Source: Ustulina deusta (taxonomy: Eukaryota > Ascomycota > Sordariomycetes > Xylariales > Xylariaceae). From it: DNA of 64,000 nucleotides. The position numbers and the translations under genes were made by a program. The stretch lies in the NCBI GenBank assembly GCA_023159155.1, contig JAJNNX010000032.1:310001-374000 (forward strand), given 5' to 3'. Numbering within the stretch: position 1 is the stretch's first letter; each line of letters starts with the position of its first letter. Below are positions 1 through 64,000 of the stretch, piece by piece. A model generated the notes under the pieces. It was not told the DNA's origin. It saw only the letters and a program-made list of their open reading frames with translations, and searched no databases.

Positions 1-560
1 AGTAGTACGTTTTTCTATCTTGAAATATGTGACGGGCATCGCGCACCGGGTATGGTCTACTAACACGACTGTGGTTCATCTGTATGACATTGAAACTAGA
101 TATAAAGTACATAATCACCCTGTCCCCCAAGTTTTCAACTTGCGTTGCAACCTTGATTGACTTATCCAAATTAGCCAATGTGCCAAAATTCATAGGGCGT
201 CCTATCTCACAAACTGTGCCATCTTCCAGAGTAGGGAAAAGTAAGGAGGGGTAGGGGGCCGCGACATCAGTATGTATGTGTGAGCTATAGGAGTGCCACT
301 GGACCCAGAAACGGTCTGGACAAAGGAATTACAAATGTTCCATAACATCGTCACATGAGAAATAGTTTAATAGGTAAGAAGTGACTGCATAGGGGCCAGC
401 AGTGTGGTGAGCAACTATTAATGTATTAGCATTAGGTTTCAGGAAGGTTGGTTATACTAGGATACACTTACCCAGATTTCGAGCTCCATTTGATCTTGCT
501 TTTCTTGGTACTTCTCGTCCAGGATATCTGTTTTCCTCAATCGTCAATGACTTTGAATCT
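1..560. other. intergenic, no gene recognised
   Basis: I see no supported coding region here. The right edge is the 3' flank of the minus-strand ankyrin-vWA gene, whose stop codon lies at 561-563. No RNA gene or obvious repeat was recognised. Confidence 0.5.
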
Positions 561-2368
561 CTACGTGGGCCTGTGGGTGTGGGAGTAAATACCCTCCGTC
601 ATATGGAGTACCTCCAGGACCTTGTCGTCCGTCCTAAGGCCGTCCCAGAATTTGTCCGCCTCTCGTTTGTCTTCCCAGTCCGTAATGTTCCCGATCCGAC
701 TGAGGGAGAATAAGACAACTGAGAGGGTACGAGTTATTTTTAGCGTTCACCCCTTCTCAAGTGAATGTAGTTATGGGGGATCAACTTACCCTCGCGCTTG
801 TAATCTTTGCTGTCGAGTAGGTCGCTGCATTTCCGGATCTCCTTGCGGAATCGATCTGCGTCCTGGTTCTGGTTTGCGTCTTCTGGCCCTGGCGTAGTAC
901 CCTCCATCGCGCGTTCCTGCGTTGGAAAACCATCGGTGATACACATCACAAGAAATGGACGCTTGAGCAGTTTGCCTTCATTTAATTGGTTGTACACGAG
1001 CTGATCGAGGACGTGTTTCCTTAGCATTGTTCCTATTGGCGTCCAACCGGTACCACGACCATAGTTATTGAAGATTTGCTCAATAGCAGGCTCGTCGAGA
1101 TTGTTGTTGTCCGGAGTGTCTCTGTTGATGAATCGAAGGTGACAACCTTTGTTTAGAACCTCCTTTGTTCTGGGATCAGTTATATTTGGAACTGCCCGTG
1201 TGGTGATATCGGATATTTTCTTCACGAGGTCTATTTGGGACTGCCATCGATCTCCTTTGCTGGTGCCAGGGCCGTTGTCTTCATTCCACATGGATCCGCT
1301 GTCATCTAACACAAATCCCCGGTTTAGTACGTGTCACTCTAGACAGAATTATAACTCTTACCGCAGTATAATATGGGTTGATACAAAGCCAATTTAGCGA
1401 GGGCATCGAGCTGGGCCGGCGTATTCAGGAGATTGTTGGGGTCGTTTTTAAGCTCAGCAGCCTTATCGGCGACTTGCTGGACGTAAGGATCACCAGGAGG
1501 AAAGAACCTCTCAAGGCCACCTCTGTAATGACTAGTCAGCCAGCGGTAACCTCCAAGTGTCACCTCGGGAGATCAATCACCTCGCGACCATATTTTCCAA
1601 GTTTTTCTTGAACTCCTCTGGGGTTGCCGGCTCGGAAACATCCTAGATTTGGCATTAATGACAACGTTTCGTGAGGGTATGGAACTTTGTTGAGGATGGT
1701 GTGCTCACCTCTCCTGGTAGCGGGCCAAGTTCCGTGAGACCAAAGAAAGCACGGGATGCCGCGTCGAAGATGTCGGCAAGCGGGCCGAAGCGTTTGAAGA
1801 AGGCAAGCACTGGCAAAACCCACGCTAGGATGTAGGTCATAAGACCGCCTACACCTTTACTAGGGACAATCGCAAGCGCCTCCTTTACCTTGGCGCTGTT
1901 TGGCTTAGACTCGTCTACAAGGTCGTTCGCCGTCTTGCCGGCCGCGTTTTTCTTCTCCTTCGAAGCCCCTCTCTCGACTAGTAGCTTGACAGCTTCTGGG
2001 TCGTCCCTTTTGACAGCGGCCATTAACGGCGTGTTATTTTGCACAAAGTCTGGCCCTGCATCATCGAATGTGGCGGGATTCTTGTCGAGAAGAAGCTGGA
2101 TCAGCCGTCGTCTCTCCCGTGGAGCGTCTGCCGCCAGGTACATTGGTGTTCGTCCATCACGAGTTTTCGCATCAGCCCTCGCGCCATTGTCTAATAGAAG
2201 CTTAACCGTCGTCGCACTGCCAGCAAGCAACGCTTTGGCTAGTGGTGTCAAGCCGGATTTGGGTTCTTGTGCATTGAGAGCATCTGGGTTTTCATTAAGA
2301 AAGGCTTGCAGTTTAACTGCGTTGAGTACTGGCGGGATAGCCCCAGCAGCGTCCCAGATATTGCTCAT
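561..2368 (-). CDS. ankyrin-repeat and von Willebrand A domain protein, five exons
   Basis: Five exons join in frame: 2368-1709, 1642-1581, 1522-1362, 1305-790 and 718-561, giving about 518 aa. The first 200 residues are ankyrin repeats (GLTPLAKALLAG, DGRTPMYLAA, NNTPLMAAVKRDD) followed by a hydrophobic stretch near residue 200. A vWA domain starts near residue 288 with a MIDAS motif D-D-S-G-S at 295-299, and the later GTGWTPIG and CITDGFPT segments fit that fold. vWA domains bind metal and usually a protein partner, so a scaffold or sensor role is inferred, with no known substrate. The MIDAS motif only appears once the 1306-1361 intron is removed. The ATG at 2368 begins MSNIWDAAG. An in-frame ATG at 2449 would add 27 unconvincing residues. 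The 58-nt intron 1523-1580 contains a CTGAC branch site. Confidence 0.75.
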
Positions 2369-3563
2369 GATAGATGTTGGTGTGACTCGACAGTTTTCAC
2401 AAAAAGAATATCCTGACGGATTGCTATGAGAAGTAGTCGTGGAGAACAAAAAATCGATCAGAGAGGAGCATGAGCTTTGTATTCAGTTGAGTGTTGAAAA
2501 ATATTAAACCGCAAGCTAGTAATACCTTCCCACACGGCGTCACCGGGATGTAGTATACACAAGAGTGGCCTCCCTTGGCCTACACAATTCCAACCAACCC
2601 CCACGTCTTGTCGAGCAACATCAATCTGACTGACATCCTAGCAGTGCGTGTGAGGTCATGGAACTCCAAGGCGGTGACAATATATGGCGGGCGACGAGCT
2701 TAGCCGTCACGATATACTACAGAGCGGCCGTTGCGGTTACGGCGCTGACGAATATTGATCCTGCCCTTGTCGAGCTGTAGGATACCCAGTAAATATTGAA
2801 TCCACCTGGTGGGATTGAGTATGCGTAGTCACCCTATCTGCGGACCCTCATGTTTAGCTGCAGGCCTTCCCCATGTAGGGTAGTGAGGTATCTGATGTAC
2901 ATCATACATGAAGCTGAAATGTCGGTGGAGGGCTGAACTCCCAACTTTAGCACGAACTGACACTTCCTGGCACAATCTGGTCGGCAGTTAATATGCCTTG
3001 ACGTAGTGAGTTGGCACTCCCTAATTGGCCTGGTGATTCATGATAAGTATCCAGGAGAATACATGGATGTCAAGGTTACCCAACCCTCCATCCTCCCTGC
3101 ACATCCGTACAGCCACGAACCTGGGTTCATGACAGCTTGCGCTAAGACGAAACAGGTAGACAGTGGCAAGCTGAACGTCCCAAAGTAGCGCTGCATTGCA
3201 TGCCCCCGCAGTGCCGCAATCATACCCTACCTCGTCTTGTGTCTTGTCCGATGTACTTGGTAGGACTCGAAAGTCTAAGTGGAGGAGTAGTTATACACAT
3301 GCAGATACTGGGAGAACGAATGAGATACGGGAATGTAACTTATCACAAGAATACACTGCAGATTGAGGGGCGACTCATTGCTGCCTTTACAGGTGCTGAA
3401 CCATCACGTCGGAGTAGGTGAGCTCCTCGCGTGGAGTATGTCTGTAGGTATATTGTTCACCTTGATTCCTCTGCGTCAATAGAGCTTGAGGCGATACACA
3501 CAAAGGCAACCTGAATCTAACGAAACTGTTTGATAACGCAATATCCCATTCATAAGCACATCA
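2369..3563. other. intergenic between divergent genes
   Basis: This presumably holds the promoters of the ankyrin-vWA gene (-) and the MDR oxidoreductase gene (+). The open frames are short and lack recognisable domains. No repeat or RNA gene was seen. Confidence 0.5.
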
Positions 3564-4607
3564 ATGGAGGACAATTACGCAGCCATCCTCCTCAGGCAAA
3601 TGAGGAAGCCTCTTGATGTAGATTCAGTCGACTCCCGGTTCCCCGACGAAAATGAAATTGTTATCAAGAACGCCGCGGTCTCGGTAAACCCTATTGACGC
3701 CGCAATGCAGAACGGGTACGTGGTCAACATGACTACTCCGGGGATTTTAGGAGCGGACGTGGCTGGGGAAGTTGTCGAGGTTGGCTCCCAAGTCAATCGG
3801 TTCAGCGTCGGAGACCGAGTCATGGGCCACGCCCTTCGCCTCGCAACTGACGATGATCGCCACGCCGGCTTCCAGAACTACACTGTCCTCTGGCCGAATA
3901 TGGCGTGTCCTATCCCGCCGAATCTGTCCTACGAGGACGCCGCTACTATGCCGCTGGGAATATCCACTGCCGCGTCGGCACTTTTCCAAGAGGAATCGCT
4001 CGGCCTCGACCCGCCCGTTTTGTACCCTCCCGCTCGAGATGAATGGGTTATTATCGCGGGCGCGACAGGAAACGTCGGTAGCCACGGTGTTCGGCTCGCA
4101 TCCGCCGCTGGATATAAGGTGATCGGAACGGCATCAACGTCGGCTTTCGATCTCGCAAGGAAGCTGGGCGCGACCGAGTTAGTGGACTATAAGGATAAAA
4201 ACCTGGCCGACACGCTGGTGCAAAGGCTGTCAGGCAAGATAGTCGCCGGCGCCTTCGACGCAAGCGGAGTCGGGTCATCAATCATAGCATTAGCGAATGC
4301 AGTCGCCAGGAGTGAAGGAAAGAAAGTGGTATCTACGGTTTCGGATGAGTTCCCTGGCAAAGAGGTTCCTGACGGTGTCAGTGTAGAGCTCATTTTCGCG
4401 ATTGATATTCGCGACAAAGAGGTAAGCAAGAGAGTCTGGGAGGACTTCCTGCCAGATGCCCTCGCGACTGGGAAATACTTCAGCCCATATCCTCGGGCGC
4501 GGGTCTTTGGAGATGGACTCGAAGTGATCCAGGCCGCCATGGACAACGAAGCGGATCCTAAAAAGAAGGCACCAGCAGGGCTGAAGGCGGTGGTTACGCT
4601 CCAATAG
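3564..4607 (+). CDS. MDR-family zinc-less alcohol dehydrogenase / enoyl reductase-like
   Basis: A single exon of 347 aa. The N-terminal GroES-like domain has NPIDAAMQNG (about 42-51) and GADVAGEVVEVG (63-74). The Rossmann domain has the NADP-binding motif AGATGNVG at 165-172. No structural zinc cysteine cluster is visible, which fits the zinc-independent quinone-oxidoreductase/trans-acting enoyl-reductase branch of medium-chain dehydrogenases. Members reduce activated C=C bonds with NADPH, and several serve as stand-alone enoyl reductases in fungal secondary-metabolite clusters. The neighbouring aminotransferase, tyrosinase and NRPS-like genes make such a role plausible but unproven. Family is confident, substrate unknown. 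Confidence 0.85.
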   Translation: MEDNYAAILLRQMRKPLDVDSVDSRFPDENEIVIKNAAVSVNPIDAAMQNGYVVNMTTPGILGADVAGEVVEVGSQVNRFSVGDRVMGHALRLATDDDRHAGFQNYTVLWPNMACPIPPNLSYEDAATMPLGISTAASALFQEESLGLDPPVLYPPARDEWVIIAGATGNVGSHGVRLASAAGYKVIGTASTSAFDLARKLGATELVDYKDKNLADTLVQRLSGKIVAGAFDASGVGSSIIALANAVARSEGKKVVSTVSDEFPGKEVPDGVSVELIFAIDIRDKEVSKRVWEDFLPDALATGKYFSPYPRARVFGDGLEVIQAAMDNEADPKKKAPAGLKAVVTLQ

Positions 4608-5647
4608 ACTCGCATAAAAAGTAGCATATGGCGAATATCTATAGGTACCTATCTAGATAGGAAATCTTCAGTTATCAGGATTTAGCACTCTACTCGCAAT
4701 TCACCAACGTTGTCCGTGGTTAGTGCCAATTATTCATTACCTTCTTAACAATTCTCTGCTCCCCCTTTCGGTGCTGGACCTAGTGTCTTCATACGGCTGT
4801 GGAGATGATAAATCTCGACTGCACACTACTGTCCTAATAAGTTGGAATCCTGGATACGATTTACTAGTGTCAGTATACTAATCTAATGTTTCCAGGCTGC
4901 AGAGTAGATCGACATATCGTACTTACTGTTCAGCTCTACCTTTTCCATTAGTCTCTCCAGAGGAACAGGGTCGGGAACGAGCAACGAACAAGCATACCTA
5001 GTGTTTGGCATTCCAAGAGCTTTCTCAGCACCGCTACTATAGACCAAACAACAAATGTGCCTTTTAATTGGACATGCTTGGAGCTGGGGTTCAGGTGAGC
5101 ATGGGTAAGTGACACTTGCTTACATAGTGTATACTATACATTACAAGTAGAGTGCTTATTTCCCAATTTGGGAAAAAGCAAATTGATGCCAATGAGCTGA
5201 GTATACTGCGTACTACGTATACCTCGGTTAGGTAGGTACACTAGTAGACAACTAGATCTGCACAACCTCTGCACGCTAGTGCAGACGGTAATTGAAGATC
5301 CCAGAATCGCTTGGCATGTGGGACAGAACACAATCCTACCTAGCTCAAGTACAGGAACTGTTTCCATCATGTATCGGGACTTGTAGCGGTATAGCGGTAC
5401 ATTATACTTGAATCTGATCCGTCGGATCTATCCACTTGTTGACTTCTCACTGTGAAAGAAAAAGAGTTCTGATGTGAGGGATGAGAAACCCATGGCTGAA
5501 ATTTCTCTTTTCAGATAGAAATATTAAGCTTAAAAATTCTTCATATTCGTTTCATGACAATCAACAGCTCTCTCTCTATTTCGGTAGTGTCTTTTGCTTG
5601 TTACCATTCTTGTTCTTTGATTCTATAGCCCTCCCTGCTGTTTCAAG
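4608..5647. other. intergenic region
   Basis: About 1 kb between two plus-strand genes, AT-rich with short TACCTA/TAGGTA-type motifs. A pyrimidine-rich tract (ctctctctatttc) lies shortly before the aminotransferase ATG at 5648, as is common near fungal transcription starts. No gene was recognised. Confidence 0.5.
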
Positions 5648-7151
5648 ATGAGTTCTTCACAGGCGAGAAAAGATGCACCATCTGGCGACTCACCTCTGGA
5701 CCACGACTTCCACAGCGCCTGGGGAAGTATTTACACGAATCGCAGCACCGTTGGCGACAAGGAAATCCTTCCCCTGTGGCAGGAATATGCAGTCGACAAG
5801 GGCTCGGTCGATAGAAAGTATCAGCTTCTGTTGAACGAGTACACCGACCTTTTCCACAAAGTCTTTAGTGGCTACTATCCAATCTCCATGCATGCTCACG
5901 CCACGGACTCGATCATGCCAACAACCATTGCCAGTCTCATCCTCAACACTGCCGCTACAAGCCCCTTGGTGCTGGACTCTCCTATTTTGAGACCTAAGGC
6001 GGACGAGAAGCCCGAGGAGACGGGGATGAGAGTTCGCGATTTCGCGCTAAACTTTCTGGGCTGGAATGAGACACATGTTCTTGCTCCCACTTTCGTGGTA
6101 GCCGACAACATCTATGGTGCCGGGTATGGGCCGCTTGTGAGTAGACAACTTATTCGATGGGGCACGCACGGACTACTGACAGGTATTCGGAACACAGGCG
6201 CACGCGTCAAAGGAGTGGGAGACAAGTGCAATCGCCGCTGGGCCAAAGCCTATTGTGGTCAATATGAGAGAAGCAGATGAGGAGACGTTGAATGCCCAAT
6301 TTGCGGCAGCCAAGGAGAAAGGCGCCATCGCGGTACTCTTCGATATGGTCAGCACAGAAGACGGGCTCGTTTTTCCGCCTGAAAAGTTCGGTCTAGTCAA
6401 GGCGTGCTGCGCTCGGAACCGGTTGTTGCTCATTGTGGATGAGACAATGACGGCGATGCGGTGTGGCGCTCCTTTTGCATTTCAGAGACCCGAGTATGCA
6501 CGCGAAGGGGTAGAGTTCCAGCCTGACTTTGTCATATTCGGGAAAGGTATCGGCGTGAGCGGCATCGCGATAGGGTTTGGGGGCGTCATGACCAAGGGTC
6601 TCACATACACGAAATCCGAGGACATTCGCCAAACAATACGATACTGGCGCGCCCTCGTGAGCCGGCCGATAAGAACACCCAACCTCCTTGAGGCGCTCAG
6701 TATCCTGCGTGCATCAGTGGCGGAAAACTGGCCGGAGCAGAGCGAGCGCATTGGAGAAGCCATTCGCGATGTACTGCACGAGCTTGAGCCCGATACCAAG
6801 GAACCCGGTGCCATCCAAGGCCTGGGAGCTGTGATCGCGATAGACAGGAATATAGCTCTGCGGCACCGTGTCATGTGCGCCATCAGGCGTCGCAGTCCTT
6901 GGTGTCGGTTTCTTCCGAAGCTAGGCAGCACCTCTGCCGATCGGGACGGGCTCATGAAAGTCTTTGGGCAAGAGAGCAAAGAGCAGAGGCAAATTATGTC
7001 TCAGGAAGCCGAAAAATGCGGTGCGATTCCGTTGTGGTGCTTCATCTGCGGGATTGAAGCAACATCGGAAGACTGGTGCCGAACTTGTTACCTATCTTAC
7101 TGCAACAATGAGGTGTGCGTACAGGCCTTCCATAGACACGCGTGCATATAA
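5648..7151 (+). CDS. class III PLP-dependent aminotransferase with C-terminal MYND-like zinc motif
   Basis: Two exons, 5648-6136 and 6198-7151, are separated by a 61-nt intron with a GTGAGT donor. They give 480 aa reading through GYGPL into AHASKEWET. The PLP fold is indicated by the IVDET motif (Asp near 244) and FGKG (Schiff-base Lys near 279), typical of class III (ornithine/4-aminobutyrate type) aminotransferases. The last 40 residues are unusual: cysteines at about 444, 447, 457, 460, 465 and 470, His 475 and Cys 479, in the order C-C-C-C-C-C-H-C expected for a MYND finger. The reading frame is continuous, so this is a true fusion unless the assembly is wrong. The gene converges on the tyrosinase gene, with 399 bp between the stops. 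Amino acceptor and donor cannot be told from sequence. Confidence 0.8.
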
Positions 7152-7550
7152 AATAGATGTTTAGATATAGTTAGACTAGAGGGATAAATTGATGCTATAC
7201 TTGAATATGTGGATCCTTCTAGGTCGGACCAGTGATAGCTAAGCGAAAGGGCACTGTGACACAGCCCCAGGCGGCTGGTACCGGCCCACACAAATAACTA
7301 GGATTAATACCTCCCACCCTAGCCAGGTACCCTAGTTAGTTTTCTACAAATACCTCTCAATACAGATCTTCAGAACACACTAGACCTAAGCCACCAATGT
7401 GACTAGATCTGTAGAGGCACTGTATTGGAGGCACATAATCAAGCGGAGCAGTGTAACAAATATATATATAAGAGAGAGTGTGTGTGTCGTGGAAATATAG
7501 TCAAATTGAAACAATGAGGAGCCAACCTGGGGGGCAATGGCCAGCTCGCT
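7152..7550. other. intergenic between convergent genes
   Basis: The shared 3' flank of the aminotransferase and tyrosinase genes. It contains a short microsatellite of TA, GA and TG dinucleotides at about 7461-7488. No gene was recognised. Confidence 0.5.
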
Positions 7551-10274
7551 TCAGGACACTCTACCAGTAGTATTGGCCGTGATCTCCCTTGCCATGACTG
7601 GCGCCGCGCGCGACGGGGTGCTATAGTAGTACACGTGTGTCACGTCTTTCTTGATCTCCCTCTTGTACGACAGAGCCTTCTGTCCATCTACGTAAATGTC
7701 GAACCAGTCCTCCTTGATGTCGACCCTGAGCTCTGGACGCTCGCTAAACCAGGGGCTTGGCGAAAACTCCTTGATCACGTCGTAACCCTTTCCGGCCAAC
7801 TTGTGGTTGCATTGCACAACTCTGCGCCCGTTCTTTATCACCATGGAGAGTAGGATGTCGTAGTTCTCCGTGTCAAGTGCGTCAGCCGTACTCTCCGGAT
7901 TCCAGTTGAGGAGCGCAATGCCCGTTCCAGTCTCGCGAGCTGGCTTAGCCAAGTTCATCGACGGCGATGTGAAGGCTATAGAACCTCCCACCGGTACCGA
8001 CTCTGAGAGCTTATTGATCTTGGAGACGGTGATGTTGTTGCCAACAACCCCCCTACGTCACGCAGTTGGTTAAAGTCACTTCCGGGACAGGGGTTGATCA
8101 CTTACGTCGGTGCCTGAGGCTCTGTTAAGCCTGTTCCTAAATTGGGTATAACTTCAGGTTCATCGAACGTTGGTAGAGTTTCGGGATTTGAACTGTATGA
8201 CATTTGGGTCTTGGAGACGTCAATCGTGAGATCCAATGTAGCTTCCCATTTTTCCTTGGGAATAGGTTTCCCACCCTATCCATAGATATTAGCCAGTCTG
8301 CTTCATGTTTCGTTTCACACGCGGGGACTAACAATGTCTACGACTCTCCAATACATCCTCTTCAGGACCTCCTCGACTATGGGTGGCTCAAGGCTCTTTA
8401 TCTGCTGCTGTTTGAACATCTTTATGAGGTACGACGTGACGGGAACATAGGCCGTCGTCTGTGTGTCCCGGGCCTGTCCTTCTTTGCAGTTGCTGCAGAC
8501 TTCCTCGCCGTCTTCATTTTCGGGTGTTTGGCTGAAGTTGAACACGTTGGTGACGAAGTCTTCAGTTTTAAAACTCTCTTCGGTTTCTGCTTCAGACTTC
8601 AAGAAGACCTCAATGTTGAAGGGATGACCACCCAATGCAAACCTAGGTGATCATCGGTATAAGCAATGCTAAACAGCCGAGAACAAAATGAAATAGACAG
8701 GATACCATACTTTGAATATTTAATGCTGAGGGCGTAGTCCCACGTCTTGGCCCCGTCATCGAGTTTCTCCACCCCTGGCACCTTATCAACTAGGATCAGC
8801 GCTTCTTGACGACTAATACCATAATTGTCATTCACCATCTTGAGCAGCTGAGCGGGAGTCTCGTTTCCAGTAGGGAGCTCCGGGTATGTGTAGCCGAGTT
8901 TAAACCAGTCACGAGTATCATCGGGTGTCCAAACGGTACCCGTCGTATCCTTGTGGAAAGGACGCAGGGGCGTCTTGTTTGTGATCACGGTACCACGGCC
9001 GACTATTTTTTGATCGAAATACCTCTGGACATCTGCCACAATCCATTTGTCCGGATTCAGGGACTGCCACAAAGCAAACAAACGATCGATATTGCTGTGT
9101 CAGTTCAAATGGGAATTAGCAAACGCGCTGATATGTGTAGCAAGTAGTCCTCACCAGTGATGGAGCCAGAATATTGGATCGAATGTCGCAACTGGAATTT
9201 GGGACATGTGGCCACCATTACCGCCAACCCAGTAATGGATGTTGTTGTGTATGAATTCTAGGTTGATGTCATTTGTCACCTTGGACGTGCTGGCCGTCGC
9301 ACTCTTCATATTCTCATCTCTGGCGAGCGTAGCAAAGTGAGTATAGTCCATTGGATAGGTCAACAGTCGGTACACTAGCTCCGCGGCTGTACCGTAATCC
9401 GCGTCCGTAACAGAAGAGTGTTTGGTCATGAATTCATCTACATCCTTGTCGTGGACTGCTCCGTTAACCCAAGTGTCACTGCCAGACTTACGGTCGTCCT
9501 CAGATGGGCAACGGCTGGTTGCAATGCACTCTCCATACTATAAATGACAGAGTATTAGTGGAATAATCGCTACAGAGTAAATCGACGAGAGCGCCTACTT
9601 CAAAAGGCTCGCCGCCGTCGAAATTTACGATGGATCCCACCCCATAGGCCTTCATCTTCTTGTCATTAGGCATCCGGAATTGATAAAGCGGATTTGCTAT
9701 TTCGACCTTTGGCTCGCCTCCAATTGCGATGCTCACGCTTTTGTACCGGGCGAACTGAGGCATTCTAGGGTTCTTGGCCCAGTCCCAAAACGGGAGACGC
9801 CAAGTGCGAGCAGCTGCGAGGTACTTGTCCTTATACTTCGGGTACTTGGGAATGATTTCGTTCACCATGATCTCATAGAGACGTTGCTAGATGTACCATC
9901 ATGAGCGAGAGCCAACGAAGCTAACACGTAGGAAATACCTCATAGAGCAGCATGTAAGGCCGGTGCCAGTTCGGAAACAGCAAATTGCCATGATAGCAAT
10001 ATCCGGTCCTGCCAATTTCTTTCTGAGTAGTGAAGGGTTCGTCGAAGGGCTGATAAGGAAACCCATGTATACCTGCGATTTGGAAGTACGAGTCCCTGTC
10101 AGCCGGGTCGACGGCTTGAAGTCTCTTGAGAGCCAGCAGGTAGAGGATGAACTGGATCTTGTCTGTTGGATCCTTGCTGGTACTCCATTCATCGAAATCT
10201 CGCCTGACTGGGACTTTGCCATCGGGACCCAAGCCGTCCTTGATACCGGTGATAGGGTAGTAGCGATAACTCAT
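7551..10274 (-). CDS. tyrosinase with C-terminal galectin-like domain, seven exons
   Basis: Exons 10274-9939, 9886-9599, 9537-9155, 9094-8711, 8642-8333, 8275-8106 and 8052-7551 join in frame to 790 aa. The type-3 copper centre is complete: CuA His70, His95 and His104 (GIHG, CYHG, NWHRPY) and CuB His305, His309 and His334/335 (HNNIH, FWLHH followed by CNIDR). Cys93 two residues before His95 fits the Cys-His thioether of fungal tyrosinases. A CSNC motif at 513-516 matches the copper-loading CxxC of the C-terminal shielding domain. The enzyme should hydroxylate monophenols and oxidise diphenols to quinones, as in melanin or tyrosine metabolism. No signal peptide is seen. Residues from about 630 to 785 form an extra beta-rich domain resembling a galectin (VVQCNHK, then WFDIYVDGQ), making the protein longer than typical 550-620 aa tyrosinases. 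Confidence 0.88.
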
Positions 10275-11786
10275 CGTGATCAGTGGTTCATGGGTATTAG
10301 CGTGGGAGTGCGTATGAGGGAGTGCGTATGATGAAGTCCGCAGGAAAAGAAAAAAAAAACGAAAGGCGAGGTATAGCTGGAGGGGGGAGACCGGGCTGTA
10401 AGGGGTAATGTATAGAGATTGTTGATAGCGCTAATAGTTGCACATTTTGCTTTAATACATATTATGTAAATAACCTATTTATTAAAAATTTCTAATTCTT
10501 GTAGCTGGTAAGAAATTCATGTTTCCAAAAATTGAAGTCTGATAGTATTGGGTATAAGGGTAAAGTTTTGGCTACCGTAGAGCAACCCAAATCTCAATAC
10601 TGGAGGGTCTGGAGTATGCAAGCTGGGGCCAGCACATGTACAGCTTCACTTCAGGCAACTCCAACTTCAACATACCCCTCATTCATCGCTTATTGATACG
10701 TTCTCTTCCGGAATAGCCGATGCGATTGTTCAGGTGAGTTTAAACTAATATTGATCCATGCGTCGCATCCCGTCTGCATGCGATGGGATTCCTGGCAAGG
10801 TATTTTGCTGCTGGTATCATCTCAGGTGGGCCATAGAGAGCCGTATGTGAGCCAAACAGAAGTGCATGTCACGGCACGACTTGGACCATGACAAAGGTCC
10901 CATCTGCATGAAAGGTGAAGAGCGGTGGAGAGACTATCTTCATTGGAGTCATACTGGAACAATCCGCAGTTGGCGCCATTACACCAAGTGGAATACCGCT
11001 CTCTGGTAGCGTGGAGGTCACGATAAGTACTTGTACACAATTGCCTAAATAGGGTACACGGAGTGGCGAGACAACCAATGCGAATTTACAGATGTTCCCC
11101 AGCTATTGTGCTCCCGGTTAGCGCATACATGGTTGTTTCCCGATTGGTAGTCTACATGGCATGCAAGGGTAAGACATGAGCTGAACATGCCGCCTAGACT
11201 CCATGGGGAGCTGACAACTACACTAGCGAATTGTAGTGTATTCCTCAACTAAACAGGAAATGTCGAGGATCGACAAGCCTTTGATATCCGCTACAGAGTA
11301 CACAGTGTCGCCGTATAGTGTGCGTTATCTTTTCCTTGAGCTGTATACTGTACCAGGGGGGAATACACTAGAAGCTATAGAAGAGACGGTGAGTATAGTT
11401 CCCCATACAGTATTTGATGTTCTTGGAAGGCTGAAGAACGGCGATCAGTTTTAGTGCTGTATTCAGATTACCGCGGAACAGGCTCAATACTTAGTCATAG
11501 GTAGGTTGTGCTTAGACTGAATTAATCAAGAAGCAATTAAATGACGACAACTACAGCTATACAAGACTAGCTCCCGGGGTGCTCCCTGGTTTCCCACTGA
11601 GTATTGTTTATATTACACGAGGTTGTATATAGAACCTCTCAAGAGTGCTCTCAAGTCCACCAGAGATGAGTTCATCATTGACCTGTAACTCTCCCTTAAC
11701 TCACCCCCTTCTTCCCTTGTTCTTAACTTATTCGTGTCTATGTTCATCGGACCATTGGGCTATCCTGTTGCCGAGCTGTGATTGTG
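10275..11786. other. intergenic between divergent tyrosinase and NRPS-like genes
   Basis: A 1.5-kb divergent promoter region. A purine-rich tract with an A-run lies at about 10347-10360, just upstream of the tyrosinase ATG. No coding region with a recognisable domain was seen, and the short open frames look random. Confidence 0.5.
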
Positions 11787-14237
11787 ATGGCTGACGTTAG
11801 TGAGCGAGACCAGGCCACTCGGCTGGATCGTTCGAACTGCATCTTGCCGCCTTCCAACAACGACACCACTTGTACGGGAAGAGACACTATCAGTGTAGAT
11901 GTTGGTCTTGATGATCAACAGAATCCTGCACTCGCTCTGTCCGAGATTTCATTCCCTGCCATCTTGAAGGCCTGTTGGACTTTGACCCTGCAGTGCTTCA
12001 TTGTAGCTGATGTTATCTGCTTCAAGTACTCGGGCCCTTTTGAGCTTGATGAAAGTGGGGAGTCACAGTTGAGGACCCAAGAAGGAAAAAATAAGAGCAG
12101 CTCAGTCCAGTATTATACCCGTGTCGATCCTGCCGAGTCAATTTGGTCACTCTTACAACGTCTCGACAAAAGTCAGCTGAATTCCAATGCTTCAGTCGAA
12201 GGTCATGGCATCGGTGTTGCTGATCAACGATCGTCTCGTCATAACTGTAATACCGGTATCTATCTCCGGGAGGAAGAGAATGACCCAAGTGTGGCCAATA
12301 TAGAGGCAAGTGGATAGCATGCTTTGAATATATCTCGGGTCAAAAGAGTATGACTAACCGTACCCTAGGCAGATGTTCTACTATTAGCTGGGCCTTCACA
12401 TACCTCAATTCAGCTTGTGTATAATCCGTCTCACACCAGCACAAATATGGCAACAAGCATTTTACGCACCTTTCAGCAAATATACTCACAAATTGGTATC
12501 TCGTCGAGTCATACACTTATCCGCGATATAGACGCATGCGCACAGTACGACCTAGAGAAGATCCAGAACTGGACCGCCATGGATCCCACACCTGTTGATA
12601 GTTGCTTGCACGACCTGATCTTGGAACAATGTTCCCTGCGACCCAACGAGATGGCCATCTGCTCTTGGGATGGGAATTTGACATACAAGGAATTGGACGA
12701 CCTCTCGTTGAGGCTCGCAAATTTCCTCATGGAATTGGGTGTCGGCCCTGAGACTTTCGTGTTGAGCTGCTTCGAAAAGTCGACCTGGGCTATTGTCGCA
12801 CGCCTGGCCATTTTACGAGCTGGAGGAGCTTACATATCAGTTTTCGCAAGCGATCCTCCTGTATATCTTGAGTCCGTGATAGCTCGGACTAAGACGCGCA
12901 TCTTACTCACTGACTCGTCCTTTGTTGATCGATTCCAAGGCATAGTCCCAACTCTTATTGAGTTATCTTCGGAGTGGCTGCGGAGTCTGGCTGCGGGATC
13001 TCAGACCTGTCAGACAGTCGGACCTGACAGCGCTTGCCTAGTTCTCTTCACCTCAGGTAGTACCGGGACGCCAAAAGGCATCATTCAGAGTCATCGAGCC
13101 TATGCCTCTGCTATCAAAAATTACGCTCGCGATCTTCAGCTCGATTCTCGCACGAGATTTTTTCAATTCGACGACTATGCTTTTGACATAAGCAACTTGG
13201 AGTTCTTGGTCCCTCTAATCCTCGGCGGTTGCTGCTGTGTCCCTGGACCAATGAAGACAATTCATGACCTGACACGTGAAATCAACTCGATGGCCGCCGA
13301 TACCATCTTCTTGACACCGACTGTAGCTATCAAGCTAGAACCTCAAGATATCCCTCACCTCAAGACATTATGTGTCGGAGGTGAGCCTCTTCCCAAGGAC
13401 CTCGTGAGTAAATGGGATAATAGCACGACGAGGTTAGTAAATCAATATGGCATGGGAGAAGTAGCCATATGTTGTGCTCTGAACACCAAAATTGATCCTA
13501 TTGGTGGCGCAAAGGTTGGACGCCCCTCAACAGGTACAATTTGGCTCGTTGACCCATCCTCACCTAATAAGTTGATGCCGATAGGGGCAGTGGGTGAAAT
13601 CATGGTGGAAGGGCCCCATCTATCCCGCGGGTACCTTGATGATACGGCGACACGGCGAACAGAGGCCGGGTTCCTAAAAGCAATTCCCCGGTGGTTAGTC
13701 AAGATGCACCCGAACAGAGCCAACACGCGGATATATAGGTCGGGAGATCTTGGCAGGCTCAATCACGACGGCACCATCACATACCTGGGTCGCAAGGATA
13801 CGATTCTGAAACTAGATGGGTGTAGGATTGACGCACTGGAAGTAGAGCATCAAGCCAAGAAATGTCTCTCAGACAACGACAACATCGTTGTCGATTTGCT
13901 AGGGATCATAAATGGTCAGGACGAGCCGAGTCTGGCCGCCTTGATCTATCTCGATGATCATCCTGATAGTACACCCCCGAAGGCGAACGCGATGCCATTA
14001 CTGAAGGACGCCACCGAAGACAGCTTCGCACGCGAGAAGATCGAAGAGATCCAGGATTCAATCGCACAGTCGCTTCCACACTACATGATGCCCACGAGAT
14101 TCGTCCTCATGTCTTGGCTACCACGGACAGCGTCAAAAAAGGTTGACCGGAAGAAGATCCACATGTTGGGACAATTGTTTTACTTTGCACAACTGGACCA
14201 TCGGCGGAAGGACTTGTCTTATGCACAAAAAATATGA
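11787..14237 (+). CDS. NRPS-like protein: partial condensation domain plus adenylation domain
   Basis: Exon 1 (11787-12305) and exon 2 (12369-14237) flank a GC-AG intron (donor AG|GCAAGT, branch CTAAC), giving 795 aa. Residues 1 to about 225 resemble the C-terminal half of a fungal condensation domain (ALSEISFPAILKACW, FKYSG, LLLAGPSHTS). No HHxxxD motif is present. The adenylation domain follows with core motifs A3 LFTSGSTGTPKG (about 398-410), A5 NQYGMGE, A7 YRSGDLGRL, A8 GRKDTILKLDGCRID and A10 SKKVDRKKI. It ends 20-30 residues after A10, with no thiolation (LGGDS) or release domain. The A5 motif reads GMGE instead of the usual GPTE. It probably activates a carboxylate as an acyl-AMP. Whether it hands the product to a carrier in trans or is a truncated NRPS is unresolved. 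Confidence 0.82.
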
Positions 14238-17200
14238 ATCGCCTCGGCGTTCTCCAAGGACCATGAAGGAAAAGGGTTTCAAAAGTTATATCTATAATTT
14301 GTCATCGTTTTACATTGGAAAGTTGGGTAATAAGTCCAGGAAGACACGAGAGTCCCTGGCACCTAAAGGGGTGAAGGCGAGGACTCTGGGAAGGGGTTAT
14401 TTATGGGTTGTAATTGCAGCACAGCAATATGAAGAATGGTAGATTTTTGATTTCGCATGATCCATCAGAAAAAAATGTATTTACAAAAACTAGTCCAACT
14501 CTACTCATTGTGTTCCCCATATACTCTGCGCCGTGTCGCCAAATTAAGGCCATCGAAAGCCGGAAGGTGAGAAGTCATTATTCTTCCTCCCCCCTTTCGT
14601 CACACAAAAACCCACTCTCTACTAGGAGTTCGAAGACTTGTGCCCCTGCGGAATGAAGCCTTAACCACCACACACGGAATTAAACTACTCACTACCTACT
14701 AAGAGCTCCTTATTGCGGCCTTCGTGGTAATACTTCTGCATTGGTAGTTCCTATATTTGGAATTTGTTGCCGGACCGGTGTGTTGTTTAGTGGGTTAACT
14801 TTTCTTTTGGCATCCTTGTTGCTAACAGCACATGGTTCTGACAAAGCCCTCTAAGATGCCTTATGTTCCCTTTTTATGCACATTTTCTCTCCAGCTGCTT
14901 ACTAGCTGTCTTCAGCACGCCTCCGGAAGTGAATCAGCAAGTACTAGTCTCGGTCCAGATACAGGGTATGATAGGACAACCTGTAGTTTGCCTGGCCAAT
15001 AGTACCCTTAGAGCTCCTAATTGGGCCATCTATGTCCCCTCCATACTCCCTATAGACTGTCAGCCCTGGTGCCCCGGTTTTACCCCAGGCTTCCTCCCCG
15101 GTCCGATAGACTATCATTTTACTATGTATATCATTCCGGTAGACCCCCCGAGGCCAGGATAAAACAAGGCGCTAGAAGTAGCGGCATGTAGAAGGTTGAG
15201 AATTCCCTACGAACAAAGAGGTTTGGCTGGTACCTCTGGCACGTTCTACAGCATCAGGTTTAACTCAGACTTACACGTTTCCCTGCACGCAATTTCACCC
15301 TTAGAACAGAAACATGCAATTTATGTCTTGCTTTATATTTTGACGACAGCATAGCAATGACCTACTGCTCCTAGGACTTGGTCAGTGTCAGAGACTGTGT
15401 TACAGAGTGAATAGATACCTAGGTAGACTCGTATTGGAATGGAGCGGGTTGAGTGCAAGTGGCTGAAAAAGGGGCTACATAGCCACTGTATGGCTCTTCG
15501 AGTACAGGTACAACAGTTCCACGGAAGGTCTACACGACCCAGTAAGTCCACGCCAGGGTCATACACCGAATGGCGGTTGTACGCGATATATGCTATGGGA
15601 CAAAGGTCTCCGTCTTTAATACAGATTGTTTCGACCTTCAATAGTTGAGACAATTGCCGACCTCGCTAAGTGCCGAGGACCTATAATTTGGTTCTATATA
15701 GACCTAGCATTTCCACCTTATTGCCGAAAGCTTGAATGAATCCGTTAATCGGCTACCTATATTCTCCAAGCACTTAGTTACGCCCTTGTTTGTTATATTA
15801 ACACCACCAGTTGAGCTAGTCCTTCCGCACAGAAACATCACTACTCCCTCAATTAGCTACGTAGTGAATTGGGTTGAATTTAATTACAGTTGATTATGCT
15901 CGCTAAATTCCCCATTTGAAAAATCTAGTAATTGCACTTGGCAGCGTACGTTGGCCTATCTCCTTGTTTAAGGGCAAGTGAGTCTCTCTTATATCTGACC
16001 CTACTCTGCAGCCAGGTAGGTGGGAGGTATTAGTCAGGACTAATAACTACTCCATAGGGCAGGTGATTAATCGTCTCCTGCCAGTCAGGGCGAGTGGAGT
16101 GTTCTACTCACTACACTCGAGTATCAATAACCCATTCGCTCATATCACCGGCTTCACTGAACTTTCCATCTAATTAGATTTAGAGGTTACCGTATGGTTT
16201 TGGTTTGCCTATCTACTGTGGTTCTCCTCTGCAGGCTAGCTCCGCAACTACAACGTGGTAATAGAGAAACGGGAAACGGGATCCCTGTATTCCTATTTTT
16301 CTATAGTATGCAGGGTGATGCTCACTTCTATGGTTTAAATATCTTGGACAATACTTAGTCTTCAACACCTGAACAACTTATTACGTCACAGCGCCTCTGG
16401 AAACCCCTCACTTAGCTCTTACTAAACCACACTAGCTACCTCAGCCACCAAGCCATCCGCCGCTTTAAATAACCAACCCACGATAATATTTAGAATCGCG
16501 AACTTTTAGGTTACATGCAAAATTTTCCATCAAGATACCTAACGTTTATGTAATTGTGTATGCTTTGGAGGCTCCATAAAAGCTTATTTCGAATGGCACT
16601 AATTAGGTAGACGGATGCACCTAAGCTACCTGGTATCATCAATCAAGTTGTCACTTCTGTTCAAATGGTTACATTCTAAATGCCACGTTTTGCCAAGGGC
16701 TATCCCTTACTGTAGGTAGGTAGTCTAATGCGCAGATCATGGCTGTACCTGTTTCTTTTTTGGGTCTCTTTACATGTGACCTGGAGCTTGGGCTTTTCTG
16801 AGTCTCAGTTCGTTACCACCTTGTCTCGGTAGGTAGCTTCAGTCAGAGTATCGTGCTACCTCGCTTGTATGACATAACATAGTATAATCCCTTCCAGCCC
16901 TACCGTAAACGTAGTACCTAGTTAAATACCTACCGATCACGACTAAGAAAATTAGAAGAGTATTTATCCAACAAACCTGGCCTCCCGGATATAAGAGCCG
17001 CACGTAGCAGTTAGCAGAGGTTGGTAAGCGTTGGACGCCCTTCACGAGAGCTGCAGCAAACTTTAGGTAAGGATGTGGGTTCGGTGGATATAGGTACTTC
17101 ATACATGTGCTCACTTACTACCGAAGGGACCTCGGCGCGCTTTGAAGGGACTGGCATCAAGGTTGGGAGAAACAGAAAGACAGATGACGTTCCATCTCAT

Positions 17201-17937
17201 GAATCTCGCCCATTCTATATGCACATTGTATAAGTTATATATAGGTATACATAATATAGGTATCTGTTATCGAGTAGGTGTATGTCATCATGCACACTAG
17301 ATAGGCCGGTGATTACTTGACTATATGTACCAGGGTGAGGTAGGTGAGTAAGCTGAGCAATGTTGGATTACGCACAGTGGCACAGCCCACCAGATCCTCT
17401 GGAATGCTGGAAGGTGATAGGCACTTGATGCTTGGCAGACCTGCACCTACCAAACCAAGGTCGATACTGTAGGGATGAATGGGGCAGCAGTGTAAGTAAG
17501 TACCTACCTACCATGATGCTGTTAGGTATAGTGTCCCGGTGTTCCTCCTGTACATACTCCCCGGTAGTGGAGGCCAGGACCCTCCCCCTTACTTGCAGAG
17601 TCCCTTAGGCGCCTCGTACCAAAGCCATGTTACTACGCTACCTCTCCGTTGAGCTGTGTTCGGCAAGTTCCACCTCCATATCTCCCAAATTGATGATGGG
17701 TCAGATTCTTGCGGTTCTGTCATCCAATATCCGATTTATTCCAGCCTCCCATACGGTAGACACTAGTGCGCATCGTTAGTTTCAGTTTGTCTTGGTTCTC
17801 GGAGTCAATCATCGCGCAAGAACCCCCCCAAAAGCAAAGGCAAAAGCAAAAACAGAAACAGAAACAGGCGGCACCAGCTCCGACCCGTCCGGCCGCGCTA
17901 CGACAACGGCTTCACCAACCAGCTCTGCGGCGCTGCC
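14238..17937. other. gene-poor 3.7-kb region
   Basis: Only short open frames without recognisable domains occur here. The sequence is moderately AT-rich and scattered with TAGGTA/TACCTA motifs. A frame at 14863-15162 was examined and not accepted. The last 200 bp include an A/C-rich (AAGCAAAAACAGAAACAG) stretch at about 17830-17868, probably the 5' untranslated region of the downstream regulator. Confidence 0.45.
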
Positions 17938-20900
17938 ATGCCTCCAGGCCGTCCACCGAAACGGCCTGGTGAGGCGGATATCGCCGTTCTCGACGACTTG
18001 GGCACGACATCATCGACAGCGACGAAATGCAAACTCCCGCGCTTAGACCGAGGCGAGCGATCTGGTCGCGCCGACTTTTCGAGTGTCGTCAAGAGCAAGC
18101 TTCAGTCCTACACCCGGACCGGCCAGGCCTGCGACCGCTGCAAGGTGTGTGTGTGTATACTTCTCTGGGCGACTCGCGCCTTTGTTGGCGTCTGCACTCG
18201 TGTGTTGGCATGGTGTCGTGTCTGCATCGCTGTGAGAAGGCGCATGCATTCACCGCACCGGTCAACGTCACCAATCCCATGACACGGCTGGGGATCAGCT
18301 GCGACCAAGGGACACACCCTCGGTCGGCGCGAAGCTGGTGTTGCACAGCCGCGTTCGGCGCCGTCTCTCCAGCATCTGCTCAGTGGCCATGCGCGTGCAA
18401 GTGCACCATGTTTCGGTTTGCTGCACATTCCCCCTTGTTTGTCTCGTCTTGCCTCGTCTTGTGTGTCTCCAGAGTCGAGGTGCCTGCTCGGTGTAGTCTT
18501 ATTGTCCGCTTAGCTACTTGTTATATCTAACGTGGATGCTCTTAGGTTCGCAAGATACGATGCGATGCTCTCCCCGAAGGCTGTTCCCACTGCATCAACC
18601 AAAACCTCGAGTGCTACGTGACCGATCGAGTTTCCGGCCGAACAGAACGAAGAGGCTATATGCAGGAGCTTGAGCGCGAAAAGACAGATATGATAAACCA
18701 CATACGAGATTTGGAAAGGAAGCTCCAGAAGAATGGGTTGGATGTGAAACCATGGCACTCGTCCTCGTTCCCAGCTGATGCAGTTCCGAATGGCCGTGCC
18801 GAGAGCGATGACAACGACACGTCCAGTTCAACACCCACGCCCCAGCCTCTGGCAGACACAGCTACGAAGGACCCATGGTCCCAGCCCAGTGCACCCACTT
18901 GGACCAAAAATCGGCCGGCCGTAATGTCTATGGCCGCTAATTCTCATAGCTCCGTTAGTTCGCGGCCCGCCGATGCTCATCTCGGTGTTGGCATTGATCA
19001 GGCGCCCTTGAGCTCTATCAAAGGTACCTCCTTGTCTATCCTTGGAAGTACCATCGATATCGGATCATTAGACGTCCCAGATATGGACGAACCTCCTCCG
19101 TCTGCACAAGGCTCCTCGCTATACAATAAATCTGTCCAAGCGCTGCAGCAGTCCATCATGAATATAAACCAACCTCTTGTTGTCAAGTTACCGCCTAGGC
19201 AAGATGCTTTCACATATGCCGAGTGGTATTTCGTCATGATTCATCCTTTTCATCCGGTGCTTCATAAACCTAGCTTCATGGCACTTGTGAGTTAAATTTT
19301 TTTTTGGAATTCTCATCCTGGAGCTCAACAAATTAATCCTGTCTAGCTTGGACAACACTACGATAATCCTAATTACACCCTAAGTGCCGCAGAAGAGGTT
19401 ATGGTTCACATGGTATTCGCCGCCATCTATCTTCAATATGGCATTAGAAATCGAGAACAACAAGCGGAGCAAAGAGCCCATCTGAATGATCTGTCTAATA
19501 AACATTATCATTTCGGTTTGAGCAAATTTTTCCACTTAGTAACTTCTCGGTCCCTGAAAGGCCTGCAAGCAATGTCCATGTTAGTCACTCACACAATGCG
19601 TTTTCCAAAACCCGATTCCAGCAGTATCCTAGCATCTTATGCGGTAAACCTAGCGATAGAGATGGGCTATCATCGAGTCTGGAAGAAGCCCGGCGAGGGC
19701 ACTAATCTCGAGAATGAGCTCCGAAAACGCGTATGGTGGGTTATCCTATCTACAGCCGTCGTGCTTAATGGACGGATGGGGAGACCAATGCCAATCAGAC
19801 TGGAGGACATGGACGTCGAATTTCCCCAATTAATTCCCGATGAGCAATTGACCGAAAGTGGCGTGGACACATCAGTACCTGGTCGATGTGATTACGAAAT
19901 AGGTGTTGCGTCTTCGAGGATGAGCACATTGTATCTCGAGATGTTTGCCGATATCTACTGCGCGAAGAAGGATCCACAGAGGTATCTTGCTATTGTTGAA
20001 GGCCTCGAGAAGCAGCTCCAGTCCTGGCGCGAACATCTTCCAGAGGGACTAAGGATAGGGGATCCGCAATCGCATGAGAAGGAAACGAGGATGTCCGCCA
20101 TATATGCAGACGTGTCAGCGCTGGAATTTCGTTTATGTCTAAGACATCCTTCAGTCGCCGCCACGGATGATCCAGAGCTCTTGGCTACCAACACCAGAAT
20201 ATGTGAGGAAACTGCTAAGGCTATGCTTCAGCATGCACGCAAACTATATCAATTGAAATGTCTCGATACAACGTGGTACTGTAATGCGGTATATGTTGCC
20301 GCCATATTTTCCGACTTGGTAGCACATTGGGAACGAAGACATGAAATAACAGGTGCCGAGGTGCAGAGTCTTCGTGAGGATATGAAAGCATGGCTAATCA
20401 TCCTTGCCGAGACTGGTACTTTGATGGGTGAGTTCAAACTATTTACTACTACTGGCGGTCCACGCTACTAACCTTTTTGCTAGGTTCTGGTACTCGTCTT
20501 CGTGATGCAGTCTGTTCAATAATCGATCGTACTATAGCCTGGATAGAGCGAGACCGTCTTCAGAACACCACAAATGGGTCTCTGGCACTGCCACACGCTT
20601 CTCAAGACACCATTAAGCAAGAATCTCATTCACCTTCTTATACCAACATGACGATTAACTCGACTTCAAGTTCAAATCTAAACCACACCCCTGAGCGAAT
20701 AACTGATCCAAAGGAGCACACTATCCCTACAACTAGCACGAACTATTACGCCGAGACGACCACATCTAACTCTGGTACTTACCAGCCCCTTAACTACGCC
20801 AACACACCTACGCATGCGCCTAACGGTATTACTTACGGCCCCAGCAACCCTTATATGTACCCTCAAACACCAGTGACTACTGCTCAAGCGCAAGTTCAAG

Positions 20901-21346
20901 TGCATGCAGAAGCGCATGTTCGAGCCCAGGCGCAAGCTCAAGCACATGCTCAAGCTCAAGCGCAGGCCCAAGCGCAGGCGCAGGCACATGCACAGGCTCA
21001 ACACTCACAAGTGCACGTTCCCGACCATAACCCACTGGCCAATTTCGCGTCGCAGGCAACACAAATGACACAATCTGATATGATGTGGCGCCCCCAGTCT
21101 TCAGGGGGGAATACGTGGCATGACTGGACTGCCGCTGTCGTTGACAATCAAGATCGCTATAGTGCGAATGCCTTAATGTCACTCGGAGGCACGAATAACC
21201 ACAGGTCATCAGGCAGCATCCTCGACAGCAGTGGTGCTAATGGCATGAACGTGGGAACCATGGGCATGAGCAACCCAGCCTTGACGTCCTCAGCCCAGAT
21301 GCAATGGCCTCTCTTGCTATTTACCGATGGAGTTGGAGGCGTATAA
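17938..21346 (+). CDS. Zn2Cys6 transcription factor with fungal_trans domain and Ala-Gln repeat tail
   Basis: Exons 17938-18144, 18546-19286, 19347-20427 and 20484-21346 give 963 aa. The binuclear zinc cluster is split by the first intron: ACDRCK ends exon 1 and VRKIRCDALPEGCSHC opens exon 2, restoring the six-cysteine C6 pattern. It is followed by a basic/heptad linker (RDLERKLQ), usually a dimerisation coil. The middle region (EWYFVMIHPFHPVLHKPSF, then RVWWVILSTAVVLNGRMGRPMPI) is the fungal-specific transcription factor domain. The tail carries a 40-residue Ala-Gln-His repeat encoded at about 20882-21002. It should bind CGG-containing DNA in the nucleus. Targets are unknown, though it lies next to the possible metabolic cluster at 3.5-14.2 kb. 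The first intron, 401 nt, is long for this genome. Confidence 0.88.
20882..21002 (+). repeat. degenerate GCNCAR repeat coding Ala-Gln/Ala-His
   Basis: Alternating Ala and Gln/His codons inside the C-terminal exon of the Zn2Cys6 regulator. The reading frame is preserved throughout. Such repeats are length-variable and may tune activation. Confidence 0.8.
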
Positions 21347-22427
21347 ACAGCGATGTGTCGTCGCCGATTATATCTTTTTCTTACACGAGCTTCTGTCTTT
21401 TTAATTTTGAATGAGTAGCACGGCGTTTTGGCGAGTGGGGCCTAGAAGGAGGCACTATTATCGTAGGAGTTGTTATCTGGAGTAGGGTTGGAACTCGAAA
21501 TCTTGAGCATATTATCCCCGATTTTGGGGCCCCTCGCACCTTTTTGCCAACGATATACCTGTGATGGCTATATATCTTTGAGACGTATTACGATGAAATA
21601 TATGTATATGAAGACTGCATTATGAGGAGCATGTATTGGAGATAGTATACAAAAGACCATAGCTCGGAGACCAAACCAGTATAATAGAATGCAACAAATA
21701 TACAAAAATTCGTGAGCAGAAAGAGGTGAGCATATGGCTACTCACCAGCAAGAACTCAACTCGGCTTGGTGACACGCAGAAAACCAGAATGGTAATGGTA
21801 ACCGAAGGCAAGGTCGCAAATGACAAGGCCCTATCAATGACTCCTGGAACCGATCATTACGTCTCCCTTGCCAAGTCCTACCCTCTCTGCATCTGTGACG
21901 GGGATTCGGGGTTACGACACTCCCGTACTGGGTTCGACGTCGTCTCGGGACGAGTTGCACCGCTTCCCTCGGGACTCGTGAGATATTCCAAGTCGGCGTT
22001 ACAGACAGAGCTCGAATAAGTCACAGGTTCAATGGTGTTGTGGGACAACCCACATGGTAGGTTAGGCAAGTCGTTATGCGAGTCAATCTGCCCGCGTAAA
22101 ATAAACCGAGGGAAACAAACTTACGTACATCGCACGAGAGATATGGTGCAGCCGAGGTTGCATGTCTTCGCGGAAGAATGGCCGATTCATCGATCTGTCC
22201 ATTTGTCTGTCCATCAGGTCGGCCTTTTTTTACGCGGGCTGGTGGTGTTGTTTGTGGGATTTGTCCCCGTTGTACGTATGTTTTTTCGTGCTTGTTTTGC
22301 TCGTTTCTGGAAGCGTTCGCTTTGCATGATATGGCGTGACGAACTATCTCGTCGTCTAATGCTTTTACCTGTCGAGATCGGACCTTGTGTGGCTGCTTGA
22401 CCCCCTCGCTCGGCGTTGAATCGCTGT

Positions 22428-22468
<41 letters not shown>
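22428..22468. repeat. (TGA)n microsatellite
   Basis: Roughly 13 uninterrupted TGA/GAT trinucleotides. No supported gene reads through it. Confidence 0.9.
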
Positions 22469-23815
22469 GGTGTCGCGACACAGCGGATACAGATACATGC
22501 TTTGGCTCTGGATCGGCTGCACAGGCGTCGGGTGCTTGTGTATGTGTATGTGATGCCAGGCGGTGATTCTTTGGCGTTTTTTTAGATAAGAACATGCTTG
22601 TCGAGGGTATCGGCGCTTCTGGCCCTAATTCTTGTCCCATATCTCCTTTCCCGGGCTGGTTTCGTCCCTCTATTGGTTTTCTTCTTCTTCTTCTTTACTC
22701 CTATCTCCCATGCCACAGCAGTTGTCACGTCGCGGCGATTGTGATTAGTTTGCGCCGTTGTGTTTCGCCAGCCCGTTCCTCGTTCTGTTGTACAATCGAC
22801 GTCTTCGCGGTCACTCGCTGTAATGCCCGACTACCGCCGTAGGCTATCATCTCGGACGGTCGGACATAAGGGTTTGTTTTTCTCGTGATAGCTGAGTGGT
22901 TGTGTGTGAGGATGGTGTTTACGCGCGTGACAACAAGGAATATGCTTGACTGGCTATCGAACCTACGGAAGGGCGCTGCTCTGTAGCCCCTTTCGATGTC
23001 TCTTAGGAACCGGAATGGCTCTGACGTATTGTGTACTTTTCACATAGCCCGGTGATAACGACAACGGGCCGTTTGCTTCTTATCTTCAGCCTTGGTCGAT
23101 GAATTGCCGTGTCATCCCGGCCATTGGAATTCGGTCCTTATTGTGTTTATCTACAACCCTATCAGATGAGTATTCGGCGATTCTGCTTAGAGGGAGGCGT
23201 GGCTAGCTTCGATGTTTTCGGGACCTACTGTATTGTCTAGTACCGCCTCCTTTCTGCTTATCTACGATGCCTTGGTTAAGTGTTTTGGAGGAAACTGGAA
23301 TGGACAGGGCTTATGTAGTGTGTTTTTCTTCCGTCAAGTCGTGTAAAGGCGAAAACAGACCCTGCTTCCAACTTGACTCCCAGCTCAATAATCACGGCAA
23401 GCCTCCCAAGCCATTTGTTTAGTTCACAAGTCTCGCTCGGCGTTCGGAGAGATGTGACTACTCGACGAGGGACGTTGCTTTCTGATGGTGGTCAACTGAC
23501 TCGTCAGCGCGATACACACAACCTACACGTGGGCTAGGATGGCGAGTCAGGCTTCAGATTGCTGGCCACAGAACCTAGCTACGTTGAACGAGGCTATGTG
23601 GAACGCCGCAAGAACTTGGAAGCCTTCTGCCAGGAGTGAGAGGGTCGATTTTCAGTCACGATCAGGCTCATTACTCGTCATGTGGTTAACGGGTGAGATA
23701 TGTTCCCGGAAGATTACACGGGGGGGGCTAATATTGGCGACGACATAGTCTTGAACTGGCACTCAGGATCTCTCCATCTTCAGGATCCAGCTCAACAATC
23801 CCCGAGGAGGAGGCA

Positions 23816-23824
23816 TATAAAAAG
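23816..23824 (+). promoter_or_regulatory. TATA-like box of the small secreted protein gene
   Basis: TATAAAAAG lies about 195 bp before the ATG at 24013. It is followed by a C/A-rich stretch free of ATG, typical of a fungal 5' leader. Confidence 0.5.
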
Positions 23825-24012
23825 ACCCCGAAAATCCCTTCCGCTCATCATCCGCCGTTCCATTACGCACCAACAAGATAGCAACATCTCTTCCCAATCA
23901 GCAACATATTCAGCCAACGGTTAATCCGTCTATTGCTCCTTCGTCGTCTCAACAGACCACCACCATCAACTCTTGCACTGCACCAAGAAAGTCGCAAGAA
24001 CTAGACACCACC

Positions 24013-24518
24013 ATGCACTCCAGCACGATCCTCGGCCTCTTCCTCGCCGCTCTCGCAGCCGCAGCCCCATCCCCCAACAACCAGGGCAACGACGGCACAC
24101 GTACTCCTGCCCCCGTGGCGCTCGTCACGTCGGGGCCGGACTGTCCATCAATCAAGGACTACTGCCTGCACTGCAATGAGTTCGTACCTATTTCCCTTGT
24201 CATTTCCTTCCACTCTCTCTTTCTCCCTCCCTTCCTCCGTAACCCCTAGCCCCTATATTGCACTTTGCCCCCGGCTCAAGATATATATATGCTCTTATTA
24301 TGACTTCCCTGTGTACATACTATCTCCAGCCGAGCGGAAAACTCCAGCGAGGAAGCGTTGCATTGTTCTCCTCTCCGGGAAGAGTAGGGGGGGGGAATAG
24401 ATTTTGTTCTAGAATGACTAACTGACTGTTCAACCACGCGTTTAGTGATTTCACCTGCGAGACGAACCCAAACTGCGAATGGTGCTTCACCAACAGGCAG
24501 TTTGACACCAGTAACTAG
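24013..24518 (+). CDS. small cysteine-rich secreted protein, effector-like
   Basis: Two exons (24013-24179, 24446-24518) give 79 aa. The first 18-20 residues (MHSSTILGLFLAALAAAA) are a clear signal peptide. The mature part has six cysteines: DCPSIKDYCLHC in exon 1 and TCETNPNCEWC in exon 2, suitable for three disulphides. The intron is about 266 nt, with acceptor TTTAG and an atypical donor A|GTTCGT, chosen because it restores the frame as CLHCNDDFTC. The same unusual donor is inferred in the MFS gene of this window. Small size, secretion and cysteine content fit apoplastic effector-like or antimicrobial proteins, but no family was recognised. A TATA box and CA-rich leader precede it. Confidence 0.65.
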
Positions 24519-25173
24519 GGCACTCACTAGCTCCTAGACGAGGCTAGCTCCGACTGTGTTTTGCTCGCCCTGCGTCCCTGTTTATCCGCTGTCATGGACT
24601 GTTTGCAGCAGGGGGGGAGGGAAAGAGACGATATCGTTATACTTGCAATCTGGTCTTCATCACTACTAGGACGAAGACCTTGTCGTGCTCACGTACGTAG
24701 TCGTGGGATTTCGATCGTTTACTCGGAAAAGCGAATCGTTCTCTTCGTTTTATTGATATGGCTCAAGACGGATCGTCTATGGTACAATGTTCTGTTTCCT
24801 CCTTCGGAGCGAATACGACGTGAACGAAAGCTGCTTTGAGGATTTATAGCTCACTTCCACTCCTTCATACCACTCTCTCTTAGCTAATATACAGACATTA
24901 CTACACAATGAGAGGTACCCCTCTCTTATACAATCGGCCCAGCCTCGTAAAACCATATGTAGAGAACCAATCTTCTCCGATCCCCACCCCCCTAACTAAT
25001 GTAGATGGACCGATGCATGATACGCCTATTGAGTAGAGTTAGGGAGGTATAACCCTCAGCAGGCCAGATATGGCCACACGCATGACCGACGCCGACTAGT
25101 CTCTGACGCAAGAAAAAATTACCCTCTCCGGTATCTATACAGCTTCTTCATTAAGGAACTCCGAGATCTCATG
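24519..25173. other. intergenic between convergent genes
   Basis: The 3' flanks of the secreted-protein gene (+) and TIM50 (-). No domain-bearing frame was seen. Confidence 0.5.
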
Positions 25174-26805
25174 TTATGAGGCCTCCGGCTTTTCTGGCGT
25201 GTCTGATGATGGAGGTGGTTTGAACCAGCCGCTGAAGGATGATTTCATACTGTTCATCGCTTCGGCCTGCTGCTGTTCCTGCATTTGTTGAGCCTCTTTA
25301 AGCCATTGTTCGCCATTCTCTCGAATCTGCTTCTCCATCATCTCGTAGTTTCTTTGGCCTCTTTCGCGGATGATGTCTTGCAACATCTTGCCTTGCGCGA
25401 ATGCTTCTGCCGGGGAGATTTCACCGTCTGCTGGCTGCATCATGCTCATATTCCCCTTGAGTCCGAGCAAGTTGCCCAATGCTCCTACTCCTGAGGGCCG
25501 TTTTCTCTTCTGGTTTTCGAGCTGTTTGTGGAACTCGGCACGTGCGATAGCTTCTCGACGGGCGAACTCGGTGGGAATATGCTTGCCCTTGAAAGACTTG
25601 AGAACTTCGCGAACGTCCTTGTATTCCATGGCGAAGATGTATTCCAAGAAAGGGATGAGGGAAACCAGTTCTTTGTCATCCTTGTCCCCTTTCCACGGGG
25701 GTAATATAATGGCGTTTTCAGGTTGGTTCTGAACATGGGATTCCTTGGTATCGATGATGATGACTTTGGATAAATCGCGATTTAGATATGATAGGTCCTA
25801 CAAGACCGTCAGCAGCTAGGAGAGCAAATTCAGCTTAGAATAGTCAGGCCTTACCTTGACAATTTCACCGTCCTTGTACTTGGTCGCTTCCCGGTATAGT
25901 GGCCAGACAATGATCTGGAAGGGATCTAGTTTTCGCATGAGAGGCTCTCCCATAGCAACAGGCACACTAGTGAATAAAACTAGTTCGTAGTATTGACTCA
26001 GGTAGCGTAGGAAGTAGTCGAGCCCGGGACGCTTCGCTACTCTCCAACCGTGCTCACGCGACCATTCGCTATGCACCAACATGTCTTCGAGACTGATGCA
26101 TAGGGTGTAAGGTCGTTCGAACATCGGATGAGGATCCGGCAAGAGCTTATCGAAAGCGGGCTCGCGATAGTACTCGGTCACATCGGTGAGACGGGCTATC
26201 GCACGCTTCCACCATAGAGCAGGTGTCCATCCGCTGGGAATGTCCTTATGGACAGCAGCCTCCTCTTCGTCCCATTCGCGGCCGAGATACGCTACGGCCA
26301 CAAGGGTGCCAACTAGCACGGCGAGATACATTCGGTTGGCAAACTGGGCCCGACGCTTTTCGGTAGAGCTCATGTAGGCTGATGCGGGCAGTTCTCCTCG
26401 ACCGCGGCCACCCCCCTCTGCTTGCGCACTCTCGTCCGTCTCCTGAAGAGCAGACAGCTCTGACTTCTTGGTAGCCCCCGATGTCTCATACTCGAGTGTT
26501 GACGGGATGCCCTGAGTGAGGTCGGGGAGCGAACTGAAATCGGGCGGTGGAGGAGTTGAGTCGATGGCTTCAGAGGATGGCGATGGCTTCTCGGCCGACG
26601 AAGGGGGGGGGGATTGCGACGGAGATGACTGGGCTTCCGATTGAGGACTCGATTGTGGCGGGGGAGGCTGGCTTATTGGCCGGTTTTTCTGGGCCATCCC
26701 TCGTATCCATAATCTCGAGGAGGGTGTGTTGAGTCTCGCTGTCCGTTGAAGGGTTGGTGCTCGCGCAGAACGCGCGATGCCCTGCGCGATGGCTCTGGGC
26801 AGCAT
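25174..26805 (-). CDS. TIM50: mitochondrial import inner membrane translocase subunit Tim50
   Basis: Exons 26805-25855 and 25797-25174 give 524 aa, the usual length for fungal Tim50. The N-terminus (MLPRAIAQGIARSARAPT) is Arg-rich without acids, a typical matrix presequence. A proline/serine-rich linker leads to one membrane segment at about 160-174 (LAVLVGTLVAVAYL). The intermembrane-space domain is FCP1/NIF-like (LCISLEDMLVHSEW, AKRPGLDYFLRYL, DLSYLNRDLSKVIIIDTK), in which the phosphatase DxDxT signature is degenerate, as in other Tim50 proteins. Tim50 receives presequences from the TOM complex and passes them to Tim23. A Gln/Met/Glu-rich C-terminus follows. I took the ATG at 26805, where the presequence begins. 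An in-frame ATG at 27021 would bury that presequence. Confidence 0.93.
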
Positions 26806-28517
26806 TGCGACGACGTCGGACCTGGGATCGGGCACCGCACAAGCTTTCCCTCTGTGTACCCGTAGATCCAGGAGTCGTTCCGCCAGAACAAGAAAGACAG
26901 CTGATTGAGTTGAGGAGAGGGAAGTTGCGTTGAGGTCTGCTAAGATCGTGTGGGCCGACGATGTGACGGAAACCCGTCCACTGGGAGTACAGCAGTTGAA
27001 ACTTTTTTCCCTTAATGACACCTAGGTAAGGCTATGGTGGACGGTAGTGCTAGCATACTCACCTAGCACGTTACAGGGAGGGGAATACCACTATAACGAA
27101 CCTATCAGCCAGCTTGGTTCTCCCACCCACCCTGCCTCTGCGAACCTAAGCTTTGGCAGAACCGAGAATCAACCGATGCCAGCATTAGCCACACACGGTA
27201 TTTGTTGATTACGTCATTGTGGGGTACCCCTCGTGGCTGGACAGAGAGACGTGCTGATTCTTGCCGCGTGTGGAGAGAGGCAGGTCAAGGTCTTTGGGTT
27301 TAATTCATCGAAGAGCTACTCAGAAAGCCAGTAAGTTTCTCCCCTCTGGTTGTTGTGGAATTTCAAAGGGGAGGAGCGCGAAATCATCACACTTAACCAT
27401 CTTCCTATCTAACGCTATGTACGCTGCATCAAAACCTTGTCGGATCTGCTCCAATATGGACTAATATGTACCTCGTATATACTTAGGTTTTACCACGATA
27501 TATATATATATATATATCTAAACGGGATGCCAACCTAAGCCACGCCGCTTTTACACAAGTCCATTTGCATTATTTCAACCTGTTATAAACAGAGAGTAGC
27601 TACGAGAAGTTTCCCCATAAAACGGTTTGGTTGGTTGCAACCAACTTCTTAGGAAGTCGATCTTTGCCGGCTAGGTGAGTAGAGCCGATACAGTTTAATT
27701 AACTGTTCTGACTGTTTTTTTTTTGCGCCCTTATTTACCATTAGCCTTTTATAAGCGTAAAGGCATGGACAAGATCTCAGGATTACGATGATCACTCGAG
27801 GAAAATAAACAGCGACAGCAATGCTCTAAATTTAGGCCAATACAATTCTCTGCATTTTCTCCCACCTTGGCTAACCTAGCCAATGGCACAACCAAAAAAT
27901 TCCCCCACCTACTTAGAAAGGCTACAGCCTCTATGCAAAGTCTTGGCAGTGATTCAACGGATAAGAGAACACAAAAAATCATGCTACCAGAATATGCTAC
28001 GCCAGGCTTTATTTTGCTGTACATATATTATGTTTTAGCACTCTTTTCTTGCTAACAGCACTACATGGTCTTTTGCCGGTTAATATAGTTCACAGCCCTG
28101 ACGGTAGTTTAGAAACATATAGGAGACTGGGTAGTGCAGATTTGTATGTAATTAATAGGTATTATAAGGTCAACTTGTTACCCTTAAGCTTCGAAATGGG
28201 CCAAATTTCTGTGGGGTTTAATCACACGAAATCCATAACTGTAAAACGTTGTCAAGTGATGCATACCATACGGCTTGCTGCCGCTATAATCCATACTTTA
28301 CGGACCTACCACAGACCCAATATAAGGATAGCCCAGCGCTGACCTATCCGTCAACCTCGGATCCCTAAGATTGCTCAAAGTTGTCCAATACCTTTCCACT
28401 ACAGGTAAATTTCTCTCACCTTGACCTTTTCATCAAGTTATGTTTCATAGTCCTGCGAACTAGATCGATTAGCTGGATGAAGATAAAACATCTGGAACGC
28501 TATTAGGATTATAATAT
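26806..28517. other. intergenic region upstream of TIM50
   Basis: The first few hundred bases are the TIM50 promoter. A TA dinucleotide run lies at about 27500-27516. No gene was recognised. Sequence around 27700-28500 is AT-rich and leads into the repeat-rich block. Confidence 0.45.
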
Positions 28518-28591
28518 AGACCTTTGAGGGAATCGAACCCCCACGTCCTTGATAAGACGATACCAAGCACTAAATATGCGCCATAAGGTCT
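28518..28591 (-). other. tRNA-like segment (tRNA pseudogene or tRNA-derived SINE head)
   Basis: On the minus strand the 74 nt begin AGACCTT and end AAGGTCT, a perfect 7-bp terminal stem. They also contain GGGGGTTCGATTCCCTC, a good T-arm and Pol III B box. The D arm lacks the GG of the D loop, and the anticodon loop is 8-10 nt with no U before a clear anticodon, so it is unlikely to be a working tRNA. It abuts the tandem array that starts at 28591. A tRNA covariance-model score would decide. Confidence 0.4.
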
Positions 28592-28985
28592 TTGGTGTGG
28601 CTTTCGCCTAGCATTTGGTGTGGCTTTCGCCTAGCATTTGGTGTGGCTTTCGCCTAGCATTTGGTGTGGCTTTCGCCTAGCATTTGGTGTGGCTTTCGCC
28701 GAGCATTTGGTGTGGCTTTCGCCTAGCATGGGGTGTAAATGTTGTGAGGCAGGACGCCGAGCATTTGGTGTGGCTTTCGCCCAGCATGTGGTGTGGTGTA
28801 AAAGTGAGTGAGGCAGACGCCGAGCATGTGGTGTAAATGTTGTGAGGCAGGACGCCGAGCATTTGGTGTGGCTTTCGCCTAGCATGTGGTGTAAAAGTGA
28901 GTGAGGCAGGACGCCGAGCATTTGGTATGGCTTTCGCCTAGCATGTGGTGTAAATGTGTGTACGGCTCGCGCCTAGTATGTGGTG
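28591..28985 (+). repeat. composite tandem array of 23-bp and about 35-bp units
   Basis: Six head-to-tail copies of a 23-bp unit (core TTTGGTGTGGCTTTCGCC, then TAGCA) run from 28591. They are then interspersed with roughly 35-bp units beginning TGTGGTGTAAA and ending GACGCCGAGCA. Both units share the NTGGTGT start and the GCCNAGCA end, so the longer is probably derived from the shorter. The array closes with GGTGAGGGTGAGGG at about 28981. A related array lies in inverted orientation near 31.8-31.96 kb. Confidence 0.9.
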
Positions 28986-29030
28986 AGGGTGAGGGTGAGG
29001 GTGACAAGGGTGACAATGTTAACATCATGC

Positions 29031-29942
29031 TTAACAAAAGGTATCGTACTCCACTATCTCATACTCGATGTCATCATCGCTCTGCTGCACCGGTGTGTCC
29101 TCGTTACTGTCGGCAACGGTGATTTCAGCGTGGACAGTAGGCTCGTCGGTGGGAGGCTCATCAGTCACACCGTCCTCTCTACAAGCGAGCGTCGCCCTAA
29201 TCAACTCCATGGCTTCCCCAAGAGCTTCCACAGTTTGTTGCCAGATCTCCCGAGTGGGCATATCCGTGACATTCAAATCGAGTCTTTGAAGTGTATCATA
29301 GACATGCTCATATTCTGCCCATGCCGGGTAGGCGGGGACGACGGCCGGAACATGCTCATCGGCTGCGTTATCTGTAGTTTCGGCAGCTGCGGCGGTGGCG
29401 ACGGGGGCGATGGGGGTGATGGGGGTGACCGTGGCGGTGGTGGCGGCGGTGGCGGTGGCGGTGGCAGGAACATTCTGTGCAGTCGTAGAGGGAGCGCCCA
29501 GAGAAACGAGATTCAATGGGAAAACAGGAATGCGAGTTATGCGCTCGAATTCTTCCTATTCTTCGATATTAGCCACGTGTTGAGTTGGACCCCTAGAGGT
29601 TCAGATGAATACACATACAATTGCATACTTGGCCCGCCTCGTGGTACACGGCTGGGACTGAGGACGGATCCTGTGGCCATTAAGAGCGCCCTTGAGGATC
29701 TGTCTCAGGTCTTGTGTCATACAGAGGACATGACACCAGCCACGGTGTTTTTGGTCAGGATGGGTCCGCGGCAGATTGGGCCAGTAAATCGTTACATTTC
29801 CAGCACATGATGGAAACCGTCGAAGGGCGTGTTCTATGGTCTCCCGGTACACGCTGGTGGGCAGGCCACCCAGGACAAATGCGTCCCGTCGATACCTATC
29901 CATGTAATCATGAATGGCGGCTGGATCGGGGACAAAAGCCAT
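29031..29942 (-). CDS. hypothetical protein, two exons
   Basis: Exons 29942-29619 and 29555-29031, joined across a 63-nt intron with a GTATGT donor, give 282 aa. The N-terminal 105 residues look globular (PAAIHDYMDRYRRDAF, YRETIEHALRRFPSCAG). A low-complexity Ala/Thr/Pro/Val segment, encoded by the GGTGGC-rich DNA near 29395-29465, leads to a second globular part (WAEYEHVYDTLQRLDLNVTD) and an acidic tail. I recognise no family and propose no function. The gene lies between the two related tandem arrays, beside microsatellites. Frame and splice consensus support it, but it could be lineage-specific or decaying. Confidence 0.5.
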
Positions 29943-29945
29943 TGT

Positions 29946-30060
29946 GACGATGATGATGACGATGATGATGATGGTGATGCTGATGATGGTGTTGGTGTTG
30001 GCGTTGGCGTTGACGATGACAATAATGAGTGTATTGGTGGTGGTGGTGGTAGTAGTAGTG
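29946..30060. repeat. imperfect GAT/GGT trinucleotide and GTTGGC hexamer microsatellite
   Basis: Successive blocks of GATGATGAC, GTTGGC/GTTGAC and GGTGGT/AGT lie directly upstream of the minus-strand hypothetical gene. They are probably in its promoter or leader. Confidence 0.85.
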
Positions 30061-30073
30061 CTGGTGCTGGTAA

Positions 30074-30255
30074 TAAAGCAAGCAAGTACTAATATATGTG
30101 ATTTGCTCTTTCCTATTCTAAAGCAGGCAAGTACTAATATATATATGATTTGCTCTTTCCTATTCTAAAGCAAGCAAGTACTAATATATATGTGATTTGA
30201 TTTTTTCTGATACTGACATAAACAAGTACCATTGTATATATATGATTTGATCTGA
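30074..30255 (+). repeat. tandem repeat, period about 47 bp, three to four copies
   Basis: Copies contain GCAAGTACTAATATAT followed by GATTTGCTCTTTCC. The third and fourth copies are diverged (GATTTGATTTTTTC and GATTTGATCTG). No gene is associated. Confidence 0.85.
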
Positions 30256-30788
30256 AATATTGCCAAAATTTTTTTTACAAAGGTACTCAGTTCAATTAAA
30301 TCAACAGAGTAGATAACAGCTAAATTTATTTTTGCCTCTTGTGTACCTCTGCTTATACCAGATATAAACTACCTTACTTTTGCCGCAAATAGATTAGCAG
30401 GATACCTATAGTGTGAGCTGTTTCTGTGAGGCAGAATGTACTGGCGTTGTTATAGCATTGAGAAGAAAAGCGAAGTTGTAGGAGAGATGGAGATTGATTG
30501 ACAGGAATCCACCGTAAGGAGTAATATATAGGCACTGTCCTTCGTGCCTTCCCACACCGTTGAAAATGTCCTTGAAGGATACCTGTTAATTCAGTAGGTA
30601 TCTGGGTACCTACGGTAACTACCTAGGTACCTAGGTAGGCAGGCAGTAGGCAAAAATTCGAATCGCAGTACCTAGTACTCTATTCTAGTTCTCTCACAAC
30701 CCTTGCGCAAGCCTTGTTAACCTGGAACTCAACCCTCACATCAACACCAACCTTGTTTAGCCACCGCCATCTCAACCACCAACACCGG

Positions 30789-30893
30789 CAACAGCAGCAA
30801 CAGCAGTAGCAGCAGCAACAGCAACAACAGCAACAGCAGCAGTAGCAACAACAGCAATAACAGCAGCAGCAGCAGCAACAGCAACAGCAGCAA
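30789..30893 (+). repeat. CAG/CAA repeat in the 5' leader of the next gene
   Basis: About 105 bp of CAG, CAA and occasional TAG/TAA triplets end immediately before the ATG at 30895. Because of the stop triplets in the same phase it cannot be coding in that frame, so it is most likely leader sequence. Confidence 0.85.
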
Positions 30894-30894
30894 C

Positions 30895-31523
30895 ATGTCT
30901 CGGGTCACGCCATCTAGCAAGGCGCCAGAAAAGGCCGCAGAGAAAGTGGTGAGTTGATAATCGCCTTGGAAATGGAAGATCGCACTAACAGGTTACAGGC
31001 CGATGAGACAACTAGACAGCGATTTCATGAGTTGCCGGCCGAATGCATCCCCTCAGAAGATCCAAAGGAAGAGCGCGTCTATATGACAGCTGCCAGTTTG
31101 GATGGAACGGAAGACTTTTATCTCGTTCCTCTAGCCGAAGTTGAGCAACGGGAAGCACAAGGTTGGAACCTTTGGAAGTGCCCCAAGCCCTCCCTGGACG
31201 ATAAGGGAGAAGACAAGCGCCAGTGCAGTTTCCCCCAGGACTTCATCACCAACAATCGGCCTCACGAGGACTTTGAATTCTATTTCCCGCCGAAGATTGT
31301 TGATTGTATCAAACAAACTGCCGCGCCTCCTAGCTGGAAACCCGGCATGCCACTGGAGCAGGGTTATGACGAGGAGGACAATATATCTACTGCTGAAAAA
31401 TTCTGTCCCCCGAGCCAGTGGAAACAGGTGGTTACAGGCTCTTCAAACGGCCACTTTCCAACAATCCGCATCCCCAAGGGTATTGGCCTTGGATGGGGAG
31501 ACTATGATTTGTTCACCGGGTAG
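30895..31523 (+). CDS. hypothetical protein with in-frame TAG; frame stays open to 31733
   Basis: Exons 30895-30948 and 30999-31523 (50-nt intron, GTGAGT donor) give 192 aa up to a TAG at 31521-31523. The same frame then continues for 69 sense codons to a TAA at 31731-31733. That extension looks protein-like (TLDMVEKKDWVKEFGDFKF, SLYDVLHDKEAKEN), so the full product may have been about 261 aa. I recognise no domain. The product is acidic and rich in Pro and aromatic residues, with three Trp-containing segments. The TAG could be a recent nonsense mutation, a consensus error or a readthrough stop (context GGG-TAG-GAA). No short intron removing it keeps the frame. The gene lies between the two related tandem arrays. 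Confidence 0.5.
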
Positions 31524-31733
31524 GAATCGTATGGACGTCGGGTCACCCTAGATATGGTTGAAAAGAAGGACTGGGTCAAAGAGTTTGGTGATTTTAAATT
31601 TGTTGGCGCCGACAACCCTAACTCGACTATAACCATATCACCTAGCTCACGACTTAAAGAAGCTTTCAAGGGCAGCGAACCGACGAGATCATTGTACGAC
31701 GTTCTCCACGACAAGGAGGCCAAGGAAAACTAA
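31524..31733 (+). pseudogene. possible 3' coding remnant beyond the TAG of the preceding gene
   Basis: 69 sense codons in the same frame as the upstream gene, ending in TAA at 31731. This is either the lost C-terminus after a nonsense mutation or a readthrough extension. Confidence 0.4.
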
Positions 31734-32677
31734 GATCAGGATACCATGGTCAACTCCCCAACGTAATAGACACAAGCCATACCACATACACCCCATGCTA
31801 GACGAAAGGCACTCTGATACACCAGATGCTAGGCGCTGGCCGCACACACATACACCCAACACTAGACGCAAGTCACACCAAAAGCTAGGCTCTGGCCGCA
31901 CACCATACACCCATACTAGACGCAAGTCACACCAAATGCTAGGCGCTGGCCGCACATAGCTAGCATCGCGAATAAATTCATACATCTTATTACCTTCACT
32001 TGATCAATTGACTCCCCAAGAGAAGTGACTAATAACTATAATAAGTCTCTCTAAACTGGTGACTAGTATGGTACAGCTAGTCTCTGTAACTTAGACAGTG
32101 CACTTTCTGAGAGCACGATAAGAAAACGACCTCCTTCATCCGCCGAATGAAATAATCGCAGTCTGAAGCTAGCGAGCCTTGGGAGCGTACAAGTGGATGT
32201 TTCCAGTCCCAGCCCGCCTCCACGTTGAGTTTAATTGCATCGAGATGCTGTTCCGCATGTCCTGGGATATTAGCATAAGTAAAGTACGATGAAGTGCTGT
32301 AATCTTAGCGGATGTTGAATTTTTCCAGCGCTTTAAGCACATCGACAAGAAGAATATCAAGTATTACCAGACCATCCCATGACTTATTCATGGCGTTGTT
32401 GCTCGTATTCTCATGCTTGATGGGAGGATTTCGTGACAAAGGCCTTCTTACTCTTTGAAACGAAGAGATCAACGTTGATTAGTTAAAGAGCTTGTTGCTA
32501 GAACCGACCCTGACGTCCTAGAGATAGTTCTTAGTGATATCTCGACAGCTGTTTTTGCTTTCAATGGATGGACTACTAGGTAGTAAGTAACTATCCTGGC
32601 CTTTCTGCTCTGCATACTATTTCTATTGGGTGCATATTGGGTCATGTGAATAGCTGAGGTAGGTGCCTAGGTATCTA
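31734..32677. other. intergenic region containing the second tandem array
   Basis: The left part holds the repeat array described separately. From 31970 to 32677 no gene was recognised. Confidence 0.45.
31770..31960 (-). repeat. diverged tandem array related to the 28.6-kb array, inverted
   Basis: On the minus strand the units read CCTAGCATTTGGTGTGACTT followed by GCGTCTAG. This matches the 28.6-kb unit CCTAGCATTTGGTGTGGCTT followed by TCGCCTAG apart from scattered substitutions. About three to four units of roughly 55-60 bp are spaced by GGCCGCACA-containing sequence. Orientation is opposite to the first array. Confidence 0.75.
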
Positions 32678-32937
32678 CAGTGGCTCAAAAAAGTCCTATC
32701 TATGTTTTTTAAGCCTGAAATATCTTCACTACGCAAAGTCTCATATTTTACCCCAATTCATAAATACAAAATAGATAAATCTTTTTTTCAAAACTTTGGT
32801 TATTTGTTTATGTACTGTATTTTTCTCACTTTATTTAAATCCTAAACTTTGTTCTTATAATACTTTCTATAATAAGGGTATTATTTAGGGCTTCACAAAA
32901 AACGGATGATACTTTTTTTTGAAGTGATTATAGCCAC
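32678..32937. mobile_element. candidate Tc1/mariner-type MITE remnant
   Basis: The left end CAGTGGCTCAAAAAAGT and the right end, read inward on the other strand, GTGGCTATAATCACTTCAA, share GTGGCT. Both lead into CAAAAAA(AA)GT and are flanked by TA. The interior is AT-rich and about 260 bp with no coding frame. Imperfect terminal inverted repeats at TA sites fit a decayed mariner-like miniature element. Other copies would be needed to confirm it. Confidence 0.4.
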
Positions 32938-34040
32938 TAGGTAGAAGTACCTAGGTAGAATTGCCATATATGTGTACCTACCTCCTAGGTACATAGGTAT
33001 GTAGTTGAAAATCCCCCACAACAATTCCTCAACTTCCAGGTTCTCAACTCATCATCTATCAACACAAGCATCAGCACTGCCACCACCGCCACCACCACTA
33101 CCACAACGGCACATTCGCATACATGGCGCTACTCTTCAATACGCTCAACTAATTAGGCTTAGTACTATTGCCACTTTTGCTCAGGCTTGGCTCACTCTCT
33201 TGTCCGTTAGGTGGCTGACAGTGATATTATGTATGCATAAGTTATGTAGAGGGAGACGGTCAGCAAAACGGCCACGTCTTAACGGTCAAGGGGACCGGCT
33301 AGCGTCCAAAATATACATGTTACCACGACCTCGTGCACGTTCCTAAGACGAACCAACCGTAGGTAAACCGACTATGGGTACTAGGTAGGTGAACTAACAG
33401 ACCAACCGTACACAGACCAACTGACGTGAACTAATAGAGGCTAAGGTAGGCGAACTAACAAACCAACCGTACGAAGACCAACTGACACGAATTAATAGAG
33501 GCTAAGGTAGGCGAACTAACAGCCAGCTGTACGTAGAACAACTGCAGTTTTTAGGAACCACCTCCAAGCAGATGGCATAGAATGTAACACATTACCTAGT
33601 AGTATATCATTAGTATGTATATACACTTCAGAAGGGGTCTTGTCATAATGGGGCAGCCAGCTCGAGCGCTCGGGACGAGGCAGAAAAAAACTTTAGCCCA
33701 AGGTCTTGCCTGGTCATAATGGCAGGTATTGCGTATGTCTTGAGTAGCCGCCCAACGTAAGGTAGTTAGTCCGTTGCCTGATCATAGCTACCGAGGCCAC
33801 ATTCGTTACGTGTAGGGGGTCTCGCTTTGTCATTTGCTCTAGCAGAGACGACATTCTCTTCCTCTGAGTCCGAAGCGAGTCGCATAAAGATATATAGCCA
33901 GTCTCTCTGCCCAAGAAACAGGTTGTCTTTCTCCTTCCGCATCAGAAACCAATATTCGAAATAAACACCCAGATCTTGGCTCACCTATCATCAGCCTCTA
34001 GCACTCTCCGCCAACAAGTGCTATCCCTATTTCTACCAAA
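32938..34040. other. intergenic region with 61-bp tandem repeat
   Basis: Apart from the tandem repeat no structure was recognised. The last 100 bp are the C/T-rich leader of the gene starting at 34041. Confidence 0.45.
33391..33545 (+). repeat. tandem repeat, 61-bp period, about 2.5 copies
   Basis: Units start GAACTAACAGACCAACCGTA and contain GACCAACTGAC and AATAGAGGCTAAGGTAGGC. The last copy is truncated and diverged. Confidence 0.85.
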
Positions 34041-34973
34041 ATGGCCGCTGTTACTGCTCAACCCGCTATCCATCCTTGGGATCCGAAGGGTACTTTCTGG
34101 CCAGCCAATATTCCAGGGTTAGGTCTCCCTCTCAAGCTGCAGGACTTAGACCTCGCCTCCCGCACGTATGTTTCAATCGCTACAGCACATGGCATACTCG
34201 GATACTTGGACTAACTCGGGACTGCCTCGCATAGGTACAACGCGCTCCCCCCAATCGAGGAGCAGGCCAAGCTCTATGGCTCTCAGCACATCAAAGCTTT
34301 GCTCGCTATCATCAACAGCCACGGTATGGGCAATTTATTTGGTGTTCACTCGCTCCATCGCCACACCAAGGTCCCCGAAGGGACCATTCGCCTCGAGGCC
34401 AACGTACTTGGCGTCCCCGACATGAAGTGGAATAGGGCCACCGTCAACAATGAGGAACTTCTCGCTGGGGACGGGATACACGCTACCTTCTTCAAGGTCG
34501 AGGATGATACCTTGGTTGCTTTCGAGTTCGCCAAGGGCCCTTCTCCCCTCAACGGACAGAAGCTCTCGCCTCAGTTCATCATCGATGTCATCCAGTATCT
34601 CATCAAGCACGACCTCACCAACGTGATCGCCATTGAGGTCGGAGATTTCTCCGAGGTACGTGCCATGGACGCTGTGCTCACTGGCGAGCTGGAGGTGGTC
34701 TGGGGCCCCACCAAAGAGGAATTCACGGTTGTTGTGCCCTTTGACCGTATTGTCGATGGAACCGCGGAGCCTATCCTTACGGGCTGGAATGTCAAGGATG
34801 GCTCTCAGGAGAATATGGACTCGGATCCTCCCGCTGGTCAGAGTTGGGCCAAAGCAGTTGTCGGGACGAAGGAAACGCATAAAGTTTTCGTCAGCAAGTC
34901 TCACAACGCCAAAGCTGTCACCCCTGAGCTTCTCAACAAGACGCTCGTCGATATCGGAGTGATTAAGGCTTAA
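34041..34973 (+). CDS. conserved hypothetical fungal protein
   Basis: Exons 34041-34165 and 34235-34973 flank a 69-nt intron (GTATGT donor, CTAAC branch) and give 287 aa. The N-terminus AVTAQPAIHPWDPKGTFWPA has no signal peptide. The body has alternating helix and strand character (ALLAIINSHGMGNLFGVHSLHRH, FEFAKGPSPLNGQKLSP, DAVLTGELEVVWGPTK) and looks like a compact cytosolic enzyme or stress protein. I do not recognise the family. A His-rich HSLHRH segment is the only metal-binding-like feature. Codon use and splice sites support a real gene. Confidence 0.72.
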
Positions 34974-35440
34974 TTGGTCCAGACTGCTTCAAAGAATAAG
35001 TTTTTGACGGCAACATATGGGCAAGCACGCGCTCCTCTCCCTGTCTTTACATTTTTCTTCTCACTTCATAGATATCTGGCGGTCGCATCATGGATTGTCT
35101 CCAGTCCGGCTAAGTTAGCACGACCGCACAGCGAATAGTAATATACTTGTTTGCCTCCAAAATAAATTCCCTCTTCTTGCCTATGCTCCGTTCTGTAAGA
35201 TGTCCTGCCACTGCTTGTTTCGTCCCGATGCTGTCCGCATGAGTCAGCAGCTAAGGATGGCAAGCGTTAGAGAAATGAGATGGATGGAATAAAATATAGG
35301 TAGATCAGCAAGAGACGACGCACACTTACACACACGGAGAGAGAGGGAGGGGGGGAGAGGACAATTTGATCGGTTGGCCAATTCTGGTAGCATTCGTGGC
35401 CTCGATAACGTCCCGAACTACAGTATCAGGATTCAAGACA
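34974..35440. other. intergenic between convergent genes
   Basis: Contains an AC/GA-rich simple sequence at about 35322-35360. No gene was recognised. Confidence 0.5.
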
Positions 35441-36510
35441 TCAGGTGAGAAGAATAGCACCGAGGTAACGCAAGTCTAAGCTCTCCTCGGTGGCCGGATT
35501 TATATTCCCATGTTCGTCCTGCACGAAACCATTCTCTAGGAAGAGGCCAGTCAGCCTTGCAACCTCGATGCACTGCTGCTGCGCTTTAGACGTCGATCCC
35601 AGGCAATGGTAGAATGTGGTCCAGAACTGCTCTCGGAGCTCACGGTGATTGGGGAAGTAGGTCCAACCGTGTTCATTCATCGTCCGGACCCCAAGCATAG
35701 TCTCAAGCCCCCCCAGGGACATGCCAAAAGGACTGACCTCGGCGTCCCTCCAGTCACAGATGCCCACGATTGCACCTGTGTCTGGATCCACGTGGATGTT
35801 GTTCTCGAGGAGGTCGGTGTGGTTGGGCACCAATGGCCAGTTCTCCTCACAGATACTCGGGAGTTGGGGGATCAAGGAGTCCAGCGTTGCGTGAAAGCGA
35901 TCGGGAAGCCCCTTGCGCAGCCATTGGAGTTGCGACGAGTAATGTTGAAGAAGCTGCCCACGATCTGGCCTGCTCATTGACCTAGGCGTGTTATGATACG
36001 CCGAGGAGAAGAATCTACCCCAGTCGAGTCAGCTCTAGGCATGTTTCCCTGCGTTGGAAGAGCAGAGTCAGAGAGAAAGAGGGCGGCCGGCGCGTTGGTG
36101 TTAACAAACCTTGCATAACTGTCGATGGTGTTTCGCAGGAGCTCGTAGTTGTTCTTTTGCAAGTAGGCTCGGGCGAGATACATGGATAGGCCCCCGATGT
36201 TATTCATTGTGTAGACGTGGAGATTATGAAACAAGCCACAGTCCTTGTGCCGTGGCGTGAAGTCTGGGTAGGCTTGTTCGATACTATTCATAAAGATCAT
36301 GTCTAGGGAGGAGCTTGGAATACGGAACTGGATGATGACTTGCCCCGCGTCGACTGTGTAGCTGGTTCCGCCCTGGCAAGCTGTTGGAGTGACGGACTTG
36401 CCTGATATGCTTTGAGCTTTGTCATTGCATTGCTTCTGCGTGACTGGAGCGTTCCTCTCAAAAAATGTCTCTATCTGCATCCGAGACAGCGCCGACATAT
36501 CTACCGCCAT
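35441..36510 (-). CDS. aminoglycoside-phosphotransferase (APH)-like kinase
   Basis: Exons 36510-36110 and 35981-35441 flank a 128-nt intron (donor GTTTGT) and give 313 aa. The C-terminal half carries the APH/choline-kinase catalytic loop NHTDLLENN (His188, Asp190, Asn194/195) and the metal-binding ICDWRDAE (Asp near 210). The N-lobe includes QGGTSYTVDAGQVIIQFR. Fungal APH-fold proteins phosphorylate small hydroxylated metabolites or have unknown substrates, and real aminoglycoside resistance should not be assumed. The TATA-like sequence ttatatttataaag near 36739 may belong to its promoter. The start was set at the ATG giving MAVDMSALS. An in-frame upstream ATG at 36594 is possible. Confidence 0.75.
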
Positions 36511-37436
36511 TGCGTGAAGGGTTATAGTTGTTTTTCGCTTGTGACGATGATACCATCGCGGTCGCCGGCTTGGGTGACTAATCGTGCCTCTCAATTACTG
36601 TAAAGAAGGGTGACAGTTACAGGGTAAATAATTCGAAGGATGCCGCCCTGACAGGACGGCTCGTGATCGATCTGGTGACTACGAAAGAGAAGAGATGAAA
36701 TAAAGGCAAAAGAAAGAAGAGGAGTTATGTCGGATGCCTTATATTTATAAAGTTACCTGGTGGGGACAAAGGCAGGGGTGGGGGGGCAAGTCCGTTTTAT
36801 GATAGACACTGCACACTCCGTTTGTTACAGCGTATATTCAAGTTGTGGAAGCACACGATTCAATTGTCTTGATCACCGTACTACCGAGCACTCTATTTGC
36901 CATCTCGGGGGCTGGACAAGATAAGGTAACTAGATCGAGGGTTGAATCACAAAATATATGTGAACGATATGTTTGTATGCTTTGATTCGGTTGATAGAAG
37001 TCATCTTTGAGCAGATGAGAACTCTAATATTTATGAAGAATACCGTGAGTATGAGTAAGTAGTGATGAGAATTAGCGATGAGAATTGACGCTAGTCAATT
37101 CGAACCCCTGCCCCACTGCCAAGGATCAGACAGCGTCACAGCACACAATAACAAGCCCGTAGTTTACCTGGTAGGTATTAGGTATTGGGCTTTTCTTCTA
37201 CATATCCAGTTCAGCATCACGGATTTAACTCAGTCCGACTTCTGGCTGATGTAGTAGAGCGCCATCTATGGGCAGCTATTCAGCAGAGCTTTAACCATAT
37301 TAACATAAAAAGCAAGATGACCTGACCATCTCCTCCCCCTCGACCACCTTTTATACCCTGTTGTCCTTCGATGCCTCTCAATCGTCTTGCTCGCTATATA
37401 CCTTTCAGCCGTCTTGCCCACCGCACAGGCATCAGA
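36511..37436. other. intergenic region
   Basis: Promoter side of the APH-like gene, including a G-run at about 36779-36786. No gene was recognised. Confidence 0.45.
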
Positions 37437-38570
37437 ATGGTATCCACCATAGTGGGCGAGTCCGGTCGCGTTTACGTCCAAGGCGAGGTGCTCCAGCGCC
37501 ATCGCGAAAACCATAACCTTAGCATCTTCAAAGCCAAGTATATCTCGAACTCCATAAACTCTTCTCACAGCTTATCACTTTTACTAAACTATATTGTTTA
37601 GGTCCGAAATAAACCTTTTATTATTAAGCGCGTGCCCAGGCCCTTCTACAATCTGTCTTTCCGCCTCGCAGCTAAGTTTATAAGCTTTTGTTAGCTTCGA
37701 ATACATATTGATTGCAACTAAAAGAAAGGCATTTTGATCTATCCTTATTACAAAAGTATATTGCTTTCTTTAATTTAGAATAATTTGGATTTTCTTGCGC
37801 TGCAACTATATAAGATCTTATAACACGTAGCAGAAGCAATAAAAAAGCTTTATAGCAAGAACTGGATTTATATCGGTAAACTTTTCATATTTTTAATATT
37901 ATAATTTTAAAACAACTAACTAATTTATATTTACAGATATAAAGCCAGATAATATATTACTGAATTGGACTTGCGACAACAAAAGCAACGAAACAGTTAC
38001 TGATGTAGCTCTAGGTAATTTTGACATTGCTTGCAAGTTGGAAGATGGACAGGCACTTCAAACCTGGTACGCAATAGGTAATGCAATGTGGCAAAGTCCA
38101 GAGGGACAAACTGGAACAGGTGTAACGAAGGCGTTAGACATGTTTTTGTTTGGACTAGTAGTAGGTATACTATAACTAAAGTAAAAACGTTACGCTAACT
38201 TTGTTTATAGTGCATATATACCCTTGGGGGCAGGCCTTTTCTACTTCTAAACAACTACCAAGAGCTTATAAAGCATGGTATATTGCCAGAACAAGCAATA
38301 CTAACTCGACATTTTTTATATTTTGGGCCAGTTCCCGAAGGGCTTCTTATGCAGGTTAGCGATGAAAATTGGCGTTGTGCTTTGAAAGCAGCGTTAAAAA
38401 TAGCCGAGCAGGTAGTAAATAACGACCCTGGACTAAGATTCACGGAATAGGGAGCAGAGTTTGGCCCTGTGGCACAGAATATGATATCCGGAATAACGAA
38501 CCTAAACCCGACAGCTAGAACAACAATAAACCAAGTTTTGAGCCATCAATGGTGGCAGGAGACTAATTAA
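37437..38570 (+). pseudogene. RIP-like decayed Ser/Thr protein kinase gene
   Basis: The frame reads as a kinase in pieces: MVSTIVGESGRVYVQGEVLQRHRE, KPFIIKRVPRPFYNLSFRLA (VAIK-like region), the catalytic loop as WIYI then DIKPDNILLNW after an AT-rich intron, FDIA in place of DFG-type Asp-Phe, NAMWQSPEGQTG (APE-like SPE) and VLSHQWWQ at the end. At least five in-frame stops interrupt it: two TAG and two TAA between 37692 and 37835, plus a TAG near 38448. The last sits where the frame context suggests an ancestral TGG. Sequence at 37590-37970 is strongly AT-rich with many AAA/TTA codons. C-to-T and G-to-A decay of this kind is expected of repeat-induced point mutation, which acts on duplicated DNA, so intact paralogues probably exist elsewhere in the genome. 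Confidence 0.75.
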
Positions 38571-40204
38571 ATAGCTTTGATGTTGGCTACAATAGTGGAA
38601 GCGACGATAAATTGAGAAGCCATGCCTCCAAGTCAGTATCAGTATAACAATTATTCTCTTTTGCCAGCTCTCTATTGTATCCCATGTTGCAATCAAGCTC
38701 GTAAGCCATCCACCCTTCAAAGTCGGCTGTCGACGAGTCGTAGTCATCTCCAAAATATGGAGAACCTGACCAAGCAGGGTCAGAAGCCGAGACAATATCG
38801 TGAATACCTCCATGGGCTGGCGTAGTCGAAGGCATGGCGGAGTCTTGCTAGGCAGGAGATTCGCAGTAGGTCTGGTAGGCGGCGGCTAGCCCCGAGATGC
38901 TGGTAACGAGCCATGACATAAAAAGGTTAGCAGAGGAATGCTGAGCCCCTAGAAACCTCAAACTAAGTGTTTGTACCATATCTACCTACCTAATCTAGAA
39001 GAGACCATTGTATCTCCTCAAGCGCCAACAAAGCATCGTCACCTGCATGGGCGGCCAGCCTAGGTGGGCTACACCTCCTACTCTACAGTACAGCGAGCAG
39101 ACCTGCTAGCTCTTGACCAATCATGTTTGACCCGAGCGAACGGTTCACGCTAAAAATACCTTGTCCACCTGAGTACGCTAGACATGGATGGTGCATTAGT
39201 ACGAGAGGGGGGGGGGATAGGTACAAAAAATAGAGACAATTATAGCTATTTCGAGACGGTTACAACCATTTCAAAACCATTTCGCCCGTACCTCTAGCCC
39301 ATAGAACCTAGCCCATACAGACCTACCTCAGTACCCACAAGAAGCGCGGAACGACCCCCCGCCCCAATTCAATTGCAACTTTTGTTTTTAGTCTGGGCAG
39401 CTATTCGAGTCCTGGTCGCGGGTAGCCGGCGTGACCATGGGCGCACCCATCGAGCGGTGGCCGGCCCTAAGGCGTACCAACCACGCCTCGAGTCGGTCAA
39501 TGCTCCCCCAATATATGCGTTCAAACCAAACAACTGCCAGTCATTGTTGAGTGATTATATGTCTCCTTCAAACGTACGTTCCAACATGTCGAGTTGCAAT
39601 AATCCTCGAGAAGCGAGAGGAAGATAGTTTACCGATCTTTTAAATAAGGGGCCGATCATGAAAAGATACGAGACCACGGGCAAGTCGGACATGTATAGAC
39701 GGGAGGTAAGTGAAAGCATGCCCATCGACGATACATAAAAATAAAGGTTAGCATCTGCCACTATCCCTTCAAAATATTGGAAACGTACATATTGGACGCC
39801 GTAAACATGTATGCTATAGCTAACCCGTCTTAGCTAGTGTAAAATTCAACGACTGTCGAGCTAAACGATGCCTTGACGGAGCTTCACAGGTCGCGAGGCG
39901 ATGGAACAACTGTCGTGATGATCATTTCTGAAGTCGGTGATATCAGAGAGGCTTGGGCTTAGCTAGTGGTGGGAGCGTAAGCTAAGCTAATACCTAGGTA
40001 CTATTGGTCTAAATTAAAGCGCCCTGCCTCGTAGCAGTTCATGTCCAATCAATTCCATACGACTCGATATCTCAGCAGACATGCTTCTCACAAGCCGTCG
40101 AGAACATCATATCAGTCTAATCCGTATCGGCTCCAGCTCGTACTGGACCGATATCGTACTGGTACGAGCCCCACGGTTTTACTCAGTGGTCCGACGTGTA
40201 CTGG
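38571..40204. other. gene-poor region
   Basis: A minus-strand frame at 38587-38835 (82 aa, MPSTTPAHGGIHD...) is open but has no recognisable domain. A G-run lies at about 39206-39215. Nothing else is supported. Confidence 0.4.
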
Positions 40205-40500
40205 TACGGGAGTCTAAGTTGACGGGGCGCCAACGGTGCGACGGTGCTGGGCGCTAAGCATCCCGATACGCCGATTGAGCATGACCAACCTGGCGTTTAC
40301 CTGGAAGTCTCAAAGCCGTAATACTGAAGCGGTTCAGTTAATGCAGCAGTGCGTCCAGTTACTCGTTCATGTATTAGGACCGAAGCACCTAGAGGAGCAT
40401 CCAAATGCAATTCATCACTCTCTACCTTGGAAAGCTGGCTAAGAACAAGTCGGCAGAGAAGTCCAGAGGCCTACCTTAACGTTAGAAGCCTTGATAAAGG
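40205..40500 (+). pseudogene. relic of a TPR (kinesin light chain-type) repeat gene
   Basis: Three frames in succession encode TPR fragments: ATVLGAKHPDTP, then MTNLAFTWKSQSRNTEAVQLM and VLGPKH, then SSLSTLESWL. The order VLGxxHPDT, TNLAxTxxxQ, EAxxLxxQxV is typical of the TPR arrays in fungal NB-ARC/kinesin-light-chain-like proteins. The pieces are shifted relative to one another, so at least two frameshifts are present. No start or full repeat array remains. Confidence 0.55.
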
Positions 40501-41674
40501 GCGTTACGATCCCATTCCGTGCAAAGGTACGGGACTCTTTTTCGCGATTTCGAAGCAAATGATAGAATACTAAATATATGTAGAATCGTTATGACATCAT
40601 TATTTTTAACCTTATGTGCATTTGTTTCATGGCCTCTCGGTGGGGGGAGTTAATGGTGCAAGTTGGTAAATGCTGGGTTAGATAGAGAGAAAAATAGCCC
40701 GCGCGAATCTTGCATTGCGAACGATGGTCCTGCTCAGCTCATTCAAACTATTAATAAGCCCCGCTATTCAACAGGCACTATAACAAGAAGATTCCTGAGA
40801 ATATGTTAGGGCCTTTGGAAATGTATGGAGGTATCGTCTTGGTCAGTTGGAACAGGATCGGTTGGCTAGACCGTTTACTAAAACTCAACCTTTTCGAGGA
40901 CCGTTTTGAGGAACGTTTTCTATGCATAAAAATCTGCACAAACGATGTTGCTCAGTCACATGACTGAGGACCGGGTGAACCGAACCTGCCCAGCAAAAGC
41001 GGTACCTACGCTAAACCCAATCGGTTTGCGGCACAGAGAGTGGTAAAACCTAGAACCCAAACCGGAGTACCGGTGAGATTAGTTACATAAGCTGACCAGC
41101 TGATTTTGCCCCTCTATCAACACCTGGCATGGATGTACTCTATCTTCTGTACAGTAGTGTACTTTCTGGTCATTGGTCTGTCACCTCTTCACGTGCCAAC
41201 ATCTTCAGCCTAAGTATTCGAGGTTTCAATAGGTATAACTCTCTCTCTTACATCTATTTCTCCATTCACTGGATTCATTGAATTTAGTTTACATACCTAC
41301 ATACAAAGATTTGCATTATCTTCCTCAAGATGGCATACCAGAGTGCTACATTCTAGAGGGTGGTTGTCACTCATAGTAATCAAACATGGCACCACCCTCG
41401 CGATGCACGTCCTCTCCCCCTACAACCATCTGCCCTGAACGGTCAATTTATCCAGCACGACACTCCAAAATCACCACCCAGCAGCGCTTGTAGCTTGCGC
41501 AAATACTACTTTCATTCCAATTTAGCTACTCCGCACGATTGCCGACCGTCGCGTGACTCCAACTTATATTTCCTCGTCTTCCCCTCGCATCCGAGTCGTA
41601 CGGCCTGCCGAGTCATACAGCGATCCGCGAACCTTCAATCTAGTGTTGTAGAGAACATCGCAGCATTTGAGACG
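40501..41674. other. intergenic region
   Basis: No gene was recognised. The right part is the promoter and leader of the gene starting at 41675. The frame is open back to 41360, but that portion reads like untranslated sequence. Confidence 0.45.
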
Positions 41675-42658
41675 ATGCGCGGTCGGAAGGCTGGTGTTGG
41701 CAGGGCCTCTCGCGCTGCTGGTGCTGTCTCCGGTCCTACTCCAATTGCATCTGCCATCTCATCCACAGTCTCGTCCACTCTGCCCACCCCTCTCAGTTCG
41801 GCATATCCCTCTACTTATGCTTCCGAGGCTGAGCATGATGTCGACGAAGAAGTTGAAAGGCTCCCTCTCGATGCTCTTAGCCTTGAATCAGAAACACCGG
41901 ATAAACCGAAGCCCAAACGAACCAAGCAGCGATCCTTCCGATTCCTCGACCTACCCTCCGAGTTACGTCTGAAAGTATATGAGCATCATTTTGCCAATAC
42001 TGGCCATGTGCTTGACCTGGACCCAGACAACTACAAGCGAATTCACCAGAAACTGTCTATCCTACGAACCTGCCGTACTATCTATGTGGAAGCATCGTAT
42101 TCCTTCTATAGCACCCACCCAGTTCGCATCTTCCCCACCGTCCCTGGCCGCTTCTTCAAGACTAAGAAGCCCCTACTCGCCCGTATGAAGCCTGGGCAAC
42201 GGGCATGCATCAACACACTTGAGCTCCGCCTAGGTCCTGGTTGGAGCAAACCGCCTCGTGGATGGGAGGTGAACCCAGCATTGGGTCTTAACCAATGTGT
42301 CAATGTCACGAAGGTTGTTGTCTTTGTGGAATGTGATCCGGGCAACGACATTTTCAAGGGCTTTCGCCAGCCAGGTGGATTCTTTGAAGCCTTCTCAAAG
42401 AAGCTTCTGACGGGTGTTCTTGAAGAGATGCCGTGGGTAGAACGAGTGGAATTCGACGCTTGGCCGAGTGTGAAGAAGTCGGGCGCCCTCATGACTGGCC
42501 TGATCGACCTCATTACTTCACGCAGTCTGAAGATCACCTGGGGACTTGAACGAGGCTGGACGGACGCAGACGAAGTGGAGCCGCCACCAGTCGTGCACAA
42601 CTATGCTCCTCTTGATAGCCTCCTCAATGCGACTAACAATATATTGGTCTTGGCATGA
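41675..42658 (+). CDS. 2EXR/F-box-like domain protein
   Basis: An intronless frame of 327 aa. After a Ser/Thr/Pro-rich N-terminus and a basic patch (KPKPKRTKQRS) comes FRFLDLPSELRLKVYEHHF at about 90-108, the hallmark opening of the fungal 2EXR/F-box-like family. It is followed by LSILRTCRTIYVEASYSFYST, the usual second block. Such proteins are very numerous in Pezizomycotina and are thought to act as adaptors, with no established substrate here. I chose the ATG at 41675 (MRGRKAG) because upstream codons show no conserved character. An in-frame start could lie further 5'. Confidence 0.72.
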   Translation: MRGRKAGVGRASRAAGAVSGPTPIASAISSTVSSTLPTPLSSAYPSTYASEAEHDVDEEVERLPLDALSLESETPDKPKPKRTKQRSFRFLDLPSELRLKVYEHHFANTGHVLDLDPDNYKRIHQKLSILRTCRTIYVEASYSFYSTHPVRIFPTVPGRFFKTKKPLLARMKPGQRACINTLELRLGPGWSKPPRGWEVNPALGLNQCVNVTKVVVFVECDPGNDIFKGFRQPGGFFEAFSKKLLTGVLEEMPWVERVEFDAWPSVKKSGALMTGLIDLITSRSLKITWGLERGWTDADEVEPPPVVHNYAPLDSLLNATNNILVLA

Positions 42659-43468
42659 AACGCGATTGGGTTCTTCATGGAAAATTCAACTTGATAGTTT
42701 GCCCTATCGATTCAAATTGCACAAACAGTACGAACTATCCTTGTACAAATAGTATGGAAGCTGTGGGCTAGATAATTGATTGTTCGATGGCTGGACGCTT
42801 GCTCCATACTAGTTTGCTTTAAAGGGTTTCCGCTTCACTTCAGATTTTATAGGACTTTGCTCATTCAGACCTAAAATTAGAAAACCTTTCGAAATAACTC
42901 TTCACCATTTTAGCTTCAATATGCAGGATTACATCGTGGGCATGCTTTGAAGTTTGATGAGGCTCATGTGAACTGCGCAATGTTCTACCTCATAAAATTA
43001 CCACCAAAGTTTAGTATCTTGTAGCCTAAAGACAAAGCCGTTCTAGTTGATAATTAAGCATTCATCTCTGGTATTCTACATTTTGGACTATAAGATGGAT
43101 GGGTGAATAGGCAAGAAAATAAAAAAGTTAGCGCATGGCGAAGTAGATATTGCTACCTAAGTAAGTACCTAAGGCATAACCTACCTATGTTTCGCGCAAC
43201 ATACAAAATATATACGGTACCCCCTGCCCCCCCAACCAACCAAACTACAATTGCAACCACCTTCAACCACCACTTACAACCACTTGCAACTGCCATATTT
43301 CTACAGAAAAAGAGGCCTTATATTATTTAATTGCAGTAATTGCTTCTCACGCGTGATTGACCCGCTGCATTGTAATGGTAATACTCCGTAACCGTAAACT
43401 GTAACGTCGTAACAAAGAAAAAACCCCCGGATAAATAAATATTTCTTTTGTGGTTTGTACTAGAATTT

Positions 43469-43640
43469 GGAGACCATTTTTAAAGTTGGAGACCGTCTTC
43501 AGTTTTTGGAGACCATGTTGCAAGTCGGAGACTACCTCAGGATACCTAGTGACTCTATTACAACTAAGATGTTCAAAAGAATATCATATTTCTGAGACCG
43601 TCTTCAAAGTCCGTGACCATCTTCGAGATCGTCTCCTAGG
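43469..43640 (+). repeat. degenerate tandem GGAGACCNTCTTCAA repeats
   Basis: Six to seven loose copies of GGAGACCGTCTTCA with spacing near 20 bp, later wider. They are not part of any recognised gene. Confidence 0.6.
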
Positions 43641-43749
43641 GAACCCCCCCTCGCGCTAATGTAGGTACTTAATCTTTATCGATCTGGACCCCACCAAAAA
43701 AATCCACTATCTCAAGCGATCTCTGTTTCGCTCAGCTACCTACTTAATC

Positions 43750-43779
43750 TACCTACCTACCTACCTACCTACCTACCTA
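43750..43779. repeat. (CTAC)n microsatellite
   Basis: About seven CTAC/TACC tetranucleotides upstream of the RRP41 gene. The same motif recurs singly in many intergenic parts of the window. Confidence 0.85.
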
Positions 43780-43934
43780 GCCCAGTAGCTCGATACCTAC
43801 CTACCCACGTCCCACGGAATTAATCTCGGCGTCCGCGCTCGTTTCTCTATTTGTTGGGGGTACGCCTCACTCGGCTCAACTCGCACCATCCCAACCCAAC
43901 CCGGAAGCGAGTTCCCGGTACACATCACTTCCCG

Positions 43935-44947
43935 ATGCCCCTCGACACCTCGACCTACGACCTCGCGCTCCTGCGCGTCGACGGGCGCCGCTGGAATGAG
44001 CTGCGCCGTCTGCACGGGCAGATCCGCACGCAGGCCGCGGCGGACGGGTCGTCGTACCTCGAGATGGGGAACACGAAGGTCATGTGCGTGATCACGGGGC
44101 CCAGCGAGGACGCGGGCAAGCGGCGCGGGGGTCTGGCGTCGTCGTCGTCGGCGGCGACGGTGCCCGGGGGCTCCAACGGCGCCGATGTCGTCGTGAGTAT
44201 TGTCGTGGGAGGGTTCAGTTCCGTGGATCGGAAGAGGAGGGGCAGGGGTGATAAGTACGTCTTGTTCTCTCTTTTGCGTCTCCTTCACATGTGGTGGACA
44301 TTGAGCTTTTTTTTTTTTTTTTTTTTTGCAAAGCGAAATTCTTATTTTGTTTCAGATACTCGAGTTATGCCGCATAGCTAGCTAGCTAGCTAGACACGAA
44401 AGAAGCTAACCAACCAACCACCCTCCCCGCTAGGCGTATCCACGAGCTCCAAGCGACGATAGCCAAGGCCCTTGCGGCAAACCTCCACGTCCACCTGTAC
44501 CCGCGCTCGGCGATCGGTATCGCGCTGCACGTCCTGTCGCAAGATGGCTCCCTCCTCGCGGCCCTTATCAATGCCGCGACGTTGGCACTTGTCGACGCCG
44601 GCGTGCCCATGACCGATTACCTCGTCGCGTGCACGGCGGGCAGCACGTCCACGCATTCGGCCGGCGACGAGGGTGCCGACCCGCTTGTTGATCTGAATAC
44701 CCAGGAGGAACAGGAGCTGCCCTTTCTGACACTAGGAACGCTCGGCGCTACCGACAAGGTCGCCGTCTTGGTATGTGAGACGCGCGTCCAAGTCAGCAGG
44801 CTTGAGGGGATGATGGCGTCGGCTGCGGATGCGTGCAAAGGTGTGCGCAACTTTTTAGACCAGGTCGTACGTGAAAAGGGACACAAGATGGTTACAGAAG
44901 GCGCGGTTGAAAAAGGTGCTAGCATGGCGATGGATATCGATGTCTAG
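43935..44947 (+). CDS. RRP41: exosome complex core subunit Rrp41/Ski6 (RNase PH family)
   Basis: Exons 43935-44254 and 44434-44947 give 277 aa. RNase PH hallmarks are visible: LLRVDGRRWNELRRLHGQI at the N-terminus, GSSYLEMGNTKVMCVITGP, and RIHELQATIAKALAANLHVHLYPRSAIGIALHVLSQDGS with LINAATLALVDAGVPMTD. In eukaryotes Rrp41 is one of six RNase PH-like ring subunits of the 3'-5' RNA exosome, structural rather than catalytic, acting in nucleus and cytoplasm. The 179-nt intron contains a 21-nt T run and a GCTA repeat. An insertion rich in Ser/Ala (SSSSAATVPGGSNG) lies near residue 65, and a Glu-rich insertion precedes LGATDKVAVL. Codon use is GC-rich, in contrast with the AT-rich upstream spacer. 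Confidence 0.92.
44307..44327 (+). repeat. poly-T tract in the RRP41 intron
   Basis: 21 consecutive T residues inside the intron at 44255-44433. Length is likely to be variable or error-prone in sequencing. Confidence 0.9.
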
Positions 44948-45099
44948 GATTGGTTTACCAGTCAGTGGTTGGCACTACCGTCATCCCTCGGTTGGGTTTC
45001 GAGGTCCTGGCAATGCACCCGACAAGTGAGTGATTAATTGTGTCATCAGTTCGTGGCATTTTCTACACTATGCAGTCAACGCTAATATCAAGCCTTATT

Positions 45100-46669
45100 T
45101 TACAGTTCTTCGTGCTTTGGCGGAGCATCAGTGGCTTCTGGTGTGGGTTCCGCGCCTTGCCATGATGTAGTCTCTGGCTCTGCATCTACCTCGACCTTCA
45201 CATCCTCCAGCTTGACTTCGACTGTCTCGACAGGTTTCTCTGTTGCGGTTTCTGACTCCTGAATAACTTTGTGGATGACTGCCTCGGGTAGCTTGTTCCT
45301 GGGTCCCTCGTTCATGCGAATGGCATCAATCCAACTCTCTACACTTGTGGAGCCAAAATCACCCTCATAGTGTCGCCACCATCCCCTCTTAGCATTGACA
45401 GCGACTAGTTCGACCTCGCCGGTAAGCTCAAGGCCTTTAAACACAGGTGCGATGTCATCGTTGTCCGTATGAACCTCGAAGAAAGGGAATAGGTGGCGCT
45501 CAGCCTGGGCATGCTTAAAGGCGATCTCAGCCAAGCTGGTCAATGCCTTCGCAGCTGTCTCGCCATGAGCAGTGGGAGCAAAAGCTAAAACGCAGATGTG
45601 TGCCTTGGGATGCAAGCACTCCTTGATGAGTGTCTGGGAAGATGTAATCGCGGGAATCGGAGGGGCAACTTCGGCCACTTTAGGCTTCGACTCAGCGGTA
45701 GGGATTTCAGTCGCTTCAGACGATTCAGTTGTGGTAGTAGAGGTAGTGTCAGAAGAAGCCCTGGGCGCCTTGTCCTTCTTATCCTTTTTGCCCTTCTTCT
45801 CATTCTTATCACCCTTGGATTTTGAAGGTGCTGGATCGGGATTCGGCTCTCCAGCCTGCGACAAGAACTTGAGCATATCCGGCTTCTTCATCTCTCCCTG
45901 GTACAATAAACCATCTTTATCACCGCCGGGTAGTAGGACAAGAGTCGGATAGGACTCGATGCCAAATAACTCGGTTGTCTTGGACTCCTTGTCCCGAACC
46001 TGAGCAAAAGAGATAACGTCCAGGAAGTCAATTGCCAAGCTGCGCAACAAGGCGCTCGTGGTGCCCTTCTCGGTGAATAGTATTGCCTTGGCGGTTTCGT
46101 TGTTGGTCGAGAGGAACGTATCGATATCTTTGTCGGCTACCCTTTTGACATGGTTGTTGATCTTGTCTACGACAGCGTTGACAATGGCCTTGGCGGAGCG
46201 TTCTCCTTGATAGTCCTCCACAACAGGCTTCGAGCCCTTCTTTTTCCCTGGGCGAACGATTTTGAGGGTCGGGAAGCCCTGGACTCCCATCATACCGCAC
46301 AGTTGTTTGTTCTCGTCTTCATCGCAGTTGATGGCGGCAACCTTGGCTAGACCATCGAGGTTTTTGGCAGCCTTCTCGTAAGCGGGTTTCAGGTTCTGGC
46401 AGTGTCCGCACCATGGGGCATAGAACTCGACCACCTAATGTATTCCGAGTTGTGAGTGACCAGACTGTTTCGTGATTGGCGTCGGGACATGTCAAGGGGT
46501 CGCTTACAGAGGTATGGTTCGACTTGGCAATTAGTCTGTCGTAGTTCTTTGCATCCACTTGGAGAACAGGGGAGCCTTTTGTGTATAAGCCGGCTTGCGC
46601 GGCGGGGAGTGCAGAGAGGAAAGCTACTGCAGCGACAGCGACAGTAGGGCTCAAGTTAAAACAATGCAT
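45100..46669 (-). CDS. protein disulphide isomerase of the Mpd1/P5 type
   Basis: Exons 46669-46508 and 46434-45100 give 498 aa. Residues 1-26 (MHCFNLSPTVAVAAVAFLSALPAAQA) are a signal peptide. The thioredoxin-like domain has the active site APWCGHC (Cys63/Cys66), preceded by VVEFY and followed by the cis-Pro loop GFPTL. A second, redox-inactive thioredoxin-like region (ELFGIESYPTLVLLPGG) follows, then a Lys-rich linker and a C-terminal domain ending in an acidic tail. The last four residues HEEL resemble the HDEL/KDEL family of ER-retrieval signals, supporting an ER-lumen foldase. The 73-nt intron falls just before the active-site strand. No second CxxC was found. Confidence 0.88.
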
Positions 46670-47707
46670 GATAGCTTGTCTCCCGTGTTCAAGTCACAAT
46701 CTCATATATAGACAATTGAGTGCACTAGATGCGACGTAACGAGAATCACAGAAATAGGCAATTGTAACAGATGGAGACAGAATAGAGTAAGGAGATGATA
46801 ATATCAAACCCCAGAGCCGGTGAGTGTATGGGGAGAGAGATTAACGCGCTTTTCCTTCGCAATACTTAGCGGTATATTATATACATGCAGAGACGTAGGC
46901 TGTCGGCCCTTGTGCGAGGCGCTGGTTGAGAAAAGGCCACGGTGGAAAGTCGATGCAACTTGCTCACGGACAAAAAGAACAGGTAGCAATTGGCGAGTTG
47001 CCCCTCCAAGCTGAATTCGAGAATAAAATATAAAATGCAGGCTGAGAGTTGCCACCCTTGTCACAGCTCCTGCGGAATCCGGGGTTTGTGTGGCTGGTGC
47101 TGGAATAACACGCCATCATTGGCCGGCTGCAAGCAGGCTCGAACCACTATCGCCTGTGTCTGGTACAAGCTGTGGCGCGAGCTGTCTCTCGGGCGCTAGC
47201 AGCACGCTAATGAGGAATTGGGGATGGTGACGTTATCATTGAGCCGATTGATGTGTGGGTCGATAGCTCGATAGCTCGATATTTCCCATCTCAACTTCCT
47301 ATCTAGATACATCGTAGTGCCTTGTTGGCACATTATCTGGTGGCTGGGTATCAAGACAGACACAGTACAGCTACCTGGAATCTTTGCCGTGATGGGAACC
47401 TTCAAAATTTAAGCGAATAACGTGGTTAGTCAGTGTTCTTGCTTGCGTGGCTTTCTTGTGACCACTATTCTTCTTGGCAGCAAACAGGCTTCCGTCTTGG
47501 GGCCTTTTAATAACCTGTTCCACAGAATCGCAGCAACCTCGGCAACACGCAGACGCAGACGCAGACGCATACCTACACATACGTATGCGCATATTTCACC
47601 AACAACTACCTGCGCAACCACTCTCGATCACAACGTCGTCCTCCGAATAAATCGACCCTCAGTTTTGAGTTCCTGCGCCTTGCAGTCTTTGCGGGTCAGT
47701 CCAGACC
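46670..47707. other. divergent intergenic region (PDI / Vta1)
   Basis: Shared promoter region of the PDI gene (-) and the Vta1 gene (+). A short CAGACG repeat (gcagacgcagacgcagacgc) lies at about 47549-47568. No coding region was recognised. Confidence 0.5.
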
Positions 47708-49228
47708 ATGGCGGCCAACATCCCACCCAAGCTCAAGCCCGCGGGCATCACCCCATTCATTATCCGCGCTGTCCAGCTCGAGAGCGCAAAGCCTGTCATT
47801 GCCTATTGGTGTACGTTGCTTCTGCGAAAGATGGCATCTATGCGCCTGATTATTCACTAAATGATGTTTGTTATGTAGGCTACTACTGGGTTGTGCAACA
47901 GATCCTGAAGAAACAGCTTCATAATGCGGATGAAGATTGCCTCCAGTTTACCACAACTATTATGGACAAGCTAGAACAGGTACGGCTCCCCCGAAAATGC
48001 AACTCGAAGTGTTGAGTGGTTGCTCATGCGTTATACCTGTACAGATGAAGACTGATCAGGAAAACAACGATGCGATACTTGACGATGTCGCCGGTCAAGC
48101 ATACGTCGAACAATTTGCGCAAGAAACATTCGACCGGGCACTGCGACCATTGAAAGCCAACAAAGTCACACAGTCAGCCATCGCCACCCCTCGATGTCTT
48201 CCTACCATCATGCTGTGATCAGAAGCGACTAATGCGGATAGCACAGACAAACCGCTAGTACATTCGAAGCAGCCGCCACATTCTACCAGCTTGTCAATGT
48301 CTGGGGTCAGCCTGAACCTGAAACACAAGACAAGATTAAGTATGCGAAATGGAATGCTGCACGGATACTAAAGGCGATCAAGGAGGGCAAGGATCCAAAC
48401 GAGTCGAACCCAAAACAGGAAGAGCCTAAACCAGAAGAGAGTGTCATGCCTCTTGACCCTAACGACCCGGAGGTACAGTTAATCGGCTCTGCCCAACCAC
48501 GACCAGCAACCGTCGAGGATGTCCCAGACGACGGAGGGCTGCCCCATGCGCCAACGTCAAGCTATTATTCTCTTAACACCGCACCACCAGTCTCCGCCCC
48601 TAATTCACCTCTTCCTCCTACAGCACCAGTACCAGATCCAGTCTCTCCTATAGCACCCCCTGATGCGCCTACCCAGCAGCCAGGAAGCTATTTTCCCAGC
48701 GCCCCGTCAACAACCAATCAATCTCCCCTTGACTTGCCCTCTACCACAAGCATGCCGCCTCCGGGATCAATTACTCATAGTGCACTTGGGCCGCCGCCGG
48801 ATATTCCAAGTTCTAGCTCACACCATCCATCAAAACCTCCGTCCGTGTCATATGCGTCTCCAGGTGTTCCATCTTCTCCCCAAGACTTTTACCACCCGCC
48901 TCCTCACCATCAAACAGCACCCGCACCGCCCTTCATCCCTCCGCAGCAGCATTATACCCCATCTCAAGTTCCATCTGCGCCTCACAATTATCACGCTGCC
49001 TATTCCCAGCCAGTAGTACCAAAGGTAGCGCCCGCTCCCCCTCCACCACTACCCGTACAGCAATATGGTGGCAACAGCCAACCAACGGGCCCCTATAACT
49101 ATGATGACATGGCCGTGGCGCAAGCGCAGAAGCATGCCAAGTGGGCAATATCTGCACTCAATTTTGAGGATGTTCCGACAGCCGTGCGAGAGTTACAGGC
49201 GGCACTTGCCACCTTGGGGGCGCGATAA
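47708..49228 (+). CDS. VTA1: Vta1/LIP5-like regulator of the Vps4 ATPase
   Basis: Exons 47708-47810, 47879-47979, 48045-48172 and 48247-49228 give 437 aa. The N-terminal tandem MIT-like region (PPKLKPAGITPFIIRAVQL, PVIAYWCYYWVVQQILKKQL, FEAAATFYQLVNVWG) binds ESCRT-III. A long Pro/Ser-rich linker follows, and the last 35 residues (KHAKWAISALNFEDVPTAVRELQAAL) form the VSL domain that binds and stimulates Vps4. It acts on endosomes in multivesicular-body sorting. The fourth exon is fixed by the motif QTASTFEAA. The third donor has to be CA|GTCAGC, a weak site, with branch GACTAAT and acceptor GCACAG. Confidence 0.9.
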
Positions 49229-49602
49229 TGCAAACGGTATTTTTTTGAAGTAGGTATACTTTTGTCACACGTCACAGTCCATTCCCGAGACACAAGTTCG
49301 TGGCCTATGAACAACTTACTGCTTGCATGAGAAGGGACCCATCTATGGCGATCGGCGTATGGAGAAGTGTACATATGAGGAACGAAGTTGCAATAATGCC
49401 ATAAATAATGAGGAGCGTTAAGTGTCAGTTCTTGGATACCATATCTTACTACAATTCATGTGAACAGCATGTTCGTCAGCGTGATATTTCTTCGCACATG
49501 AACCAAGACCGAAAGCATGTTCCAAAACATGTAAATCTATGAATTTATTATATACAGTATTCCCAAATTGTTTCCACATACGAGAGCAGTTCTGCCTGGG
49601 GA
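49229..49602. other. intergenic between convergent genes
   Basis: The 3' flanks of the Vta1 and SDR genes. Nothing recognised. Confidence 0.5.
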
Positions 49603-50352
49603 TCACACAAACCCAGCCCCGTTCGCACCAAGAATCTGTCCCGAAACCCAACTGCTCTCGGGGCCCGCAATGAAGGCCACGACCTCGGCAATTTCAGCCG
49701 GTGTTCCGAGCCGATTGAACGGGCTCGCGCCCTCGATGGCCTTAATCATAGCCTCGGGCTTGCCGATACGGAAGAGCTCCGTGTCCGTCGGGCCGGGCGC
49801 GACGGCGTTCACGGTGATGCCCCTGCGGCCGAGGTCCTTGGCCAGCACGCGCGTGAGCTGCTCAACAGCGCCCTTGGTCGAGGCGTAGAGGCCGTACGAC
49901 GGCGCCACGCCGCTGTTGCGCGCGATGCCGGTGCTGACGAAGATGACGCGGCCCCCCGCCGGAAGGTGCGGCGCCGCCGCCTGCGCCAGGAACAGCGGCC
50001 CCTTGACGTTCAGCGCGAACGTCGAGTCGAAGACCGCCTCCGTCACGTGCTCCAGGTCCACCCAGGGCATCACCCCCGCGTTCGCGACGACCACGTCCAG
50101 CCGCCCGAATCTCGCCACCGCGCGCGAGACCAGCTCGCGCACCTGCGCCGGATCCCCGGCATCGCCTTGGATGGCGAGCGCCCGGTCGGCGGGGAGCGAG
50201 GCTAGCGCTGTTTCTGCCGCTGCGGCGTCGCGGCCGTAGTTGAGGACTACGCTTGCGCCGGCGGCGGCGACGCGCTTGGCTACTGCTAGGCCTATCCCTT
50301 TCGTTGCTCCCGTGATCAGGACTACTTTGCCCGTGAGGTTGTTGCTAGCCAT
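49603..50352 (-). CDS. classical short-chain dehydrogenase/reductase
   Basis: A single exon of 249 aa. The cofactor motif TGATKGIG (14-21), NAG (91-93), catalytic Asn115, Ser140 and the Tyr156/Lys160 pair (YASTK) are all present, as is PGPTDTE after the active site. The family shape is 3-oxoacyl-[acyl-carrier-protein] reductase/glucose dehydrogenase-like. NADPH preference is suggested by the Gly-rich motif followed by N-Y-G-R. Coding sequence is markedly GC-rich with GCG and GCC alanine codons, in contrast to AT-rich flanks, and has no introns. That could reflect strong codon bias or past acquisition from bacteria, which sequence alone cannot settle. Substrate unknown. Confidence 0.85.
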   Translation of the reverse strand: MASNNLTGKVVLITGATKGIGLAVAKRVAAAGASVVLNYGRDAAAAETALASLPADRALAIQGDAGDPAQVRELVSRAVARFGRLDVVVANAGVMPWVDLEHVTEAVFDSTFALNVKGPLFLAQAAAPHLPAGGRVIFVSTGIARNSGVAPSYGLYASTKGAVEQLTRVLAKDLGRRGITVNAVAPGPTDTELFRIGKPEAMIKAIEGASPFNRLGTPAEIAEVVAFIAGPESSWVSGQILGANGAGFV

Positions 50353-51906
50353 TTTGTTGATGTTTGGGGGGGGACTTCCTGCGAGAGATAGCGCACTTCG
50401 AATGAAGGTTTGGCTTGGGTGATTAGAGTGTGTAAGCCGATACTTGTCGCTGGCGTCTTGAGGATGCAGATAATGGCTGCATTTGCAATTGTCTTCTCAA
50501 GGCTCTTAGGACTCGATCTTATATCTATCTATCTCCCTCTAACTCACTAGTTGGTTGTCCATTTAGTGGATTTAGTCCGCGTGGCGAACAACAGACACAC
50601 AACGTCATAACCCCGGCGCCGAGATATATAGAGAGCTGGGCCAACTACACTATCCCCGAAGCGCGAGGCTCTGCCCGGGGTTGTAAAGCCGATTCATACG
50701 GGAAACCGCGGTAGATACACCCGGACCGCCTCACGATGTCGGATTTGTTGCTTCACTGTCGATTCGCCTGGATACTACATTTCTTCGTCTGCAGGACGAC
50801 GCGCCTGAGTGGCAATCTACGGCTTTCACAGTCTTCTCATATTGGCAAACAATCGATTGCGGTCCCTGGAATCGTCTACGTATTTTCCTAGTCACTTAGA
50901 ATTGATCATATTTCATTTGAGTTGTGGTCGATTGCAGTAGGTAGTGGACTGTAGCTAGGAGGGTGTCGCCAAGGGCTACATCGTATGCACATGCATGAGT
51001 ACTAGTACATCCATACATCCATACCTATTGCAACATCCGTGGTCTACCTATCTTTTGTTGTTGTTGTTTTTCTCTCTCACGTCAAGTGGAGTGGCAAAAC
51101 GGAGCCGAATTCCTTTGCAAAAAACCACGGAGCTAAAGAGGTTTAGGTTGCTTTGAGATATTATGTTACACCAGACCGGCGGCTGTAGAGGCTGATCCAA
51201 GCGACAGAAATCCGGCTCAGTTTTCGGATTTAGAACATTTCTCAACGCCAAAAGCCGATCGGCTCATGCTTAGTTCGACGCGGCTTATCTTTTGGTTGGC
51301 TGAGGTTCCCACCCAAGGATAGCGCATTTATCCACTTGCAGTCCAATTGATCGACCGGGATGTGTGAGGATAACGTTTGCTTCGTTATTGCCAGCAAACT
51401 CCCGAGGCTCCCCTCGCGATAACTAATCATATTCCAGAAGAGAGATGGGAGGCGATGCAAGACTCAGCTACTCCGCAACTCCCCGCGGCAGAAGCACATC
51501 GAGCTACTGTACCATCTATCACCGATCACCGGGTCAGCAAGCGTGCCAACCAGAAATCATGACCTTCGCACATCCAGACTGCTCCCCTTGCTCGACCAAG
51601 CGAGGTGTGCGGTAGGCTCCTAGGAATTGACCTGCATTATACATTTCAGATGGACGGCCGTCATTCAACATGATTGGCCATATCCGAGCCGGTTGGTGAG
51701 TCAGCATGTTATTCAGTGTGGCAACCTTTCGCCCCAGTATATACATGTAAATGGAGGGATGGAATATATAATACATGGCGTCGCACCGTTTCGCAGGATG
51801 ATCGCCCTCAGTCACCGCCATCGCCTCCTACCACCACTCCACTCCCCGGCATCTTTATCGAACATATCAAGAAACTTCTTGCTCAAGACCCGTCAACGCT
51901 TTCACA
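50353..51906. other. divergent intergenic region (SDR / ADH)
   Basis: Promoter region for the SDR (-) and the zinc ADH (+). It includes short CATC repeats near 51009-51023 and a GTT run near 51055. No gene was recognised. Confidence 0.5.
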
Positions 51907-53283
51907 ATGACTTCACTGCCCAAGACCTACAAGGCCGCCGTGATTGTGAAGTCCAACGAACCGGTCGTCATCAAGGAGCTCGAATTGAAGGAGCCCGGCC
52001 CCGGCCAGGTTCTCGTCAAGGTCCTCGCCTGCGGCGTGTGCCACACGGATCTCTTCGAGGCCAGCGGCGCTTTCGGCGACCTCTGGCCTCGCGTCCCGGG
52101 CCACGAAATCGTCGGCGACGTCGTGAGCGTTGGCGAGAGGGTGACCAGAGTCGCCAACGGCGACAGGGTCGGCGGGCCATGGCACGGAGGCGAGTCTATT
52201 TCCCGTTCAACGCGCCACTCGTTTTCTTCCCTGCCCACGAGAAGAAGAAGCACACGGAAAAACTAACGCTCTGGGTCGTCGTGACTAGGCCACGATCACT
52301 CGTGCCGTGCTTGCGCCCGCGGCCAGTTCCAGATGTGCGATGATGTCAAGATCAACGGCATCAGCTTCGACGGCGGCTACGCCGAGTACGTGCTGGTTAG
52401 TTCCCTGAAGTCTTTTCTATCCCCTTTTGGCAATTTTTGGCCTCAGTTGTTCCTGCATGCTCCCGAGACATTGGTCAAATTTTGCTCTTTATGGTAATTA
52501 CTGACTCCAGTGGTTAAACAGCTGCGCGCGGAAGCCGTGGTCCGCGTGCCCAAGGACCTCGACCCCGCCGAGGCCGCGCCGCTCCTCTGCGCCGGCGTGA
52601 CCACGTTCAACGCCATGCGCAAGCAGCACGTGGAGCAAGGCAACCGTGAGTTACCTACCGCTTAGAGTCATTTCCTCCCCTTTCTAGTAACTTGAGCTCC
52701 CCGAAATGTCTCAGGAGTATGTTTCGGGAGCTCCAGAACTGCTTAAAAGAGTAATTACTGACCCCAGCGGGTGATAGTGGTGGCGATCCAGGGGCTCGGA
52801 GGACTCGGCCACCTGGCGGTGCAATACGCCAACAAGATGGGCTACCGCACCGTGGCCATCAGCTCGGGGAGCGGCAAGGAGGACTTCGCGCGCAGGCTCG
52901 GCGCGCACGAGTACATCGACGCGAGCAAGGACGACCCCATCAAGAAGCTCCTAGCGATGGGGGGCGCCGCCATGATCCTCTCGACGGCCCCGAACCCGAA
53001 GGCCATCAGCCCCTTGATCGGGGGCCTCCAGGCCGGCGGCAAACTGGTCGTGCTGGCCCCGGTCGGCCCCGTCGAGTTCGACACGGGCGTCCTGGTGATG
53101 AAGGGAGCCACGGTGGCGGGATGGCCCAGCGGCCACGCGCTCGATTCCGAAGAAGCCATCCTCTTCTCGCAGACCCACGGCGTCAAGTGCCTGATCGAGA
53201 AGTTCCCGCTCGACGAGGCGGCCAAGGCGATGGAGCACTGCGCTTCCGGCAAAGCGAGGTTCAGGGGCGTGCTGGTCATGTAA
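51907..53283 (+). CDS. zinc-dependent alcohol dehydrogenase (MDR family)
   Basis: Exons 51907-52189, 52289-52395, 52522-52645 and 52778-53283 give 339 aa. Catalytic-zinc ligands appear as CGVCHTD (Cys45) and GHE (His66/Glu67), with the third Cys in PLLCAGVT. The structural-zinc loop is HDHSCRACARGQFQMC, in which one of the usual four Cys is absent. The NAD-binding motif is AIQGLGGLGHLA. It should interconvert a primary or secondary alcohol and its carbonyl. The first intron is GC-AG (G|GCGAGT). The third intron, ending in TGATAG, is homologous to an intron of the GH43 gene on the other strand, and the second looks like an older relative. Together these mark introner-like elements inside this gene. 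Confidence 0.9.
52396..52521 (+). mobile_element. probable older introner-like element (ADH intron 2)
   Basis: This intron starts GTTAGTTCCCTGAAGTC and has a pyrimidine-rich TTTTCTATCCCC, a CATGCTCCCGAGACATT block and a 3' part GGTAATTACTGACTCCAG. Each recalls the two better-preserved copies, although the middle is diverged. Confidence 0.5.
52646..52777 (+). mobile_element. introner-like element (ADH intron 3)
   Basis: A 132-nt spliceosomal intron homologous along its whole length to the GH43 intron at 56746-56884. Shared blocks in order are CTTTCTAGTAACTTGAG, ATGTCTCAGGAGTATGTT, CTGCTTAAAA, AATTACTGAC and the acceptor CGGGTGATAG versus CGGTAATAG. The second GGGAGC/GAGCTCC region can pair with the first half, as expected of structured introners. 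Confidence 0.85.
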
Positions 53284-54353
53284 AGGAAAAATTGAGGAGT
53301 AATGTATTTTCGCACGACGTATCGCAATTGGGACACTTGGCGCCCGTGAAGATTGGGCATGAAAAAAATATATATATTTTGGAAGCAAGTTAAAATTTAG
53401 TTGGATACCTATAGTTTGGCTATGACGATTATACGTGTTTTCATCTCAAGCATGGTTATCTCTCCAGGCATTCATGGCAGGGCACCCCGGACATACACTG
53501 CATAATTCCTCTTGCTCAGATTAGACCCAAGAAGATAGATTGTCTACAAATCGGTATTTAGAACCACAATTTTCTATAGAGTGCACAACTTTCTTTCCGC
53601 AACATGCCCGCTTGGTTCTATATGTGCCCCTCATCCTTCGATATCCGATCGGTGTAAAGTTCTAGCGAAGACGTAAATAACTCATCATAACCAAAACTGC
53701 AAATTTTTATAAGACATCACGGACTATTTGGGGAGGATAGGTTCTGTATGAATAATTAATGAACGAAGGCATGGTGATGGCATGAACAGGATGATAGACC
53801 CGGAATACATTTATGTATCATCGATTCCTCCTCTCACCATTCTCACCATCGGCCACCTCTTGAGTGCGGGGGGACTTCCCCAAACTTCCCCGCAGCGCTT
53901 ACTGTCGAAGCTCATTTGTGGGTAGGGTATTAAACGCCGGACGAGGGCGCCGCTTCTCGACAGATCTCCACCATGCGTCATCCTCCTTTTGTCTTGTCCA
54001 TTCAAGAAACACGTTCTCATCGCGACTTCCGTCCACATGAAACATGGCTTCGAATTTCGGCCATGGGACGAGGTGGTTGTGCCTGCAATGGTCGTCCGAG
54101 GAGACGAGAATGCCGCTTACTTGTAAACGGCTCGCAGCCGATGTTTCTTTTTTGAGTTTCTTCTTCAGGGGACAGAATAGTCCAACGAGCTAATCATTTA
54201 GGAGAGAAGAAAGAAAAAAAAAAGGTTCAAGTGTGCTAAGGTCTTTTCTATTCCAACGTATTGTGAAAACGATCTCCTCTCATCAAATCGAAGCACGAGA
54301 CACACAGCAAAGGTACGCGACTACCTATTTTCGTTTTATCAATCCAATGGACC
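53284..54353. other. intergenic region
   Basis: No supported gene. A 75-codon minus frame at 53811-54038 lacks any domain. An A-run lies at about 54213-54223. Confidence 0.5.
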
Positions 54354-55046
54354 ATGGCCAAGACACCTCGCGCGTATAAAACCAGGGGTCCCAGTCCCCC
54401 CCGCCTCTTAACAGCCCTCCTCCTCCTCTCCGCTACTCCGACGATCTCCTCCCAACCAACAACAACAACAACACCGAGCATCGCAACAGCGCCCCTCGCC
54501 CTCCGAAGCTCCTCGTCCCCGGAATTCACAGCCGAGACGGCCTTCGCCTCGGCGATCCTGCACAGCACCAACGTCTACCGCGCCGCGCACAACGCCTCCG
54601 ACGTGCGCTGGAACACGACGCTGGCGTCCTTCGCGGTCGCGTACCTCGCCAGCGCCGCGGTGGGCGTCGGCTGCGCGTTCGCGCACTCGGGCGGGCCCTA
54701 CGGCGAGAACCTCGCGCTGGGCTTCGCCAACGCCTCGGCGGCCGTCGCGGCGTGGGGCGACGAGGGCCGCTCCTACGACTACGCGCGGCCCGCATTCGCC
54801 GAGGCCACGGGCCACTTCACCCAGCTCGTGTGGAAGGCGACCGCGGCCGTCGGGTGCGGGCGGCGCCTGTGCGATGGCAAGGGGTGGTATCTGGTTTGCG
54901 AGTATTGGCCGCGCGGGAACATCATCGGCGCCTTCCGGGACCAGGTCGGTCGGCCGGTGGACTCGGCTGCGGGGGCTGGGCGCGCTGCATGCCGCGGTTG
55001 CTTCGCTGCGGCGGGTGTGGCTCTTTGGATGGTGATGCTCTTGTGA
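54354..55046 (+). CDS. secreted CAP-superfamily (PR-1/SCP-like) protein
   Basis: A single exon of 230 aa. A basic N-terminus leads to a hydrophobic signal core (RLLTALLLLSATPTISS). The CAP domain covers about 60-200 with ILHSTNVYRAAHNA, the CAP1 motif GHFTQLVWKATAAVGCG and the CAP2 motif YLVCEYWPRGN. Four cysteines suit the conserved disulphides. The C-terminus ends in a hydrophobic tail (FAAAGVALWMVMLL) after a small-residue region, suggesting a GPI anchor. CAP proteins bind sterols and lipids in the extracellular space and often act at host or cell-wall interfaces. The DNA is very GC-rich. Confidence 0.87.
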   Translation: MAKTPRAYKTRGPSPPRLLTALLLLSATPTISSQPTTTTTPSIATAPLALRSSSSPEFTAETAFASAILHSTNVYRAAHNASDVRWNTTLASFAVAYLASAAVGVGCAFAHSGGPYGENLALGFANASAAVAAWGDEGRSYDYARPAFAEATGHFTQLVWKATAAVGCGRRLCDGKGWYLVCEYWPRGNIIGAFRDQVGRPVDSAAGAGRAACRGCFAAAGVALWMVMLL

Positions 55047-55703
55047 TGTCCCAGCCGGCGAGGTTGGCTTGCCTTTGGGCGCATTCGGCAATAATGCGGA
55101 ATTGGTTGGGTTCGGAGTATGGCTTGGGCATTTATACAATACGATGGCGATGCTCGACGGAAGGGAACGTCCCGTATGTAACTAAATGGGTTTGGCGTTC
55201 GGACAGGGCGGTATTCGCCCAACTAAGGTAAAGACCAATTATACGTGCATACTCTTACGTGTCGTGTAAGTCTCCTCGGCACTCTTCTTATCGGGCTAGT
55301 CGCATTTCTTTACCAACTCTGCGGCAATCCTCTTGATTTGCGTTTTGAAAGAGGTTTTTTTTTCACGTCTCTAGATTAGATTAGGATATAGACCCATGTC
55401 ATATTTACTTGGGTGAGTGTCTGTTACCCCGGCGTTAGCTCGCGGCACAGCACGTCATTTGAGAGTATGAGCGCTCGATTTCCGTGCGTTTTATGCTTTA
55501 CGACGACGGTTGGGACATGCGCTCAGCGAGCCTACATGATGTATGTGTGTGGTAAGAGGGCGATAGCGTGAGTTGAGTAGAAGTCTAGAGTGGATTTTGT
55601 CTTTTTTCTTTTTTTCTTCCAGCCCTTCGTGGACATTCGTCCATCATTCGCCTCTAATAGTACGTAGCTGGGAATCAAAATCATAGAATAATAGTATCTC
55701 TAA
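55047..55703. other. intergenic between convergent genes
   Basis: The 3' flanks of the CAP gene and the GH43 gene, with T-rich runs near 55599-55617. Nothing else recognised. Confidence 0.5.
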
Positions 55704-57524
55704 TTATTTTCCCTGGTTCTCCTGTGTTAACTCCTTCTGCCCAGCCGGCACGGCGTGGGGTCCATTCTCAGCCAGAGGGAAGTTAGGCGTGCCATCCGCA
55801 TTCCACGTAAACTTCTGTATTCTGGCGGTCCGGTAAATGTCGCCGGGCGGGTCTGGCGTCGTCTGCGCATGATACACGATGTAATCCTCCGATCCGTCGG
55901 GCGATGTCGTGAAGGAGGCGTGACCGGTGCCGTAGATTCCCGTAACCGTATTCTGTTGAAGAACCTGAAGTCAGTAATTGGCACATATATAGCAACGAGT
56001 GCTAAGGTTTTCGGGGAGTTAGAGGAGTAACAGGTATAGAAAACACCTGACGAGGCAACTTATGCTCCCAAGACAGATCACGTGAGGGCATCAGAGACTC
56101 CGGTGAACTGACCTGATGGAATATGCACTGCCAAGTGTGGAGTTAGTTATCATCATTTTAAGCGTAAGTCTGGAAATATGAAACGTTCTCAAGATATAGC
56201 TTTGGCCTGGACAGCAGCCCTTGCACTCTTGAAAATGACCGGAGCAAGGAAATGAGTTCGAGAATTACTTACGCCATCTTTGTGTTTCCTCCAGGAATGG
56301 TATTGCATGGGGTCGTTCCCGACGAGCTCCAGCATGCCGAGGCAGTAGAATGGCGTGTTGACTCGTGCCGCGGAATATATCACGAAGTTTTGTCCCGTCT
56401 TGGGGTTTGTGAGCTGCTGGGGTCCTTCGTTGGTTGCAAGCCGGATCGGTCTCCCGTACTAAATATTATTATATCAGCTTCCGTTAAGTCTTTTAATTTT
56501 TGTACCGACTTCAAATGTACTAACGGGTACTTGTTCCCACGGTTGGTCTGGCACACTGATCATGCGGCGCTCAAACAAGGTCGAGTTGACGGTCCAAGGA
56601 TCCGACATCTTGGTGATGCAGAGATTTGCCGGCCATGCTGAGTACTTGTCTTGCCAGCAAGAGTATATGTGATACAATTGATTCTCATGCTGGAAATAGG
56701 TCCCATCAATCGCGAATTGATCGTATGTGTCTACCATAGGCTTCACTATTACCGCTGGAGTCAGTAATTGCTTTTTAAGCAGCTATGGAGCTCTCGAAAC
56801 ATGCTCCCGGAACATACTCCTGAGACATTTTGGAAGCTCTCAAGTTACTAGAAAGGGAAGAAAATGATTTCAGCGGTAACGCACATGAATAACTGGCGGT
56901 CCATGGATCCGGTCCGTCAGCTGCCAAGACAAACATGCGATGGTTGATGGCCTGTATATAGGTGTGAGTCAAGTTATCCATAAAAGCGACATAGCCATTT
57001 AGAGTCGCCCCTGGCCCTATGGCGCTGTTGAGAATACAACTTACCGGGCAATTGAAGGGACACATAGCCTCTAGTAACGGTGATGGATTATCGCCGTCTG
57101 AAGTGGCGGTGAATATCGCATACCAAGACCCTGAGATATTGTGTATTTCTGGTGCCCAAAGACTTGTAGACCAAGGATCTCCGGAAAGGGGGTCTGGGTT
57201 GAAGATGACGCGAGACTCTGCAAGGTCCCAATTGTCGGTGAGATACCTTGACCGCTTGAGGGTCACATTGGAATCGGTTGTGTACGTGAACAGATACCAG
57301 CTCTCGCCGCTCGGGCCATTGTATTTGGTCATGAAAGGATCACCAACATTAAGAGTCATGACGGGATTCGAGTATGTGGCATTGGTGGTCTTGTTCGTAC
57401 CGACGAAAGCAGGGTCCCATCCTGGCGACGTACCCTGGTTGGGATCGAAGACCTGAGCAACAACTGCAGCAATTCCTATGCAGGATGCCAGGGAAATTAT
57501 CTCTCGAAGCTTAAAGCCTGTCAT
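55704..57524 (-). CDS. secreted GH43-family glycosidase (arabinofuranosidase/arabinanase-like)
   Basis: Six exons: 57524-57045, 56951-56885, 56745-56525, 56458-56273, 56127-56113 and 55964-55704, giving 409 aa with a 15-nt micro-exon. Residues 1-23 are a signal peptide ending near VVAQ. Five-bladed propeller motifs include VGDPFMTKYNG, LWAPEIHN, QFAIDGTYFQ (the pKa-modulating Asp) and NEGPQQL (the general-acid Glu). The last blade reads GIYGTGHASFTTSPDG then YIVYHAQTTPDPPGDIYR. These fit GH43 alpha-L-arabinofuranosidase-like enzymes acting on plant-wall arabinan or arabinoxylan. Subfamily and specificity are unproven. Intron 2 is an introner-like element homologous to ADH intron 3. The micro-exon is set by GTAAGT/GTCAGT donors and frame, so it is a less certain detail. 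Confidence 0.85.
56746..56884 (-). mobile_element. introner-like element (GH43 intron 2)
   Basis: A 139-nt intron, donor GTGCGTTACC and acceptor GTAATAG, matching ADH intron 3 from end to end on the opposite strand of an unrelated gene. Relative to the ADH copy it carries an extra block containing GCATGTTTCGAGAG, which complements the first half and suggests a hairpin. Confidence 0.85.
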
Positions 57525-59066
57525 GATCTCTTCGTCAGAAGTCTAATGAGATAGACTCTATGCGCTCCCGCTCTGTGTTTCTCTATGACGGCGGGGGAGG
57601 AGAGAGAGAGGGGAATACGGCGAGAGTCGCACAAGGGCGTCACTATCATGGGTCACCATCGGCCTTAAATACCAAATATTCTACGCGAACGGGCTGCTAG
57701 GATTATCCCTCGATTGTAAAGTTGTGCTTCGGGTGACAGAACTCTCACACCGCCGTTGCTGATTGGGCTGGATTCGGTGTATGCTCGACCGGATTCAGAC
57801 TTATAAGCTAAGTGCCCCACAATATATGTACCCCACAATGCGGTGTCTTGGATTATTCTATGCTAGGAGGCGGGGGACAAGAAAGGTTGGAATGTGGGAA
57901 ACTTATAGTCTTTGTCATTATTACATTGAATTATGCTCTAGAAGTTTAAACTGTGTAGGTACCGGTTTTAGACTTATATGGATAGTTTGGCTATGGATAA
58001 GAAAGTACCTAACACCCAGTGAGGTGGGTTCTCCTTTTTCCCCCTTTTATTTTCTTAACTCATGACTCAACTCTGTCGTTCCTGAACCAAACACTCGGAT
58101 CTCCAACCTCTACAAGGGGGAACTGTGTTAAATCCGATGATTGTAGTCTACAACTTAGATAGGCCGTGCACGCTGTTAGCATGCATGCCAGCACTTGAGT
58201 TATTATAACATTGTTTTTCTGGACCTCCGCATTGTTATCCCAGAGTGCTGTTGCAAAGGATAAAAAAATAAAAAACATGTGGCGATAAAGAAATAATGCC
58301 TAGTTTCCTATTATTGTTGAAAGCAATTACAGGTGTCTATTGAGGCTGCTTTAACTCGCGAATAAATACTAGATAGCTATTCGTAATAACTAGAGCCCCT
58401 AATTTTCGAATCGAGATCTCTACGGGTAGTTTCGTACCACTACAACCGAACAAACCCACAATATTAACTGTAAGACGGCGAGATGATACTACTCCGCATT
58501 GACCTGGCATAGGCAAAGCGAGCTCTGAAAGTTCGAAGTGATAGGCCCATACCATGCATCTGAAATCTCAAAACATTGCAATCGCTTGAGATCGAATAGT
58601 CGGCCCATTTTGCCTTGATTTCCTCAACACCGAAATATCTAGGAGTAAAGAATTGCGATTTCGATCCAAGGGAATTTATAGTTATAAGAGACAGATCACA
58701 ATCCAAAGACTTAGGCATGATCTCAGCTATACGAAAAAAAAGCTGTGTGATTCATTCCCTAGGCAGATAGGAGCCGAAGGAGATTTGGCAGATATTATCA
58801 ATCGGTTGGGAAAATTTTCCCGATCTTTAGCAAACAGGCATTGCTTTGGCGACCAAATTCTACTCATTTGCTCATAGCTGCAATGCTATAATTATAGGTA
58901 AGTACCTACGCAAGAGCGGATGCTGGAGAATGAAAACCTCATGTGTGCGACATCACACCGATGACGTGATAAAGCGATTCACGGTAGGTAATTATAGAAC
59001 TGTCGGATCATCATCATCATCATACTATCAGTTCAATTCTCGCTAAATAAATAATTTTTTTCGTAT
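57525..59066. other. intergenic region
   Basis: Upstream of the GH43 gene and 3' of the MFS gene. Minus-strand open frames at 58337-58718 were examined and not accepted. A short CAT repeat lies near 59010-59021. Confidence 0.45.
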
Positions 59067-61200
59067 CTAAATGCTGTCCGACGCGTCGTCTGCCTTGCTC
59101 GTCTTCACCGCGTTCATCTTGCGCTCGACCTTGTCGGTCAATAGATCCCTGGCGTCTTTCGCGAAGAGGCAGCCCAGGAGGGCGATGGCGCCGAAGCCGA
59201 AGCTGGCCAGGTACACCGTCTGGAAGGCCTGCGAGTAGGCGGTGGGTATGGCGGCGGAGACGGCCTGGGCGACGTCCGTCGTCAAGCCGGGGAACTTGGG
59301 CAGCGTTCCGCCGAGAATGGCAGCCGCCAGGGACGGGACCTGGTCCTCGGGAAGGCCGGCAGCGATGGCCACGGGGCCGACGTTGTGAGTCACGGTGAAT
59401 TTTAAGCGGTTCGAGAGGATCGTGCTGTAGACGGCGACGGCGATGGAGCCGCCGGCGGAGCGGATCGAAGCGAGCAGACCGGACGCCAGACCGATGTCCT
59501 CGGGCTTGCAGAAGAGCGGCGCGATTGCTAGCGCGGTCAGCTCGATCACGCCGACGAAGAACGGGCCGACGAGCGTCAGCGCGATCCCCACGCTCATTTT
59601 CCCGGGGGTGAGCGCTGCCAGAGAACCGACGAAGCCGACCATGGCGAAAGTCGAGAACATCATCCAGTATCGAACGTTGATTTTTTTCCATTTTATAATA
59701 AACCCGCCGGCAACTTGTCCGATAGCCGTGGCGCTTGGGACGGTGGCCTAGGGGAAAGTGAATTAGCCGAAAGATAATTTTATGAAAGAGGGGGGGGGGA
59801 GAAATCTTTACCGAAAGCCAACCACCATAGGAGATGTCTGAAGTGAACAATGCTTTGACCTGCTGCGGCCAAAGGAGCACTGCTGAGTAGTAGAACATCT
59901 ACAGTACAGTCAGCTTGCTACTCCGTGAATCACGTTCAAGTTTGACTTACGGTTGCAACAGTAGCACAGGCAACCAAGCTGATGAAGCCGCGGTTGCGGA
60001 AGAACTTGACGGGAATTGCGGGATATTCAAGGTCGGCGTAACTCTCGTATACAAAGAGAATGATGAGAAGAACGCCACCGACGACAATCGTTGAAAGCGT
60101 CGTGGCCGACTTCCACGGGTAGATTGTGCCGCCAACGCTGATGCCAATCAGGAAGAGGGTGAGACCGGCAATCCACAAGAAAGTGCCCACATCTTTAAGA
60201 TTCTCGAGTTAGTCTATCTGCGGCACCACGTCTGGGCCGGATACTCTTCCAACTTACAGTCGAGCTGCTTGAGGATCTGTCGCTTCGTCTTTCGCTCGTG
60301 GAGGAGGTCAAACGTCGGAGGGTGGTAGAAGATGAAAAGCAAAACAACGGCTACGGCCACGATGATGGTGTTGATGTGGTACGTCCATCGCCAGCCGAGC
60401 TTTGGGTTTTCGAAGATGGCGCGAGCTTTTTGCATTATCCGTCAGCGTAGTCCGCAGGGGATGGTGAAAACGACAAAGATTACGAACAGATGACGGAGCC
60501 GATGCCGGCAATGGGCGCGCTGGTACCGAAGATGAACGATAGTACCAATGGGCGATACTTGTTCGGGACCAATTCGCCGACGGCCACGTTGAAGCTCAAT
60601 TGCACCGTCTCGCCGATGCCGTAAATTGTGCTGCCCACAATCAAGCTGTTGACATTTTGGGCCGTCGAACAAACGACGATGCCGACGAGAGCAACGCAGT
60701 TGCCAATAATGAAGAACCATCGTCGCCCAAAGAGATCGGAAAGACGTCCAAGAATTGTATAAGTGAAGGACAAGGCTAGGGTCCGGCCAATGTTGACCCA
60801 AGCTATATAAGGGCTGGGTCCTGGACGAGCAGCATCATTAGTACGATAGCCCTTGTTACGATCCAAGGCCAATGAAAACGTACCAATATCCGCATTAATA
60901 TAGGACAAAATATTAGTTGGGAAGAGTAAAAAGATGTAAGCGGATATGGAGGAGAGACAGAAGCCCTAGAGATTCCCATTAGCATCGGAGAGGGTCATCA
61001 AGTGATGCGAGTCTACTCACAGCCAGGGCTCCTAGAAAGCCGACGGAGTAGAAATAGTCCTTGGGAAGGTCATCGCCCAGGGCTTCCGCGCGGATAGAGA
61101 TAGCATCATCGTCACGACTCTGCTGACGGTCCGAGTCCCGCGAAGCCTCCTCGAAGTCGAAGACTGCTTTGGTCGTTATGATGTCTTTCTCGTCTAACAT
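59067..61200 (-). CDS. MFS exporter of the TRI12 (trichothecene efflux/siderophore-type) family
   Basis: Exons 61200-61021, 60965-60884, 60820-60488, 60425-60258, 60192-59951, 59898-59812 and 59747-59067 give 590 aa. The sequence is a multi-spanning transporter with an acidic cytosolic N-terminus. The first loop holds GRLSDLFGRRWFFIIG, the MFS motif A, followed by YGIGETVQLSFNVAVGELVPNKYRP, typical of the TRI12 group with 14 predicted membrane segments. These are plasma-membrane proton antiporters exporting toxins, siderophores or other small molecules. The substrate here cannot be inferred. The third exon is joined through an atypical donor GTTCGT. The C-terminus is basic and cytosolic. Confidence 0.87.
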
Positions 61201-62836
61201 GTTGGCGATATAACTTGACTCTCGACGGCTCTATGGAACTCGAAACCAAAGCATTCATCGAGCTAAATAGGAAAATAGAGGGAAATGAAAGAGGAGAGAG
61301 TTACTTTTACACTTGCGATTGCCACACGTGGGGATTCACTGCATCACTATCGGGGTAGTGATCGGCTTTTTAAGAAGAGTTATCTTTTGTTAATCCTGCA
61401 CGAAGGCTTCCGTGCAGGCGGTTCGATACAACTGCGTTGGGTCTCATTGTGGACTCTCCGCTATGCCTGGCAACTTGGAACCTTGTCATAGCGTACAGTA
61501 TCCAGGAGATGAGGTCCACTGGACTAACAGACTACCTAGTGTATACTACACTACAGTAATGCAGACTGGCTTGGAGCGGTTTTCGGATCCTCGTCGTTAT
61601 CCGTATTACATGTATACTAGTCTAGATACTGTCGGCATCCAAGAAAGACCCTCTCCCCCAGTATCTTGATTCTTAGCGTAGTCTAGTTGGGGACAAGTGC
61701 GGCACCCTACCGATCGCGAAGTGGGGACCACAAAGGCGAAGTTGAGTTATACCTTGTCAGAACCTGGTAACATCGCACTTGCACTATCCAGTTTTAGTAA
61801 ATGGTTAAGAGATCTCTTTTTAGTCTATTGTACCATACATTATAACAGGTAAGCCACAGTAGCCGAGAACTAGGTGGCTCTACGCTAGGAAAAGCGTTTC
61901 TCTCTCCAGGATTTACCGAAGTGCCCAGATGGTGTACCGGTAGTTGAGAATCTCTGGTTTCTTGTACTGCACATGGTAACCAGTTTCCTCGATATGCCGA
62001 GATGCGCAACGAGGGGAGGGTGGTAGACAATGCTGCGTCACTCGGAGTTTGTTTCGATGAAGAACAGCCCGCAATCTCGGGTACTACTCGGGTGACCGGG
62101 AGCTTATGCCATCAGATACCAAGGTAGTATTTTTATGCTTTATGTTATGCATAAAGCAAGATTGTTCGAAACACTCTGATGTTGGGGTACCCAGTCTAGT
62201 TGAAACGTCGCAGCAAGAGAGCTGAGGGAAGATCTGGAATTCAGGACGGGAAAAAAGATTGGCGAGACAATGTCTGCGTAGTGCACACACCGAGTGGATG
62301 AGTACTATTGCGGCGTGTAGTGTACGGTACTGTACACGTGTAGTGCCTAGCTTGCCTTCACTGCGAGCCCAATAATATTGCCGCATGCTGGCTCCTACGT
62401 CCTAATCCGGAGGTGATCAGCAGCCACTCCGCCAACGCCATCTCTCGGCGCTACTTACTCCTGGTCGATGAGAGTGGGCCTCTTAGGCTGGAATGTTCCG
62501 CCCAGAGTTCAGTGCAACCAAGATACCCACACAAGGGCACAGTCGGCTAGCGTGCGTAAGCGTCCCTGAATCTGCCTACTCCTGACAATGCCTGCCTGTC
62601 GCGGTACTATCACGGCCGTGGTATCCTGTTATTTTGCTATACTGCATTATAGTGGTGCTTTGTTGGCCTGGCCAGGTTGTGGTTTATGCGGTACTACGCT
62701 AGTAATCAGTTGTGCAGTGTATATACTAGTAGTAGGTATACTGTCCGTAGATAGTAGTATTAATAAGATATGTGCGGTATTAGTCGTGTCGGGGGCTTAT
62801 TTGGATCAGATCAGTTGTGGTTGGGGGCCGACCGGC
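61201..62836. other. intergenic region
   Basis: Includes the MFS promoter and the 3' flank of the enoyl-CoA hydratase gene. Near 62690-62760 the sequence becomes TAGTAG/TATACT-rich. No gene was recognised. Confidence 0.45.
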
Positions 62837-63670
62837 TTAAAGCTTGCTCGCCTTCCATTGCGGCTCCCTCTTTTCCGAGAATGCCTGGAGACCCTCGAGG
62901 ATATTCTCGCCACGCTGCAGCTCCGCAAACTCCTTCTCGAGCGTCCATTCGACCGCTCGTTCTACGCTGGCCGTCTCCCAACCTTGTCGCAGCCCGGCGC
63001 GTGTGCAGATGATGGCGTCTGGGCTGTTCTGGGCTATCATCTCCGCATATTTCACTGCCTCGACTACCACCTGGTCTTTGGGTGTCACCTTGTTAACAAT
63101 GCCCCATTGATACATCTCTTGTGCCGTGACCTTCCGACCCGTCATCGCAATTTCGGATGCTCGCTGAAGCCCAATGGTGCGTATCAGCCGTGGCAGAGCG
63201 CCTCCTATGGCAGCGAGGCCCCTCTTCACCTCGGGGAGGCCAAAGTAGGCATCTTCAGCCGCCACAACAAGGTCGCAGTTGACTACGAACTCGCAACCCC
63301 CGCCCATTGCCAGTCCGTTTACGGCAGCGATCACGGGCTTCTTGCCGAGCCGGCGACTGAGGGGCTTGAAGGCTGGCGAATTTCCCATGCGGTTCTTGGG
63401 GTCTGAATCGTCAGACATGGAATTATTCCATTCTTTGAGATCGGCGCCTGCTGAAAACGCACGGCCGGTGCCCGTGATGATGGCTACGCTGAGGCGTGGC
63501 TCTTGGTCAAACCACTTCCATACCGAGTCCATCTCCCACTGTCCGGTGGTTGACATGGCATTGAGGTCTTTTGGCCGGTCCATGCGTACCAAGAGTACTC
63601 TAGGTGCTGGATACGATAGCTTTAGAAAGGTAGGGGTTGGTGGCGGAGGGGTCTCTGTTGGTGCTGCCAT
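62837..63670 (-). CDS. peroxisomal enoyl-CoA hydratase/isomerase family protein
   Basis: A single exon of 277 aa from the ATG at 63670. Crotonase-fold motifs are clear: ITGTGRAFSAGADLKEW (oxyanion hole) and GLAMGGGCEFVVNCDLVVAAEDAYFGLPEVKRGL, with Glu127 and Glu147 at the positions of the two catalytic glutamates of hydratases. The protein ends in SKL, the canonical type 1 peroxisomal targeting signal. It should hydrate or isomerise 2-enoyl-CoA in peroxisomal beta-oxidation or a related side pathway. The frame is open upstream to 63823, but MAAPTETPPP is the best start because Kozak context and family length agree. Confidence 0.9.
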   Translation of the reverse strand: MAAPTETPPPPTPTFLKLSYPAPRVLLVRMDRPKDLNAMSTTGQWEMDSVWKWFDQEPRLSVAIITGTGRAFSAGADLKEWNNSMSDDSDPKNRMGNSPAFKPLSRRLGKKPVIAAVNGLAMGGGCEFVVNCDLVVAAEDAYFGLPEVKRGLAAIGGALPRLIRTIGLQRASEIAMTGRKVTAQEMYQWGIVNKVTPKDQVVVEAVKYAEMIAQNSPDAIICTRAGLRQGWETASVERAVEWTLEKEFAELQRGENILEGLQAFSEKREPQWKASKL

Positions 63671-64000
63671 GGTGTTGTCGTGTGTCAGCACCGAGGTGGC
63701 GTAGTGTATAATAATCGTAGATGGCTGGGTTGAATGATGGGAGCACGCTCGGTGACTGCAAACGACACTGATGATACACTTCCACGTTGTGGCGCGAGCA
63801 AAACGTGGTGTGATGAAACTCACTACACTGAATGCAAGACATCACGTTTTCCACGTTGTCCACGTTTTCCCCACGATATAGATATCCTCTTTCAGCCAAA
63901 GTCACAGTGGCATTTTGCAGATCCACTACCTACACTAGTGCACTAGCGTATTTGGTAGCGTGCCAACATGCAGTACACCAGGTAGGAACTAGGATTCCGT
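63671..64000. other. 5' flank of the enoyl-CoA hydratase gene
   Basis: Promoter region up to the window edge, with repeated CCACGTT/TTTTCCACG motifs at 63780-63875. No further gene was seen. Confidence 0.45.

Follow-up and report, generated by a model that had tools for sequence, protein, structure and literature searches.

Introner-like elements (ILEs) of Dothideomycetes, reportedly described by van der Burgt in 2012, occur as several families per genome. According to sections of Collemare 2015 (PMC4457414), they are near-identical canonical introns in unrelated genes, some genes carry two of them, and the copies degenerate over time. A passage of PMC8469720 credits van der Burgt with reporting an AG/GY preference for ILEs. 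In Hypoxylaceae and Xylariaceae, sister (stw)introns and cropped introns are portrayed in parts of PMC8469720 and PMC12403724 as seamless, free of target duplication (TSD) and equipped with near-terminal inverted repeats, and the relevant part of Fekete 2025 (PMC12403724) places the 3' repeat between branch point and acceptor. These introns are mostly nested [D1,2] stwintrons, and the sections on their sites report random positions with unbiased bordering exons (Fekete 2021 PMC8469720; Fekete 2025 PMC12403724). Gozashti et al. 2022 (PMC9860276) treated introners as mobile elements in 175 genomes, with inverted repeats in many families, and in one passage stated ascomycete families to be without TIRs or TSDs. 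Spy DNA transposons, as presented in part of PMC4482050, have a preferred target AAATTT, make no target duplication, encode their own DDE transposase and are not introns. The names Ustulina, deusta and Kretzschmaria are absent from the main texts of PMC8469720 and PMC12403724, and none of Ustulina, Kretzschmaria and Xylaria is mentioned in the main text of PMC9860276; its 175 genomes may include U. deusta or a relative. How new spliceosomal introns originate, and why fungal introners do not bear the typical traces of DNA transposition, has been asked for a long time.

The window, which is the whole 64,000-nt stretch of U. deusta DNA analysed, contains a Zn alcohol dehydrogenase (ADH) gene of 339 aa at 51907..53283 (+ strand), where two of three introns are introners, and a GH43-type glycosidase gene of 405 aa with five introns at 55704..57524 (- strand). 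A sequence-only reading of this DNA had aligned ADH intron 3 (52646..52777, + strand) with GH43 intron 2 (56746..56884, - strand) and taken them as homologous. Coordinates and GT-to-AG alignment were both reproduced, and ADH intron 3 as a query of its own genome recovered GH43 intron 2 at E = 7.7e-21, which is beyond chance. By genome matches and alignment both are copies of family A; the ADH copy is mutated (86% to consensus, right exon flank TGG) and the GH43 copy is closer (92% to consensus, right exon flank TGA). Several features go beyond that reading, namely further introners in the same two genes, near-terminal inverted repeats and non-random flanking exon bases. ADH intron 2 (52396..52521, + strand, 126 bp, GTTAGTTCCCTGAAGTC...GACTCCAGTGGTTAAACAG, left exon flank CTG) belongs to family B by its genome matches. 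GH43 intron 5 (55953..56112, - strand, left exon flank CAG) belongs to family D, with an alignment to the D consensus of z = 16.9 and a 3' motif found in the genome-wide motif list. GH43 intron 4 (56128..56272, - strand, followed by TG) probably represents a degenerate member of A or C, judging from weaker alignments of z = 7.1 to A and 5.4 to C, where three further introns in these genes reach z of at most 3.3. The remaining family, C, is found elsewhere.

Searching the genome with ADH intron 3 gave 30 matches on many contigs. The family A element, about 140 bp long, occupies 28 places, and the four families A–D together occupy 97 places plus 4 related ones in the 56-Mb genome, in different genes, which bears out the earlier claim that the same element was inserted separately in unrelated genes. 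These 101 places are merged search hits, with GH43 intron 5 added by hand after inspection. The search with ADH intron 2 gave 19 matches, comprising itself, 16 at 94–98% identity and 2 diverged ones at 76–80%. The 17 family B copies are 98–100% identical to the family consensus, so that strains may still differ in whether a given site is empty or filled. Genome-wide, the 3' motif AATTACTGACTCCAG occurs 89 times when no more than one mismatch is allowed, versus 2 times for the reversed control. Introner copies are dispersed and often near-identical, their homology stops at the splice sites, and the spliced host products differ from one another. Gene conversion or duplication confined to the two neighbours, or similarity by chance, might be considered for genes 4 kb apart whose locus holds four of the 101 places; however, 26 of the 28 family A places lie outside the window and the exon flanks are unlike beyond 3 bases, which makes this explanation extremely improbable. 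The case of no further copies combined with local gene conversion is excluded by the genome search. Dispersed insertion of one element is therefore supported as the best reading of the intron shared by ADH and GH43, as far as sequence comparison goes, and that these two introns are members of introner-like element families we consider nearly certain.

Family A also has a deleted form, in which five copies of 94–103 bp are missing almost the same segment between GAGAGCTCC repeats. A mobile deleted subfamily was considered for them and set aside, since the nearest match of each of L024, L027 and L108 is a full-length copy and repeated independent deletion fits equally well.

Copies were examined at base level in a detailed listing of 101 rows, which is separate from the 101 merged places and in which some rows are not distinct places. 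Eleven rows were left out, namely L054 as a chance hit, and L110, L109, L111, L126, L056, L084, L083, L078, L079 and L107 for unclear borders, strong divergence or truncation, which gives 90 copies. In L056, L084 and L107 the intron is followed by TG, and their inclusion would have strengthened the flank signature; the other rows left out are without a clear border or family.

All 90 copies start with GT and 89 end with AG, the exception being the family B copy L071 with TG at its 3' end. A seamless junction in sense orientation is flanked on each side by 25 or more open codons in 77 of 90 copies. In the other 13, one side of the joined frame has fewer than 25 codons, so the frames point to a coding location for the 77 only. 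Under the same criterion, 50 of the 90 copies pass when one base is taken out, 53 when two are, and 49 when read in antisense; these controls are far above zero, and sense orientation with seamless joining is the best-fitting reading of the frames.

The spliced ADH product is gapless versus 12 database homologues at both introner positions; one homologue, the best match, is 99% identical and is named Ustulina deusta, i.e. the species itself. For one junction, a protein record of U. deusta is identical to the spliced product along 241 residues that span it. The GH43 product is a continuous 405-residue frame that aligns with solved GH43 enzymes through the introner junction, ungapped in the best solved match (3k1u) and with a 2-residue insertion 3–4 residues before the junction in the next two. 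Gapless junctions were also obtained for a C31 protein, a kelch-type protein, an aldehyde dehydrogenase (4 of 4 homologues shown) and a ketosynthase (3 of 3 shown), and at the L025 site the bacterial homologues, which have no spliceosomal introns, are continuous. In the best solved homologue for L103, a one-residue gap falls precisely on the first residue past the junction, and the second homologue has none; the search with the L027 product for GH92-type homologues returned one weak match that starts at the junction and is uninformative. What suggests splicing of these introns is agreement with deposited protein records.

Exon bases next to the introns are family specific. TG directly follows 28 of 29 family A introns (L015 has GT), TR precedes 14 of 17 in family B, T follows 17 of 18 in family C, and G precedes 23 of 23 in family D, where three D-like copies with A before the intron (L128–L130) were kept apart. 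Binomial chances are 1e-32 for TG in A, 4e-8 for T at -2 in B, 2e-10 for T at +1 in C and 6e-15 for G at -1 in D, uncorrected for about 384 looks. The likeness is mostly one-sided, being downstream in A, upstream in B and D, and downstream with a weaker upstream part in C, whose flank is partly palindromic (CA/TG, the slash marking the intron).

One-sided likeness would be expected if template switching or break repair had copied the intron with a few old-exon bases, or guided by them, through annealing to a like target sequence. However, flank likeness between copies ends after 2–3 bases. Moreover, the Trp downstream of the family A intron is invariant among aligned proteins at L025 (16/16) and L005 (17/17); because of this invariance TGG at these two sites probably predates the intron and was hardly dragged along, although it may have served as microhomology. 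We therefore consider template switching unlikely. Selection for splicing could also have left the motifs, if insertion were indifferent and only well-spliced introns beside favourable exon bases survived. Family D fits this explanation, as its donor is mostly GTYAGT and is always preceded by G, mostly AG, and U1 pairing would favour such a donor with upstream AG. Against it, we know of no splice consensus with T at -2 (B) or TG at +1,+2 (A, C), and the family A donor GTGAGT is presumably strong already; on this evidence selection for splicing as the source of the motifs looks quite unlikely.

Target duplications, which the sequence-only reading had proposed to look for at the insertion sites, were searched for: none is visible in A and C, there is little in B, and D has a repeat of 1–2 nt (G or AG). 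Flank matches of 1–4 nt show no significant excess over shuffled pairings in any family (smallest P 0.117, B, 3 nt), the shuffle being blind to a constant motif. Within 12 nt of the junctions, shared 5-mers numbered (observed/expected) 4/1.8 in A, 0/2.0 in B, 1/1.3 in C and 2/1.3 in D, with no probability computed. No in-register junction repeat is present in 24 of the 29 copies of A and 15 of the 18 of C, whereas such repeats reach at least 1 nt in 12 of 17 B and at least 2 nt in 17 of 26 D copies, the latter with L128–L130 included. The junction repeat of family D is ambiguous, because it is indistinguishable from an ordinary AG/G site and a short target duplication would give it too.

Two other placements of the junctions were weighed. 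A direct-repeat junction, GTG...GTG in A or AGT...AGT in C, needs loss of one exon G, and gapless homologues speak against it where checked. A [D1,2] stwintron, which would make the G ahead of GT part of the intron and place a second intron inside the donor, does not hold for A, B and C as families, in which no constant G precedes GT (4/29, 8/17 and 3/18). Family D has this G in 23 of 23 copies, and removing one base at the junction shortens the frame to fewer than 20 codons in 6 of the 23 that otherwise have at least 25; a stwintron reading of those six would be unlikely.

All four families carry inverted repeats, near-terminal and not terminal, whose core at consensus level reads CTGGAGTC on the 5' side and GACTCCAG on the 3' side. 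In the GH43 family A copy, GTTACCGCTG (56871..56880, - strand) pairs in the predicted fold with CAGCGGTAAT (56748..56757, - strand), and the latter lies between CTGAC, which we take to be the branch point, and the acceptor. The hairpin proposed earlier from internal complementarity agrees with predicted folds of z = -6.4 for the consensus-like copy L010, -3.0 for the ADH copy and -2.45 for the GH43 copy. With one representative for each family versus shuffles, z was -6.4 for A, -4.5 for deleted A, -3.35 for B, -2.6 for D and -0.29 for C, whose representative folds no better than shuffles. Strong hairpins are predicted for families A and B.

Inverted repeats without target duplication and with a family-specific site are also what MITE-like non-autonomous DNA transposons would show, if splice sites had evolved at their ends. 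The 13 contiguous complementary bases in the near-terminal repeats of the family A consensus, the family-specific flanks with a partly palindromic one in C, the short junction repeat in D, and the TSD-less but site-specific precedent that part of PMC4482050 gives for Spy are all in favour. However, the DDE_Tnp_4 (PF13359) domain, the transposase group searched, has 0 matches in the genome. The family A repeat pattern has 23 exact hits, every one inside an intron copy, and no related autonomous element with those termini was seen. With up to 2 mismatches the total is 167 versus 164 for the control, which is no clear excess, places with more mismatches being listed in part; the exact pattern with both repeats 60–90 bases apart has two matches, both known copies. 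The sense reading, which fits best, argues against a DNA transposon as well. We regard this origin as a minority possibility that deserves consideration.

Our preference, by a small margin over doubt, is that the introner-like elements are mobile spliceosomal introns of at least four families, spread via an RNA intermediate. The mobile unit would be the intron itself, from the G of GT through the G of AG, and after excision it would be kept as a hairpin by the near-terminal stem. It could then enter the DNA of transcribed genes, either by reverse splicing into DNA or by ligation into a break and copying into DNA. Some feature of each family's sequence would bias the two or three bases accepted at the cut. 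Inverted repeats and flank specificity, which are expected from a DNA transposase also, count against the RNA route, and so does a site motif that plain reverse splicing does not predict. Selection could account for the lack of antisense or intergenic copies.

At the two family A sites with invariant Trp, the flank motif is probably older than the intron. More tentatively, and with doubts that outweigh our confidence, we suggest that sequence at or close to the ends of each family would direct seamless, duplication-free insertion of the spliced intron exactly beside the family motif (/TGG, TR/, CA/TG and AG/). If true, these introns would parallel group II intron retrohoming on the spliceosomal side, with a short target code that the element itself encodes. 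Any mechanism must account for A landing before TG and B after TR. Near-identical copies, exact borders and sharp family motifs make the question of intron birth testable.

The families of U. deusta resemble ILEs of Dothideomycetes, as far as these are covered in the sections cited, in near-identical introns in unrelated genes, genes with two copies and decay over time. They differ in a host of a different class, in strong family-specific flank motifs and in a common inverted-repeat core, and only family D resembles the AG/GY preference given in the passage on ILEs. With the Xylariales sister (stw)introns, in the parts of the papers that describe them, they share the order, the seamless borders, the absence, in A and C, of a visible TSD, the near-terminal repeats and the 3' repeat between branch point and acceptor; unlike those stwintrons, the introns of U. 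deusta read as single canonical introns and their sites are strongly biased. Like the introners in the portions of Gozashti et al. considered here, they are repeated mobile introns with inverted repeats, and unlike the ascomycete families of that passage they do carry such repeats. Insertion beside a preferred sequence, with no duplication visible in A and C, recalls Spy as partly documented in its source, whereas the elements here are introns, their flanks do not show insertion between AAA and TTT, and no DDE_Tnp_4 domain was found. What is unexpected in comparison with related fungi is that each family has its own exon-flank motif, where papers report unbiased sites.

Intron 3 of the Zn alcohol dehydrogenase gene ADH (52646-52777, + strand; gene 51907..53283) and intron 2 of the glycosidase gene GH43 (56746-56884, - strand; gene 55704..57524) align from donor through acceptor, as the sequence-only reading had noticed. 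As a query against its own genome (56.06 Mb, 123 contigs), the ADH intron gave 30 matches, and a consensus-like copy (L010) gave 33, distributed over 28 places; of these, 20 covered bases 1-140 of 140 with ends falling exactly on splice sites. Because these genome-wide matches include GH43 intron 2, the pair belongs to a dispersed family, here family A, and the earlier observation of an element shared by two genes was right. The median identity of 29 family A copies to their consensus is 96%.

The family A consensus begins with GTGAGTTACCGCTGGAGTCA and ends with TGACTCCAGCGGTTATAG. ACCGCTGGAGTCA, close to the 5' end, recurs as its reverse complement close to the 3' end, so that 13 bases in a row are complementary; this second repeat sits between CTGAC, the presumed branch point, and the acceptor. 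Predicted folding turns the whole intron into a long hairpin, at z = -6.4 in L010, and the ADH and GH43 copies fold at z = -3.0 and -2.45, which supports the earlier suggestion of a hairpin. Single representatives of the three further families described below fold at z = -3.35 (B), -2.6 (D) and -0.29 (C). Five family A copies (L024-L027 and L108) of 94-103 bp are without the hairpin middle, with a GAGAGCTCC direct repeat at the nearly identical limits of the missing stretch, and represent either a mobile short form or a recurrent deletion. The 94-base form keeps the terminal stem and folds at z = -4.5.

A search for the near-terminal repeat pattern found a variant in ADH intron 2 (52396-52521), and this intron defined family B with 19 genome matches. 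Besides the query, these comprise 16 with 94-98% identity across 124-129 bases and two diverged relatives at 76-80% (L078 and L079), perhaps old copies. The common 3' motif AATTACTGACTCCAG, allowing at most one mismatch, occurs 89 times in the genome versus 2 times for the reversed control, and reading of 16 among the unassigned places brought families C and D to light. Their members are mostly about 155-165 bp long, and one-copy queries gave 19 matches for C and 32 for D. After merging, there were at least 28 (A), 19 (B), 19 (C) and 31 (D) places, 97 together, all family counts being lower bounds. Beyond these are 4 related places and 14 motif-only sites; the latter, with L084 and L056, carry the 3' motif or repeat, match all four families poorly, and are probably more, older families.

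In the two host genes, four of eight introns are clear introners and one is probable. GH43 intron 5 belongs to family D (alignment z = 16.9 against shuffles), and GH43 intron 4, with alignment z of 7.1 to A and 5.4 to C and at most 3.3 for three other introns tested, is probably a degenerated member of A or C. ADH intron 1 (52190-52288), with GCGAGT...CTAG ends, appears to be a GC-AG intron; against families A, C and D its z stayed at or below 1.4, showing no similarity. Between the hosts, a single-exon gene (54354-55046), presumably encoding a CAP/SCP-like secreted protein as judged by eye from a motif, contained no introner 3' motif. Places no more than 1 kb apart form three pairs versus 0.18 expected under uniform placement (2 in the window), and those no more than 5 kb apart form seven versus 0.9 (6 from the window), in a comparison that ignores gene density and includes one window place added after inspection.

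Border and frame statistics refer to 90 copies kept from 101 rows, 11 rows being dropped. All 90 elements start with GT, and 89 end with AG. The one without AG is the family B copy L071, which has lost the usual acceptor (AAACTG, not AAACAG) but otherwise agrees with its family at 98% identity; its host gene may be spliced elsewhere or damaged. Joined seamlessly in sense orientation, 77/90 copies had 25 or more open codons on each side of the junction; removal of one or two bases brought this down to 50 and 53, and the antisense reading gave 49. This excess is clear, yet the controls are high, and homology is the stronger evidence. With relatives mostly compared as proteins, junctions were ungapped at the two ADH sites against 12 records, in the C31 protein hosting L025 (16 aligned proteins, bacteria included), in a kelch-type protein (17 aligned), and in the homologues shown for an aldehyde dehydrogenase (4/4) and a ketosynthase (3/3). 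GH43 had no junction gap in its best match, and the next two carried a 2-residue insertion 3-4 residues upstream. Counter-evidence came from an SRAP protein (L103), whose best match has a one-residue junction gap, though the second has no gap there. The spliced L025 product was 100% identical to an Ustulina deusta homologue over the 241 residues compared, junction included, and the ADH product was 99% identical to an Ustulina deusta record of the same length. Moreover, 8 of 10 spliced fragments matched a Pfam family over a stretch spanning the junction, and 2 matched none.

Exon bases adjoining the introns are far from random and different for each family. Downstream of family A, TG follows in 28/29 copies and TGG in 20; in family C, T follows in 17/18 and TG in 12/18, and A precedes in 12/18. 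Upstream of family B, T at -2 with a purine at -1 occurs in 14/17; family D has G at -1 in 23/23 and A at -2 in 14/23, and three D-like copies counted separately (L128-L130) have A at -1. The families serve as mutual controls: on the downstream side B and D have no preference for T or TG, and on the upstream side A has little preference. Selection for splicing may explain the flanks of D, but hardly those of A, B or C.

Tryptophan has TGG as its sole codon. The TGG-encoded residue downstream of the intron is invariant in 16/16 aligned proteins at L025, bacteria included, and in 17/17 at L005, where all sequences except the query came from one homologue list; the motif therefore very probably predates the intron at both sites. 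Other sites do not speak to the order: the residue after the junction is variable in the SRAP protein and in the aldehyde dehydrogenase, and for a pectinase-like protein the sole relevant structure has Phe, not Trp.

Target duplications were looked for at the insertion sites as well. Matching flanks of 1-4 nt showed no significant excess over shuffled pairings, a control blind to a constant motif. In-register junction repeats were absent from 24/29 A and 15/18 C copies, and in B measured 1 nt in 9/17 and 2-3 nt in 3 copies. Repeats of at least 2 nt in D (17/26) were indistinguishable from an ordinary AG/G site (stroke at the exon-intron border). A target motif is present but there is no clear target duplication.

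What moves is the intron itself. Each of the 23 exact matches to the family A repeat pattern falls inside an introner; allowing as many as 2 mismatches gave 167 hits, no clear excess over the control (164), and the finding therefore covers exact repeats and does not extend to weaker ones. We favour excised intron RNA as the intermediate that would be inserted, because the borders are exactly GT-AG, sense orientation fits best, the joints are seamless and a stem would hold both ends close. The family-specific target motif is not predicted by models of this kind. The strongest rival is a site-specific DNA transposon that makes no target duplication, of the Spy kind as outlined in PMC4482050; however, a search of the genome for the DDE_Tnp_4 domain was empty.

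In the open-access literature, preprints and supplements such as the PMC9860276 species tables aside, we found no report of introners in Ustulina or Kretzschmaria deusta, and 'introner' with 'Kretzschmaria' gave 0 papers. Ustulina deusta is a member of Xylariaceae, and an intron-RNA intermediate is also argued for other Xylariales in PMC8469720 and PMC12403724. According to PMC9860276, ascomycete families lack TIRs and TSDs. For Xylariales introns, PMC8469720 and PMC12403724 report unbiased bordering exons, whereas families A-D here each carry their own motif.
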